IMG/VR virus record: IMGVR_UViG_3300032282_003072
Span: 1-42,428 of that record
Length of the DNA stretch: 42,428 nucleotides
Source: a virus
Direction: 5' to 3' (one strand)
Positions within the stretch are counted from its first letter, which is position 1. Each line of letters opens with the position of its first letter. Shown here piece by piece: positions 1-42,428 of the stretch. The notes under the pieces are model-generated. The model saw only the letters and a list, made by a program, of their open reading frames with translations. It did not search any database and was not told the origin of the DNA. A program made the translations under genes and the position numbers.

Positions 1-2
1 AA

Positions 3-79
3 TGGCGCCCTCTGAGCGATTCGAACGCCCGACCCACGGAGTAGAAATCCGTTGCTCTATCCTGCTGAGCTAAGAGGGC
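3..79 (-). tRNA. tRNA-Arg (anticodon UCU)
   Basis: Read on the minus strand, the sequence folds into a full cloverleaf. The acceptor stem is GCCCTCT with AGAGGGC, the anticodon stem ACGGA/TCCGT encloses loop TTTCTAC with anticodon TCT, and the T-loop is TTCGAAT. Discriminator G and CCA are encoded. It reads AGA codons, which are common in these AT-rich phage genes and, as inference, rare in a GC-rich alphaproteobacterial host. It starts only a few bases after the tmRNA coding piece, so both probably come from one precursor. Confidence 0.96.
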
Positions 80-83
80 AAAA

Positions 84-345
84 GGTGGTGGGATTCTGTT
101 TCCAAGTTCCCACCGGACTCATGTTAGGCTGCTAGAGCCAAACGAGATGCATTGTTATCGTTTGCATTTACGAGTTTACTTAGTCTCTTCATACCTTTAC
201 TACAACCCATCGAGCCTATTTCGCCCCCATCATAAACAGACTTGAGGTCGTCAACCTCAATAAAGTGTGACACAATCTGTTTATGGTGGAGGCGTGGGGT
301 ACTGCCCCCCAGTCTGGATCGTCTATTTTATACGCCTCAACAACC
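84..345 (-). ncRNA. ssrA: Permuted two-piece tmRNA (ssrA), alphaproteobacterial type
   Basis: Transfer-messenger RNA frees ribosomes stalled on broken mRNAs and tags the nascent peptide for proteolysis. The gene is circularly permuted. The acceptor piece comes first and ends in encoded CCA at 284. An intervening segment (229-283) follows with inverted repeats (ATAAACAGA/TCTGTTTAT and TTGAGGT/ACCTCAA). The coding piece then starts at 228 with GGGGGCG. GGGGGCG pairs with CGCCTCC of the acceptor piece (7 bp) and places a G-U at the third pair, the alanine identity element. The T-stem is TGGGG/CCCCA with the unusual loop GGCAGTA. The tag frame (165 to 124) reads ANDNNASRLALAA followed by TAA, a normal tag in its AND start and hydrophobic LAA end. 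A 7-bp hairpin (87-93 with 108-114) closes the coding piece. Exact 5' and 3' ends are estimated. Confidence 0.95.
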
Positions 346-358
346 AAGCAATATATTT

Positions 359-386
359 AGTATACTATAATTGTAAGAAAAGTCAA
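359..386 (-). promoter_or_regulatory. Promoter for tmRNA and tRNA-Arg
   Basis: On the minus strand TTGACT (-35) and TATACT (-10) are 16 bases apart, a near-consensus sigma-70 promoter. The predicted start near 352 lies just upstream of the tmRNA acceptor piece. It does not carry the conserved spacer of the early-gene promoters, so these RNAs may be expressed under different control. Confidence 0.8.
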
Positions 387-392
387 GAATTA

Positions 393-803
393 TTATTCAG
401 TGACAATTCTTTTCCATTCGTTGTTGATCTTCAGCCATAGATGACCATCTTTACCAACAGACATAGCAACTCTGGTTTCAGAGTCAAAGTTCTGATCTGC
501 CTCTACTTCCATACCTTTACCGATGACCAACTTATTGTTTACAGGAAATTGACCAACTGTTAGGTAGCCATGATCTGCCATGCTTTCCTTGGTAACCATA
601 TATTCTCCCCACTTCGGGTACTTGGGTGCAAACGTAAATGGATCACGAGGAGCAACAGGCGGCGGAGGTCTATGAGCAGTCAGCGTCATCAATGCCTTAT
701 CAGGAGCCATTGACGCTGGTGGCGCTTTTGCCATAGCCTCCGCCGCCATCAAAGCACCAATCGGTGCTGCTGGTAGGAAGGAAAAGAACGCTCTGCGGTT
801 CAT
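393..803 (-). CDS. Small exported protein with Tat-like signal peptide
   Basis: The protein has 136 residues. The N-terminus MNRRAFFSFL followed by a hydrophobic stretch and an AMA cleavage-like site resembles a twin-arginine signal (RRxFF). A proline-rich linker (about 45-60) leads to a C-terminal beta-rich segment containing GHLWLKINNEWKRI. If exported, it would act in the periplasm, as folded Tat cargo. The start overlaps the stop of the upstream gene (ATGA), so it is the last gene of the run read from the promoter near 3383. No family recognised. An alternative is a lipid- or membrane-anchored protein, since the h-region is short. Confidence 0.75.
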   Translation of the reverse strand: MNRRAFFSFLPAAPIGALMAAEAMAKAPPASMAPDKALMTLTAHRPPPPVAPRDPFTFAPKYPKWGEYMVTKESMADHGYLTVGQFPVNNKLVIGKGMEVEADQNFDSETRVAMSVGKDGHLWLKINNEWKRIVTE

Positions 804-1042
804 GGATACGAATGCTCCTTGATGAAGGCATCAGCATCAGGACGGTACATATAGTACCGTAAAACGATTGCGATACCTTCAGCAGTTTCCTTATGCATCC
901 AAAGATCCTCAACCTCAAAGTCGCGAAGAGGATCTGCCTTACTCAACAAGCGAGCAATATCGTTCTGCTGAGAGATAAAATCTTCCTTCAGTGTTTCGAC
1001 GATAATCTTATCAGCCACATCAATATCAATTTCAATTTTCAT
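800..1042 (-). CDS. Hypothetical protein, 80 aa
   Basis: The start is placed at 1042, where AGGAGA lies 6 bases upstream; the longer reading frame to 1096 lacks a ribosome site. The protein is acidic and mostly helical after an opening strand (MKIEIDID). The stop overlaps the next gene by ATGA and the start overlaps the preceding gene by 11 bases, indicating translational coupling. Function unknown. Confidence 0.7.
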   Translation of the reverse strand: MKIEIDIDVADKIIVETLKEDFISQQNDIARLLSKADPLRDFEVEDLWMHKETAEGIAIVLRYYMYRPDADAFIKEHSYP

Positions 1043-1229
1043 CTTCAATCTCCTGTTCCCAGTAACGGCAGTAGAAGTACTCACCGCATGCATCAATTTC
1101 TTTCTGAGGATATCCCTGCTCCAACAACCACTCAGTTAGAACCTCTGGTCGAGGATCTGGTACTGGCATAGGAAATCCATATTTCCAACCCGAAGGTGGA
1201 TCAACCATCAGTACTGTTTTCTTTGTCAT
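1032..1229 (-). CDS. Hypothetical protein, 65 aa
   Basis: A small acidic protein with a proline-rich first half (PPSGWKYGFPMPVPDP) and a helical second half ending EQEIEDEN. AAGGT precedes the ATG. It sits between the 371-residue phage protein and the 80-residue protein in a tightly overlapping minus-strand run. Function unknown. Confidence 0.65.
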   Translation of the reverse strand: MTKKTVLMVDPPSGWKYGFPMPVPDPRPEVLTEWLLEQGYPQKEIDACGEYFYCRYWEQEIEDEN

Positions 1230-2341
1230 GATATTACCTTCATAATAATAGTGTTTTCATTGATACGATATTGAAGAGGTTTATCGGTAGTAAGATCTTC
1301 CATCAACTTCTTCAAGACTATTTTACCCCCATTTTTTAATTTGTCAAGCACTATTTCAGGTTTGCGGCCAGTACCTTTGCTGATACTTGTTGTTTCATCA
1401 TAGCTGGTAATGCTTGTTCCCTTAACTTGGAGCCCACCACGATCAATTGCTCGGAACACAGTAACCACTTTGTATTTTGTATTGAATGTCCAAAGTTCCT
1501 GACAACCAATAATCTTTTCCGGATTGATAGAGGCTATCTTGAAAGTATTATCTTCCTTTTGAAACTTAAAGTTCTTGAGTTTCTTTTCGACAGAGACAGT
1601 GCGAGGCTTGCGAGGAGCACGTGTTTTCTTCGTAACATTACCATAGCTTTCGGCATCTTCGATCATCTTATTGAAGAAATCAATACGATCACGAAGTTGC
1701 TTTTTGGTCAGATGGCCATACGCTTCTTTGAGTTGAGGGTCCACACCCTCCAAAGTTTCAAGAAGTTCACCGAGACATGGCGAGTAATAATCAACAATAG
1801 CAGGGCAATAGACAGCAGGAATTTCCTTTGCTTTGAGCCATTCATAGAGAGAAAAGGGTTCTCCCTTATCGATTAGTTCTTCGATATCGCCAATGATATC
1901 ATTCTGACGCTCGCGCATACGATCTTGAACAGAGGCTTTTGGAATTTCTGAAACCTCAGAAACCTTTGCCTTAGTAAGAGAATATGCAAACTTTTCCTCA
2001 AGAAAAACTTTAGAGTGAGCAGGAACCTCATACCCTTTATTGATTAGTCGAGCAATCCAGGCACAAGTAAGATTTACCCATGCATCGGGAACAGCCTTAA
2101 ACTTCTTTGCTTCTGCGGCACGCCCCTGATTTTTTAACCATGTCTCAATATAATCCCTAGCATCCTTAGTATCACACATACAATTATACCAATTGCATGC
2201 AGAGGCAACCTCACCTTCGGTCATTGCCCCGAGAAACTCTAGCTCGTCGCCCATGTACTTACGGTTGACCAGATAGGTTTCGCTCCGAGAGATACGATTA
2301 ACCTTTGGTTTTTTAGCAATAAGAGCAGCGCGACGAGCCAT
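1226..2341 (-). CDS. Conserved phage protein of unknown function, 371 aa
   Basis: The start is placed at 2341, behind AGGAGA, because the longer frame would run into the DUF932 gene. The protein is mixed alpha/beta, about 41 kDa. It has a basic N-terminus (MARRAALIAKKPKVNR), a central part with CNWYNCMCDTKDARDYIETW that could form a helical domain with cysteines, a basic linker near 245-260 (TKKTRAPRKPRTVSVEKK) and a beta-rich C-terminal third. It follows the DUF932 gene by 10 bases and is probably cotranscribed with it. Pairs of this size next to DUF932 genes occur in other large phages (from memory). No enzymatic motif seen. Confidence 0.75.
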   Translation of the reverse strand: MARRAALIAKKPKVNRISRSETYLVNRKYMGDELEFLGAMTEGEVASACNWYNCMCDTKDARDYIETWLKNQGRAAEAKKFKAVPDAWVNLTCAWIARLINKGYEVPAHSKVFLEEKFAYSLTKAKVSEVSEIPKASVQDRMRERQNDIIGDIEELIDKGEPFSLYEWLKAKEIPAVYCPAIVDYYSPCLGELLETLEGVDPQLKEAYGHLTKKQLRDRIDFFNKMIEDAESYGNVTKKTRAPRKPRTVSVEKKLKNFKFQKEDNTFKIASINPEKIIGCQELWTFNTKYKVVTVFRAIDRGGLQVKGTSITSYDETTSISKGTGRKPEIVLDKLKNGGKIVLKKLMEDLTTDKPLQYRINENTIIMKVIS

Positions 2342-2351
2342 TGTTTTTCTC

Positions 2352-3305
2352 CTAGACGGCTTCTGCCATTTCGACAGCGAGTTCAAGAGCACGAGTCTTG
2401 ACACCCTTATTATAGCCATACCAGGCAGAGGTAAGGCGAGTATCAGCCGAGCGACCTGCGAGATGGTCGGTCAGATAGGTCACGGCATTGAAGGGCTGCC
2501 ACCAAGAACCTTCGGCATACTCAGCACCTGGCTGGGAATGGAGAATGCTCAGGGCCATTTCGGCATTCTTTGACATATCCTTGATCTTAGCCGAGCCAGA
2601 AACTGGGAAGATACGGCAGAAATATTCCACGATATCCTCATCCTTTGCCTTCTTCGAACCGAGGAACGAAGCCATTTCCTTATACTTGGCAAGCTTATTG
2701 GTAGCAATACCGAGCATATCCTTGACATTAGATGGGTCAAACACCTTACGATGAGAGATCTTCACCATACGTTCAACGGCACTATTAAGCGAGAGAGTCA
2801 GAGTGTTATTACAAACAACTCGGATCGGGGTGAACCGAACATCCGTAGAGAAGCCATACTTATGGAAGTTAGAGAAGAGCAGATACGAATCGATCTGATC
2901 GCCCTTGAACAGCTCAAAGGATTCCTTGATCTTGGCGAGACCCCAAACGATCTGCCCGTTCTTCAACGAACCTGCAGTATGCATTTCCATATCACCAGCG
3001 GCGACAAACTCATTGAAGAAGTCAAAGGCTTCGGCGTTCTGTACAGGATTCCAGTCATCCGAGACAACGTCAAGGACCGAATTATCACTAGAACGAACGA
3101 GTGCACTCTGCCCGATCGCAACAAATTCTTCACCAACAAGAGAGTATGCAGGAGACTTAGAAACCTCCCAGTCAAGTCCTGCAGCTTCCAACATCTGACT
3201 AGGAGAAAGGTCCGCAGGAACCTTAGTACCCAACCCATGCCATGGGGTCTCCCCGACATAGGCCATCTGATCCTTACCATTCACGTTTTCAATTTCATGC
3301 GCCAT
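2352..3305 (-). CDS. DUF932 / phage-plasmid-like protein (TIGR03299 type)
   Basis: The 317-residue protein has the family's N-terminal signature YVGETPWHGLGTKVP followed by LSPSQMLEAAGLDWEV, and the central VRFTPIRVVCNNTLTLSL segment. The length matches the family. Such proteins are widespread in phages and plasmids; the biochemical role is not established. It is the first gene after the promoter at 3355-3383, so it heads the run that continues to 393. The ATG at 3305 is followed directly by the conserved MAHEIE start. Confidence 0.88.
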   Translation of the reverse strand: MAHEIENVNGKDQMAYVGETPWHGLGTKVPADLSPSQMLEAAGLDWEVSKSPAYSLVGEEFVAIGQSALVRSSDNSVLDVVSDDWNPVQNAEAFDFFNEFVAAGDMEMHTAGSLKNGQIVWGLAKIKESFELFKGDQIDSYLLFSNFHKYGFSTDVRFTPIRVVCNNTLTLSLNSAVERMVKISHRKVFDPSNVKDMLGIATNKLAKYKEMASFLGSKKAKDEDIVEYFCRIFPVSGSAKIKDMSKNAEMALSILHSQPGAEYAEGSWWQPFNAVTYLTDHLAGRSADTRLTSAWYGYNKGVKTRALELAVEMAEAV

Positions 3306-3354
3306 AACAAAGTTCCTCAGTTCTCATTCGTGGTCATCATCAACCAACAAATAT

Positions 3355-3383
3355 AGTATACCCTTATTTTAATAACAAGTCAA
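3355..3383 (-). promoter_or_regulatory. Promoter upstream of the DUF932 gene
   Basis: TTGACT and TATACT are 17 bases apart on the minus strand. The spacer lacks the conserved GTCC core of the other early promoters, but the -10 is followed by the same CTATAT-type start region. Confidence 0.7.
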
Positions 3384-3395
3384 CCACTATTTTAA

Positions 3396-3626
3396 TTAAT
3401 ATCTAAAATAAGTGTTTACGATCTCTTTAATCTGAGGCTCTGCCTCTTGGTAATATGCTTCGTCCATAATAGAAAGCAGTACCTCTTCATAATCCTCAAT
3501 AGCAAGAAACTTCTTACAAAGAAAAAGATACTCTACTGCTGTTTTAGGGTTCTGAACTGGTATACCATTGATAAAACCAATATCGTCCTTCAAAGGAAAA
3601 GCAATAACGTTATCATCAGTGTTCAT
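3396..3626 (-). CDS. Hypothetical protein, 76 aa
   Basis: A small acidic, largely helical protein that opens MNTDDNVIAFPLKDD and ends IKEIVNTYFRY. It is a single-gene cassette with its own promoter at 3659-3687 and stands apart from the DUF932 operon. No family recognised. Confidence 0.65.
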   Translation of the reverse strand: MNTDDNVIAFPLKDDIGFINGIPVQNPKTAVEYLFLCKKFLAIEDYEEVLLSIMDEAYYQEAEPQIKEIVNTYFRY

Positions 3627-3658
3627 ATCTATTCTCCATTATCATATCAACATATATG

Positions 3659-3687
3659 ATTATACTATTGTTTGGTGTGTAAGTCAA
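3659..3687 (-). promoter_or_regulatory. Promoter for the 76-aa gene
   Basis: TTGACT and TATAAT are 17 bases apart on the minus strand. The -10 is a perfect match to the sigma-70 consensus. Confidence 0.7.
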
Positions 3688-3876
3688 TCTCGAACTTTAA
3701 AAAGAGAAATTTTTCTGCCAGAAATTTTTTTATAATTTTTCCCAAAAAACACTGAGACGTTTGATGGTGTGCTGATGCGTTTAGAAACGTGCTGGGGTGT
3801 GCGGGATTGATCTAGGCATCCGGGTCCCCCTCCCGTGCCACACGCATTTGCCACAGGTCCGATCTATATAGCGATT
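3688..3876. other. Gene-free interval with GC-rich hairpin
   Basis: No reading frame with a ribosome site was found. An A/T-rich part carries two copies of GAAATTTTT (about 3706-3735). A GC-rich hairpin follows near 3808-3836: GGCA(TC)CGGG pairs with CCCGTGCC around a C-rich loop. A smaller CGTTT/AACG hairpin lies just upstream. The interval could hold the 3' end of the small membrane-protein operon or a small RNA. Confidence 0.4.
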
Positions 3877-3984
3877 TCACCAGCGCCGAAATTCGCGAGC
3901 GAGGGAAATACACAGCATGACCGTCATGACCGTAGCAAGCACCAGCAGCGGAGCGAAGACGAGAAACGTTTCGAAGCTTGACAT
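3877..3984 (-). CDS. Single-pass membrane peptide, 35 aa
   Basis: Reading from the ATG at 3984 gives a peptide with one hydrophobic helix (FLVFAPLLVLATVMTVMLCI) and a basic C-terminus (AREFRRW). GGAGGA lies 8 bases upstream of the start. It follows a second small membrane peptide on the same strand. The reversed charge layout suggests an N-out/C-in membrane protein. Function unknown; a host-membrane or superinfection role is only a guess. Confidence 0.6.
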   Translation of the reverse strand: MSSFETFLVFAPLLVLATVMTVMLCISLAREFRRW

Positions 3985-4006
3985 TTATTAGTCCTCCGGG
4001 TATAAT
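3978..4006 (+). promoter_or_regulatory. Plus-strand early-type promoter inside the minus-strand operon
   Basis: TTGACA and TATAAT are exactly 17 bases apart, and the spacer TTTATTAGTCCTCCGGG keeps the TTAGTCC core of the minus-strand early promoters. It lies between two minus-strand membrane peptides, overlaps the ribosome site of one and the stop of the other, and faces no plus-strand gene. It would yield RNA antisense to the 4006-4505 genes. Confidence 0.6.
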
Positions 4007-4116
4007 TAAAGCTCTTCAGTGATGCGTTTCACAGCGTATTTCGCGCCCTGATTCACACCGATAGCGAAGCAGATAAAGCCGAAGACGAGAGCAGAGAAGA
4101 GATAGGCGAGTTCCAT
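4006..4116 (-). CDS. Single-pass membrane peptide, 36 aa
   Basis: The peptide has a hydrophobic helix (YLFSALVFGFIC) followed by a basic amphipathic tail (KYAVKRITEEL). AGGAG lies upstream of the ATG at 4116. It sits immediately before the 35-residue membrane peptide, and the pair may act together in the membrane. No family recognised. Confidence 0.6.
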   Translation of the reverse strand: MELAYLFSALVFGFICFAIGVNQGAKYAVKRITEEL

Positions 4117-4129
4117 AGCACAGCTCCTG

Positions 4130-4303
4130 TTATATGTCTAATGCTTCAGCAGCGAGACCGACGAGTCGTTCCTCGATCACACAGTAGCCACCGAGCGAGT
4201 CGATAGAGTCATAGGCTTGCTGGGCTTCCTCGCGCGAGAGGTAGACACCGAGACACTGATGGCCTTCGTATTCGTAGCCAACGAGAAGAACGTATACGGT
4301 CAT
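4130..4303 (-). CDS. Early microprotein, beta-beta-alpha-beta type, 57 aa
   Basis: The start at 4303 is chosen because AAGGAG precedes it; the frame extends further upstream without a ribosome site. The layout is strand (TVYVLLVGYEY), strand (HQCLGVYL), helix (SREEAQQAYDSID), strand (GYCVIEERL), shared with several other tiny early proteins in this window. Function unknown. Confidence 0.65.
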   Translation of the reverse strand: MTVYVLLVGYEYEGHQCLGVYLSREEAQQAYDSIDSLGGYCVIEERLVGLAAEALDI

Positions 4304-4313
4304 AGTCAGCTCC

Positions 4314-4505
4314 TTAAGCAACAGAGGCGAACGAGACACCACCAGCGGTCATCTCAATCAGGTAGAAGTCAAACTCAACGATCGGGTCAGAGTCAGGGTA
4401 AGCACTGACGTAAGCCTCAGCCTCAGCCCGAGTTGCGAAAGAACCGATAGAATCAGGAAGCTCATCAGAGCCGTAGAACGAACCGTATACAGTGAAGGAA
4501 GTCAT
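4314..4505 (-). CDS. Early microprotein, beta-beta-alpha-beta type, 63 aa
   Basis: Two ATGs occur 6 bases apart; the second (4505) has AGGAGA at proper distance. The layout is strand (TSFTVYGSFYG), strand (DSIGSFA), helix (TRAEAEAYVSAY), strand (IVEFDFYLIEM). It resembles the 57-residue neighbour and the 69-residue protein at 10814-11023 (TVYGDY start). It is the first gene after the promoter at 4533-4561. Confidence 0.7.
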   Translation of the reverse strand: MTSFTVYGSFYGSDELPDSIGSFATRAEAEAYVSAYPDSDPIVEFDFYLIEMTAGGVSFASVA

Positions 4506-4532
4506 AGTCATCTCCTTTTCAACTTATATCCT

Positions 4533-4561
4533 ATTCTACCGTCCGGACTGATTAAAGTCAA
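4533..4561 (-). promoter_or_regulatory. Early promoter, conserved-spacer class
   Basis: On the minus strand TTGACT, spacer TTAATCAGTCCGGACGG and TAGAAT. The spacer core TTAATNNGTCC recurs in about ten promoters of this window. Confidence 0.8.
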
Positions 4562-4564
4562 GGC

Positions 4565-5053
4565 TCAAACGAGAGCCTTGACATCAGCCTTAGAGAGAAA
4601 GCGAGGAGCCTTGAACGACTCAAGCGAGTCAATCATACCCGAAACCTCAGCCCGAGCCTCATCGGCGTCAAAGTCAGCTACGCCTGGTCCTTCCGGACGG
4701 GCGATCTGATTGTATTGCTTAGTCTTAGCTGAAACCGACTTCAACCGAGCCAAATTCGCAGCCTTGATCTTAGCAAGCTCAGAGTCAGGCAACAGAGACT
4801 TAGCAGCTACTTCCTTAGTAGCCTTGACCTTAGCCTTAGCAACGGCCACAGCCTTCACGGGCGACTTAACCGATTTGGCGCCAGTCAGGGCAAGCGTAGG
4901 ATCAGCCTTCACCCGAATTCGGTAGCAGGCATATGCGTTCTTTTCGCTCAGTTCGCACTGCGACATAAGCAGAGGAATAACGTCAACCAGCGAGCGGGTA
5001 GCGTTCGCCTTCAGGACTTCGATCGCGATTTGGGTCTTCGTGAGCTTGGACAT
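4565..5053 (-). CDS. Lys/Ala-rich protein, possibly DNA-binding, 162 aa
   Basis: The N-terminal 55 residues form a helical domain (KTQIAIEVLKANATRSLVDV, CELSEKNAYACYRIRV) seen in similar form in proteins of other large marine phages (from memory). A long low-complexity Lys/Ala/Val stretch follows (about 58-85), then an acidic C-terminal helix region. The basic, alanine-rich middle resembles histone-H1-like tails, so nucleic-acid binding is a reasonable inference. It has its own early promoter at 5085-5113 and a GGAGAA ribosome site. Confidence 0.7.
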   Translation of the reverse strand: MSKLTKTQIAIEVLKANATRSLVDVIPLLMSQCELSEKNAYACYRIRVKADPTLALTGAKSVKSPVKAVAVAKAKVKATKEVAAKSLLPDSELAKIKAANLARLKSVSAKTKQYNQIARPEGPGVADFDADEARAEVSGMIDSLESFKAPRFLSKADVKALV

Positions 5054-5084
5054 TTTTCAGTTCTCCGTTTCAAGTTACAAGATT

Positions 5085-5113
5085 ATTCTACCGTTCGGAC
5101 TGATTAAAGTAAA
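5085..5113 (-). promoter_or_regulatory. Early promoter, conserved-spacer class
   Basis: TTTACT, spacer TTAATCAGTCCGAACGG and TAGAAT on the minus strand, followed by the recurrent leader AACTTGAAACGGAG. Confidence 0.78.
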
Positions 5114-5142
5114 GCCCTAAAAGACAAACGGATCAAATTAAT

Positions 5143-5421
5143 TTATAGAGCCTCAAACGGAAGCTCAGCAAAATCATCAGAACCTAGAGAATCTTCAGTA
5201 GCGATATAGTATACATTAGTAGAGTCAATAATATAGGCGTCACCATCAACACCAACTAAGAAACGAAAACCTTCAGATTCATAAGCATTATATTCATAAT
5301 CATCAGAATATTCATCACCGATAAAGCGCTCAAGCAGAGCAATATCGGCAGCGGTCAACTCAAGCGCAGGAGTAAACTCAACGGCGTTCAGGACGAGGAC
5401 TTCAGCTTCAGAATAGATCAT
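5143..5421 (-). CDS. Acidic hypothetical protein, 92 aa
   Basis: Strongly acidic (many D and E, cluster GDEYSDDYEYNAYESEG at 50-66) and tyrosine-rich. Such acidic early proteins sometimes mimic DNA, which is only a possibility here. It forms a one-gene cassette behind the promoter at 5456-5484. No family recognised. Confidence 0.65.
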   Translation of the reverse strand: MIYSEAEVLVLNAVEFTPALELTAADIALLERFIGDEYSDDYEYNAYESEGFRFLVGVDGDAYIIDSTNVYYIATEDSLGSDDFAELPFEAL

Positions 5422-5455
5422 TTTTTCACCTCAGGTTTCATTCAACTTATAAACC

Positions 5456-5484
5456 ATCATACCTCAGGGACTGATTAAAGTAAA
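5456..5484 (-). promoter_or_regulatory. Early promoter, conserved-spacer class
   Basis: TTTACT, spacer TTAATCAGTCCCTGAGG and TATGAT on the minus strand. Confidence 0.75.
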
Positions 5485-5486
5485 GC

Positions 5487-5678
5487 CTATTCAACTAGAG
5501 CCCAGCAATCAGCTTCAAGAATATAGGATTCAAGATTATCATCAATTAGGATAAGATCGTAACCAGGGTAGAAATCTTCGTTACTATCATTTTCTAGAAT
5601 AAATTCGTACGCCGTTTCAAAATTAAAGCCACGGCCAAGTTCAATTATGTCAGAGTTGAGCTGTGCAATAAGGTTCAT
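5487..5678 (-). CDS. Acidic hypothetical protein, 63 aa
   Basis: A small acidic protein (MNLIAQLNSDIIELG start) with an aromatic, beta-rich second half (YDLILIDDNLESYILEADCW). AAGGAG precedes the start. It overlaps the -35 box of the next promoter at its 3' end, as is usual for these packed cassettes. Function unknown. Confidence 0.62.
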   Translation of the reverse strand: MNLIAQLNSDIIELGRGFNFETAYEFILENDSNEDFYPGYDLILIDDNLESYILEADCWALVE

Positions 5679-5704
5679 CAGTTTTCTCCTTCAGTTCATA
5701 ATTC

Positions 5705-5733
5705 ATTCTACCTCAGGGACTAATTAAAAGAAA
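5705..5733 (-). promoter_or_regulatory. Degenerate early promoter
   Basis: The conserved spacer (TTAATTAGTCCCTGAGG) and TAGAAT are present on the minus strand, but the -35 hexamer has decayed to TTTCTT. It serves the 63-residue gene. Confidence 0.55.
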
Positions 5734-5757
5734 GCCCCCAACCGAAATTATTTCGCT

Positions 5758-5785
5758 TTGAATTTAATCGGTCCTGGGGTATAAT
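5758..5785 (+). promoter_or_regulatory. Plus-strand early promoter facing a gene-free region
   Basis: TTGAAT, spacer TTAATCGGTCCTGGGG (16) and a perfect TATAAT. It has the conserved GTCC spacer and is back to back with the minus promoter at 5705-5733. Nothing coding of credible length lies downstream for almost 300 bases. Confidence 0.72.
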
Positions 5786-6070
5786 TAATGTTGGGTCGGC
5801 GTGATCCTATTGCGAGGGCCAAGTCGTGCGGCACTATAGTGAAGCTTGTGTTGCGCTTTATTGCTCTGTTACTGTGAGGGTTTTATTGTCAAGTTTATGT
5901 TGAACACCAACACAGCAATAGCACACGAGCGACACACGAGCAAAGCAATCGGACAGACCGATGATCGCTCACATTTCTAAAAGGGGATTAAAAATCCCTA
6001 TCAAAAACACCACTATGATAGCCTATACCTATCATGATAACACCTATGATTAACTTCGGTTCAATAGGCA
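5786..6070 (+). ncRNA. Candidate early non-coding RNA region
   Basis: About 285 bases without a credible gene, directly downstream of a strong plus-strand promoter. Hairpins include TGTTG/CAACA (5898-5912), ATCGG/CCGAT (5948-5962), GGGATT/AATCCC (5984-5998) and ATGATAG/CTATCAT (6015-6035). A repeated ACACGAGC motif occurs near 5921-5940. A 16-codon frame starts at 5788 but has no ribosome site. The RNA boundaries are unknown. Confidence 0.4.
5979..6035 (-). terminator. Probable terminator(s) after the 6071-8469 operon
   Basis: On the minus strand the ATGATAG/CTATCAT hairpin is followed after a few bases by GTTTTTG, and GGGATT/AATCCC is followed by CTTTTAG. Both lie just after the last minus-strand gene and could stop its transcription. 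U-tracts are short. Confidence 0.45.
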
Positions 6071-6292
6071 TTACCTATGGCCATAGTATTCATCCCATTC
6101 ATCTAGCGTCGTACCAGTCTTTATGAAGTGACGAGCATTCTTTGACGCTTTTTCGAAGGCTTCTGATAGTAATAGATCACCTCTCATATATGCATTATAG
6201 AGTGTTTCGAATTCTATTTGTTCATACTGGGGCAATTCTATTGTCCTAGGAATATTGTTTATTTGAGACCTTTTGGTAAACACTGCTGACAT
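6071..6292 (-). CDS. Hypothetical protein, 73 aa
   Basis: A helical, mildly acidic protein (RTIELPQYEQIEFETLYNAY) ending DEWDEYYGHR. It is the last gene of the minus-strand operon that starts at 8469 and has only a weak ribosome site. No family recognised. Confidence 0.6.
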   Translation of the reverse strand: MSAVFTKRSQINNIPRTIELPQYEQIEFETLYNAYMRGDLLLSEAFEKASKNARHFIKTGTTLDEWDEYYGHR

Positions 6293-6500
6293 AGTTGGTC
6301 CGAAAGTTGGTATTAAAGTTGGTAGCCAAAATCTACTTGGTCCGAAGGTTGGTCAGTAGGATTGGTAGCGTAGTTGGTAGCGGAGCTTATGAAGTTGGTA
6401 GCGTTGTTTGGTGCCAGAGTAAAATTTAGTTGGTAGTGGAGTTGGTCAACTGTGATTGCCTGAATCAACTCTGGTTGTAGTTGGTTCATCTGGTTGTCGG
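6293..6500. repeat. Cluster of about twelve GTTGGT-type motifs
   Basis: On the plus strand GTTGGT or a one-base variant recurs at about 12- to 20-base intervals, for example AGTTGGTCC, AAGTTGGTAT, AAGTTGGTAG, AGGTTGGTCA, TAGTTGGTAG and GAGTTGGTCA. All copies are in the same orientation. They overlap the 72-residue gene, whose C-terminal half becomes rich in T-N pairs as a result. Confidence 0.7.
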
Positions 6501-6531
6501 CGAGTGTTCTTAATTGTATTACATTACTCAT
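6313..6531 (-). CDS. Thr/Asn-rich hypothetical protein, 72 aa
   Basis: The start overlaps the stop of the upstream gene (ATGA), which supports translation. The N-terminal half is helical and Gln/Leu-rich. The second half (ATNFISSATNYATNPTDQPS) is a low-complexity product of the GTTGGT motif cluster read on the other strand. The coding function may be secondary to the DNA repeats. Function unknown. Confidence 0.5.
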   Translation of the reverse strand: MSNVIQLRTLADNQMNQLQPELIQAITVDQLHYQLNFTLAPNNATNFISSATNYATNPTDQPSDQVDFGYQL

Positions 6532-6704
6532 CGGATATCCCTATATTCTATGATGCAGTCTGGGTGAATCTTCTCAAACTCTACTATCGCCCGCATCGCG
6601 GCGCCATATGTAGGGTAAGTCTCTCTAAGGAATATCTGCTTGTTATTCCTTATCGTTACAGCGTGGGTGTTCTTGTCCTTCTTAATATTCTTCTGATCTA
6701 TCAT
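6528..6704 (-). CDS. Early microprotein, beta-beta-alpha-beta type, 58 aa
   Basis: The reading frame starts at 6704 behind GGGAGA and overlaps both neighbours by 4 bases. The layout is basic N-terminus, strand (HAVTIRN), strand (QIFLRETY), helix (YGAAMRAIVEFEKI), strand (CIIEYRDI). It aligns with the 61-residue protein just upstream, which ends TIEFRDM, so the two are probably tandem paralogues. Confidence 0.65.
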   Translation of the reverse strand: MIDQKNIKKDKNTHAVTIRNNKQIFLRETYPTYGAAMRAIVEFEKIHPDCIIEYRDIR

Positions 6705-6886
6705 GAACGTCTCCCGCTGCTGTAATAGTTCATGTCTCGGAATTCAATAGTGTATCCGCTATCGTTCTTGATGTTCTCGTCCTCAACAATATCTAACATA
6801 TCTAGCGCCTCCATATAGTCGCCAAATGTGTATCGCTTGACTATCCTGTTTCCCTTCATTACCGTAATCTCATATATCTTTGACAA
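6701..6886 (-). CDS. Early microprotein, beta-beta-alpha-beta type, 61 aa
   Basis: Strand (YEITVMKGN), strand (RIVKRYTF), helix (DYMEALDMLDIVEDE), strand (YTIEFRDM). It is the likely paralogue of the next gene and separated by one base from the upstream 70-residue gene. Function unknown. Confidence 0.65.
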   Translation of the reverse strand: MSKIYEITVMKGNRIVKRYTFGDYMEALDMLDIVEDENIKNDSGYTIEFRDMNYYSSGRRS

Positions 6887-6887
6887 T

Positions 6888-7100
6888 CTAGTCTCCTATA
6901 TCAATGGCACTCGGGACAGGCAACTCTTCTACCTCAACATACTTACACTTGTCGCGCTTGTCAATTACACTCGCCCAATGATCTGCTGAAACTCTATCGT
7001 GGAAATAATCATAACATGTCTCTGAATCCCAGTCGCCGTTCCTATCCCGAAAATACTCAATCCAGGATACTCTATACTTATATGGCTTCGGTAAATTCAT
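6888..7100 (-). CDS. Hypothetical protein, 70 aa
   Basis: Opens with a strand (YKYRVSWIEYF), then an acidic aromatic loop, a helix (RVSADHWASVIDKRDK) and a strand (KYVEVEELPV). This resembles the beta-beta-alpha-beta layout of neighbouring microproteins. The start overlaps the previous stop by ATGA. No family recognised. Confidence 0.65.
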   Translation of the reverse strand: MNLPKPYKYRVSWIEYFRDRNGDWDSETCYDYFHDRVSADHWASVIDKRDKCKYVEVEELPVPSAIDIGD

Positions 7101-7387
7101 AATGCCCTCGCTAATTCCTTGATGTGGTTGGCTCGCTCAGCAAATTGACACGCCACATATCCCATAACAGAAGCTCGAACTACTCGCTCCTTGCCGTCAG
7201 GTGAAGCGTATGCAGTCAGATTGAACCCAGAAGTCGAAAAGGAAGTGCTCTCATGACAATATGTATATGCCATGGATATCATAAACTCTCTCAAATCCTC
7301 CCAGCTGTCGTAACTCTCGCGAACAGATACGTTCATAATATATACAGCCTTCGCCGTGTACTCAAAATCGTGCTCGTCGATTCTCAT
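7097..7387 (-). CDS. Hypothetical protein, 96 aa
   Basis: A mixed alpha/beta protein with the central segment WEDLREFMISMAYTY and an aromatic-serine stretch (HESTSFSTSGFNLTAY). Both ends overlap neighbours by 4 bases, so it is translationally coupled within the AAA+ operon. Function unknown. Confidence 0.65.
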   Translation of the reverse strand: MRIDEHDFEYTAKAVYIMNVSVRESYDSWEDLREFMISMAYTYCHESTSFSTSGFNLTAYASPDGKERVVRASVMGYVACQFAERANHIKELARAL

Positions 7388-7623
7388 GCAGCTCTCCTTA
7401 CCGAAGGTGTTTCGCTATGCAGCAGTCCGTCAACTACGTCGTCCATATGTATTACTCTAAACGGGAATCGCTTATCGCTCGTCGATAAACAAAACTCGTC
7501 CTTACTCATCCAACTCTTCCTTGGGAGAATCTCTCCCGTGTACATGTCATATGCCTTGACGTGATAGGCAACTAAATGTCGCCTATCATATTGTCGGTTG
7601 CGAACTCTGACTGAGATAATCAT
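7384..7623 (-). CDS. Basic hypothetical protein, 79 aa
   Basis: A basic N-terminus (MIISVRVRNRQYDRRH) is followed by a beta-rich part with GEILPRKSW. It follows the AAA+ ATPase gene by 9 bases and may work with it. No family recognised. Confidence 0.6.
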   Translation of the reverse strand: MIISVRVRNRQYDRRHLVAYHVKAYDMYTGEILPRKSWMSKDEFCLSTSDKRFPFRVIHMDDVVDGLLHSETPSVRRAA

Positions 7624-7632
7624 ATGCCTATC

Positions 7633-8469
7633 CTATCGACAACACGTCACGTTTGCCAGCTTTTCCCAGTTCGAACCCTGCTTACGCAAACTGCCAATCT
7701 TAAGCGCCATGCGAAGGCTCAACTCACGCAGCCGCTCGCTGTTGCCCTCAATATAAGCAACTACCTCATCACGCTGCGCTGGCGTCAAATCCGACAGCAG
7801 TCCCTGCTTGATTACCTGACGGATGCGAACCAAATAGTCACGGCGTGTCTTCATGGCAAGGTCAATATAATGGCTACGAGAAACCAGTGCCTGAAGATGA
7901 GGCGCCAGTCGGTGGCCTCGGTCAATCATGGCGTCGAAATCGTAGTTGCTGATAAAGATAATCGTACCCTCGAAATCAAAAGTACGGGGAACCAACTCAG
8001 CACTCTCGTCGTCAACCAGCTTGCCCTCGGACAACCAACTAACACGGCGTCGCTCAGTCGTATCACATACCGCCTTGAGCAAGTTAAGGCTGACGTCATC
8101 GAAGAAAATGGCGTCGGCGTCGTCGAAAACGATAACACTATTCTCGTGACGGTAATGATACAAAAGCTTCACAAGGCCAGTGGCGCGAACGTAACCCTTG
8201 ACGATGATATGATTGGCGCCCTCTGGGTCCCACTGAGCCAGGCGCTTCTCTACCGTGAAGCTCTTGCCCAACCCAGCGGGACCAGACACGATCAAGGCGC
8301 GAGCATTACCTACTACGCAAGCCTCGGTCAGTGTATCAAGAATATCAAAACGCTCGCCGATGCGTGCGTCAACCTCAGCATCCGTCTCGCGGGTAACTGG
8401 CTCATAATTTACACGCACCGGAGAAAACTTCTCGGCTCGTTGCTTACGTACATATTGACCCTTTGGCAT
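7633..8469 (-). CDS. AAA+ ATPase
   Basis: The 278-residue protein has a Walker A motif (GPAGLGKS, about 64-71), a Walker B motif (VIVFDDAD, about 112-119), a sensor-1-like IIFISNYD and a C-terminal helical lid. A basic N-terminal tail (MPKGQYVRKQRAEKF) precedes the core. Similar single-domain AAA+ proteins occur in early regions of large phages; the substrate is not known, though the organisation resembles loader or remodelling ATPases. It heads an operon running to 6071, behind the promoter at 8496-8524. The ATG has GAGGAGAT upstream. Confidence 0.85.
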   Translation of the reverse strand: MPKGQYVRKQRAEKFSPVRVNYEPVTRETDAEVDARIGERFDILDTLTEACVVGNARALIVSGPAGLGKSFTVEKRLAQWDPEGANHIIVKGYVRATGLVKLLYHYRHENSVIVFDDADAIFFDDVSLNLLKAVCDTTERRRVSWLSEGKLVDDESAELVPRTFDFEGTIIFISNYDFDAMIDRGHRLAPHLQALVSRSHYIDLAMKTRRDYLVRIRQVIKQGLLSDLTPAQRDEVVAYIEGNSERLRELSLRMALKIGSLRKQGSNWEKLANVTCCR

Positions 8470-8495
8470 ATTACATCTCCTCAGTTCATAATCTA

Positions 8496-8524
8496 ATAAT
8501 ACCCCAGGGACTAATTAAAGTCAA
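8496..8524 (-). promoter_or_regulatory. Early promoter for the AAA+ operon
   Basis: TTGACT, spacer TTAATTAGTCCCTGGGG and TATTAT on the minus strand. Confidence 0.78.
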
Positions 8525-8733
8525 TCGCCGTCGTCGAGATAATTCTCGTCGTCGCTCCATCGGCTCTCGGGGTATAGATAGAGCTCAAGGCACGCCACGG
8601 CGTCGGCTACTGCCGTAAGAGCGTGCGCCTCCTCAGATCCAGGCTCGGCTCCCATTAGCCTATGACAGACCGACAAGAGCTCGCGATTCAGCCGCTGGAT
8701 GTCAACAACCATCTGTACCCGATCAACGATCAT
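8521..8733 (-). CDS. Hypothetical protein, 70 aa
   Basis: Two predicted helices (VQMVVDIQRLNRELLSVC and SEEAHALTAVADAVACLELY) and a very acidic C-terminus ending DDENYLDDGD. It overlaps the 74-residue gene upstream by 11 bases. Function unknown. Confidence 0.65.
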   Translation of the reverse strand: MIVDRVQMVVDIQRLNRELLSVCHRLMGAEPGSEEAHALTAVADAVACLELYLYPESRWSDDENYLDDGD

Positions 8734-8947
8734 TCTGTGCCTCCTCGAGCTCTCTCTCTTCGGCTTCTACCTGAAGCTCTTCGAAACGTTGAAGATACAA
8801 CTGAGCCAGAACAGCCAGACGGTGCATCGCTCGGTCCTCGTCTCCGCTGTCTATATCGTTGATAGAAGACATATCTTCTAGTGCGTTCAAACAATCCTTG
8901 AAAGCCAAGGCAGTGTTATAGAAACGGCAGTAGGACATATTAGCCAT
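8723..8947 (-). CDS. Conserved phage protein with MANMSYCRF start, 74 aa
   Basis: The start is set at 8947, where it overlaps the upstream stop (TAATG) behind AGGAGA. The first residues, MANMSYCRFYNT, are the hallmark of a small protein family found in very many unrelated phages (from memory). The rest is helical and acidic. Its function has not been established to my knowledge. Confidence 0.78.
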   Translation of the reverse strand: MANMSYCRFYNTALAFKDCLNALEDMSSINDIDSGDEDRAMHRLAVLAQLYLQRFEELQVEAEERELEEAQNDR

Positions 8948-9150
8948 TATGCATTCTCCTGTTCTTGAAAGGACTGACATACATCAACCAGATACTTCTC
9001 TGCCGTTGGGTAGCGCAGAGCCTGACTGATTACTACCTTAACGCCACCAGCGTGTGTGATTCGGTTAATCTCCTCGCACACACAGTAGAGTGTATAACCA
9101 TCAATCTCTGGGTGACGGTCGAGGAATTCATGAACGAGGGAACGAGACAT
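8947..9150 (-). CDS. Hypothetical protein, 67 aa
   Basis: A small mixed protein (VHEFLDRHPEIDGYTLYCVC) with a helix-strand pattern. It is the first gene behind the promoter at 9180-9208 and is coupled to the MANMSYCRF gene. No family recognised. Confidence 0.65.
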   Translation of the reverse strand: MSRSLVHEFLDRHPEIDGYTLYCVCEEINRITHAGGVKVVISQALRYPTAEKYLVDVCQSFQEQENA

Positions 9151-9179
9151 CTTTGGCTCCTTTCATCAACTTATAACCA

Positions 9180-9208
9180 AGTATACCCCACGGACTAATT
9201 AAAGTCAA
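9180..9208 (-). promoter_or_regulatory. Early promoter, best match to consensus
   Basis: TTGACT, spacer TTAATTAGTCCGTGGGG and TATACT on the minus strand, followed by leader GGTTATAAGTTGATGA. Confidence 0.82.
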
Positions 9209-9642
9209 GCCTCCATCAAGATCGGTACAGGCTTGAAGTACGGGCGACCTCGCTCGGCGTAAGTCCACTCCTTGCCGTCGTAAAGATAGAAGAAGTCGCA
9301 GTCGCTGTAGTGGCTACGGAATGCCGTGGCGTCAGCGAAGTCCTTAGCAGGGCAGTTCTCGCTCCGATCACGACCGTAGGCGGTAGTCATCTTACCGTAC
9401 GCATCATCATAAGCCTGAGGACTCAGATTAGTCATATGACAAGAGAACGGATGCTTAACACCAAGCTCCTCGCCAAGCGAAGAGATATCGCCAAGCTCTA
9501 GCAGATCTAGCAGCTTATACGTGTCGTTGTAGTGCTTGACTAGCGTAGCTCCTACGCCCTCGAGATAGCCATCCCAGTGGCAATAAACTGCGGTAATAGA
9601 TCCGTCATACTCAACGAAGCCGATAGCGGAACGAGTAGCCAT
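9205..9642 (-). CDS. Conserved phage protein with MATRSAIG start, 145 aa
   Basis: The start at 9642 has GGAG upstream and begins MATRSAIGFVEYDGSITAVY, followed by CHWDGYLEGVG and LLELGDISSLGEE. These are the signatures of a widely distributed phage protein family of unknown role (from memory). Aromatic residues are frequent, and the C-terminus YLYDGKEWTYAERGRPYFKP is also typical. It lies 2 bases after the 53-residue gene. Confidence 0.82.
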   Translation of the reverse strand: MATRSAIGFVEYDGSITAVYCHWDGYLEGVGATLVKHYNDTYKLLDLLELGDISSLGEELGVKHPFSCHMTNLSPQAYDDAYGKMTTAYGRDRSENCPAKDFADATAFRSHYSDCDFFYLYDGKEWTYAERGRPYFKPVPILMEA

Positions 9643-9644
9643 GA

Positions 9645-9806
9645 TTATTCTCCATCCTTGGGGGCACGCACTTCCCATGCGGCGATCAGAGCCTCATAGT
9701 TAATGTCGTAGGGCAGGTTCATACGGGACAAATCCTTCAGAAACTGGATCTTGTCCCAAACGGTCTCAAGCTCGTCAAACGCATCAAAGATGAACTGCTT
9801 ATCCAT
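9645..9806 (-). CDS. Hypothetical protein, 53 aa
   Basis: The start at 9806 follows GGAGAAACAAA. The upstream in-frame codons are only the translated leader (YNLKRRNKM), which is nearly the same at the 10760 gene. The protein is acidic and helical (FDAFDELETVWDKIQFLKD). Function unknown. Confidence 0.65.
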   Translation of the reverse strand: MDKQFIFDAFDELETVWDKIQFLKDLSRMNLPYDINYEALIAAWEVRAPKDGE

Positions 9807-9834
9807 TTTGTTTCTCCGTTTCAAGTTATAAGTA

Positions 9835-9863
9835 ATCATACCCTACGGACTGATTAAAGTCAA
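9835..9863 (-). promoter_or_regulatory. Early promoter, conserved-spacer class
   Basis: TTGACT, spacer TTAATCAGTCCGTAGGG and TATGAT on the minus strand, with leader TTATAACTTGAAACGGAG. Confidence 0.8.
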
Positions 9864-9866
9864 CTA

Positions 9867-10136
9867 TCAAACGTATGTTACCAACTCAGTATAATTCCAA
9901 ACACGCCCAAACCTCTCGCTTGTACGCTTCACCTCGTAGATAGCAATCTTCGCGGCGTAGGCATCTGCCTTATTCGTAGTGCCTTGGCGCCGAGAACCAA
10001 ACACTTTGCGAGGTCCAAGGTAGAAAGTGCGAATCGAGTAGCGTTTACTGGTGCGCTTCTCCAAATCCTTAAGATCAGCGCGAGTGCGAAGGCGAACAGC
10101 GTCAAGCTTCTCAAGCGGAATTTGAATGTATGTCAT
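9867..10136 (-). CDS. Basic hypothetical protein, 89 aa
   Basis: Strongly basic (RTRADLKDLEKRTSKRYSIR, FGSRRQGTTNKADAYAAK), which suggests nucleic-acid or ribosome binding as inference only. GAGGAGAG precedes the ATG. It is a one-gene cassette with its own promoter at 10164-10192. No family recognised. Confidence 0.65.
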   Translation of the reverse strand: MTYIQIPLEKLDAVRLRTRADLKDLEKRTSKRYSIRTFYLGPRKVFGSRRQGTTNKADAYAAKIAIYEVKRTSERFGRVWNYTELVTYV

Positions 10137-10163
10137 TTCTCTCTCCTCATCAACTTATAACCA

Positions 10164-10192
10164 AGTATACCCCACGGACCGATTAAAGTCAA
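10164..10192 (-). promoter_or_regulatory. Early promoter, conserved-spacer class
   Basis: TTGACT, spacer TTAATCGGTCCGTGGGG and TATACT on the minus strand. Nearly identical to the element at 9180. Confidence 0.82.
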
Positions 10193-10401
10193 CTGCGCTC
10201 CAAATCGTCCAGCAGTTTCTCGAGGTACATTATTTCCTCATTCACACCAGTACGGTATCCGAGCTCACCACGAGACAAATTTGCCAGATCAGAATCAAAT
10301 GTAGCCAGCAGCTGACGACTACGATTCAACCTACCGTACAGTCGTTCCTTGATTTCATTAACTACCTTCTCTGGGTCTTTTGAAAAGAATCCTTCGGTCA
10401 T
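10189..10401 (-). CDS. Hypothetical coiled protein, 70 aa
   Basis: Mostly helical (DPEKVVNEIKERLYGRLNRS) and ending in an acidic helix (EEIMYLEKLLDDLERS). The start at 10401 overlaps the previous stop (TAATG). Function unknown. Confidence 0.65.
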   Translation of the reverse strand: MTEGFFSKDPEKVVNEIKERLYGRLNRSRQLLATFDSDLANLSRGELGYRTGVNEEIMYLEKLLDDLERS

Positions 10402-10760
10402 TAGCAAAGCTCCGCTGAAGTGTCATACCAGTTGTCGGTTTCGAAACGGCTGTCTGCATCCAGATCCATCCGGTGCTCGCCGTAGTAGCCATAGTATTCC
10501 TCATCAGTCATCAGATCAGGACAGACAGCCCACAAGTCGCCGTCCTGAGAGAGGTGCCACACATTGCCTTTCTCGTCAACAAAAGTAGCAGCCCCAAGCA
10601 CAGCATCCCACGCATCCCAATAGTGCTCATGATCGGGTCCAGCGGCGAGAATTTCGAGATCTTCGGCTTTTACGCCATCCCAGTGCGCACCGAAATCAGC
10701 GAAGTCGCGAGGGATATAGACGCCACGAGAATCAGACAGCAGCAGGTTCATACCAGACAT
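10401..10760 (-). CDS. Acidic aromatic hypothetical protein, 119 aa
   Basis: The start at 10760 follows GGAGAAACGAA. The protein is rich in D, E, W, Y and H (GPDHEHYWDAWDAVLG, EEYYGYYGEHRMDLDAD). The beta-hairpin WHLSQDGDLWAVC is visible. The leader upstream is nearly identical to that of the 9806 gene. No family recognised. Confidence 0.68.
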   Translation of the reverse strand: MSGMNLLLSDSRGVYIPRDFADFGAHWDGVKAEDLEILAAGPDHEHYWDAWDAVLGAATFVDEKGNVWHLSQDGDLWAVCPDLMTDEEYYGYYGEHRMDLDADSRFETDNWYDTSAELC

Positions 10761-10788
10761 TTCGTTTCTCCGTTTCAAGTTATAACCA

Positions 10789-10817
10789 ATCATACCTCAG
10801 GGACTGATTAAGGTCAA
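10789..10817 (-). promoter_or_regulatory. Early promoter, conserved-spacer class
   Basis: TTGACC, spacer TTAATCAGTCCCTGAGG and TATGAT on the minus strand. Confidence 0.77.
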
Positions 10818-11023
10818 GCGTACACTGACTCAGCGAACCAGTTTGCCTCAACCATCTCAACACCCATCTCATCAAGAGAAATTACCTCAATCACTTCATA
10901 CCCACCCATATCACCCCAGCGAATATATCCTTTGACAAAGTCAATTGCTTCGAACAAGTACTTTGAGCTGAACAGAATGTTCTCGCTTTCGGTAGCGTAG
11001 TCTCCGTAAACTGTGTAGATCAT
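10814..11023 (-). CDS. Early microprotein, beta-beta-alpha-beta type, 69 aa
   Basis: The start at 11023 follows GAGGAGAG. Strand (IYTVYGDYA), strand (ENILFSS), helix (KYLFEAIDFVKGY), strand (GYEVIEVIS). It is closest in look to the 63-residue protein at 4314-4505. Function unknown. Confidence 0.68.
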   Translation of the reverse strand: MIYTVYGDYATESENILFSSKYLFEAIDFVKGYIRWGDMGGYEVIEVISLDEMGVEMVEANWFAESVYA

Positions 11024-11033
11024 TTTTCTCTCC

Positions 11034-11216
11034 TCAGTCAGTGGCCCAATCGTTAAGCTTGTATTCCCAGAAGTCAGCGTAGTTCTTGGCTTCCTCACCA
11101 ATCTCAGCTACGGTCATCGCCTTGATGTAGTAGCCACCTTGCTTCGCCTTGATTTCCTCAAGCTTGGCAATCAGAGCGTCAATGCCTTCATTCATTCTTT
11201 CGTCTAACAGAGTCAT
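11034..11216 (-). CDS. Hypothetical helical protein, 60 aa
   Basis: The start at 11216 follows GAGGAGG. Helical throughout (LDERMNEGIDALIAKLEEIK) and ending YADFWEYKLNDWATD. It is the first gene of the minus-strand block, behind the promoter at 11245-11273. Function unknown. Confidence 0.65.
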   Translation of the reverse strand: MTLLDERMNEGIDALIAKLEEIKAKQGGYYIKAMTVAEIGEEAKNYADFWEYKLNDWATD

Positions 11217-11244
11217 TCTTCGCCTCCTCATCAACTCATACATT

Positions 11245-11273
11245 ATATTACCCCAAGGACCGATTAAAGGCAA
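11245..11273 (-). promoter_or_regulatory. Early promoter, conserved-spacer class
   Basis: TTGCCT, spacer TTAATCGGTCCTTGGGG and TAATAT on the minus strand. It is divergent from the plus-strand promoter 15 bases away. Confidence 0.75.
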
Positions 11274-11287
11274 CCATCAAATTTCGA

Positions 11288-11315
11288 TTGACTTTAATTC
11301 AAACGTGGGTATAAT
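11288..11315 (+). promoter_or_regulatory. Plus-strand promoter for the dehydrogenase gene
   Basis: TTGACT, spacer TTAATTCAAACGTGGG (16) and TATAAT. It marks the change of strand in the early region and keeps the TTAAT and GTGGG flanks of the consensus but not the GTCC core. Confidence 0.75.
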
Positions 11316-11370
11316 CATTAATGTGATTACCATGGATAAGTAGTTTGTACAATATCAATGGGTGAATGCG

Positions 11371-12150
11371 ATGAACAAAGAAAAGATAGTATGGATTACT
11401 GGAGCAAGCTCAGGTATAGGCAAAGCAACAGCAATCGAATTGGCAAATAGAGGATATACTGTTGCTATTACCGCCCGAAGAGTAGAACTATTGAGAGAAA
11501 TATCTCTCAAATATACAAATGTATACGTATACTCTGGTGATGTTACTGATAGAGAATCTATTAAAGATCTAGTCGAGAGAATAGAATCAGAGCTTGGGGC
11601 AATTGATATTGCCATACTAAATGCTGGGGGTATATTTAAAAACAATAAAGGAGACATGTTCGGAGAGTCATACCGTGATACATTCGAGTTGAATTACTTC
11701 GGTACACTTAATTGTCTTGAACCACTTGTTGTTAGTATGACAAAGAGAAATGTTGGTCACATTGCTATAATGACATCTATCTCTGGGTATGGTGGGTTGC
11801 CTTTGCTTTCTCCTGCATATACTTCTTCGAAAGCAGCGCTGATCAATTTGTGTGAGTCGTTGGTCACAAAGTTGGTCAAGAAGAATATAAAACTGCAAAT
11901 GATTGCGCCTGGATTTGTGCATAGCGATCTTAATCTTGGCAATAAAATTGTTACTCCGTTCATTATGTCGGCGGAGAAAGCTGCAGTTGAGATCTGTGAT
12001 GGATTGGTCACGAACAAATTCGAGATTGCTTTTCCAAAATACACAGCTGTGTTATATCTCAAGCTTTTGAATATGCTACCGTATTGCTTGTATTTTTGGG
12101 TTCTCAAAATTTCTCTTAAGATATATCGAATGTTGGTTGCCTTTAAATAG
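11371..12150 (+). CDS. Short-chain dehydrogenase/reductase (SDR)
   Basis: Classical SDR of about 259 residues. It has the NAD(P)-binding TGASSGIG near residue 10, an NAGG motif near 83, and the catalytic Ser with YTSSK (YxxxK) near 150. After the Rossmann domain comes a hydrophobic C-terminal tail (YLKLLNMLPYCLYFWVLKIS) that could anchor it at the membrane, as in some ketoacyl or sphingoid-base reductases. The substrate cannot be read from sequence. The start is at ATG 11371; a GTG 9 bases upstream is also possible. It is unusual phage cargo, perhaps host-derived, and may link to the AMP-ligase at 16011. Confidence 0.88.
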   Translation: MNKEKIVWITGASSGIGKATAIELANRGYTVAITARRVELLREISLKYTNVYVYSGDVTDRESIKDLVERIESELGAIDIAILNAGGIFKNNKGDMFGESYRDTFELNYFGTLNCLEPLVVSMTKRNVGHIAIMTSISGYGGLPLLSPAYTSSKAALINLCESLVTKLVKKNIKLQMIAPGFVHSDLNLGNKIVTPFIMSAEKAAVEICDGLVTNKFEIAFPKYTAVLYLKLLNMLPYCLYFWVLKISLKIYRMLVAFK

Positions 12151-12165
12151 TCCCGATGGTATAAT
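12137..12165 (+). promoter_or_regulatory. Promoter for the ArfA-like gene
   Basis: TTGCCT, spacer TTAAATAGTCCCGATGG (17) and TATAAT on the plus strand. The spacer keeps the TAGTCC core of the early class. It lies at the end of the SDR gene and points to the small gene at 12193. Confidence 0.75.
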
Positions 12166-12192
12166 TGGTTATCAAACACAGAGGAGGTAAGA

Positions 12193-12309
12193 ATGAATAA
12201 GCATAATCCAGTCGCGAAAGCTCTTGCTTCCAGTAAGTTCAAACAGCGTATTGTCAAGGCAAAAAAAGGAAAAGGATCATACACTCGGAAGGGCAGCAAA
12301 TGTCATTGA
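12193..12309 (+). CDS. arfA: ArfA-like ribosome-rescue factor, 38 aa
   Basis: The sequence contains FKQRIVKAKKGKGSYTRKG, close to the core of E. coli ArfA (FRQRVEKNKKGKGSYMRKG, from memory), and the preceding NPVAKALASSK matches ArfA's helix region. ArfA enters stalled non-stop ribosomes and recruits release factor 2; the basic KGKGSYxRK part reaches into the empty mRNA channel. E. coli arfA encodes 72 residues with a hydrophobic tail that is normally lost by mRNA cleavage. The phage version ends right after the core (KGSKCH, stop TGA), so it would be made in active-length form. A perfect GAGGAGGT site precedes the ATG, and its own promoter lies at 12137. An alternative is a related short-protein family of unknown role (DUF7230 type). 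Confidence 0.78.
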   Translation: MNKHNPVAKALASSKFKQRIVKAKKGKGSYTRKGSKCH

Positions 12310-12395
12310 AAGAATGGTTGTTGTTCTTTGTGTATGTTTTTTGGATGCCAATATTAGTGTTGGTCACCATGTTGGTTTTCTTTTATTTCGCTTGA
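12300..12395 (+). CDS. Possible membrane peptide, 31 aa
   Basis: The frame overlaps the end of the ArfA-like gene by 10 bases and is almost wholly hydrophobic (EWLLFFVYVFWMPILVLVTM). No clear ribosome site is present, so expression would need coupling to the upstream gene. Doubtful, but the single transmembrane character is unlikely to be random. Confidence 0.4.
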   Translation: MSLKEWLLFFVYVFWMPILVLVTMLVFFYFA

Positions 12396-12420
12396 CTATC
12401 GTGAAAATAACATATATAAT
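12392..12420 (+). promoter_or_regulatory. Promoter for the 12444 cluster
   Basis: TTGACT and TATAAT are 17 bases apart, both near-perfect. The spacer is AT-rich and lacks the early-class core. Confidence 0.78.
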
Positions 12421-12443
12421 ATGAGAGAAATCAGGAGAGTGAC

Positions 12444-12632
12444 ATGAAAGCCAAGATCAAAGTTGCTTACACCTTCAAAGACTTAAACAAAGAGAGTCTT
12501 AAGTATGGATTGGTTCGCGAACGTACCAATCGGTTTCATTCGATACACGAAGCTATGGATTTCGTTCGTCGTTTACAAAATGTGTCTGTGAATGGTATCC
12601 AATTAATCGGTAAACCTATCATCGAAGCATAA
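12444..12632 (+). CDS. Early microprotein, beta-beta-alpha-beta type, 62 aa
   Basis: A basic protein: strand (AKIKVAYTF), strand (YGLVRERTNRFH), helix (SIHEAMDFVRRLQN), strand (GIQLIGKPII). The layout matches the small minus-strand early proteins although it lies on the other strand. AGGAG precedes the ATG. Function unknown. Confidence 0.7.
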   Translation: MKAKIKVAYTFKDLNKESLKYGLVRERTNRFHSIHEAMDFVRRLQNVSVNGIQLIGKPIIEA

Positions 12633-12644
12633 GGAATAGCAAAG

Positions 12645-12899
12645 ATGAAGAAAATCTTAATCGCATCAGTAATGTTGGTCACCATGGTTGGTCAGGCTTC
12701 TGCTCAACATTATCAGCGTAGGCATTACTCTCCGCCTCGTCAGCATCATGGTAATGCTGGTGCGTGGGTTGCCGGCGCGATTGGTCTGGGCGTTCTTGGT
12801 GCTATCATCGCGAATGAATCGCGTAGGTCTAACTGTTATGATGAACTCGCTGGTTACGATCGTTATGGTCGCGAGGTTTGGCGCTCTTACTGCAACTGA
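12645..12899 (+). CDS. Small exported protein with glycine-rich segment, 84 aa
   Basis: A Sec signal peptide (MKKILIASVMLVTMVGQASA) is followed by a His/Arg/Pro-rich part and a glycine-rich hydrophobic helix (AWVAGAIGLGVLGAIIA) like a glycine zipper. The C-terminus carries two cysteines (SNCYDELAGYDRYG... SYCN) that could form a disulphide in the periplasm. Similar small proteins with glycine-zipper helices occur in proteobacteria. A role in envelope modification after infection is inference. Confidence 0.75.
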   Translation: MKKILIASVMLVTMVGQASAQHYQRRHYSPPRQHHGNAGAWVAGAIGLGVLGAIIANESRRSNCYDELAGYDRYGREVWRSYCN

Positions 12900-12910
12900 G
12901 GAGATATATT

Positions 12911-13114
12911 ATGGATGATGGAAAGTACAAGTGCACTTACACTCTTCAGTGTGAGTACGAGAATGTTGATCTAAAGGACGAGCCAACGCATAGTCTAATT
13001 CATATTGCGTTCGATGGTACTGATGCGCATATCGATACAGTGGTAAATCAGTTTGCTACCTTCTTGAAGGCAGCTGGTTACTCGTTCGATTATCTAGATG
13101 TAGTAAAGAAATGA
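12911..13114 (+). CDS. Hypothetical protein, 67 aa
   Basis: The start at 12911 follows GAGGAGATATATT. The protein is acidic with alternating strands (KYKCTYTLQCEYENVDL) and a helix (IDTVVNQFATFLKAAGY). The stop overlaps the next gene by ATGA. Function unknown. Confidence 0.7.
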   Translation: MDDGKYKCTYTLQCEYENVDLKDEPTHSLIHIAFDGTDAHIDTVVNQFATFLKAAGYSFDYLDVVKK

Positions 13115-13455
13115 TTATCCCCACTAAGTATAATGTTGGTCACACCTTCTGGGTTCCACGTTGCGTAATCGAGTACTCTACCGAAGAGATGCACTTCGAA
13201 GGTGAGACTTGGTCACGTGAGGTGGTCACCTATGTTGGTTACGCCAAGCAGAAGAAGGTGATCAAAATTGTCGCTTCAACAACTAGGAGTGGAGAAGGTA
13301 TTCACATCCAGTATTATGTTCTAAATACAGATGATGAGATCAATTCAATGTCTCAGGTGTATTCACAGGATGACATCAACGATTACACTGAAGAAGAAGC
13401 ACTAAGTATTGCTAAAGAATACGAAGAGCAAGAGAAAGAATACTACGGTAACTGA
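13111..13455 (+). CDS. Hypothetical protein, 114 aa
   Basis: Opens MIIPTKYNVGHTFWVPR and continues as a beta-rich domain (EVVTYVGYAKQKKVIKIVAS), then an acidic helix (EEEALSIAKEYEEQEKEYYG). The N-terminal pattern looks like a small barrel such as those in phage-encoded regulatory proteins, without a clear family. It is coupled to the preceding gene and followed directly by tRNA-Gln. Confidence 0.7.
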   Translation: MIIPTKYNVGHTFWVPRCVIEYSTEEMHFEGETWSREVVTYVGYAKQKKVIKIVASTTRSGEGIHIQYYVLNTDDEINSMSQVYSQDDINDYTEEEALSIAKEYEEQEKEYYGN

Positions 13456-13461
13456 GAATAT

Positions 13462-13536
13462 TCGGGGTTAGTTTAATCGGTAGAACGAAGGACTTTGAAT
13501 CCTTTGGTCGAGGTTCGAGTCCTTGCCCCCGAGCCA
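13462..13536 (+). tRNA. tRNA-Gln (anticodon UUG)
   Basis: The cloverleaf has acceptor TCGGGGT with CCCCCGA (last pair mismatched), anticodon stem AAGGA/TCCTT with loop CTTTGAA (anticodon TTG), and T-arm CGAGG-TTCGAGT-CCTTG. CCA is encoded. It reads CAA codons. It stands alone between two protein genes, probably cut from their transcript. Confidence 0.94.
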
Positions 13537-13552
13537 ACTTTGGAGATATATG

Positions 13553-13711
13553 ATGAATGAAGTTGACTTAACAAAGATACAGTTGGTTTGGACACAGGAT
13601 ATCCTGACTAGGATCAAGACAATCCTCGATTCAAAAGGTTGGACCGAGGATCAGAAGTTGGTCAGTATCAACTGGCTCGTCAAGCAAGCACTCAAGAAAG
13701 AAGAAGATTAA
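13553..13711 (+). CDS. Hypothetical helical protein, 52 aa
   Basis: The start is at 13553 (second of two adjacent ATGs), 7 bases after GGAG. All helical (DILTRIKTILDSKGWTEDQK, INWLVKQALKKEED). It ends convergent with, and overlapping by 4 bases, the minus-strand o-spanin gene. Function unknown. Confidence 0.65.
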   Translation: MNEVDLTKIQLVWTQDILTRIKTILDSKGWTEDQKLVSINWLVKQALKKEED

Positions 13712-13995
13712 TCTTTTTTCTCTGCTGCTTTCTTCGCTTCGTTCAAGAACTTATATACTGAATTCATATTCTTCTGGCATTCTGTATTCTTAGAGTGCAG
13801 TTCGATTATAAGCTTGGCGACCTGAATGTCGGTTAGAGTTTCTGTATTGGGAAAACGTCTTACATTTTGACAGTAGAACATAGTTCGGTCTGGTATAACA
13901 ACCTGTAACTCTGTCTTGGTCAATACTTGTGGTGGGAGAGGTTTAGCACAACCAGCAAGAGTTAATAGAGCAATAGAAGCAAATAGTACTCTCAT
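13708..13995 (-). CDS. o-spanin (Rz1-like outer-membrane lipoprotein)
   Basis: The 95-residue protein has a lipoprotein signal (MRVLFASIALLTLAGC, lipobox LAGC with Cys 16) and a Pro-containing mature start (AKPLPPQV). The C-terminal part is helical and basic. With the i-spanin it would bridge inner and outer membranes and fuse them after the endolysin has acted. The gene starts inside the stop of the i-spanin (ATGA), the usual arrangement. It is larger than lambda Rz1 but within the range of phage o-spanins. Confidence 0.85.
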   Translation of the reverse strand: MRVLFASIALLTLAGCAKPLPPQVLTKTELQVVIPDRTMFYCQNVRRFPNTETLTDIQVAKLIIELHSKNTECQKNMNSVYKFLNEAKKAAEKKD

Positions 13996-14345
13996 TTTAC
14001 ATGGTCCTTCAACTTGTTTATTGTGTCTTTAAGTATCTGAGAAGATTTTCTATCTGTTTCAATCACCTCTTTCTTGTCTAGATCAGCGGCGATTGATTGC
14101 ATATCTTCTTTAAATACTTTCTTAGCAGCTTCATTCTCTGCTTGTATCTCTTTCTGTTTTACTTCTATGTTGGCGAGCTTCTGTTGCATCTCTTCTTTAT
14201 CTTTGATGCTCTGCTCTAGTTGTTTTTGATTATATTCTAGAAGAGCTTCTCGCTCAATTCCAGATCTCCAACTGTAATAACCTGCAGTAAGAGCGCCAAA
14301 AACGAATATACCAATAAATATATAGAGTTGAATTCGTCCGAACAT
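13992..14345 (-). CDS. i-spanin (Rz-like inner-membrane protein)
   Basis: The start is set at 14345 because GGAGG lies 6 bases upstream; the frame runs further but without a site. The 117-residue protein has one N-terminal transmembrane helix (LYIFIGIFVFGALTAGYYSW) and a long periplasmic coiled coil with K/E/Q heptads to the end. It works with the downstream lipoprotein in outer-membrane disruption. The pair is on the minus strand amid plus-strand genes and has its own T4-type late promoter at 14368-14375. Confidence 0.87.
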   Translation of the reverse strand: MFGRIQLYIFIGIFVFGALTAGYYSWRSGIEREALLEYNQKQLEQSIKDKEEMQQKLANIEVKQKEIQAENEAAKKVFKEDMQSIAADLDKKEVIETDRKSSQILKDTINKLKDHVK

Positions 14346-14367
14346 TGTAACCTCCATAAACACAGGG

Positions 14368-14375
14368 TATTTATA
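14368..14375 (-). promoter_or_regulatory. T4-type late promoter for the spanin pair
   Basis: TATAAATA on the minus strand, 23 bases upstream of the i-spanin ATG. A perfect match to the T4 late -10 element. Confidence 0.75.
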
Positions 14376-14962
14376 TGAAAGTCTATATTGGTCCATATGT
14401 TAACTGGATTGGCCCATACCAGTTAGTTGATAAGTTGTTTTTCTGGACAGAGAAATATCCAAATGATGAACTTGAAGAGAGATGGGATTACAGAGCCAAA
14501 GATAAGTTTGGTGATTGGCTTGCTGATACTTGGGTGAATAAGTTTCTTAACTGGGTTTACTCTAAACAAGAACGTAAGATCAAGATTCGCATTGATGGTT
14601 ATGATATTTGGTCAATGGATCATACTCTATCATTGATTGCACTTCCTATGCTTCTTAAACTAAAAGAAGTAAAACACGGTTCTCCATTTGTTGATGATGA
14701 AGATGTTCCGGAAAATCTGCGTTCAACCTCCGCACCAGAGTTGACTGAAGAAGAAAAGAATTTCGGTCATTCAGATGCATTTCTACACGATCGTTGGGCA
14801 TGGGTGCTTGATGAAATGATTTTTGCTCATGAAAGTCAAAACAATGACTGGCAAAATGATTATTATGATCGTAAAGATTACGAAGGAATGCGCATCATTG
14901 AGAAAAGAATTGGTAATGGGTTTCGTTTGTTTGGTAAATACTATCAAGGACTATGGGACTAA
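14375..14962 (+). CDS. Conserved phage protein, MKVYIGPY family, 195 aa
   Basis: The N-terminus MKVYIGPYVNWIGPYQLVDK is a signature that recurs in a protein found in many unrelated phages (from memory). Other features are FFWTEKYP, a conserved DGYDIWSMDHTLSLIALPML segment and an aromatic, acidic C-terminus. It is soluble, with no signal peptide, and its function is unknown. The start codon overlaps the outward late promoter of the spanin pair. Confidence 0.82.
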   Translation: MKVYIGPYVNWIGPYQLVDKLFFWTEKYPNDELEERWDYRAKDKFGDWLADTWVNKFLNWVYSKQERKIKIRIDGYDIWSMDHTLSLIALPMLLKLKEVKHGSPFVDDEDVPENLRSTSAPELTEEEKNFGHSDAFLHDRWAWVLDEMIFAHESQNNDWQNDYYDRKDYEGMRIIEKRIGNGFRLFGKYYQGLWD

Positions 14963-15162
14963 TGTATATTCAAATACCAGAATCAGTTGTCAGAGAAAGT
15001 GCAGAAGCTTGCAAAGACGATGATAGAAATAGTTTTCTAAAAATATTAAAAGCAGCAGATGAGTTTAGAGCTGCAGAAATGACTCCAATATTTCTATTAG
15101 ATCAAATATTTAAAGATCTTGTCGTTGTTGCATTGGAAACATATCAAAAAAAATTACATTGA
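14962..15162 (+). CDS. Hypothetical helical protein, 66 aa
   Basis: The start at 14962 overlaps the preceding stop (TAATG); an ATG 9 bases earlier is also possible. All helical (ESVVRESAEACKDDDRNSFL, LLDQIFKDLVVVALETYQKK). Probably translated with the upstream gene. Function unknown. Confidence 0.65.
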   Translation: MYIQIPESVVRESAEACKDDDRNSFLKILKAADEFRAAEMTPIFLLDQIFKDLVVVALETYQKKLH

Positions 15163-15165
15163 CCC

Positions 15166-15194
15166 CTTGAATTATATTGCGTCGCAACCTATAT
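15166..15194 (+). promoter_or_regulatory. Heat-shock (sigma-32 / RpoH) type promoter for hsp20
   Basis: CTTG and CCTATAT are 18 bases apart. This fits the alphaproteobacterial RpoH pattern CTTG-N17/18-CYTATNT. No good sigma-70 pair is present at the right spacing. The 60-base leader downstream contains a TGAGA/TCTCA hairpin and a CTCT that could pair with the AGGAG ribosome site. Confidence 0.65.
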
Positions 15195-15256
15195 AATACT
15201 ATGAGATGCCAGTCGGGTCTCATTAATTTAAACTCTCGCTTAACAGGAGAACTACT

Positions 15257-15763
15257 ATGAATACACCATATCGTTTCGACCACACATTCTCAGACCTTGC
15301 CAAGTTTGATAAGTTTTTAGTTGGTTCAGATAAGTTTCTAGCTAAGATTCAAGAAACTGCTGAATTAATGGCTAACTCCGCCGCATCTTCAGGTTATCCT
15401 CCATTTAATTTAAAAAAGACAGACGATAATGTCTATGTGATCGAAATGGCAGTCGCTGGATTTGGCAAGCAAGATATCGAACTTACTCTTGAGGAAAACA
15501 AACTAAAGATCGCTGGTCATACGACACTTGATACTATTACAGATGATGGAGTCAATCAACACTTCCTTCACAAAGGTATCTCTGATCGTCCATTCACCCG
15601 TACCTTTACATTAGCTGACAATGTTGTTGTGAATAACGCTAAAATGGTAAATGGTATGCTTAAGATCTGGTTGGAGCATATTATCCCAGAGGATAAGAAG
15701 CCAAAGAAGATCGACATAGAAGAAGAGGAAGCAACTACTTCAAAAAGAGTTGCTAAAAAATAA
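15257..15763 (+). CDS. Small heat-shock protein (Hsp20, IbpA-like)
   Basis: The 168-residue protein has a flexible N-terminus (MNTPYRFDHTFSDLAKFDKF), an alpha-crystallin domain from about 47 to 150 (PPFNLKKTDDNVYVIEMAVA, FTRTFTLADNVVV, GMLKIWLEHIIP) and a C-terminal KIDI motif of the I-x-I type that docks between subunits. It holds unfolded proteins in an ATP-independent way. Phage copies of Hsp20 are known in T4-like cyanophages. Here the promoter suggests control by the host heat-shock sigma factor. Confidence 0.93.
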   Translation: MNTPYRFDHTFSDLAKFDKFLVGSDKFLAKIQETAELMANSAASSGYPPFNLKKTDDNVYVIEMAVAGFGKQDIELTLEENKLKIAGHTTLDTITDDGVNQHFLHKGISDRPFTRTFTLADNVVVNNAKMVNGMLKIWLEHIIPEDKKPKKIDIEEEEATTSKRVAKK

Positions 15764-15958
15764 ATGCTAGAATTATTTGCCTATCCTATCAACCAGGCAT
15801 TTACTTGGTTGAAGAGATCTGTTGCATATAATCAGGCTTACAACGAGCTTGATAGGCTAACAGACAAAGAGTTGGCTGACTTGGGAATTAGCCGTAATGA
15901 AATATATCATGTTGTTGCGAATACATTAAGACAGCGAATACCAAGTCAGTCTTTCTAA
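15764..15958 (+). CDS. DUF1127 (YjiS-like) protein, 64 aa
   Basis: The C-terminal half, YNELDRLTDKELADLGISRN followed by EIYHVV, is the DUF1127 signature common in alphaproteobacteria. There such small arginine-rich proteins affect phosphate, carbon and RNA metabolism (from memory). The ATG follows the hsp20 stop with no gap, so both are read from the heat-shock promoter. Likely host-derived. The terminator at 15967 closes the unit. Confidence 0.85.
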   Translation: MLELFAYPINQAFTWLKRSVAYNQAYNELDRLTDKELADLGISRNEIYHVVANTLRQRIPSQSF

Positions 15959-15966
15959 CGATAAAT

Positions 15967-15996
15967 AACGGGGAATCAACTTCCCCGTTTCTTTTT
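15967..15996 (+). terminator. Rho-independent terminator after hsp20-DUF1127
   Basis: A perfect 9-bp stem AACGGGGAA/TTCCCCGTT with a TCAAC loop, followed by TCTTTTTT. Confidence 0.92.
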
Positions 15997-16010
15997 TATG
16001 GAGATTATGT

Positions 16011-17387
16011 ATGGATAATGTATTTTTTAAGTTGTTGAATCATCTTGAAAACTCAGATAAAATAGTTTTTCACAACGGTGATAAAAACGTCACTGGCAAT
16101 CAATATAGAAATTTAATCATTAGTTTTGCTTTACGATTGAAGAAACATGGAGTTACTCGTGACTCTGTTGTTGCTCTTGATGTTTATGGCATTATGGTTG
16201 GTACTGCTCTTTCTGTCGCATGTGGTATGATTGGATGCACTTGGGTAAAGTATTCTCTTGATTCTGTTGAAATAGCTGAACAGTTAGGTATCACTCATAT
16301 ATTTCATGAATCTCCTTTAGAACAATACAAAGGTACTATCAAAAAAGTTCCCTTGACACAATACTGGTCTAAAATACCAGATGATATTGAACCTACATTT
16401 TTAAGTTATGACGATGAAAATAAGCCATTTTTAATTGGGTTTTCATCAGGCACAACTGGCAATGCGAAACCAATCTTTATATCTTACAGAGAATTTTTTG
16501 AAAGAGTTGAAAACAATTTTGATATACAATTTGAACATATAAAATATGGCGCTTTCTTATTTCAGCCATTAAAGACAACAACTCAATATAAAATTATTGG
16601 AATGATGTTGAATGATATTCCTGTCGTGTTTAATATTAGATATGAAGATTTAGAGAAATATCCAAGAGTTCATATTGTTGGGTCGCATGGACAAATTGAT
16701 TATTTTATTCGTGACCGTAAACCACCAGAAACATTATTTCAAGCAACAGTTGATTTATCTGGCGGAGCTACAACTATCAAATATCTTGAAAATATATTCA
16801 AACATTTTGATCAAGTTAATATCGGGTATGGTGCAACAGAAACATCAAGAACAACAAACAAAAGATTATATTCTATTGATGAATTCAACGGTTCTTCTGG
16901 ATATCCATTTGATGATGTCGAATTTAAATTTGGAGAAGATGGAACTGTAATGTTAAAAACGCCAAGAGCTCATAAAAAAGATGTCGAATGGTTTGAACCA
17001 GGAGATCTTGGTTATATGGAAAATGGCGAGCTGTTTATTACAGGTCGTAAGAACGAACAGATGAATATTGGCGGTGTTAAAATTGACCCTAACTCTATTG
17101 AAAATGAAATAAGAACGATAGTTGGTGTATCTGATTGTATGGTGTTTATTGATGAAAGACAGACCGTAGAATATCAACTAAGTGTTCTTGTAGTTGCAGT
17201 TGATGCGGAAGTTTCAAGACAGATACACGAAAAGTGTCATAATAAATTTGGTATATCTAAGATACCACAAAATATATATTATGTCAAAAAACTCCCAATG
17301 ATCGAGGGCGGTAAGAAGTCAAGAAAACTTGCTAACGATGCTATTAGAGATTTTAAACATACAAAATATGTCTATGTATACAATTAA
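16011..17387 (+). CDS. AMP-forming acyl/aryl-acid ligase (ANL superfamily)
   Basis: The 458-residue protein carries the adenylation motifs: phosphate-binding FSSGTTGNAKP (about 143-153), YGATET, the hinge GDLGYMENGELFITGRKNEQ followed by MNIGGVKID, and the C-terminal catalytic-Lys region GGKKSRKLAND. It should activate a carboxylic acid as its adenylate and pass it to CoA, a carrier protein or another acceptor; the substrate is unknown. It is somewhat shorter than typical acyl-CoA synthetases. It stands between two terminators as a single-gene unit and is AT-rich. Such enzymes are unusual in phages. The N-terminal half is divergent, so a fatty-acid, aryl or amino-acid substrate cannot be chosen. 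Confidence 0.9.
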   Translation: MDNVFFKLLNHLENSDKIVFHNGDKNVTGNQYRNLIISFALRLKKHGVTRDSVVALDVYGIMVGTALSVACGMIGCTWVKYSLDSVEIAEQLGITHIFHESPLEQYKGTIKKVPLTQYWSKIPDDIEPTFLSYDDENKPFLIGFSSGTTGNAKPIFISYREFFERVENNFDIQFEHIKYGAFLFQPLKTTTQYKIIGMMLNDIPVVFNIRYEDLEKYPRVHIVGSHGQIDYFIRDRKPPETLFQATVDLSGGATTIKYLENIFKHFDQVNIGYGATETSRTTNKRLYSIDEFNGSSGYPFDDVEFKFGEDGTVMLKTPRAHKKDVEWFEPGDLGYMENGELFITGRKNEQMNIGGVKIDPNSIENEIRTIVGVSDCMVFIDERQTVEYQLSVLVVAVDAEVSRQIHEKCHNKFGISKIPQNIYYVKKLPMIEGGKKSRKLANDAIRDFKHTKYVYVYN

Positions 17388-17420
17388 ATAAATAACGGGG
17401 GAGAGATCTCCCGTTTATTT
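17388..17420 (+). terminator. Rho-independent terminator after the AMP-ligase gene
   Basis: AAATAACGGG pairs with CCCGTTTATTT around a GAGAGATCT-containing loop, followed by a TTTTTG tract. Confidence 0.85.
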
Positions 17421-17436
17421 TTGTTAGGAGCTCTTA

Positions 17437-18051
17437 ATGTTAGTATCATTCGAACAACTGAATGAATTCTTTGAGGACACTGACGAAGAAATTATACAGC
17501 AGTATGTAGAATACTTGAACGATGTTATGGGATTTTATGAGATTAATAATAAGCAACGCATTGCTATGTTTCTCGCGCAGGTCGGACATGAATCAGGTGG
17601 TCTAAGAACCATCAAAGAAAATCTAAACTACTCAGCCGATAGACTGAAAGTAATATTCCCAAAGTATTTCCGTAATGTTAATCCAGCACCATATGCTCGT
17701 AATCCGGAACTGATTGCTAATCTTGTTTATGCTAATCGCATGGGCAATGGCAATGAAGCATCTGGTGACGGTTACAGATACTGTGGGCGTGGTCTCATCC
17801 AATTAACAGGCAAGTCAAACTATCAGGCATTCGCCCAGGATATGGGTTGGACACTTGAAGATGCAACTGCATGGTTAGCAGAGCCAGAAGGCGCATGCTG
17901 GTCTGCTGGTTGGTTCTGGGATTCAAGAGAACTAAACCAGTGGGCGGATAAAGGTGACGTACTTACTGTAACTAAAAAAATTAATGGTGGAACTATAGGT
18001 CTTGAAGATCGCAAATCTCATTATGAAGCCGCACTCGAAATATTTTCATAG
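17437..18051 (+). CDS. Endolysin, glycoside hydrolase family 19
   Basis: The 204-residue protein is a single GH19 (chitinase-like) domain. Visible motifs are FLAQVGHESGGLRTIKENLN with the catalytic Glu near 51, NLVYANRMGNGNEASGDGYR, the substrate-cleft GRGLIQLTGKSNY and NGGTIGLEDRKSHY near the end. In phages this fold cleaves the glycan strands of peptidoglycan. There is no signal peptide, so it needs the holin that follows 9 bases downstream. A strong TTAGGAGCT site precedes the start. Confidence 0.94.
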   Translation: MLVSFEQLNEFFEDTDEEIIQQYVEYLNDVMGFYEINNKQRIAMFLAQVGHESGGLRTIKENLNYSADRLKVIFPKYFRNVNPAPYARNPELIANLVYANRMGNGNEASGDGYRYCGRGLIQLTGKSNYQAFAQDMGWTLEDATAWLAEPEGACWSAGWFWDSRELNQWADKGDVLTVTKKINGGTIGLEDRKSHYEAALEIFS

Positions 18052-18060
18052 GAGATTATT

Positions 18061-18543
18061 ATGCCAAAATTCGGACAAGACCCTGGTGCAGAACCAGTAG
18101 CAAAGCCAGCAATGGATGAGATACCAGCTGCAACTAAAGGCGCAGCTGCTGCTATCCCAACAACGTATATGGATTCAGGTCCACGTTATTCTTCTCCTAT
18201 GGGCGCAGCACCACAGGTTCAGCAACTATCACCAGAAGCACAACTGGCAAAGATAGATCTTGAAAAGCAACAGTGGGAAAAGGAAAGCGCAAAGCAAGAC
18301 GAACACTGGGCAAAGGCATACTGGCGTCCAGCAATGGGCTGGCTCTATATGCTTATCTGCTTGGTTGACTTTGTTGTATTCCCTGCTATCTCTATGTTTC
18401 TTCCTATTGTTACTAAGCTTCCATATGTCGCATGGCAATCCCTTTCATTATCTAATGGTGGACTGATTCATATGGCGTTCGGTGCTATTCTTGGCGTTGC
18501 TGCTTATGGTAGAACACAAGAGAAGGTAGCAAGTAAGCAATAA
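18061..18543 (+). CDS. Holin, GTA 3TM type
   Basis: The 160-residue protein has a Pro/Ala-rich soluble N-terminus, then KAYWRPAMGWLYMLICLVDF, a second hydrophobic helix (FPAISMFLPIV) and a third (GGLIHMAFGAILGVAAYG). The WRPAMGW motif and spacing match the 3TM holins of alphaproteobacterial gene-transfer agents. It would open the inner membrane to release the GH19 endolysin. The position directly behind the endolysin supports this. Confidence 0.85.
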   Translation: MPKFGQDPGAEPVAKPAMDEIPAATKGAAAAIPTTYMDSGPRYSSPMGAAPQVQQLSPEAQLAKIDLEKQQWEKESAKQDEHWAKAYWRPAMGWLYMLICLVDFVVFPAISMFLPIVTKLPYVAWQSLSLSNGGLIHMAFGAILGVAAYGRTQEKVASKQ

Positions 18544-18547
18544 TAAC

Positions 18548-18576
18548 TTGCCTTTTACAGTATAATATAGTATAAT
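18548..18576 (+). promoter_or_regulatory. Promoter for the DNA polymerase operon
   Basis: TTGCCT and TATAAT are 17 bases apart. A second TATAAT overlaps the spacer. Confidence 0.72.
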
Positions 18577-18599
18577 GATATTTGTTCATGGGGGATATT

Positions 18600-21062
18600 A
18601 TGAAGTTTTACACGTTTGTTCAACAAAGAGGTGATAGAGTATATGTTCGTGGTTATGAAAATGGCAAACGTGTAGAATATATTGACAATTACAAGCCCTA
18701 CCTTTTCCTCCCAAAGAAGGATGGAAAGTATAGAACACTTGATGGTAAGCCCGTAGATAAACTAATGTTTGATGGCATTAATGACGCCAAGGATTATATC
18801 CAGCGTTATGAAGGTGTAGCAAACATGGATATCTATGGGCTTACTGTTTTTACCTATCTTTATATCTATGACAAATATCCAGGAGAAATACAGTACGACC
18901 CATCCATGGTATCCGTTGTAAGTTTGGATATTGAGTGTGCTGCTGACGAAGGTTTCCCAGATATTCAACGAGCAGATAAAGAAATTACTGCTATTACTTT
19001 GCGCAAGAACGGCGAAAGCATTGTGTTCGGTTGCGGCGAGTATAAAGAACATCAAGAAAAGATAACTTACGTTCGTTGTAAGAGCGAATATGAATTGCTT
19101 GATAAGTTTATCAAGGTATGGAACTTTGGTACATGGAAACCAGATGTTGTTACTGGTTGGAATATTGAGTTCTTCGATATTCCTTATCTGGTTAATAGAA
19201 TTAAGAAGATGCTCGGGGATGCTGAAGCAAAGAAACTTTCTCCTTGGAAAATGCTTGATGAAAAAGAAGTAACATTCAAAGGCAAGTCAAACCAAACCTA
19301 TACTCCATTCGGTATTGCTGTTCTTGATTACTATCAGTTGTATCGTAAGTTTACTTTCGGTAATCAAGAATCATATAAGCTAGATTATATCTCTCAGGTG
19401 GAGCTTGGTGAGAAGAAAATTGATTACTCTGAATATGGCTCATTGCTTGAATTATATAAGAACAACTTTCAAAAGTTTATTGAGTATAATATTCATGACT
19501 GCGTTCTAGTTGATAGACTCGAGGAAAAGCTAAAGTTTATCGAGCAAGTAATGGCGCTTGCCTATGATGCTAAGGTGAACTACAATGACACATTAACAAC
19601 AGTGAGATCATGGGATGTTATCATTCATAACTATCTGCTTGATCGTCGCATTGTTATCCCACAGTTCGAATCTTCAAAAGAGCAATTTGAATTAGTTGGT
19701 GGTCATGTTAAGGAACCAAAGATTGGTTTGAGTAAGTGGGTTGTGTCATTTGACTTAAACAGTCTGTATCCGCATTTGATTATGCAGTATAACATCAGCC
19801 CCGAGACTTTCGTTACTCGTCTTCCAAGCATGAGTACACTAGATATCTTGGTTTCCGGAAATATGAAACATAACTGTGAGCATGCGATGGCAGCTAATGG
19901 TTGTATCTATCGTAAGGACAAGCAAGGGTTTCTTCCTGCGCTTATGGAGAAAATGTACAACGATCGTGTTGAATATAAGAAGAAGATGATTGAGGCTAAG
20001 AAACGATATGAACAAACACACTCTCGTGAAGATGAGATGTTGATTGCTCGCTATCACAATATGCAGATGGCCAAGAAAATTCAGTTGAACTCAGCTTACG
20101 GTGCATTGGGCAATAGATATTTCCGTTGGTTCAGCTTTAACAATGCTGAAGCAATTACAATGTCTGGGCAGCTGTCCATTCGTTGGATTGAACGTAAGAT
20201 GAACGAATATATGAACAAGATATGTAAATCAACTGGTGTTGACTATATCATTGCATCTGATACTGATTCTATCTATGTAACATTTGATAAGTTAATTCCT
20301 CCTGGAAGCGACGAGCTTGAAGCTGTTAAGTTAATCGATCAGTTCTGTGAGAAAAAGATTCAGCCATATATTGATTCTTGCTATGACGAGCTTGCTGGTA
20401 TGATGAATGCATATCAGCAGAAGATGCAAATGAAGCGAGAGACTATCGCCAACAAGGGCATCTGGAAAGCAAAGAAGATGTATATCCTCAATGCTTGGAA
20501 TGTTGAAGGCGTGCAATATGATAAGCCGAAGCTGAAAATTCAGGGCATCGAGGCTGTTCGTTCATCAACTCCACATGCTTGTCGTGAGAAGCTTAAAGAA
20601 GCTTTAAGTATTATCATGAATAAGGAAGAGTCTGACCTTCAAAAGTTTATTTCTGATTTTCGCATTGACTTTATGGATTTACCATTTGAAGATGTAGCGT
20701 TTCCAAGAGGAATTAAAGGTATAGGTAAGTATACAGACCACGCTCAAATTTATAAGAAGGGGACACCAATTCAAGTTAAAGGTGCTTTGTTGTTCAATCA
20801 TATGCTAAAAGAACATAAGATTAAATCAATTCCTCCTATTATGGATGGAGATAAGATTAAGTTTGCTTATCTTAAAATGCCAAATCCAATAAAGGACACT
20901 GTTATCGCTACTTCTGATTATCTTCCAAAAGAATTTAAATTAGATAAGTATATTGACAGAGATATACAGTTTGATAAAGCATTCCTCGAGCCTTTGAAGT
21001 CTGTTACTTCAATTATCGGCTGGGAAGTAGAACAACGCTCAACTTTAGAAGGATTCTTTTAA
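18600..21062 (+). CDS. 43: DNA polymerase, B family (T4 gp43)
   Basis: Replicative DNA polymerase with 3'-5' proofreading, 820 residues. The exonuclease motif LDIEC is near 108, motif A DLNSLYP near 384, motif B LNSAYGALGN near 496 and motif C ASDTDSIYV near 552. The N-terminus (MKFYTFVQQRGDRVYVRGYE) and overall layout align with T4 gp43. The C-terminus ends STLEGFF, matching the sliding-clamp-binding tail of gp43. The start at 18600 follows GGGGGA; an ATG 18 bases upstream has no site. Confidence 0.98.
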   Translation: MKFYTFVQQRGDRVYVRGYENGKRVEYIDNYKPYLFLPKKDGKYRTLDGKPVDKLMFDGINDAKDYIQRYEGVANMDIYGLTVFTYLYIYDKYPGEIQYDPSMVSVVSLDIECAADEGFPDIQRADKEITAITLRKNGESIVFGCGEYKEHQEKITYVRCKSEYELLDKFIKVWNFGTWKPDVVTGWNIEFFDIPYLVNRIKKMLGDAEAKKLSPWKMLDEKEVTFKGKSNQTYTPFGIAVLDYYQLYRKFTFGNQESYKLDYISQVELGEKKIDYSEYGSLLELYKNNFQKFIEYNIHDCVLVDRLEEKLKFIEQVMALAYDAKVNYNDTLTTVRSWDVIIHNYLLDRRIVIPQFESSKEQFELVGGHVKEPKIGLSKWVVSFDLNSLYPHLIMQYNISPETFVTRLPSMSTLDILVSGNMKHNCEHAMAANGCIYRKDKQGFLPALMEKMYNDRVEYKKKMIEAKKRYEQTHSREDEMLIARYHNMQMAKKIQLNSAYGALGNRYFRWFSFNNAEAITMSGQLSIRWIERKMNEYMNKICKSTGVDYIIASDTDSIYVTFDKLIPPGSDELEAVKLIDQFCEKKIQPYIDSCYDELAGMMNAYQQKMQMKRETIANKGIWKAKKMYILNAWNVEGVQYDKPKLKIQGIEAVRSSTPHACREKLKEALSIIMNKEESDLQKFISDFRIDFMDLPFEDVAFPRGIKGIGKYTDHAQIYKKGTPIQVKGALLFNHMLKEHKIKSIPPIMDGDKIKFAYLKMPNPIKDTVIATSDYLPKEFKLDKYIDRDIQFDKAFLEPLKSVTSIIGWEVEQRSTLEGFF

Positions 21063-21361
21063 TGGCATCTTCAGATGAAGACTTTGGCTTCAGTCTTGTT
21101 TCAGAACAAGAATTAAAAGCCCATGAAGAACTACTCAAGAAAAAGGTTGAAGAACAATCTCAAGTAGTTCAACAAACAACTAAACAAATGGAACAAAACT
21201 CTATTGAGCTTCAAGGCAAGCTAATGGGATTACGTAATATGATTATGCCTTTGCTTCTTAACCTATCTAAAGACCCAGAGAAAACGTATATTCTTTGGCC
21301 AGATAGAGCTGAGAAAATACAGGCATTTATCAAGAAAGTTGATGATTATATAAAAGAATGA
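21062..21361 (+). CDS. Conserved coiled-coil protein, 99 aa
   Basis: A long N-terminal coiled coil rich in E, Q and K (EELLKKKVEEQSQVVQQTTK) is followed by a conserved C-terminal helix (DPEKTYILWPDRAEKIQAFI). A protein with this ending sits near replication genes in other marine T4-like phages (from memory). The start overlaps the polymerase stop by 1 base (TAATG), implying coupling. Role unknown, possibly a replication accessory. Confidence 0.78.
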   Translation: MASSDEDFGFSLVSEQELKAHEELLKKKVEEQSQVVQQTTKQMEQNSIELQGKLMGLRNMIMPLLLNLSKDPEKTYILWPDRAEKIQAFIKKVDDYIKE

Positions 21362-22170
21362 TACATTATCTAGCACTATTGACGGCGCTGGCTGTTTCGA
21401 CAGTTTCAGCATATTATTCCATATTGGGTCTTACAGCCATATTCTCCTCAGCATTTATTCCTGTTGTAGTTATGGGTGTAACTCTCGAATTAGGTAAATT
21501 GATTACAACCTCCTGGTTATACCGTAACTGGGATACATGTCCAATTCTATTGAAATCATATTTAACTAGTGCTGTTGTTATTCTTATGTTTATATCCAGC
21601 ATGGGTATTTTTGGATTTCTATCAAGAGCGCATATTGAACAAACATTGAATATTAATACTGGTCAAGCCGATCAGGTTCAGATACTAGATCAAAAGATAG
21701 ATTATTTAAAGCAATCCGTTGCTGACTTGGATAAACAGATAGCTCAGATTGATGCAGCTATCACAAAATTGACAGATAAAGGGCAAGCATCAACCTCTCT
21801 ACAGGCTGCTGATAGACAAAGAAAAACAAGAGACAGCCTAATTAAAAAGAAAGCAGAATATGTCAAAGATATTTCCAATGCCACAACAGAAAGAGTTGGA
21901 CTCGCCTCAGGAATTAAAAAACTCGAAGCCGAAGTTGGACCTCTCAAATATATTGCAGAGATGGTCTACTCCTCAGCAGGTAACGACCAGCTGGAAAAAG
22001 CAGTCCGTATGGTCATTATTCTTCTGGTTCTTGTTTTTGATCCTCTTGCTGTTCTCCTTCTTATTGCAGCTAACCATGGGTTGGGACAAATAAAAAGCTT
22101 GCCTGAACCCAAAAAACATAGTATACTTAAGATTGATGATGAAGTATTAGGAGCAAAGAATGTCACTTAA
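21358..22170 (+). CDS. Conserved membrane protein with coiled coil, 270 aa
   Basis: Three N-terminal hydrophobic helices (HYLALLTALAVSTVSAYYSI, SAFIPVVVMGVTLELGKLI, SAVVILMFISSMGIFGFL) are followed by a coiled-coil segment (about 100-200) and one last helix (MVIILLVLVFDPLAVLLLIA). It is located in the host inner membrane. It overlaps both neighbours (ATGA before, 11 bases into uvsX). The place between polymerase and UvsX suggests a membrane anchor for the replication machine, which is inference. Similar proteins occur in cyanophages, without known function. Confidence 0.78.
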   Translation: MIHYLALLTALAVSTVSAYYSILGLTAIFSSAFIPVVVMGVTLELGKLITTSWLYRNWDTCPILLKSYLTSAVVILMFISSMGIFGFLSRAHIEQTLNINTGQADQVQILDQKIDYLKQSVADLDKQIAQIDAAITKLTDKGQASTSLQAADRQRKTRDSLIKKKAEYVKDISNATTERVGLASGIKKLEAEVGPLKYIAEMVYSSAGNDQLEKAVRMVIILLVLVFDPLAVLLLIAANHGLGQIKSLPEPKKHSILKIDDEVLGAKNVT

Positions 22171-23203
22171 AGATCGTTTGATTAAGAATTCTACAATTGA
22201 CTTGACTGCTACGCTTACAGATAGTAAGATCTTTACCAAGAAGGATATGATTCCTACATCTGTTCCTATGATCAACGTCGCTCTTTCTGGTACGGTTGAT
22301 GGTGGTATCACTCCTGGCTTGACTATGTTGGCTGGACCATCAAAGCACTTCAAAACTGGTTTCGCACTACTGCTCGCTTCCTCGTTTCTTAAGAAGTATC
22401 CTGATGGTATCATCCTGTTTTATGATTCTGAGTTTGGTACTCCTCAGTCTTATTTTCAAACGTTCGGTATTCCTTTTGATTCTGTGGTTCATACACCTAT
22501 CACAGATGTCGAAGAGTTGAAGTTTGATATTATGCAGCAGATGAAGCAATTGACTCGTGACGACCATGTTATGATTGTAATTGACTCTATCGGTAACCTT
22601 GCTTCTAAGAAGGAAGTTGATGATGCTCTTGATGGTAAGAGTGTTGCTGATATGTCACGTGCTAAGCAGATGAAGTCTCTTTTTCGTATGATCACACCTC
22701 ATCTATCCCTCAAGGATATTCCTATGGTTGTTATCAATCATACCTATAAGGAAATTGGATTGTATCCAAAGGATATCGTTGGTGGTGGAACTGGTTCGTA
22801 TTACTCATCAGATGCTATTTGGATTCTTGGTCGTCAGCAGGATAAGGATGTTGATGGTATCAGTGGTTATCATTTCGTAATCAACGTGGAGAAATCGCGC
22901 TATGTTAGGGAAAAGTCGAAGATCCCAATCACCGTTTCTTTCGAAGGTGGTATCAATCGCTGGTCTGGCTTGCTTGATGTTGCACTTGATGGCGGTTATA
23001 TCGTTAAGCCTAAGAATGGCTGGTATGCTACCGTAGACAAGGAAACTGGAGAAGTCCGTCAGCCAAGCATGCGTGCCGGAGATATTGTAGATAACAAGAA
23101 GTTCTGGATGGATATGTTTAGTAACACTGACTTTGCAAAGTATATCGAAAATAAGTACAAGATGGCAACTGGTACAATCATGGAGGAAGACGATGCCGAG
23201 TAA
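22160..23203 (+). CDS. uvsX: UvsX, RecA-like recombinase
   Basis: The 347-residue protein is a RecA/UvsX-type strand-exchange ATPase. The Walker A motif is AGPSKHFKTG (about 55-64), Walker B is MIVIDSIGNL near 135, and the DNA-binding loop 2 region reads DIVGGGTGSYYSSDAIW. It drives recombination-dependent replication and repair in T4-like phages. It is translationally linked to the membrane protein before and to a 70-residue protein after it. The acidic C-terminus ends EEDDAE as in many RecA proteins. Confidence 0.97.
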   Translation: MSLKDRLIKNSTIDLTATLTDSKIFTKKDMIPTSVPMINVALSGTVDGGITPGLTMLAGPSKHFKTGFALLLASSFLKKYPDGIILFYDSEFGTPQSYFQTFGIPFDSVVHTPITDVEELKFDIMQQMKQLTRDDHVMIVIDSIGNLASKKEVDDALDGKSVADMSRAKQMKSLFRMITPHLSLKDIPMVVINHTYKEIGLYPKDIVGGGTGSYYSSDAIWILGRQQDKDVDGISGYHFVINVEKSRYVREKSKIPITVSFEGGINRWSGLLDVALDGGYIVKPKNGWYATVDKETGEVRQPSMRAGDIVDNKKFWMDMFSNTDFAKYIENKYKMATGTIMEEDDAE

Positions 23204-23405
23204 GATTATTTCTAAATTTTGGGATGATGATCATAAAAAGCAAGCAATAGTATTTGTTGATACTAAAACTTGTTCTTACTTCGTTGAATTTTTTCTTGAT
23301 AATAAGTTGATTGAAACTAGAGATTTTCCAAATAACAGCCTTTATTTTGTAGAGGATGCAGCGGAAAATTATACTCTTGGTATATTAAATGTCCAAGCTT
23401 CTTAA
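23193..23405 (+). CDS. Hypothetical protein between uvsX and 41, 70 aa
   Basis: The ATG at 23193 lies inside the end of uvsX behind GGAGGA; a longer frame exists but its start is within uvsX without a site. The protein is a beta-rich small domain (QAIVFVDTKTCSYFVEFFLD). T4 has gene 40 at the equivalent place, but no similarity is evident. Function unknown. Confidence 0.7.
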   Translation: MPSKIISKFWDDDHKKQAIVFVDTKTCSYFVEFFLDNKLIETRDFPNNSLYFVEDAAENYTLGILNVQAS

Positions 23406-23631
23406 TTATACAGCACCATTAAGACCCTCGGTGGAAGTGGGTTCACCGAGATTACGTAAGTTTGCAAAAGATGTATGGGAGAATAAGTGGCAATGGCGAT
23501 TGAAAATGCGATTCTTGGGAATTTGGTATACAATGAAGAATACGGTCGCAAATGCATTCCCTTTCTCAAAGAGGAATATTTCACATCGCAAGATCAAAAA
23601 ACTGTATTCCGACTCATCAAAGAATACGTAG
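23389..23631 (+). CDS. Possible basic protein overlapping helicase start, 80 aa
   Basis: This frame fills the gap between the 70-residue gene and the helicase but then overlaps the helicase by about 145 bases in another frame. It is basic (SPRLRKFAKDVWENKWQWRL). No strong ribosome site was seen. Either a real overlapping gene or a leader with chance continuation; the first 35 codons are the part not explained otherwise. Confidence 0.3.
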   Translation: MSKLLNYTAPLRPSVEVGSPRLRKFAKDVWENKWQWRLKMRFLGIWYTMKNTVANAFPFSKRNISHRKIKKLYSDSSKNT

Positions 23632-24917
23632 ACAAGTACAATGCGTTTCCGTCTAAAGAAGCTCTTGCTATTGATCTATCGAACAAGGATGGTATCAGCG
23701 AAGAGACTTTTAAAAACTCTAAGGAATTGATCATTGCGTTTACAGAAGACAAAGACACCAAAATCGATTGGCTCTTGGACCAGACAGAGAAGTTCTGCCA
23801 AGACAAAGCAGTCTATAATGCGATCATGGCGTCAATCGGGATTCTTGATGATAGCACTGGGAAAACCTCAAAAGGGTCAATACCTCAGATACTCTCCGAT
23901 GCACTTGCTGTATCGTTTGACACACATATTGGTCATGACTTCCTTGAAGATGCGGAGTCACGCTATGACTTCTATCACGCCAAGGAAGTTAGAATCCCGT
24001 TCGACCTCGACTACTTCAATAAAATCACGCAAGGTGGGCTTCCTCGTAAAACGCTAAACATTGCATTGGCTGGCACTGGTGTAGGTAAGTCACTATTCAT
24101 GTGTCATTGTGCTGCCAGTAACATGGTTAAGGGATTAAATGTCCTTTACATTACGCTTGAAATGGCAGAGGAACGTATCGCCGAGAGAATTGATGCTAAT
24201 CTGTTGGATATTCCACTTGATGAATTGAAAATTATCCCAAAAGATATATATGATAAGAAAATTGCTCGTGTTAAAGGTAAAACTACAGGCAAACTTGTTA
24301 TCAAGGAATACCCTACAGCCTGTGCAGGTTCAGCCAATTTTCGTCATCTATTAAATGAGATGAAAATTAAGAAAAGCTTTGAACCAGATATTATCTACAT
24401 TGATTATCTGAATATTTGTATGTCGTCGAGGATTAAACATGGAGCCAACGTCAATTCTTATACCTATATCAAAGCAATCGCAGAAGAGCTACGAGGGTTG
24501 GCAGTTGAGTTCAATGTACCCGTCGTCTCTGCGACTCAAACAACTCGAAGCGGATATTCGAGCAGCGACTTGGGATTGGAAGATACATCAGAATCCTTTG
24601 GACTCCCAGCCACAGCTGATTTTATGTTTGGACTCATTTCCAACGAACAGCTACAAGAGCAGAATCAAATTTTGGTTCAGCAACTTAAGAATCGATATGG
24701 TGATCCTGGGTTTAATCGTAGGTTTATTCTTGGGGTGGATCGCAGCAAGATGCGTTTATATGATGTAGAACAGTCAGCCCAAGATGGGTTGCTTGATGGT
24801 CCAAACTCTGATAATAACAAATCTGTATTTGATAATTCTAAGTTTGGTAATGAAGACAGTGAGCGAGGTAAACCAAAGAATAAGTTCAATAAAAATATGT
24901 TCGAGGGATTTAAGTGA
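23487..24917 (+). CDS. 41: Replicative DNA helicase (DnaB family, T4 gp41)
   Basis: A hexameric 5'-3' helicase of 476 residues. The N-terminal helical domain (MAIENAILGNLVYNEEYGRK) binds primase. The RecA-like core has Walker A AGTGVGKS near 195, TLEMAEERIAERI near 220, Walker B DIIYIDYLNIC near 295 and VPVVSATQTTR. The C-terminus is acidic and Asn-rich, as in gp41. The start is GTG 23487, 6 bases after GGGA, or ATG 23493. It works with the gp61 primase encoded at 37654. Confidence 0.96.
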   Translation: MAMAIENAILGNLVYNEEYGRKCIPFLKEEYFTSQDQKTVFRLIKEYVDKYNAFPSKEALAIDLSNKDGISEETFKNSKELIIAFTEDKDTKIDWLLDQTEKFCQDKAVYNAIMASIGILDDSTGKTSKGSIPQILSDALAVSFDTHIGHDFLEDAESRYDFYHAKEVRIPFDLDYFNKITQGGLPRKTLNIALAGTGVGKSLFMCHCAASNMVKGLNVLYITLEMAEERIAERIDANLLDIPLDELKIIPKDIYDKKIARVKGKTTGKLVIKEYPTACAGSANFRHLLNEMKIKKSFEPDIIYIDYLNICMSSRIKHGANVNSYTYIKAIAEELRGLAVEFNVPVVSATQTTRSGYSSSDLGLEDTSESFGLPATADFMFGLISNEQLQEQNQILVQQLKNRYGDPGFNRRFILGVDRSKMRLYDVEQSAQDGLLDGPNSDNNKSVFDNSKFGNEDSERGKPKNKFNKNMFEGFK

Positions 24918-25198
24918 CAGAAAAAATAATCAAAGGATTCGTGATTGTTCCTCCTGGCGATGCGGCATATGCGCTTGGATACTGGACATTTGCTCCTACT
25001 GCTAGTGAGGCTTGGTATAGAAAGCTAGGACATGAAGTACCTGACATCGAGCGTCCTTATCGTATTCAGGCGTGGCATGATAGAGGACATAGACTAAGAG
25101 AAGCAACACTTACCATTCATCCTGGCGAGGATGAGATTGAGGCCAACAATGGTAAATCTCCCAGTACTGGTATACAGCAAGCAACTGATTCACAGTAA
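24914..25198 (+). CDS. Hypothetical protein, 94 aa
   Basis: The GTG start overlaps the helicase stop (GTGA). A beta-rich region (IIKGFVIVPPGDAAYALGYW) and an aromatic/basic middle (AWYRKLGHEVPDIERPYRIQ) are followed by a polar tail. Conserved-looking but unrecognised; may be a late-evolving addition to the replication operon. Confidence 0.65.
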   Translation: MTEKIIKGFVIVPPGDAAYALGYWTFAPTASEAWYRKLGHEVPDIERPYRIQAWHDRGHRLREATLTIHPGEDEIEANNGKSPSTGIQQATDSQ

Positions 25199-25523
25199 CA
25201 CCCAGTCTAGTTATACAGAGTTTGAACAAGAACCACCAATCGAAACAGTTATTGATCCAGTTGATGTTAAGGATCGTGTCATGGAATACCTTGGCGCTGT
25301 ACTTGCAAGATGTTGGTATGATAAAGAGCTCTTGTATGGGCTTGAGCACCATGCTCATAAGGCTCTAAGGCATATTGGTATTCTACTGCCGAATGAATTA
25401 GAAATAACAATAGAGAGGAAAAATCGTCAACGCCCAAAATTAATTATTCATGAATGGAACACTGAACGAACATTCAAACGTCGTGTCTGCTATTTGCAGA
25501 TGATTATGTTAGCTGGGAGATAA
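25149..25523 (+). CDS. Hypothetical protein, 124 aa
   Basis: The start at 25149 has GAGG 6 bases upstream; an ATG 18 bases earlier is also open. The middle (VKDRVMEYLGAVLARCWYDK followed by ELLYGLEHHAHKALRHIG) is a conserved-looking helical domain with several His and Cys. The C-terminus is basic (KNRQRPKLIIHEWNTERTFK). The overlap with the previous gene is 50 bases. Function unknown. Confidence 0.65.
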   Translation: MVNLPVLVYSKQLIHSNTQSSYTEFEQEPPIETVIDPVDVKDRVMEYLGAVLARCWYDKELLYGLEHHAHKALRHIGILLPNELEITIERKNRQRPKLIIHEWNTERTFKRRVCYLQMIMLAGR

Positions 25524-25525
25524 CA

Positions 25526-25750
25526 ATGAAGCGTAAGATGAATTATAATCTTGTTGAAGGTCATGCTGATAAGAAAATGTATGATGTGCTTGAGGAAACA
25601 ACCAATCAGGTTATCAAGTCATTTCCGGGTGATAAGTTTTTAGAAGCTCGTGCATTCATGCGCCATTTGAATTTAGGTGGAGGTTTTGATGGGTTTTCTC
25701 CAACTTTTTTTGTTAAAAGTGTAAAATCTTATATAAATAAAAATACGTAA
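25526..25750 (+). CDS. Hypothetical protein, 74 aa
   Basis: A small helical protein opening MKRKMNYNLVEGHADKKMYD and containing AFMRHLNLGGGFDGFSPTFF. GGGAG precedes the ATG. A late promoter (25732) lies inside its last codons. Function unknown. Confidence 0.68.
   Translation: MKRKMNYNLVEGHADKKMYDVLEETTNQVIKSFPGDKFLEARAFMRHLNLGGGFDGFSPTFFVKSVKSYINKNT
25732..25739 (+). promoter_or_regulatory. T4-type late promoter for the structured RNA
   Basis: A perfect TATAAATA, located within the last codons of the 74-residue gene. Nothing coding lies between it and the terminator at 25854. Confidence 0.72.
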
Positions 25751-25884
25751 TAAACATGTACGCACAGTAATATCTGTTGCAGAGGCACGAGTCGAGGAGA
25801 CACGGAAAAGTTGAGAGTATACGGTGGGGTTCCGCTCAACCATGTTTGACGTCAAAGGCGAGTCTGAAAAGGCTCGCCTTTTCA
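25745..25884 (+). ncRNA. Candidate late structured non-coding RNA
   Basis: About 110 non-coding bases fold plausibly into a three-way junction. The closing stem is AAACATG (25752-25758) with CATGTTT (25841-25847). Stem ACAG/CTGT lies near the 5' side. Stem GTTGAG (25810-25815) with CTCAAC (25835-25840) abuts the closing stem directly and could stack on it. The loop AGGCACGAGTCGAGGAGACA lies between. A terminator hairpin follows. The unit is separate, with its own late promoter in front and the next gene's late promoter behind. It matches no RNA family I recognise; not tRNA, tmRNA or a hammerhead. Confidence 0.55.
25854..25884 (+). terminator. Rho-independent terminator
   Basis: The stem AAAGGCGAG/CTCGCCTTT with a 10-base loop is followed by T-rich TTC. 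It ends the candidate RNA before the next late promoter. Confidence 0.85.
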
Positions 25885-25896
25885 TTTATAGAATAA

Positions 25897-25904
25897 TATA
25901 AATA
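25897..25904 (+). promoter_or_regulatory. T4-type late promoter
   Basis: A perfect TATAAATA 24 bases upstream of the HAD phosphatase ATG. Confidence 0.75.
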
Positions 25905-25928
25905 TAAAAAAACTTCGCAGGGATAATC

Positions 25929-26597
25929 ATGATCAATTTCAAAGAATTTATCGTTGAAGATAGAAAAAAGCCAGAAGGTCTTCATGCCTTTGATATGGAC
26001 GAAACATTATTTGCCCATGATCATCATAAACTTAGAGTACATGTTTTAGATCCTTCTGGTAGAAGAGTTAAAACGTTATCTAATCAAGAATTTAATACAC
26101 ACCAACTTACTCCTGGTCACAAATATGATTTCAGTGAGTTTAGAAGTTCTGATGTTTTTACACAATCAGCAAAACCTATTCGTAAAATGATTGCTAAATT
26201 AAAAGCAATACAAAAGAATGGTGGTAAAACATCAATTCTTACTGCAAGATCTGATCTTGACGATAAAGATAAGTTTGCTCATCATTTAATGAAATATGGC
26301 ATTGATATTGATAAGACGCATGTTTATAGAGCAGGTAATCTTGAAGGTAAACCAGCTGATACCAAAGCAGCTGTTATGCGAGATATATTAAACAAGGCTG
26401 GGCATAAGAAAGTTCACTTATATGATGATAGCACAGACAATTTAGATAAATTTTTAAAGTTAAAAAAAGAATTTCCGGAAACAGAGTTTCATGCGCATCA
26501 TGTACAACATGATGCAGAAACTGGTAATGTTAATGTAACTACTACTTCATTGACAGATAAACCTTCCGATAAAGAAAAAGAAAAGGCTAAGAAATAA
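25929..26597 (+). CDS. HAD-superfamily phosphatase with capsid-targeting-like N-terminus
   Basis: The 222-residue protein has HAD motif I (FDMDETLF, nucleophile Asp near 19), motif II in ILTARSD, and the motif IV region LYDDSTDN. A cap insertion lies between motifs I and II. A phosphatase or nucleotidase activity is expected; the substrate is unknown. The first residues, MINFKEFIVED, resemble the T4 capsid-targeting peptide (MKTYQEFIAEA, from memory), with a prohead-protease-like site after IVE. The C-terminus is charged and disordered. It is the first gene after the late promoter at 25897. Confidence 0.85.
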   Translation: MINFKEFIVEDRKKPEGLHAFDMDETLFAHDHHKLRVHVLDPSGRRVKTLSNQEFNTHQLTPGHKYDFSEFRSSDVFTQSAKPIRKMIAKLKAIQKNGGKTSILTARSDLDDKDKFAHHLMKYGIDIDKTHVYRAGNLEGKPADTKAAVMRDILNKAGHKKVHLYDDSTDNLDKFLKLKKEFPETEFHAHHVQHDAETGNVNVTTTSLTDKPSDKEKEKAKK

Positions 26598-27874
26598 TGT
26601 TAAATTTTGGAAAATTTCTAGAAAGTTTATTAGAGGCCAGAGCTAAAAAAGCACCTAAAGAAAAAGAATTCAATCTTAATGATGCTAAGGGCAAGCTTTA
26701 TGAAATTCTTGCTGGATCTCATCTACAGCATGGAACCCATAAGACTGGTAGACCTAATAGTATGATAACTCATTATCGTGACGAAGAAGGTAAATCTCCT
26801 CAAGACGTTCATGATTATATTAAAAAAGAATTAGAAGCACGTCAACCTGGATTATATAAAGAAATCAATCAACATGCTATTGAAGGCGCTAGTCATATTC
26901 GTGATCAATTAGCTGCACATGGTCATACTAATATAGGTGATACAGCCTGGACCTCTCAACCTGGCGATCATAATAAATTTACTGGTGAAGACGATCCAAA
27001 TTCTGATGCTGATATTATGGTTAAAGGTAATAACGGACCTGTTGGTTTAAGTTTAAAGTATGGTAAAACTAAGGATATGAATTTAAGAAATCCTGGTCTC
27101 GAAACACTTGAAAAAGCTGGTGGTTTAAAGCCAGGTGCCTTAGACGAATTAAGAAAAGAACATCAAAGAAATTTAGAGTTTTTTGATATTCAGGGGCATG
27201 ATCATTACAAACAACTTAAAGCTTCGTCTAACCCAGCAGAAAGAGCTCAGGCTGATGCCGCTAATAAGTCAGCTCTTGAAACTCAAAGAAAAATGGCAAA
27301 AATGGTTGCTGATGGCCTATCAGCAAGAGCAGAAAAAGATCCAGAATTTTTAAGAAATCATGTTAAAAGTACAATTGCCCCCCAAACTACATTTCAGCAT
27401 TTTAGATTACATACTAGACCAGATGGAAAAGGTGGAGCAACACATCATTTATCAGACATGCAAGATGATGCATCTAAATTAGATGATTTTGAAGATTTTA
27501 GAGTAGTACCACATGATGGTACAACTATATCTTATAGAATAGAAGGTAGAAGAAAAGGAAAAAGGGAAGATGGTTCTGATCACCCTTATGAACCAGTTCT
27601 TGATCAGGGTATTAAAAAAGGAAGTGGTCCGACTAAAGGTTTCGCTGGTATGACCAAAGCGCCATTCCTAACTAGAAAAGATAAAGGTAAAGCATTAGTT
27701 ACCCCACCACCTAAACCAAGAACAAAATCAACTCCAGTTAAACCAGCTCCAGCCGAAGATCCTAGGATAGCTGCTATGTCAACTGATGGTGGAAGAGAAC
27801 CACCAGAACGTATTGTTGCTAATAGCACTCATAGCGGAAAGAATTTCTATGCTCCGCACGAACTCCAAAAATAA
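26597..27874 (+). CDS. Possible nuclease-like late protein, capsid-targeting-like start, 425 aa
   Basis: The N-terminus MLNFGKFLESLLEARAKK fits the capsid-targeting pattern, with LLE before A. The middle contains DPNSDADIMVKG and VGLSLKYGKTKDMNLRN, an acidic-strand-lysine arrangement that resembles a PD-(D/E)xK nuclease core, though this is tentative. The C-terminal 80 residues are proline/lysine-rich and disordered. The gene joins the HAD gene by TAATG. If the reading is right, it may be a DNA-processing enzyme packed in the head. Confidence 0.65.
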   Translation: MLNFGKFLESLLEARAKKAPKEKEFNLNDAKGKLYEILAGSHLQHGTHKTGRPNSMITHYRDEEGKSPQDVHDYIKKELEARQPGLYKEINQHAIEGASHIRDQLAAHGHTNIGDTAWTSQPGDHNKFTGEDDPNSDADIMVKGNNGPVGLSLKYGKTKDMNLRNPGLETLEKAGGLKPGALDELRKEHQRNLEFFDIQGHDHYKQLKASSNPAERAQADAANKSALETQRKMAKMVADGLSARAEKDPEFLRNHVKSTIAPQTTFQHFRLHTRPDGKGGATHHLSDMQDDASKLDDFEDFRVVPHDGTTISYRIEGRRKGKREDGSDHPYEPVLDQGIKKGSGPTKGFAGMTKAPFLTRKDKGKALVTPPPKPRTKSTPVKPAPAEDPRIAAMSTDGGREPPERIVANSTHSGKNFYAPHELQK

Positions 27875-27888
27875 TAAAGGTAAGTTCA

Positions 27889-29814
27889 ATGACAATGATT
27901 AATTTTTCACAATTTCTTTATGAAGCTAAAACAACAGCTGAAACGACAGCAAAAAGAACTCACCTTGAGCACCCAGGCGATTTGGCTTTTGATGGTCATG
28001 ATAGCATAGCACAAGCAGAGAATCACCTCAGAGAATTTCACAAAGCTATGCTTGGTAAAAAATCAGGCGTAAAACTATCTACCAAATATGATGGCGCTCC
28101 GGCTGTTCATGTTGGTATGGACGAAAACGGTAATCACCTCATTGCTCTTAAAGCTTTATTTAATAAAAATCCAAAAATATATCGTACAGAAGCTGATATT
28201 GATAAAGATTATCCTCCAGAACACCCACTAAACAATATATTAAAACAAGCACAACGTCATCTTCCAAAAACTATGCCAAAGGATATGAAGCCTGGTGAGT
28301 GGTATAAGGGGGACATTCTTGGTACTAAGGGTGGTGATAGAGAACCAAAAAGAGAAAAAGGTTTCATAACAACTCAACCTAATGTTCTTAAATACAAATA
28401 TCCTGCAGATTCTCAGGAAGGTAGAGAATTAGCTGATTCGCAAATTGGTGTAGTTTGGCATACCAAGTTCGATAAAAATGGCCAGGCTGATGCTATATCA
28501 GATAAGGATAAAGCAAAGTTTTCTCGTAGTAAGGATGTGTTTACTGCTGATCCAGAGGTTAAAGCAAACCCATCAAATTATACACCAGAAGAACAGGCTC
28601 AATTTGAAAATCATATGGAAAACGCCCGTCAAGAATATGGAAAGGTAAAGCCAGACGCACATGATAGACTTGCTGGTCATAATGCTACATTGAGAACATA
28701 TATTAATCAAACTGTTCGTACTGGGGAAGATCCTTCACATGAAGGGTATATACAACATCTTATGAATAGACAAAAGAAAGATGTTGATTCTGTTAAAACA
28801 CAGGCAGCAAAAGATAGAAAAATACAACAACATGCTGAATTTGCACAACAAGCAACAGCAAATAAAAAAGATATAGAAAGTCTTTTAAAATTACATCACC
28901 ATTTAGAATCTGCAAAAAATGTTCTTGTTAATGTTGCTGATAAGAATAGCCCATCTTCTAATGAATTGCCTGATGGTACACCATATGGTCATGAGGGTTA
29001 TGTCACAACCGATAAAAGCGGTAATGCCATAAAACACGTTAAAAGAAAAGATGATGCATCAGGGCCAGCATTTTCTAATGTATTATTAAATGGCGGTGGT
29101 GCTATTGGCAAAGCAAGAGCTTCTGCGCCACAGCAGGTTCAAGAAGCAACTAATACTGCTCCACCTATTGACCCAAAAAAAGCATTTGTTTTCCCAGGGA
29201 GATATAATCCAGCACACGAAGGACACGTCGAAGGTGCAATGAAAAGCGCTGCAGCTGCTAGAGAAGCTGGTGCTTCATTTCACGTGCTTGCTACACATAC
29301 CCATAATAGAGATAATCCATTAACACCTGAACAAAAAATGGAACATTTAAGAACAGCAATGCCTGGTATCGATATTCGTCAAACTTCTCCTGATAGCCCA
29401 AGCATATTACATCATGTTGCTAATTTGTATAATCAGGGTATAAGAAACTTAACAGTTGTTGGTGGACCAGAAAGACAACAGGGTCATTTGGATCTTCTCC
29501 GTAAATATGCAGGCGTAAAGGGAGCGCATGGGTATTATGGTGATGACATGACCATAAACAGTGCTTCTACTGGTGATAGAGACCCAGATGCTGAAGGCGT
29601 AGTTGGCGCTTCGGGCACTGCTATGAAAAGACATGCAGGAAATAACGATTTTGATAGTTTTTCTAAAATGGCTTCTCCATATCAAACGCCTGAACAGAAA
29701 AAGAAAATGTTTGATGATGTTAAATCTGGTATAGCTAAATTCCCAGCAAAAAAAGTAAAAGCAATTAAAGAAGAAAAAAACCTATCGTTTAAATCATTCA
29801 TCCAAGATAGATAA
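27889..29814 (+). CDS. Two-domain nucleotidyltransferase-like protein, capsid-targeting-like start, 641 aa
   Basis: The start MTMINFSQFLYEAKTT fits the capsid-targeting pattern (LYE before A). The N-terminal domain (about 25-250) contains STKYDGAPAV, a KxDG motif like that of ATP-dependent ligases and capping enzymes, plus EWYKGDIL and GVVWHTKF that could be later ligase motifs; their order is not fully canonical. It recalls DUF6267 of cyanophages. The C-terminal domain (about 430-600) is a Rossmann-like HxGH nucleotidyltransferase: FPGRYNPAHEGH, VVGGPERQQGH and ASGTAMKRH (ISxTxxR-like). Two different nucleotide-transfer folds in one probable virion protein is unusual. Substrates are unknown. 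Confidence 0.78.
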   Translation: MTMINFSQFLYEAKTTAETTAKRTHLEHPGDLAFDGHDSIAQAENHLREFHKAMLGKKSGVKLSTKYDGAPAVHVGMDENGNHLIALKALFNKNPKIYRTEADIDKDYPPEHPLNNILKQAQRHLPKTMPKDMKPGEWYKGDILGTKGGDREPKREKGFITTQPNVLKYKYPADSQEGRELADSQIGVVWHTKFDKNGQADAISDKDKAKFSRSKDVFTADPEVKANPSNYTPEEQAQFENHMENARQEYGKVKPDAHDRLAGHNATLRTYINQTVRTGEDPSHEGYIQHLMNRQKKDVDSVKTQAAKDRKIQQHAEFAQQATANKKDIESLLKLHHHLESAKNVLVNVADKNSPSSNELPDGTPYGHEGYVTTDKSGNAIKHVKRKDDASGPAFSNVLLNGGGAIGKARASAPQQVQEATNTAPPIDPKKAFVFPGRYNPAHEGHVEGAMKSAAAAREAGASFHVLATHTHNRDNPLTPEQKMEHLRTAMPGIDIRQTSPDSPSILHHVANLYNQGIRNLTVVGGPERQQGHLDLLRKYAGVKGAHGYYGDDMTINSASTGDRDPDAEGVVGASGTAMKRHAGNNDFDSFSKMASPYQTPEQKKKMFDDVKSGIAKFPAKKVKAIKEEKNLSFKSFIQDR

Positions 29815-29816
29815 TT

Positions 29817-29824
29817 TATAAATA
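29817..29824 (+). promoter_or_regulatory. T4-type late promoter
   Basis: A perfect TATAAATA starting 3 bases after the preceding stop. The roughly 65-base leader contains a TAGGCT/AGCCTA hairpin (29842-29878). Confidence 0.72.
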
Positions 29825-29892
29825 GAATTGTTAGTGCAGTATAGGCTACGGCAGACCTGCAAGTTCTTGGATAAGCCTAAAGGGAAACTCCA

Positions 29893-30894
29893 ATGGTTAA
29901 AAAGTTTAAGACATTTGATCCTCAGCTAGTAGTTGTAGAACACGCAGGGTCTGCCGTATGTCTCACTAACGAAGCAAAGCTTTCATTATATAAAAAATCA
30001 CAAAAATCAGGTTATTCGACAAATATACTCGAAGAAGTATATTATCGTGGATATCATATATGGAACGAATCATTTGGCCAAACTCCAGAACAGTTTGCAT
30101 TTGATCGTGTTAACTCATTTATCTCTGGTGGCTTCGCATTAGATTTAGATAATGATTTATTAGAAGACGGCAAGGGTTATAAAAACCCAACTGGTGGCTT
30201 GACTCAAAAAGGTCGCGACCATTATAATAGAACAACTGGTAGTCATTTAAAGGCACCTGTAACAACCCCTCCATCAAAATTAAAAGCAGGATCAAAAGCT
30301 GCCAATCGTCGCAAATCATTTTGCGCTCGTATGGGTGGCGTTGAGGGTCCAATGAGAAAGCCAAATGGCGAGCCAACTAGGAAGGCATTAGCATTGCGTA
30401 AGTGGAACTGTGAAGAAACTCAAATTGATGAAAAGCGTGGTTTGTGGGATAATATTCACGCAAAAAGAGAACGAATCAAACATGGTTCCGGTGAACATAT
30501 GCGTAAGCCAGGATCTAAAGGTGCTCCAACAGCCGCTGCATTAAAAAATTCACAGAATGAAGAAAAGAAAATACACGTTGGTAAACATTTTAAAAATGCA
30601 GAATCGTCAGAACTACAATCAAACAACCCTAATGACCCTGATTCAAGATTTGATGGTACAACAGCTGGTGCTAATACATATAGAAAATTGACTCCAGGCC
30701 AAACAATTAAAAATGTTGTTAGAGAAGCAAGATTAATTGAAATGTCAACACCATTAGGTACAACTGGTAAAAGAGCTAATGTACATATGAATTATGGTCC
30801 AATTCGTAACGCTGCTGGTAAGATAATCAGAACACCGATTCATAAAAGTAGTAGTGGAGCTGGTGGTGGTTCTTCTGGTGATGCAGAAGAATAA
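29893..30894 (+). CDS. Late protein with two conserved phage motifs, 333 aa
   Basis: The N-terminal part (1-90) is globular and acidic. A middle motif GGLTQKGRDHYNRTTGSHLK with RRKSFCARMGGVEGP and ALALRKWNC is common in phage proteins of unknown role (DUF6321-like, from memory). A second common motif is RGLWDNIHAKRERIKHGSGE followed by MRKPGSKGAPT. The C-terminus is Gly/Ser-rich. The composition is basic, which suits DNA or nucleoid contact inside the head (inference). It is the only gene directly behind the 29817 promoter leader. Confidence 0.75.
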   Translation: MVKKFKTFDPQLVVVEHAGSAVCLTNEAKLSLYKKSQKSGYSTNILEEVYYRGYHIWNESFGQTPEQFAFDRVNSFISGGFALDLDNDLLEDGKGYKNPTGGLTQKGRDHYNRTTGSHLKAPVTTPPSKLKAGSKAANRRKSFCARMGGVEGPMRKPNGEPTRKALALRKWNCEETQIDEKRGLWDNIHAKRERIKHGSGEHMRKPGSKGAPTAAALKNSQNEEKKIHVGKHFKNAESSELQSNNPNDPDSRFDGTTAGANTYRKLTPGQTIKNVVREARLIEMSTPLGTTGKRANVHMNYGPIRNAAGKIIRTPIHKSSSGAGGGSSGDAEE

Positions 30895-30941
30895 ATATAT
30901 TCAGGGTTGATCCCTAATTTAATATTGAAGGAGAAATTAAG

Positions 30942-31349
30942 ATGGAAACATTTATTGGATTAGTTCTGTTGGGTGGTATTGGTTATGCTATTTACAGAAT
31001 GACAAAGAAAAAAGAAACAGTGCAGGAAACCGTAGTTGATAAGGCTGGAGAAGAGATCAAGGCTAACATTGATGCTAAGACAGAAGAAGCTTTTGTTAAG
31101 GCAATGGAAAAATCTGCTAAGATTATTGATGTGCCAAAGGAAAGCGCAGAACTTCTTGATAAGGTACAGGATGCTATAATGGCAGAAGCTAAAGAAGCAG
31201 CTTCTGAACTTGCTAAAACTGTTGAACCAGCTGTAAAAAAGACAAGAAAAGTAAGAACAAAAGCAAAGGCTATTGAAGCTGTTGTTGAGGCTAAGGTGGA
31301 AAAGTTAGAAACAGCTGTAAAGAAAACAAGAACAAAGAAAGCAAAGTAA
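30942..31349 (+). CDS. Membrane-anchored Lys/Ala-rich protein, 135 aa
   Basis: One N-terminal hydrophobic helix (FIGLVLLGGIGYAIYRM) followed by a long charged helix and a histone-H1-like tail (KKTRKVRTKAKAIEAVVEAK and KKTRTKKAK). The design could tether DNA to the membrane, which is inference. GAAGGAG precedes the start. Followed by the Dps gene after 1 base. Confidence 0.72.
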   Translation: METFIGLVLLGGIGYAIYRMTKKKETVQETVVDKAGEEIKANIDAKTEEAFVKAMEKSAKIIDVPKESAELLDKVQDAIMAEAKEAASELAKTVEPAVKKTRKVRTKAKAIEAVVEAKVEKLETAVKKTRTKKAK

Positions 31350-31350
31350 T

Positions 31351-31788
31351 ATGGATGAACTTATTCAAGAAATGAAGGTATCGCTTGCAAGCACCTTCGC
31401 CTTTTATTTAAAGGCTCATGGATTTCATTGGAACGTAACTGGGGCTAATTTCCCTCAGTACCATGAATTTCTTGGCGATCTTTGGGAAGAGTCATTCGGG
31501 GCAGTCGATCCACTCGCAGAACACCTACGTACATTAGAAGCATATGCACCTGCTTCTTTGTCTCGTTATACCGAGTTATCGATTGTTTCGGATGAACTCA
31601 ATATTCCTGCCGCTATGTCTATGATGTCTAAGTTGCTTGCTGATAATAGTAAGTTGATTGAACAATTAACTAAAACACAGGCTCTTGCTGAAACAGAAAA
31701 GAAAATGGGGTTGGCTAACTTCCTACAAGATCGCATCGATGCCCATGAAAAACATGGTTGGATGCTTCGTTCGATTACAAAGGCGTAA
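31351..31788 (+). CDS. Dps / ferritin-like protein
   Basis: The 145-residue protein has the Dps signature HGFHWNVTGANFPQYHEFLG. Ferroxidase ligands H26, H38, D53 and E57 keep the exact spacing (12, 15, 4) of known Dps proteins. Dps forms 12-subunit cages that oxidise and store iron and can bind DNA, protecting it from oxidative damage. In a phage late operon it may protect the packaged or incoming genome (inference). The length is slightly below typical. An N-terminal basic DNA-binding tail is missing; the Lys-rich neighbours may take that role. Confidence 0.88.
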   Translation: MDELIQEMKVSLASTFAFYLKAHGFHWNVTGANFPQYHEFLGDLWEESFGAVDPLAEHLRTLEAYAPASLSRYTELSIVSDELNIPAAMSMMSKLLADNSKLIEQLTKTQALAETEKKMGLANFLQDRIDAHEKHGWMLRSITKA

Positions 31789-31789
31789 G

Positions 31790-33517
31790 ATGAAAAAGAA
31801 ATACACTAGTTTAGAACACGCTATTAGAACCGCAATTACTGAAGGTGGTGTTGGATTTGGTACCAAGGGTGGTGATAAAGCCAAGGGAACTGGTGGTGCT
31901 TTCTACAATAGATACAGTTCTAAAAATGGTGGTCATTCAGCCGCTGGTGCAAGAATAGCTGCCAAGGACGCTGGTAAAGAAAACATTAAGATGGAAGATG
32001 CTGGTGTTCCAAATGAAGGTAATGCCACACCAACAGCCAAAGCATATGGATCTTTCGATGAAGATGGCAAGAAAAAGATCAAAGAAGAAACTGATCGTGA
32101 ATCAGTTGAAAATGTATCAAGAAGTGGTAAGTCTGACCGTAAAACTGTTTACAATGTTGCTCGCCTTGGTAAAGGTACTCTTACTAAGAAAGCTGAGATT
32201 GAACGTAAGATAATTGATGAAAGCAATAAGAAACTTGCTAAGGTAGTTAAGAAAACTAAACTTGGTGCTACAGGAACTACTAAAGATTATGGTGATGTAG
32301 TATTTAACCCTCCTTTAAATAAAGTTAATATTGATGAAGACAATTTAGCCCCAGGGATTGCGGGTTCTGGTTGGGATCCAGCTGAATTAGCTAAGTTAAA
32401 AGCCGCAAATATGGCAAAACGTAAACCAGGAACAACCCCACCAGCTTCTACAGATGATGAAAAAACTCCTGCTCCTGCAGATTTAAAAATAGGTCAATCT
32501 GTTCCTAATAGTGGTGCCGAAAAAAATCAAGCAGCTGTTGATGATGTAGGTAGTAGACTAAGAGGCGGAAGAAAAATCGAAATGCCTGATGATGAAACTA
32601 TCGCCAGCAGAAACGAAATAGGTAAAGCTGCTTTGAAAACAATGGCTAGTTTTACACCAGCTGGATTACCTATAGCAGCGCATGATGCATATCAAAATAT
32701 AAAACAAGGAAATTATAAAGATGCTGCTGTTGATGCACTTGGTGCTCTTCCAGGAGTTGGTGGGTTAATTAAAGGAGCTGGTACAGGAGCAAGGGTTGCA
32801 AGGGTTGCAACAAATGTTGCTGCTCCAGCTGCAGCTGTTGGTGCTTCTCTGATACCAAGCGCAGCTGCTGCAGATAATGAGAAACCACCAGTGTCAGGTC
32901 AAGCAAAAGTAGAAACTCCTCCAGTAACTACTTCTTCACCACCAAAGGCAGAAGCTCCTGTAAAACCACCAGTGTCAGGTCAAGCAAAAGTAGAAACTCC
33001 TCCAGTAACTACTTCTTCACCACCAAAGGCAGAAGCTCCTGTAAAACCACCAGAAAAAGTTGAACCACCTCCGCAGCCTGCACCAAAGCCACCAGAACCA
33101 GCAAAACCAGCAACACCAGCGCCACAAACTAGACAGGCTGTTCAAGCAGCTAAGGGCGAAGGCAAAGTAGGAACTGCATTGGCTGGGTTTGGTGTAAGCA
33201 AACAAGACAGAAATAACCAAGAATTTGTTACTAAAACATTGGGTGATAAGTATAAAGCTGGTAGTGCTGCCTCAAATATGGCATTACAAAAACATTTTCA
33301 ATCTCAGCCTAAAGTTGACCCAACAACTCAACAACAGCAGCCACAAGAACCGCCAAAGAGTGTAACCCCAGAGCCACCAAAGCCTCCGGAAAACACTGCT
33401 ACTTCTAAAACACCAGAGCCACCAACACCAGAAACAGAATCTGGTGGGAAAAAGAAAAAAGTTAATGAATCAGCATTGATTGAAGCATTTTTAAAATTTC
33501 AACGAAACTATAAATAA
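31790..33517 (+). CDS. Large repetitive late protein with hydrophobic domain, 575 aa
   Basis: The start at 31790 overlaps the Dps end closely (TAAGATG). Order: a short N-terminal region (KKKYTSLEHAIRTAITEGG, weakly targeting-like), a basic segment with GFGTKGGDKAKGTGGAFYNR, a hydrophobic domain around 280-365 (AAVDALGALPGVGGLIKGAG, ATNVAAPAAAVGASLIPSAA) like membrane-inserting or pre-toxin segments, a Pro-rich part with a 27-residue tandem repeat, and a C-terminal helix (ESALIEAFLKFQRNYK). It is a good candidate for a head-internal or ejection protein. No enzyme motif. Confidence 0.75.
   Translation: MKKKYTSLEHAIRTAITEGGVGFGTKGGDKAKGTGGAFYNRYSSKNGGHSAAGARIAAKDAGKENIKMEDAGVPNEGNATPTAKAYGSFDEDGKKKIKEETDRESVENVSRSGKSDRKTVYNVARLGKGTLTKKAEIERKIIDESNKKLAKVVKKTKLGATGTTKDYGDVVFNPPLNKVNIDEDNLAPGIAGSGWDPAELAKLKAANMAKRKPGTTPPASTDDEKTPAPADLKIGQSVPNSGAEKNQAAVDDVGSRLRGGRKIEMPDDETIASRNEIGKAALKTMASFTPAGLPIAAHDAYQNIKQGNYKDAAVDALGALPGVGGLIKGAGTGARVARVATNVAAPAAAVGASLIPSAAAADNEKPPVSGQAKVETPPVTTSSPPKAEAPVKPPVSGQAKVETPPVTTSSPPKAEAPVKPPEKVEPPPQPAPKPPEPAKPATPAPQTRQAVQAAKGEGKVGTALAGFGVSKQDRNNQEFVTKTLGDKYKAGSAASNMALQKHFQSQPKVDPTTQQQQPQEPPKSVTPEPPKPPENTATSKTPEPPTPETESGGKKKKVNESALIEAFLKFQRNYK
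32882..33053 (+). repeat. Perfect 81-bp tandem repeat, 2.1 copies
   Basis: Identical copies start at 32882 and 32963, with a further 10 bases repeated at the end. The period of 81 bases keeps the frame and encodes 27 residues beginning KPPVSGQAKVETPPV. The lack of any base change points to recent duplication. Confidence 0.95.
33509..33516 (+). promoter_or_regulatory. T4-type late promoter
   Basis: A perfect TATAAATA at the end of the preceding gene, 24 bases before the next ATG. Confidence 0.75.
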
Positions 33518-33539
33518 TTCTATTTTAAGGGGTAATTAA

Positions 33540-35210
33540 ATGACAAATAGACCAAAATCAATCGCTGATGCTCTTGCCGAAGTTCAGCATAAAGTTAATG
33601 AAGAAAGAAGAATGCGTCTTGCTAAGATGGCAGAAACATACTTAGATGAAGCTGGTAAAGCTGATACTGTTAAAGCATTTTTCTCTTCTATAACAAAAAA
33701 GAAACCAGCGCCTGGAACTCCAGGAGTAGGTCCTCAACCTGAATTCAATACACCAAAGCCAGTTGCAGGAACTGGAGCTCAACCAGGATATAATAGTCCT
33801 GTTGGTTCCGGTCAACCAGCTTCTGGTGCCAAACCTGCTCCTTCTTCTATGGCTCCTGAAGGAAAACCAGGCGCTGCACAACCAGATTATAATACACCAA
33901 AGCCAGTTGCAGGAACTGGCCCACAACCTGGAGCACCTGCACCCACACCATCAACTTCTGTTCCTTCTGCTGGTAGTAGAACAGCTGCTCCAACTCCTTC
34001 TTCTACCGCCGTATCAGCTGCAGCAGATGATGCCAAAAAAGTTACGAAAATAGCTAATGGTGTTGGTGCAGTTACTGGTGCAGGTATTATTGGTGCTGGC
34101 GTTATGGCAACTAAGGGAAACGTGTCACCAACAGCTAATGCTGCTTCTGCTCCAGTTGGTGGTGGAAGAAGTCAAGGGCCAGGTGGACCAACTAATCAAG
34201 GAGAAAGAGATGCTGCTGCTGCAAATAGAACAGCTCCTGCTCCAGTAAGATCTGCTCCAAAAGCTGCTCCTGCAGCCCCTAGAAATCCTGATCCACAAAA
34301 TCTTGGAAGTTTTTCTACAAATAATAACAGTAAATATGGATATGCTGCTCCTGGGTCAGACGAAGATACAGCAGCTAACTTCTTTGCTTCATCTAAACGT
34401 CAGATGGCAGATAGAGCAGGTAACGGAGAAACAGAAGATGGCGGCAAATCAAAAGGAAAGAAAAAGATGTCAGAATCTACTATGATCGATGCATTCCTAG
34501 CTCTTCAAAATACAAAAGCTGGTAACGTATTCGAAGCTGCTAAGAAGTTGAAGGGTAATCAGGATAAGCTTGATAAGAACCATAATGATAAGCTTGACAA
34601 GCAGGACTTCAAGATGCTTCGTGGCGAGAAGATGGAAGAAGATGTCGAACATGTTGAAGAAGAAAGAATGTCAAAAGGTAGAAAAGACGCTCTTGCTAGA
34701 AAAACTTCTTTCACTGCAGATCCTCCAAGAAAACTCGAACCAGAGCCAAAGAAAACTAAGTCTGAAAAAATTAAAGACTATCGTGCTGATCGCGATAAAA
34801 ATGGTGAAATGGAAGAGTCAATTTTCTCCGAAGCAGAGCTAGAGCACATCGCTTCTATCCTCGAAATTAACGATCAAAGCGTTTCGGCCAGACAGCTTAC
34901 TGACGAAGAAACAGAAGCACCAGCAAAGCGTGGTCGTGGTCGCCCAGCAGGTTCAAGATCAGGTTCAACTTATGGTGACGAAGGTCCTGCTGAACCAAAG
35001 CGTGTTGCTGCTCAAATTCGTGACGTTAAGTCTTACTTCAATGACGATAAGAAAGAAGTTGTTAAGGTTACTCACCCAACTAAGGGTTCAACTCATGAAG
35101 TTGGTATTAAGGCAGCTAATGATTTCAATAGAGATTATGCTAGTGCAGGTAAACCAGCTCATAAAGACGCTGTCGAAGCTGCCTTTGTTAAGAAACATAT
35201 GGGCGGCTAA
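33540..35210 (+). CDS. Large disordered late protein with EF-hand-like loop and AT-hook, 556 aa
   Basis: Order: a helical N-terminus (SIADALAEVQHKVNEERRMR), a Pro/Gly/Ala-rich part with the repeated motif NTPKPVAGTG, a hydrophobic helix (IANGVGAVTGAGIIGAGVMA near 165), a second disordered part, an internal SESTMIDAFLALQNTKAG matching the C-terminus of the previous protein, an EF-hand-like DKNHNDKLDKQDF loop near 345, and an AT-hook-like KRGRGRPAGSRSG near 465. The AT-hook suggests DNA binding and the loop calcium binding; both are inference. Organisation parallels the 575-residue neighbour. Candidate internal or ejected virion protein. Confidence 0.75.
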   Translation: MTNRPKSIADALAEVQHKVNEERRMRLAKMAETYLDEAGKADTVKAFFSSITKKKPAPGTPGVGPQPEFNTPKPVAGTGAQPGYNSPVGSGQPASGAKPAPSSMAPEGKPGAAQPDYNTPKPVAGTGPQPGAPAPTPSTSVPSAGSRTAAPTPSSTAVSAAADDAKKVTKIANGVGAVTGAGIIGAGVMATKGNVSPTANAASAPVGGGRSQGPGGPTNQGERDAAAANRTAPAPVRSAPKAAPAAPRNPDPQNLGSFSTNNNSKYGYAAPGSDEDTAANFFASSKRQMADRAGNGETEDGGKSKGKKKMSESTMIDAFLALQNTKAGNVFEAAKKLKGNQDKLDKNHNDKLDKQDFKMLRGEKMEEDVEHVEEERMSKGRKDALARKTSFTADPPRKLEPEPKKTKSEKIKDYRADRDKNGEMEESIFSEAELEHIASILEINDQSVSARQLTDEETEAPAKRGRGRPAGSRSGSTYGDEGPAEPKRVAAQIRDVKSYFNDDKKEVVKVTHPTKGSTHEVGIKAANDFNRDYASAGKPAHKDAVEAAFVKKHMGG

Positions 35211-35212
35211 TA

Positions 35213-35434
35213 ATGGCTATTAAAGCTGGTAGATTTATTGTAGATGGTAATGATATTACCCCACAGCCAAAATACGAACAACCAAAAGTTGTTGAAATAA
35301 ATAGACCTATCAAGTCTCAAATTGAAGCGGCTGCGACTAATGAACATCCAGTTTTAATAGTTAACGGCAAAGAAAAGAAGGTTAGCAAGCGTTCCGCTTA
35401 CATGCTGGATATGCTAACCTTAGATGATGAATAA
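35213..35434 (+). CDS. Hypothetical late protein, 73 aa
   Basis: MAIKAGRFIVDGNDITPQPK is followed by a helix-rich basic segment (VNGKEKKVSKRSAYMLDMLT). It follows the AT-hook protein by 2 bases (TAATAATG). Function unknown. Confidence 0.65.
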   Translation: MAIKAGRFIVDGNDITPQPKYEQPKVVEINRPIKSQIEAAATNEHPVLIVNGKEKKVSKRSAYMLDMLTLDDE

Positions 35435-35442
35435 TATAAATA
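35435..35442 (+). promoter_or_regulatory. T4-type late promoter
   Basis: A perfect TATAAATA directly after the preceding stop, 30 bases before a gene with AGGAGG ribosome site. Expected to drive a strongly expressed virion protein. Confidence 0.78.
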
Positions 35443-35471
35443 ATAAAAACAATTCCTAGGAGGAAACTAAA

Positions 35472-35966
35472 ATGGCACAATGGGGTAGAAACGATCAGGC
35501 TGTTACTGCTAACAGCACTACTACTAAAGAATCTTCAACTGGCGCACCTATCGGTACTTACGCACTTGTAAATGGTGGCGCTACTTCAAATATTGCAACG
35601 ATTTCAGCTGCACATACACCAAACGGGCACTTTGGTAACACATCTTCTGGTTCAAGAGCAGCTATTGATGCTGCTATGTTCGGTAACACAACTCAGAATG
35701 CATTTAGATCAGGTGTAGCTGTTGGTATATTTGGTGTTGGTGCGAATAATGGTGGCGCTGCTGGTGTAGAAATGGCAAACAATAGCGCCAGAGCAATTGC
35801 ACATGCTGGTTGGGTTCTTCGTACAGTTGGATCTGGTGGTCGTGCTGGACGTGTACAGTATGAAACACTTGTAGCTATGGGATCACTTGGTGCACAAACT
35901 GCTGCTTATGGTACTGCTGCTCTAGTTGCTGATGCTTCGGACGATACACAAATTCCTGACGCATAA
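35472..35966 (+). CDS. Virion structural protein, 164 aa
   Basis: The opening MAQWGRNDQAVTANSTTTKE and the motif GNTSSGSRAAIDAAMFGNTT match a structural protein conserved in T4-like cyanophages and pelagiphages (from memory). It is rich in Gly, Ala, Thr and Asn, has few charges and no signal. HAGWVLRTVGSGGRAGRVQY is another conserved element. The strong AGGAGG site and own late promoter fit high expression. Its place in the virion is not known. Confidence 0.82.
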   Translation: MAQWGRNDQAVTANSTTTKESSTGAPIGTYALVNGGATSNIATISAAHTPNGHFGNTSSGSRAAIDAAMFGNTTQNAFRSGVAVGIFGVGANNGGAAGVEMANNSARAIAHAGWVLRTVGSGGRAGRVQYETLVAMGSLGAQTAAYGTAALVADASDDTQIPDA

Positions 35967-35981
35967 TAGTTAGGAAATCGA

Positions 35982-36254
35982 ATGTCTGACAATAGTAAAA
36001 AAGTATCGGAATTACCTCAAGCAGCTAATGCTGCAAGTACTGACAGGGTCTTAATCCTTCGAGACCCTTCAGGTTCTCCTTCATCCAGAACTATTACTGT
36101 CGCAAACTTAGCATTAGGATTTACATTTTCTAATAGTGTACCATCTACATCCAATTCTACTGGAACAGCTGGCACTATTAGATATAATGATACTTATTTG
36201 TATGTTTGTGTAGCAAATAATACTTGGAAAAGAGCAGCTCTTACAACTTGGTAA
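35982..36254 (+). CDS. Probable virion structural protein, 90 aa
   Basis: KKVSELPQAANAASTDRVLI opens the protein, and the end TAGTIRYNDTYLYVCVANNT with WKRAALTTW matches the terminal motif common in phage tail/neck proteins (GTxxYDxxYLYVCVxxNTWKR). Ser/Thr/Asn-rich. It follows the 164-residue virion protein by 15 bases and is probably cotranscribed. Confidence 0.75.
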   Translation: MSDNSKKVSELPQAANAASTDRVLILRDPSGSPSSRTITVANLALGFTFSNSVPSTSNSTGTAGTIRYNDTYLYVCVANNTWKRAALTTW

Positions 36255-36647
36255 ATGATGAATGATGATTTGACTGATAAGAATTTTTTATTATATTGTG
36301 CCGCAAACTATAGTAATGTTCAATACGCTTCAACAGAAGATTTTATTGAAGATTTAAATAGAATAAAGTACATTAAAAAATTAATAACTAGATATATTGA
36401 GAATGGTGATTTGAAAGAGAGGTTAATTCTCAATCATATAATCATTCTCAATAATTGTTTCGGACCAGAGCATTTAACAAGAATATTATATTTAAAATTG
36501 AAACCACAAATGAAATATATAAAACCTTTTCTTGTTCTAATTAATGTTATACCAGAAATAATACACAATGTTGATGGTGAACACACAATAGAAACAGATA
36601 ATATACCAATGGATGACTTGATAGTAGCAAGGTTAAGGAAAATTTAA
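36255..36647 (+). CDS. Conserved phage protein, 130 aa
   Basis: A helical protein with the conserved-looking stretch FLLYCAANYSNVQYASTEDF and LKERLILNHIIILNNCFGPE. Similar small proteins lie in the same region of marine T4-like phages (DUF7207-like, from memory). The start follows the previous stop without a gap. Function unknown; a regulator or assembly factor is possible. Confidence 0.72.
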   Translation: MMNDDLTDKNFLLYCAANYSNVQYASTEDFIEDLNRIKYIKKLITRYIENGDLKERLILNHIIILNNCFGPEHLTRILYLKLKPQMKYIKPFLVLINVIPEIIHNVDGEHTIETDNIPMDDLIVARLRKI

Positions 36648-37189
36648 TGGATAAGTCTCTACAAGACGTACAAAAATTTATAAAATTTGCTGCTAAAGAG
36701 TTAAACTTGACTAGTTTACCTCATATCCATTTCGTGGGTAAAGAAGAAAACTCTAAAAATGCATTCGGTCATTTTACTAACAAAAAAGGTCAAGATGACG
36801 TTTATATTAGAATTACTGATAGACATCCTATAGATGTTATGAGAACTATTGCTCATGAATTAATTCATTATGGTCAAAGATTAAAGGGTCTTTCTGCTAA
36901 CGAAGATCAAGCAAACGCACAAGCAGGAAGAATAATGAGAAAATTTGATACAACTTATCCATCAGTATTTAAAGATAAAGCTATCCTTAACACTGTTAGA
37001 GAAGATCTTGGTGTAGTTTCTAACGTTCCTACTAATACTACTGGTCCTGCTATTTCTAATTACGATCCTTTGATTCAGTTTAAAAACACTGGCTCTATGT
37101 TTAAAAGAAAACAACCAAAGGGTTTGAGAAATATCGTTAAAAAAGAAAAGCAGTTAGAAAGAAGAGCAGAAACGAGGAATGATCAGTAA
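36647..37189 (+). CDS. Putative zinc metallopeptidase, 180 aa
   Basis: The segment VMRTIAHELIHYGQRLKG contains HELIH (HExxH, about 69-73), two zinc-binding His and a catalytic Glu. An E-x-x-A-N motif downstream (EDQANAQAGRIM) offers the third ligand, the layout seen in ImmA/IrrE-like and other gluzincins. The C-terminal 60 residues are basic and disordered. It may process virion or host proteins; targets are unknown. Linked to both neighbours by 1-base overlaps. Confidence 0.75.
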   Translation: MDKSLQDVQKFIKFAAKELNLTSLPHIHFVGKEENSKNAFGHFTNKKGQDDVYIRITDRHPIDVMRTIAHELIHYGQRLKGLSANEDQANAQAGRIMRKFDTTYPSVFKDKAILNTVREDLGVVSNVPTNTTGPAISNYDPLIQFKNTGSMFKRKQPKGLRNIVKKEKQLERRAETRNDQ

Positions 37190-37590
37190 TGGAAGATCTT
37201 TCTTCTGTAGAAAAAAGGCAAGATCGAATAGAGATTGCCATCACAAGACTGACTGATATATCCAGTGATCTTAACAAGATGCTGGCTGTTCACGAACAGC
37301 GTTTGACGCAGCAAGAAAAAAACATGGATAGCATAGAAAGTGTTTTAGAACGTCGTAGAGAAGAATCCGACGTCAAACTTAAAGATGTTTATGAAACAAT
37401 GCGCAATGAGGACAGCAAAATTCTAAACGAACTTAACGATATGCGCAAAGAGTCTACAGAACAACACAATAAATTAACAGAAAGAATAACAACACTAGAG
37501 AATAAAGTTTTCCTTTATATCGGCGGTATATCCGTGATAGTGTTTATTTTGACTTACGGTCCTCAAATATTAAAGTTTTTAGGTAAATAA
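37189..37590 (+). CDS. Coiled-coil protein with C-terminal membrane anchor, 133 aa
   Basis: Residues 1-100 form a long heptad-rich coiled coil (RQDRIEIAITRLTDISSDLN onward), followed by one hydrophobic helix (VFLYIGGISVIVFILTYGPQ) and a basic end. The layout resembles hemolysin/XhlA-type and tail-anchored phage membrane proteins. It could be a second lysis or membrane factor. No definite family. Confidence 0.72.
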   Translation: MEDLSSVEKRQDRIEIAITRLTDISSDLNKMLAVHEQRLTQQEKNMDSIESVLERRREESDVKLKDVYETMRNEDSKILNELNDMRKESTEQHNKLTERITTLENKVFLYIGGISVIVFILTYGPQILKFLGK

Positions 37591-37593
37591 CAC

Positions 37594-37621
37594 TTGACTT
37601 TTATGACGAATAGGGTATAAT
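37594..37621 (+). promoter_or_regulatory. Promoter for the primase operon
   Basis: TTGACT and TATAAT are 16 bases apart, with spacer TTTATGACGAATAGGG. It marks the return from late to early/middle genes. Confidence 0.78.
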
Positions 37622-37653
37622 AGAGTTATATTCGTTCTAATAGTGGGTAATAG

Positions 37654-38676
37654 ATGGACTGGCTTTCCCAGAAATATATTGGTTTGGTGTCATCTCGTTT
37701 GGAGAAATTCAAACGTAAAGGTCCCAACTTGTGGAATTTTCGCTGCCCTGTTTGTGGTGATTCGCAAAAAGATAAGAAACTCGCACGTGCATATATCTAT
37801 GAAAAGAAAGGTGTGTTGAGATTTCACTGCCACAACTGTAATGCTTCTGCTAATGTTCCCAATTTCATTAAAATGGTAGATCAAACTATCTACAATGAAA
37901 TGCAGCTTGAAAAACTACAGGATAAGAAAACACCAGAACAAATCGATTACGAGCAATTTGTAGAAAAAATGAAAAAGCCTGTCTTCATGAAGATGGGTCC
38001 GTTGAAGGGTTTGAAAAAAGTATCACAGCTTTCGCCAGATCACAGAGTTAAGAAACTTGTAGATGCTCGCAGAATCCCAACACCATATCACGCCGTACTA
38101 TTTTCTTGCCCTAATTTTAAGCAGTATACTAATAGTTTGGTTCCTGGTAAATTTGACGATAGTTCTCTTGAACGCGATGAAACTCGCCTTCTTATACCCT
38201 TCATGGATGCTAATAAAAATGTTCACGCCTTCCAAGGTAGAGCTTTGGGTGAATCGAAAGTTAAATACATCACGATCATTCTTGACGATTCAATTCCAAA
38301 AGTTTATGGTTTGGACAAAGCTAATTTTGATAGGACTGTATACGTTTTTGAAGGTCCAATTGATAGTATGTTTGTTCCTAATAGTATCGCCACTGCTGGT
38401 GGTGATCTTGTATCTGCGGTCTCCTCATTCGAGAAAAACAACTTGGTCATCGTTTATGATAACGAGCCAAGAAATAAAGAAACTGTTAAGAAACTTGACA
38501 AAGCTATTATGCAGGGGTATAAAGTATGTATTTGGCCAGACAATATGGATCACAAAGATATTAACGATATGGTTCTGGCTGGGTTATCCTCCGAATTTAT
38601 CAAACATATCATTGACACGAACACCTACCGTGATCTTGCCGCGAAGCTGGCACTAACTAAGTGGAGCAAAGTATGA
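37654..38676 (+). CDS. 61: DNA primase (T4 gp61)
   Basis: The 340-residue protein has an N-terminal zinc ribbon (CPVCGDSQKDKKLARAYIYE ... FHCHNCNAS, Cys pairs near 31/34 and 58/61) that reads the template, and a TOPRIM-type catalytic core (VYVFEGPIDSMFVPN near 230, LVIVYDNEPRNKE near 265). The length equals T4 gp61. It makes RNA primers with the gp41 helicase. Confidence 0.95.
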   Translation: MDWLSQKYIGLVSSRLEKFKRKGPNLWNFRCPVCGDSQKDKKLARAYIYEKKGVLRFHCHNCNASANVPNFIKMVDQTIYNEMQLEKLQDKKTPEQIDYEQFVEKMKKPVFMKMGPLKGLKKVSQLSPDHRVKKLVDARRIPTPYHAVLFSCPNFKQYTNSLVPGKFDDSSLERDETRLLIPFMDANKNVHAFQGRALGESKVKYITIILDDSIPKVYGLDKANFDRTVYVFEGPIDSMFVPNSIATAGGDLVSAVSSFEKNNLVIVYDNEPRNKETVKKLDKAIMQGYKVCIWPDNMDHKDINDMVLAGLSSEFIKHIIDTNTYRDLAAKLALTKWSKV

Positions 38677-39005
38677 CCGATATTGTTGAGCGAATCGACA
38701 AGTTGATAAAAGGTTGGGAACGTGAGTATGGTATCACAAATCAAACGATGGTTGATGCTAAAGATACAATCATTCGTTTGCGAAGTGGACCTGGTGGTAT
38801 TATGGAAATGAAACAGACGATTGCTGATAAAGAAAACGAATTGAACGAATGTAATTTAGCATTTAATGCTCAGGTTGAAGAAAATTATCTCCAATCTCTA
38901 GATATTGAACGACTAGAAACTGAAATTGATGGATTGCGAAAATTGCTGGATTTGGTATATAAACATGATTGCAATTTGCTAGATCATTTGAGAGGATGGA
39001 AGTGA
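38673..39005 (+). CDS. Coiled-coil hypothetical protein, 110 aa
   Basis: The start at 38673 overlaps the primase stop (ATGA). Helical with coiled-coil character (KQTIADKENELNECNLAFNA, LDIERLETEIDGLRKLLDLV). Could be a primase accessory by position only. Function unknown. Confidence 0.68.
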   Translation: MTDIVERIDKLIKGWEREYGITNQTMVDAKDTIIRLRSGPGGIMEMKQTIADKENELNECNLAFNAQVEENYLQSLDIERLETEIDGLRKLLDLVYKHDCNLLDHLRGWK

Positions 39006-39287
39006 ATGAAATATTCTTTGGTTCGTCAAGACGGCACTGCTGGTGACTCTGGCCCTATGTGCCAAATTTTAGACGAGGAAACATATCAGCCTATTCCTGG
39101 TTGTTATTACCCTCGAGTCGGTTGCGGTGTGCGTGTGGGTTCGTTATATGCCCGCACATATTCAGCACAAGACTATTGGCAAACTACTCCTGTCACAGAA
39201 ATCACTGACGAGTGGGTTGATGATGACGGTTTCCGGAATATGAGATTCAAAACCAAAAACTCTACATACATTTGGAAAGAATTCTAA
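39006..39287 (+). CDS. Hypothetical protein, 93 aa
   Basis: Beta-rich, with Cys at 19, 33 and 40 and many Gly/Tyr (YYPRVGCGVRVGSLYARTYS). VDDDGFRNMRFKTKNSTYIW ends the protein. It resembles small OB- or SH3-like phage proteins, without a family match. It directly follows the preceding stop. Confidence 0.68.
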   Translation: MKYSLVRQDGTAGDSGPMCQILDEETYQPIPGCYYPRVGCGVRVGSLYARTYSAQDYWQTTPVTEITDEWVDDDGFRNMRFKTKNSTYIWKEF

Positions 39288-39637
39288 TGCCTGGTTATCA
39301 ATCCAAAAAAATGATGGCCGAAAGCCGAGTGCCTGTACCAGATTTAGATTATCACTATAGAGAGACTTCAGAAATGGAAATGGAAAAAAAGAATCCTGGC
39401 TTATTTTATAATCTCCGTCATTTGAAAACGTTTAGAGATATGACGGGTAATGACAATGGTGGTATTTGGAGCATTATTTGGAAAGACGGTTCTGAACCGA
39501 TGATCTATAATGATCGAGACAAATCGATTTCTTTTTATGTACCAGATATTCATCTCGCTGAATATATCGTTTCACTACATAATATGTCTGAACGAATGAT
39601 TAAAGAGGTAGAATCAAAGTATGATGGGAGTCTATAA
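39287..39637 (+). CDS. Hypothetical protein, 116 aa
   Basis: The start at 39287 overlaps the previous stop (TAATG); a longer frame starting 15 bases earlier lacks a site. Basic start (MPGYQSKKMMAESRVPVPDL), mixed strand/helix, with GGIWSIIWKDGSEPMIYNDR in the middle. Function unknown. Confidence 0.67.
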   Translation: MPGYQSKKMMAESRVPVPDLDYHYRETSEMEMEKKNPGLFYNLRHLKTFRDMTGNDNGGIWSIIWKDGSEPMIYNDRDKSISFYVPDIHLAEYIVSLHNMSERMIKEVESKYDGSL

Positions 39638-39915
39638 TGGGTTACCGTGATACATATAGAACAGCATCTGTAGAAGTTGATGTTGATTTTGATCTAGATA
39701 ATTTCGATGAGCAAGATTTGATTGATTACCTTGAAGATAAGGGATACACTATCATAGAAGGTAAAGATCAATCTAAATTCGAAACTTTCGAGCAACTTGA
39801 TAAAAGAATTTGGAAACTCTACCAAACGTTTATGTTAGACAAAGGCGATAACAATAATATGGATCGCGAACTTCGTAATTTTTTCTCTGAATATTATAAT
39901 AAGGTGAGTGTATGA
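39637..39915 (+). CDS. Acidic hypothetical protein, 92 aa
   Basis: Highly acidic first half (VEVDVDFDLDNFDEQDLIDY) and helical second half. The pattern VEVDVDFDLDxFDxxDLIDxL is common in small phage proteins near replication genes (from memory). It overlaps thyX by 4 bases. Function unknown. Confidence 0.7.
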   Translation: MGYRDTYRTASVEVDVDFDLDNFDEQDLIDYLEDKGYTIIEGKDQSKFETFEQLDKRIWKLYQTFMLDKGDNNNMDRELRNFFSEYYNKVSV

Positions 39916-40589
39916 CTGCTAAAATTATCGCTGTAACTGAACCAAAGCTTTGGACAGACGCTCCAGGCGAACCACAAAAGCTTACTGTTGACGAGTTTAT
40001 TGCTTATGTCGCTCGTGTAAGTAATCCATCAAATCAAAATAACACGTTGACTGCACCAAAGCTGCTTCGCTATTTGGCAAAGCATAAGCATTGGTCGCCG
40101 TTTGAAATGGTCAATGTGGTTATGGAAATAAATACCACTCGTGATATTGGTCGTCAGATTCTTCGTCATCGTTCCTTTACCTTTCAGGAATTTAGTCAAC
40201 GCTATGCGGATCCAACCAAAGATATGGGTTTCGTCACTCGTGAAGCCCGTTTGCAAGATACAGCCAATCGCCAGAATTCCGTCGAAACTTCCGATGAAGT
40301 ATTACAGCGAGACTGGGGATTTATCCAAGAAACCCTTATTGAAAAAACGAAATATGCCTACCAGTGGGCTATCGATAACGGTATAGCAAAGGAGCAAGCA
40401 CGTGCTGTATTACCTGAAGGACTTATTCTTAGCCGCATGTATATGGCTGGCAGTCTTCGCTCTTGGATTCATTATTGCCAGTTGAGAATGACAGAAGGCA
40501 CTCAAAAAGAGCATCGCGAAATCGCTCGCGATTGTTGGTATCAAATCACTGAAGTTTTTCCTTCCCTTAAAGATGCATTGGACATTTGA
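39912..40589 (+). CDS. thyX: Flavin-dependent thymidylate synthase (ThyX)
   Basis: The 225-residue enzyme methylates dUMP to dTMP using FAD and methylene-tetrahydrofolate. The ThyX signature RHRSFTFQEFSQRY (RHRxxSxxxxSxRY type, with Thr for the first Ser) lies near 84-97, followed by PEGLILSRMYMAGSLRSWIH in the substrate region. T4 itself uses the unrelated Td; ThyX is usual in marine and alphaproteobacterial phages. It acts with NrdA in supplying dNTPs. The GTG/ATG overlap joins it to its neighbour. Confidence 0.96.
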   Translation: MTAKIIAVTEPKLWTDAPGEPQKLTVDEFIAYVARVSNPSNQNNTLTAPKLLRYLAKHKHWSPFEMVNVVMEINTTRDIGRQILRHRSFTFQEFSQRYADPTKDMGFVTREARLQDTANRQNSVETSDEVLQRDWGFIQETLIEKTKYAYQWAIDNGIAKEQARAVLPEGLILSRMYMAGSLRSWIHYCQLRMTEGTQKEHREIARDCWYQITEVFPSLKDALDI

Positions 40590-40897
40590 TGAAAAAGCTT
40601 GTTATGGTTGACTGCCTTTCGCAGTTTCGTATTCGTTATTGTGTCGAAGTAGAGGATGATATCGATCATGCTCTTGATGAGATTATTTGTAACTACAGCG
40701 AAATGGAGTTTCAAGAGTTTTCTCAGGAACATCTTCTTCCCAGCCCTATTTTCGTTTCACACAGGGAAATAAGCAAAGAAGAATATCTTCGTATGTTTGA
40801 TGAAGATAATGATTATTTGAAGAGTTGGACTGAAGAGCAAAAGTTCAAATTCATCAATAAGATTAACTATGAGAAGCCAGATATTATTGGTGGATGA
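40586..40897 (+). CDS. Hypothetical protein, 103 aa
   Basis: MKKLVMVDCLSQFRIRYCVE begins an acidic mixed protein ending EEQKFKFINKINYEKPDIIG. The start overlaps thyX (ATGA). It has the look of a small phage regulatory domain. No family recognised. Confidence 0.68.
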   Translation: MMKKLVMVDCLSQFRIRYCVEVEDDIDHALDEIICNYSEMEFQEFSQEHLLPSPIFVSHREISKEEYLRMFDEDNDYLKSWTEEQKFKFINKINYEKPDIIGG

Positions 40898-41607
40898 TGG
40901 AAGTATCTATTGAAGAAATTAGAGAGCTTCAGCTTAGGCTCAGGTCTATACCGCATTTAGAATTAAATATGCATTATGACGCAGAACTTATGACTGAAGA
41001 ATATCTAAATCTTCAAAATAAGTATGGCGTGAAAGGATATAATGCTGATTATGCCATGCTTACCAATTATTACAAAGATCGTTGGCTTGGTATTTCTCTA
41101 AACTCAGAGGACGGCGAACTATATACTGAGTTGAAAGTTCGTGATAGAAATAACGACGCTCAAAGTTTTAAAATCACTAAGGCAGGAGAAGATTCTCCAT
41201 ATTTGATGGAAGTTTTGAGATCTTTGGGTTCTGAAAATAAAAGAGCTAGAGTATTGGTTCTAGCGCCAAAATCCACAGTTGGTTGGCATTCGCATTATAT
41301 AAATTATCAGAAGGAAGAACATTTACAAGTTACGCAAGTACCATTTGTTGTTCCTGAGAATTTTAAATATGTAGTAATGAATGGGTTAGATTACGCATTC
41401 AGTGATTTTACAAAAGCACCAAAGTTGTACAGCAAGGAGTATTTTCCAGGCTCTGCATATATTTTTAATTCTTATCACTACCATAACGTGTTCAACAATT
41501 CTAACGACTACCGTGTAACTTTAGAATTTCATACTGATCTTTCTATTAGAAAAACTTTTGATATTGTGAAAAACGCAGTAGATGCTTATGAAGGTCCATT
41601 AATTTAA
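40894..41607 (+). CDS. Putative 2-oxoglutarate/Fe(II) oxygenase (Asp/Asn hydroxylase-like)
   Basis: The 237-residue protein's C-terminal half has VGWHSHYINYQKEEHLQVTQ, with candidate iron-binding His, and a later YHYHNVFNNSNDYRVTLEFH, which resembles the H-x-V-x-N-(x)5-R pattern of aspartyl/asparaginyl beta-hydroxylases: distal iron His and the Arg that holds 2-oxoglutarate. Strands in between (AKKxxVVPENFKYVVMNG) fit a cupin barrel. The reaction would hydroxylate a protein or small molecule; the substrate is unknown. It lies between thyX and nrdA, which may link it to deoxynucleotide chemistry or only to transcription. Confidence 0.6.
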   Translation: MMEVSIEEIRELQLRLRSIPHLELNMHYDAELMTEEYLNLQNKYGVKGYNADYAMLTNYYKDRWLGISLNSEDGELYTELKVRDRNNDAQSFKITKAGEDSPYLMEVLRSLGSENKRARVLVLAPKSTVGWHSHYINYQKEEHLQVTQVPFVVPENFKYVVMNGLDYAFSDFTKAPKLYSKEYFPGSAYIFNSYHYHNVFNNSNDYRVTLEFHTDLSIRKTFDIVKNAVDAYEGPLI

Positions 41608-41618
41608 AAGAGGTAAAC

Positions 41619-42428
41619 ATGATCAACACAGTAACAGTAACAAAAAGAAATGGGCGAAAAGAGCATTTAGACTTAAACAAATTTCACAAGGTTGTGGCTT
41701 GGGCTTGTGAAGGTATCAACAGTGTTTCTGAATCAGAAATCGAATTAAAGTCGCACATTCAATTCTATAATGGTATTAAAACATCAGACATTCAAGAAAC
41801 TTTGATCAAGGCAGCAGCTGATCTTATTAGCGAGGATACTCCTGGGTATCAGTATGTCGCTGGTCGCCTTATTAACTATCATCTAAGAAAGCAGGTTTAT
41901 GGTGACTACAACCTTCCTACTCTTGTTGCTCACATTGATAATGTTATTAGCGCTGGATATTATGACAAGAATATTAAAGAATGGTATTCTATTGATGATA
42001 TGGTTATTCTTAATTCTTATATTGATCACAAGCGAGACTTTTCTATCGCTTATGTTGGCATGGAGCAGTTTCGTGGCAAGTATCTAATCAAAAATCGCTC
42101 GACTGGAAATATATTTGAAACACCACAGTTTTGTTATATGCTCATTGCGATGGTTCTATTTCGCAATTATCCAAAAGAAACACGTTTGAAATGGGTAAAG
42201 GATCTATATGACGCAACATCTACTTTTGAAATTTCGCTGCCGACTCCTATTATGGCAGGTCTCCGCTCGCCTCAGAAACAATTCTCTTCGTGCGTCCTTA
42301 TCGAGACAGATGACAGCCTTGATTCAATCAATGCTTCAGCTTCCGCAATTGTTAAGTATGTGTCTCAAAAAGCTGGCATTGGTATTAATGCTGGTCGTAT
42401 TCGTGCTCTCGGCTCTCCCATTCGCGCT
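41619..42428 (+). CDS. nrdA: Ribonucleotide reductase, large subunit (NrdA), 5' part
   Basis: The frame is open from ATG 41619 to the end of the window (270 codons) and continues beyond it. It opens VTVTKRNGRKEHLDLNKFHK, the ATP-cone start, and contains PGYQYVAGRLINYHLRKQVY, SLPTPIMAGLRSPQKQFSSC with the first active-site Cys, and KAGIGINAGRIRALGSPIR, all typical of class I NrdA. It converts ribonucleotides to deoxyribonucleotides with NrdB, presumably encoded downstream. AGAGGT precedes the start. The catalytic Cys pair at the C-terminus is outside the window. Confidence 0.96.
   Translation, partial: MINTVTVTKRNGRKEHLDLNKFHKVVAWACEGINSVSESEIELKSHIQFYNGIKTSDIQETLIKAAADLISEDTPGYQYVAGRLINYHLRKQVYGDYNLPTLVAHIDNVISAGYYDKNIKEWYSIDDMVILNSYIDHKRDFSIAYVGMEQFRGKYLIKNRSTGNIFETPQFCYMLIAMVLFRNYPKETRLKWVKDLYDATSTFEISLPTPIMAGLRSPQKQFSSCVLIETDDSLDSINASASAIVKYVSQKAGIGINAGRIRALGSPIRA

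Follow-up and report, generated by a model that had tools for sequence, protein, structure and literature searches.

The tmRNA locus

The DNA analysed here (the window) comprises the 42,428 bases of one IMG/VR virus record. It is a fragment of a T4-like phage. Its DNA polymerase shows ~51% identity to those of marine T4-like phages, and other genes code for UvsX, a DnaB-type helicase, a primase and thymidylate synthase. On the minus strand, at 84-345, it carries a circularly permuted two-piece tmRNA gene with the following layout, given from the promoter onwards.

359..386, minus strand: sigma70-like promoter TTGACT-16-TATACT, 5' of the acceptor piece (sequence match)
284..345, minus strand: acceptor piece with the helix-2 5' strand, the T-arm, the CGCCUCC acceptor strand, the discriminator A and an encoded CCA (sequence, cmscan)
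229..283, minus strand: intervening segment (IVS), a cassette of 55 nt whose ends pair as an outer helix, UAAACAGA/UCUGUUUA, prolonging the acceptor stem, with inner hairpin UUGAGGU-UGACG-ACCUCAA (fold; cluster common to L014, L104 and L113)
84..228, minus strand: coding piece with the GGGGGCG acceptor 5' strand (G3-U70), the helix-2 3' strand, the tag frame and a terminal hairpin; no pseudoknot 1 (sequence, cmscan)
124..165, minus strand: tag frame ANDNNASRLALAA-stop (ARAGORN; identical tag DNA in 17 viral contigs)
87..114, minus strand: terminal hairpin GGUGGGA-ACUUGGAAACAGAA-UCCCACC, of which the loop is the alpha_tmRNA consensus and the stem differs (cmscan and locus comparison)
3..79, minus strand: tRNA-Arg (UCU), 4 nt downstream of the tmRNA and probably co-transcribed (ARAGORN; in tandem in many relatives)

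A preliminary description of this DNA had proposed that the phage carries a circularly permuted tmRNA of the two-piece, alphaproteobacterial type, and had named a search with the alpha-tmRNA covariance model as one check. The proposal was confirmed. ARAGORN places a permuted tmRNA with the tag ANDNNASRLALAA on the minus strand at 33-376. With cmscan (Infernal) the alpha_tmRNA model RF01849 gives 115.9 bits (E 4e-31) at 84-390, matched over all 355 model positions, and the tmRNA_permuted model RF04321 gives 106 bits at 124-345; both scores are more than twice their own cut-offs of 50 and 47. The acceptor piece precedes the coding piece, as described, and the two form a 7-bp acceptor stem in which G3 (226) pairs with U (290), the G3-U70 pair of alanine. 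The proper tag frame is also there, and the tag ends in a tail of the proteolysis type. Missing from the description were the downstream tRNA-Arg(UCU) and the structured IVS, and the IVS is the more unusual part.

The close relatives are metagenomic contigs throughout, sampled via sequence patterns. Of 60 distinct relatives, 40 have a sigma70-like match upstream of the gene and 35 have a TATAAATA-like core. The G3-U70 pair is retained in all 152 distinct phage acceptor/IVS combinations, and compensatory acceptor stems occur, GGGGGUG/CACCUCC (16) and GGGCCGG/CCGGUCC (1); alanine charging is therefore probably under selection in the phage genes. SmpB was found in none of 17 related phage records, so the phage tmRNA presumably relies on host SmpB. 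As the preliminary description suggested, the phage copy may replace or outcompete the tmRNA of the host.

The gene lies less than 400 bases from the contig end, where a pseudogene or an assembly artefact might be suspected. This is at variance with the dozens of independent contigs, some 100-216 kb long, that have the gene intact, and with the frame, the acceptor stem and the G-U pair, which are all retained in relatives. Judged from these relatives the suspicion is already refuted, and we give it practically no weight.

Loss of pseudoknot 1

The gene resembles alphaproteobacterial two-piece tmRNA (RF01849) in the permuted order, the acceptor-stem G-U pair, the tag start ANDN and the loop of the terminal hairpin. 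It differs in two deletions, of pseudoknot 1 and of ~47 nt after the stop codon, and these are the main cause of the short coding piece to which the preliminary description had drawn attention. Pseudoknot 1 is usual in bacterial two-piece tmRNA, but it is not strictly needed for membership of the class.

The distance from the start of the coding piece to the tag is 63 nt in the window. It is 62-69 nt in 73 of the 103 viral loci whose tag could be read, and 83-87 nt in 44 of 45 bacterial loci. The stretch missing from the phage form corresponds to the bacterial pseudoknot-1 sequence, roughly CGGYAUGRUACCRCCGUUAUCGG, and the cmscan alignment is gapped there. A strict pattern for the short form, without pseudoknot 1, matched none of 385 alphaproteobacterial genomes, and a long-form pattern matched 163 of the same 385. 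A degenerate pattern for the tag, ANDNNASxLALAA, had no match in 84,980 bacterial and archaeal species genomes. The earlier suggestion that the gene was taken from an alphaproteobacterial host is thus plausible for the lineage, but the two negative searches argue against a recent transfer. As far as these patterns tell, the tmRNA gene without pseudoknot 1 has a phage lineage of its own, and the loss throughout this lineage makes it a natural minimal two-piece tmRNA.

Another phage form, with a tag distance of 80-87 nt (e.g., L206, L343), was also seen, in which pseudoknot 1 is seemingly replaced by a hairpin of the GACUAUCGGAGGCGAGCGCGUGAUAGYC type.

Exchange of the intervening segment

Phage IVSs are longer than those of bacteria (median length 85 nt compared with 36) and have a long outer helix. 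They are also very diverse, and 39 unrelated IVS clusters were found in 71 related phage genes. Identity between the inner IVSs of these 71 genes is bimodal and uncorrelated with the identity of the coding pieces (r = 0.06). For 42 bacterial genes the corresponding correlation is r = 0.51, i.e., the bacterial IVS drifts along with its gene.

One explanation for such diversity would be that the IVS is an unconstrained loop which drifts fast, so that differences accumulate as point changes and indels, and shared versions reflect common ancestry. Bacterial alpha tmRNA IVSs do drift, and the inside of the phage cassettes has on average little structure, as such a loop should. However, the identity of phage IVSs is all-or-none, with few pairs at 0.65 to 0.85. 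Where the coding pieces of two distinct genes are 95% identical or more, the IVSs are unrelated in 59 of 71 pairs. Three pairs of phages with closely matching surroundings of the gene also differ in the IVS: L022 and L107 have unrelated IVSs between flanks (700 nt on each side) that are 97.4% and 98.4% identical; L048 and L106 have unrelated IVSs, flanks of 97.1% and 97.6% and a coding piece identical at 100%; and the IVSs of L006 and L012 differ between flanks of 97.3% and 95.6%. The converse is also seen. In the pairs L039/L102, L007/L016 and L100/L101 the inner IVS is identical (100% for the first two pairs) and the flanks cannot be aligned. In addition, the same cassette families are found in a second phage RNA, ncRNA2, described below. 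The flank comparisons in both directions refute drift as a full account, and we regard it as very improbable.

The cassette of the window behaves in the same way. It recurs in L014 and L113. A version at 88% identity occurs in L104, where the tag is different, the coding piece is 81% identical to that of the window and the flank cannot be aligned. One locus, L236, has two tandem cassettes with a partial start of the coding piece in between, and is apparently a recombination product. It should be noted that single cases could be assembly artefacts; the same combination of tmRNA and cassette was, however, recovered from separate metagenomes (L011, L015, L018), and for that combination a chimeric assembly cannot be the explanation. 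Taken at the sequence level, the comparisons demonstrate that cassette replacement in phage tmRNA genes is precise.

A second RNA carrying the cassettes

When the core of one cassette was used as a query, two loci outside tmRNA genes matched. Both matches fall in a hairpin loop; the hairpin, GGTTGTTTCTTC...AGAAACAAC, heads a previously undescribed phage RNA that lies just upstream of tRNA arrays and is here called ncRNA2. This RNA is present in 25 contigs, and its loop is as variable as the IVS, with a minimal hairpin in L277 and L288 and tRNA-like inserts in L278 and L280. The tmRNA and ncRNA2 loci share at least three cassette families (F004, F006, F036). One phage record of 107,889 bases (L014 and L164) has the cassette family of the window in its tmRNA and F004 in its ncRNA2. 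A third site is an additional hairpin upstream of the tmRNA in L239. Within the window, no second cassette and no ncRNA2 copy was found.

Some further features of ncRNA2 can be described. It is ~200 nt long and closed by CUUAUUAGG/CUCCUAAUAAG (L163 at ~8458-8660, L164 at ~4448-4645, and L271-L293). It is itself a mosaic, with internal hairpins swapped and two alternative upstream modules. The tRNA-like cassettes of L278/L282 and L280/L283 have in common a 5-bp GUCGU/ACGAC stem, a UCGCGU loop and a T-arm, and have diverged elsewhere. On the T4-like phage contig L164, ARAGORN finds 26 tRNA genes at 4650-9807, covering most amino acids.

Structure of the cassettes

The outer helix is 7 bp or longer in 82 of 86 cassette clusters, compared with 21 of 58 bacterial IVSs and 3% of shuffles, a count that is biased by one sampling pattern which picked cassettes ending GTGTATCTTTGAT and so favoured one type of outer helix. 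The insides of the cassettes only slightly exceed shuffled sequence in stability (median z over all clusters -0.56), so many of them may be unconstrained. The family to which the cassette of the window belongs is small, and covariation inside it is weak.

Two families are different. F054 has 27 pairs with 100% of cells paired and double changes in 9 of the 27, and an invariant 6-base complementarity between its loops. F004 has a cloverleaf-like shape and 33 pairs, 99.7% paired, with 7 double changes compared with 1.5 in shuffles, although a single divergent sequence (L165/L270) supplies most of its inner compensatory changes. The covariation identifies at least these two families as conserved structured RNAs, and the pairing patterns as a whole establish constraint at the RNA level on the outer helices and on F054 and F004. 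Since internal structure is weak and ORFs are barely enriched across the clusters, neither of the two families should be generalised to the rest.

Two candidates for a general content of the cassettes were rejected. An origin of all cassettes from tRNA T-arms does not hold, as T-arm motifs were counted in 5 of 87 clusters, compared with a mean of 1.7 in shuffles, which leaves a subset only. A micro-ORF as the general payload fares no better: a complete ORF of at least 20 codons is present in 12 clusters compared with 9.2 in shuffles, and one with a Shine-Dalgarno sequence in 2 compared with 0.7. Plausible by eye are an RBS-like motif and small ORF in the L002 IVS (e.g., MEKVQAYLLFTMLFFLGMYLLIY), the L024 IVS and the Melnitz IVS (L341 46079-46219).

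Related systems

The nearest described case is the isolated phage Melnitz, which has the same kinds of genes as the source virus. Like the window it is T4-like, with a permuted alpha-type tmRNA, a promoter upstream of it and a tRNA-Arg(UCU) in the genome. Its IVS of 151 nt has an outer helix, TAAACACTT/AAGTGTTTATGAT, of the same type as in the window. It differs in a glutamine riboswitch downstream, at 46398-46446 and outside the IVS; with the riboswitch model RF01739 the window gave no match, and Melnitz, the positive control, did. The two-piece tmRNA of Melnitz and other marine phages is already published, in a work that counts 53 two-piece forms among 133 distinct tmRNA structures of phage genomes (PMC9004378), and a tmRNA database of 2025 holds 79 sequences from phages (PMC11915505). 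A phage with a permuted tmRNA was thus already known. What appears new is the phage lineage without pseudoknot 1 and the exchangeable IVS cassette. We found no report of IVS exchange in tmRNA, in a literature coverage that is incomplete, so novelty is not proven; it is absent from the passages of PMC9004378 that were consulted. In a blastn search, sequenced phage isolates yielded nothing closely similar to the tmRNA, to the four cassettes tested or to ncRNA2.

Permuted tmRNA genes with a long helical IVS are present in two other cultured phages, RcSimone-Hastad of Rhodobacter capsulatus and Cp1R7A-A1 of Mesorhizobium loti. Since both grow on laboratory hosts, the role of the cassettes can be tested in culture. 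Their tmRNA loci (RcSimone-Hastad, L343 611-1024, MW677525; Cp1R7A-A1, L342 616-1025, MT188704) are unannotated in the stretches examined.

Two kinds of mobile element invite comparison. The promoter-stem-loop mobile cassettes of T4-type phages are intergenic regulatory units. They resemble the IVS cassettes in being small, non-coding and shuffled among T4-like genomes, but they lie between genes and the IVS cassettes lie inside structured RNA genes. The other kind is the 23S-rRNA-type intervening sequence, which is excised by RNase III. The bacterial 23S rRNA IVS, e.g., that of Coxiella, is described as a selfish element that has inserted, like the cassettes, into one helix of a structured precursor RNA (PMC4990558). 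The cassettes are likewise sporadic, exchangeable hairpin inserts at the stem tip of a structured RNA. They are much shorter, sit in two unrelated phage RNAs, tmRNA and ncRNA2, instead of 23S rRNA, and form dozens of unrelated families with only the pairing ends in common.

A model for cassette exchange

We consider it quite probable that the gene encodes a working, phage-adapted two-piece tmRNA of a lineage without pseudoknot 1, in which the IVS is a docking site for exchangeable cassettes that move to and from ncRNA2. The model postulates that host tRNA-processing enzymes cleave a single transcript at two points, the acceptor CCA and the 5' end of the coding piece. The resulting pieces would then pair and be charged with alanine via G3-U70, and the tmRNA would bind host SmpB and add ANDNNASRLALAA to stalled proteins. 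The IVS, lost in maturation, would be the docking site for hairpin cassettes of ~50-150 nt. We infer that phage recombination, acting through the conserved acceptor stem and the pairing ends of the cassette, lets a new cassette take the exact place of an old one, and that cassettes travel to and from the loop of ncRNA2 and may be released as functional RNAs.

What the cassettes are for can be answered in two ways, which we hold to be about equally likely, each with a chance somewhat short of even. They could be selfish hairpin insertions like the 23S rRNA IVSs, harmless at the tips of stem-loops through processing or looping and of no benefit to the phage. Their positions at stem tips in tmRNA, in ncRNA2 and in the additional hairpin of L239, the minimal hairpins of L277 and L288 and the tandem double cassette of L236 would all fit. 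Against this, no mobility enzyme was identified, and the loop conservation and stem covariation in F054 and F004 speak for selection acting on the cassettes themselves, although selection for mobility would look alike. The cassettes could instead be functional RNA payloads, e.g., decoys for host defences that cut tRNA or tmRNA, released by tmRNA maturation and diversified by an arms race. The covariation and invariant loop complementarity of F054, the cloverleaf-like F004, the tRNA-like cassettes of L278 and L280 and the high diversity of the clusters speak for this. Against it, the payload has no known target, T-arm motifs are confined to few clusters, mean internal structure is weak, and no Rfam family was found in the cassettes or ncRNA2 at the loci scanned (E up to 2-5).

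The payload alternative can tentatively be taken one step further, to a proposal which we find rather doubtful: that aquatic T4-like phages share a pool of small structured RNA cassettes with two carriers, the tmRNA precursor and ncRNA2. The carriers would set the cassettes free as functional RNAs or present them as such, and the maturation of tmRNA would be the step that frees them. If true, this would be a modular phage RNA payload system. Independently of this proposal, the data show that no part of the tmRNA gene is exchanged more actively than the discarded precursor segment, and that the same cassettes occur in another phage RNA. What was presumed to be a spacer thereby becomes a candidate vehicle for small RNAs, or else a place where mobile hairpins are safely lodged.
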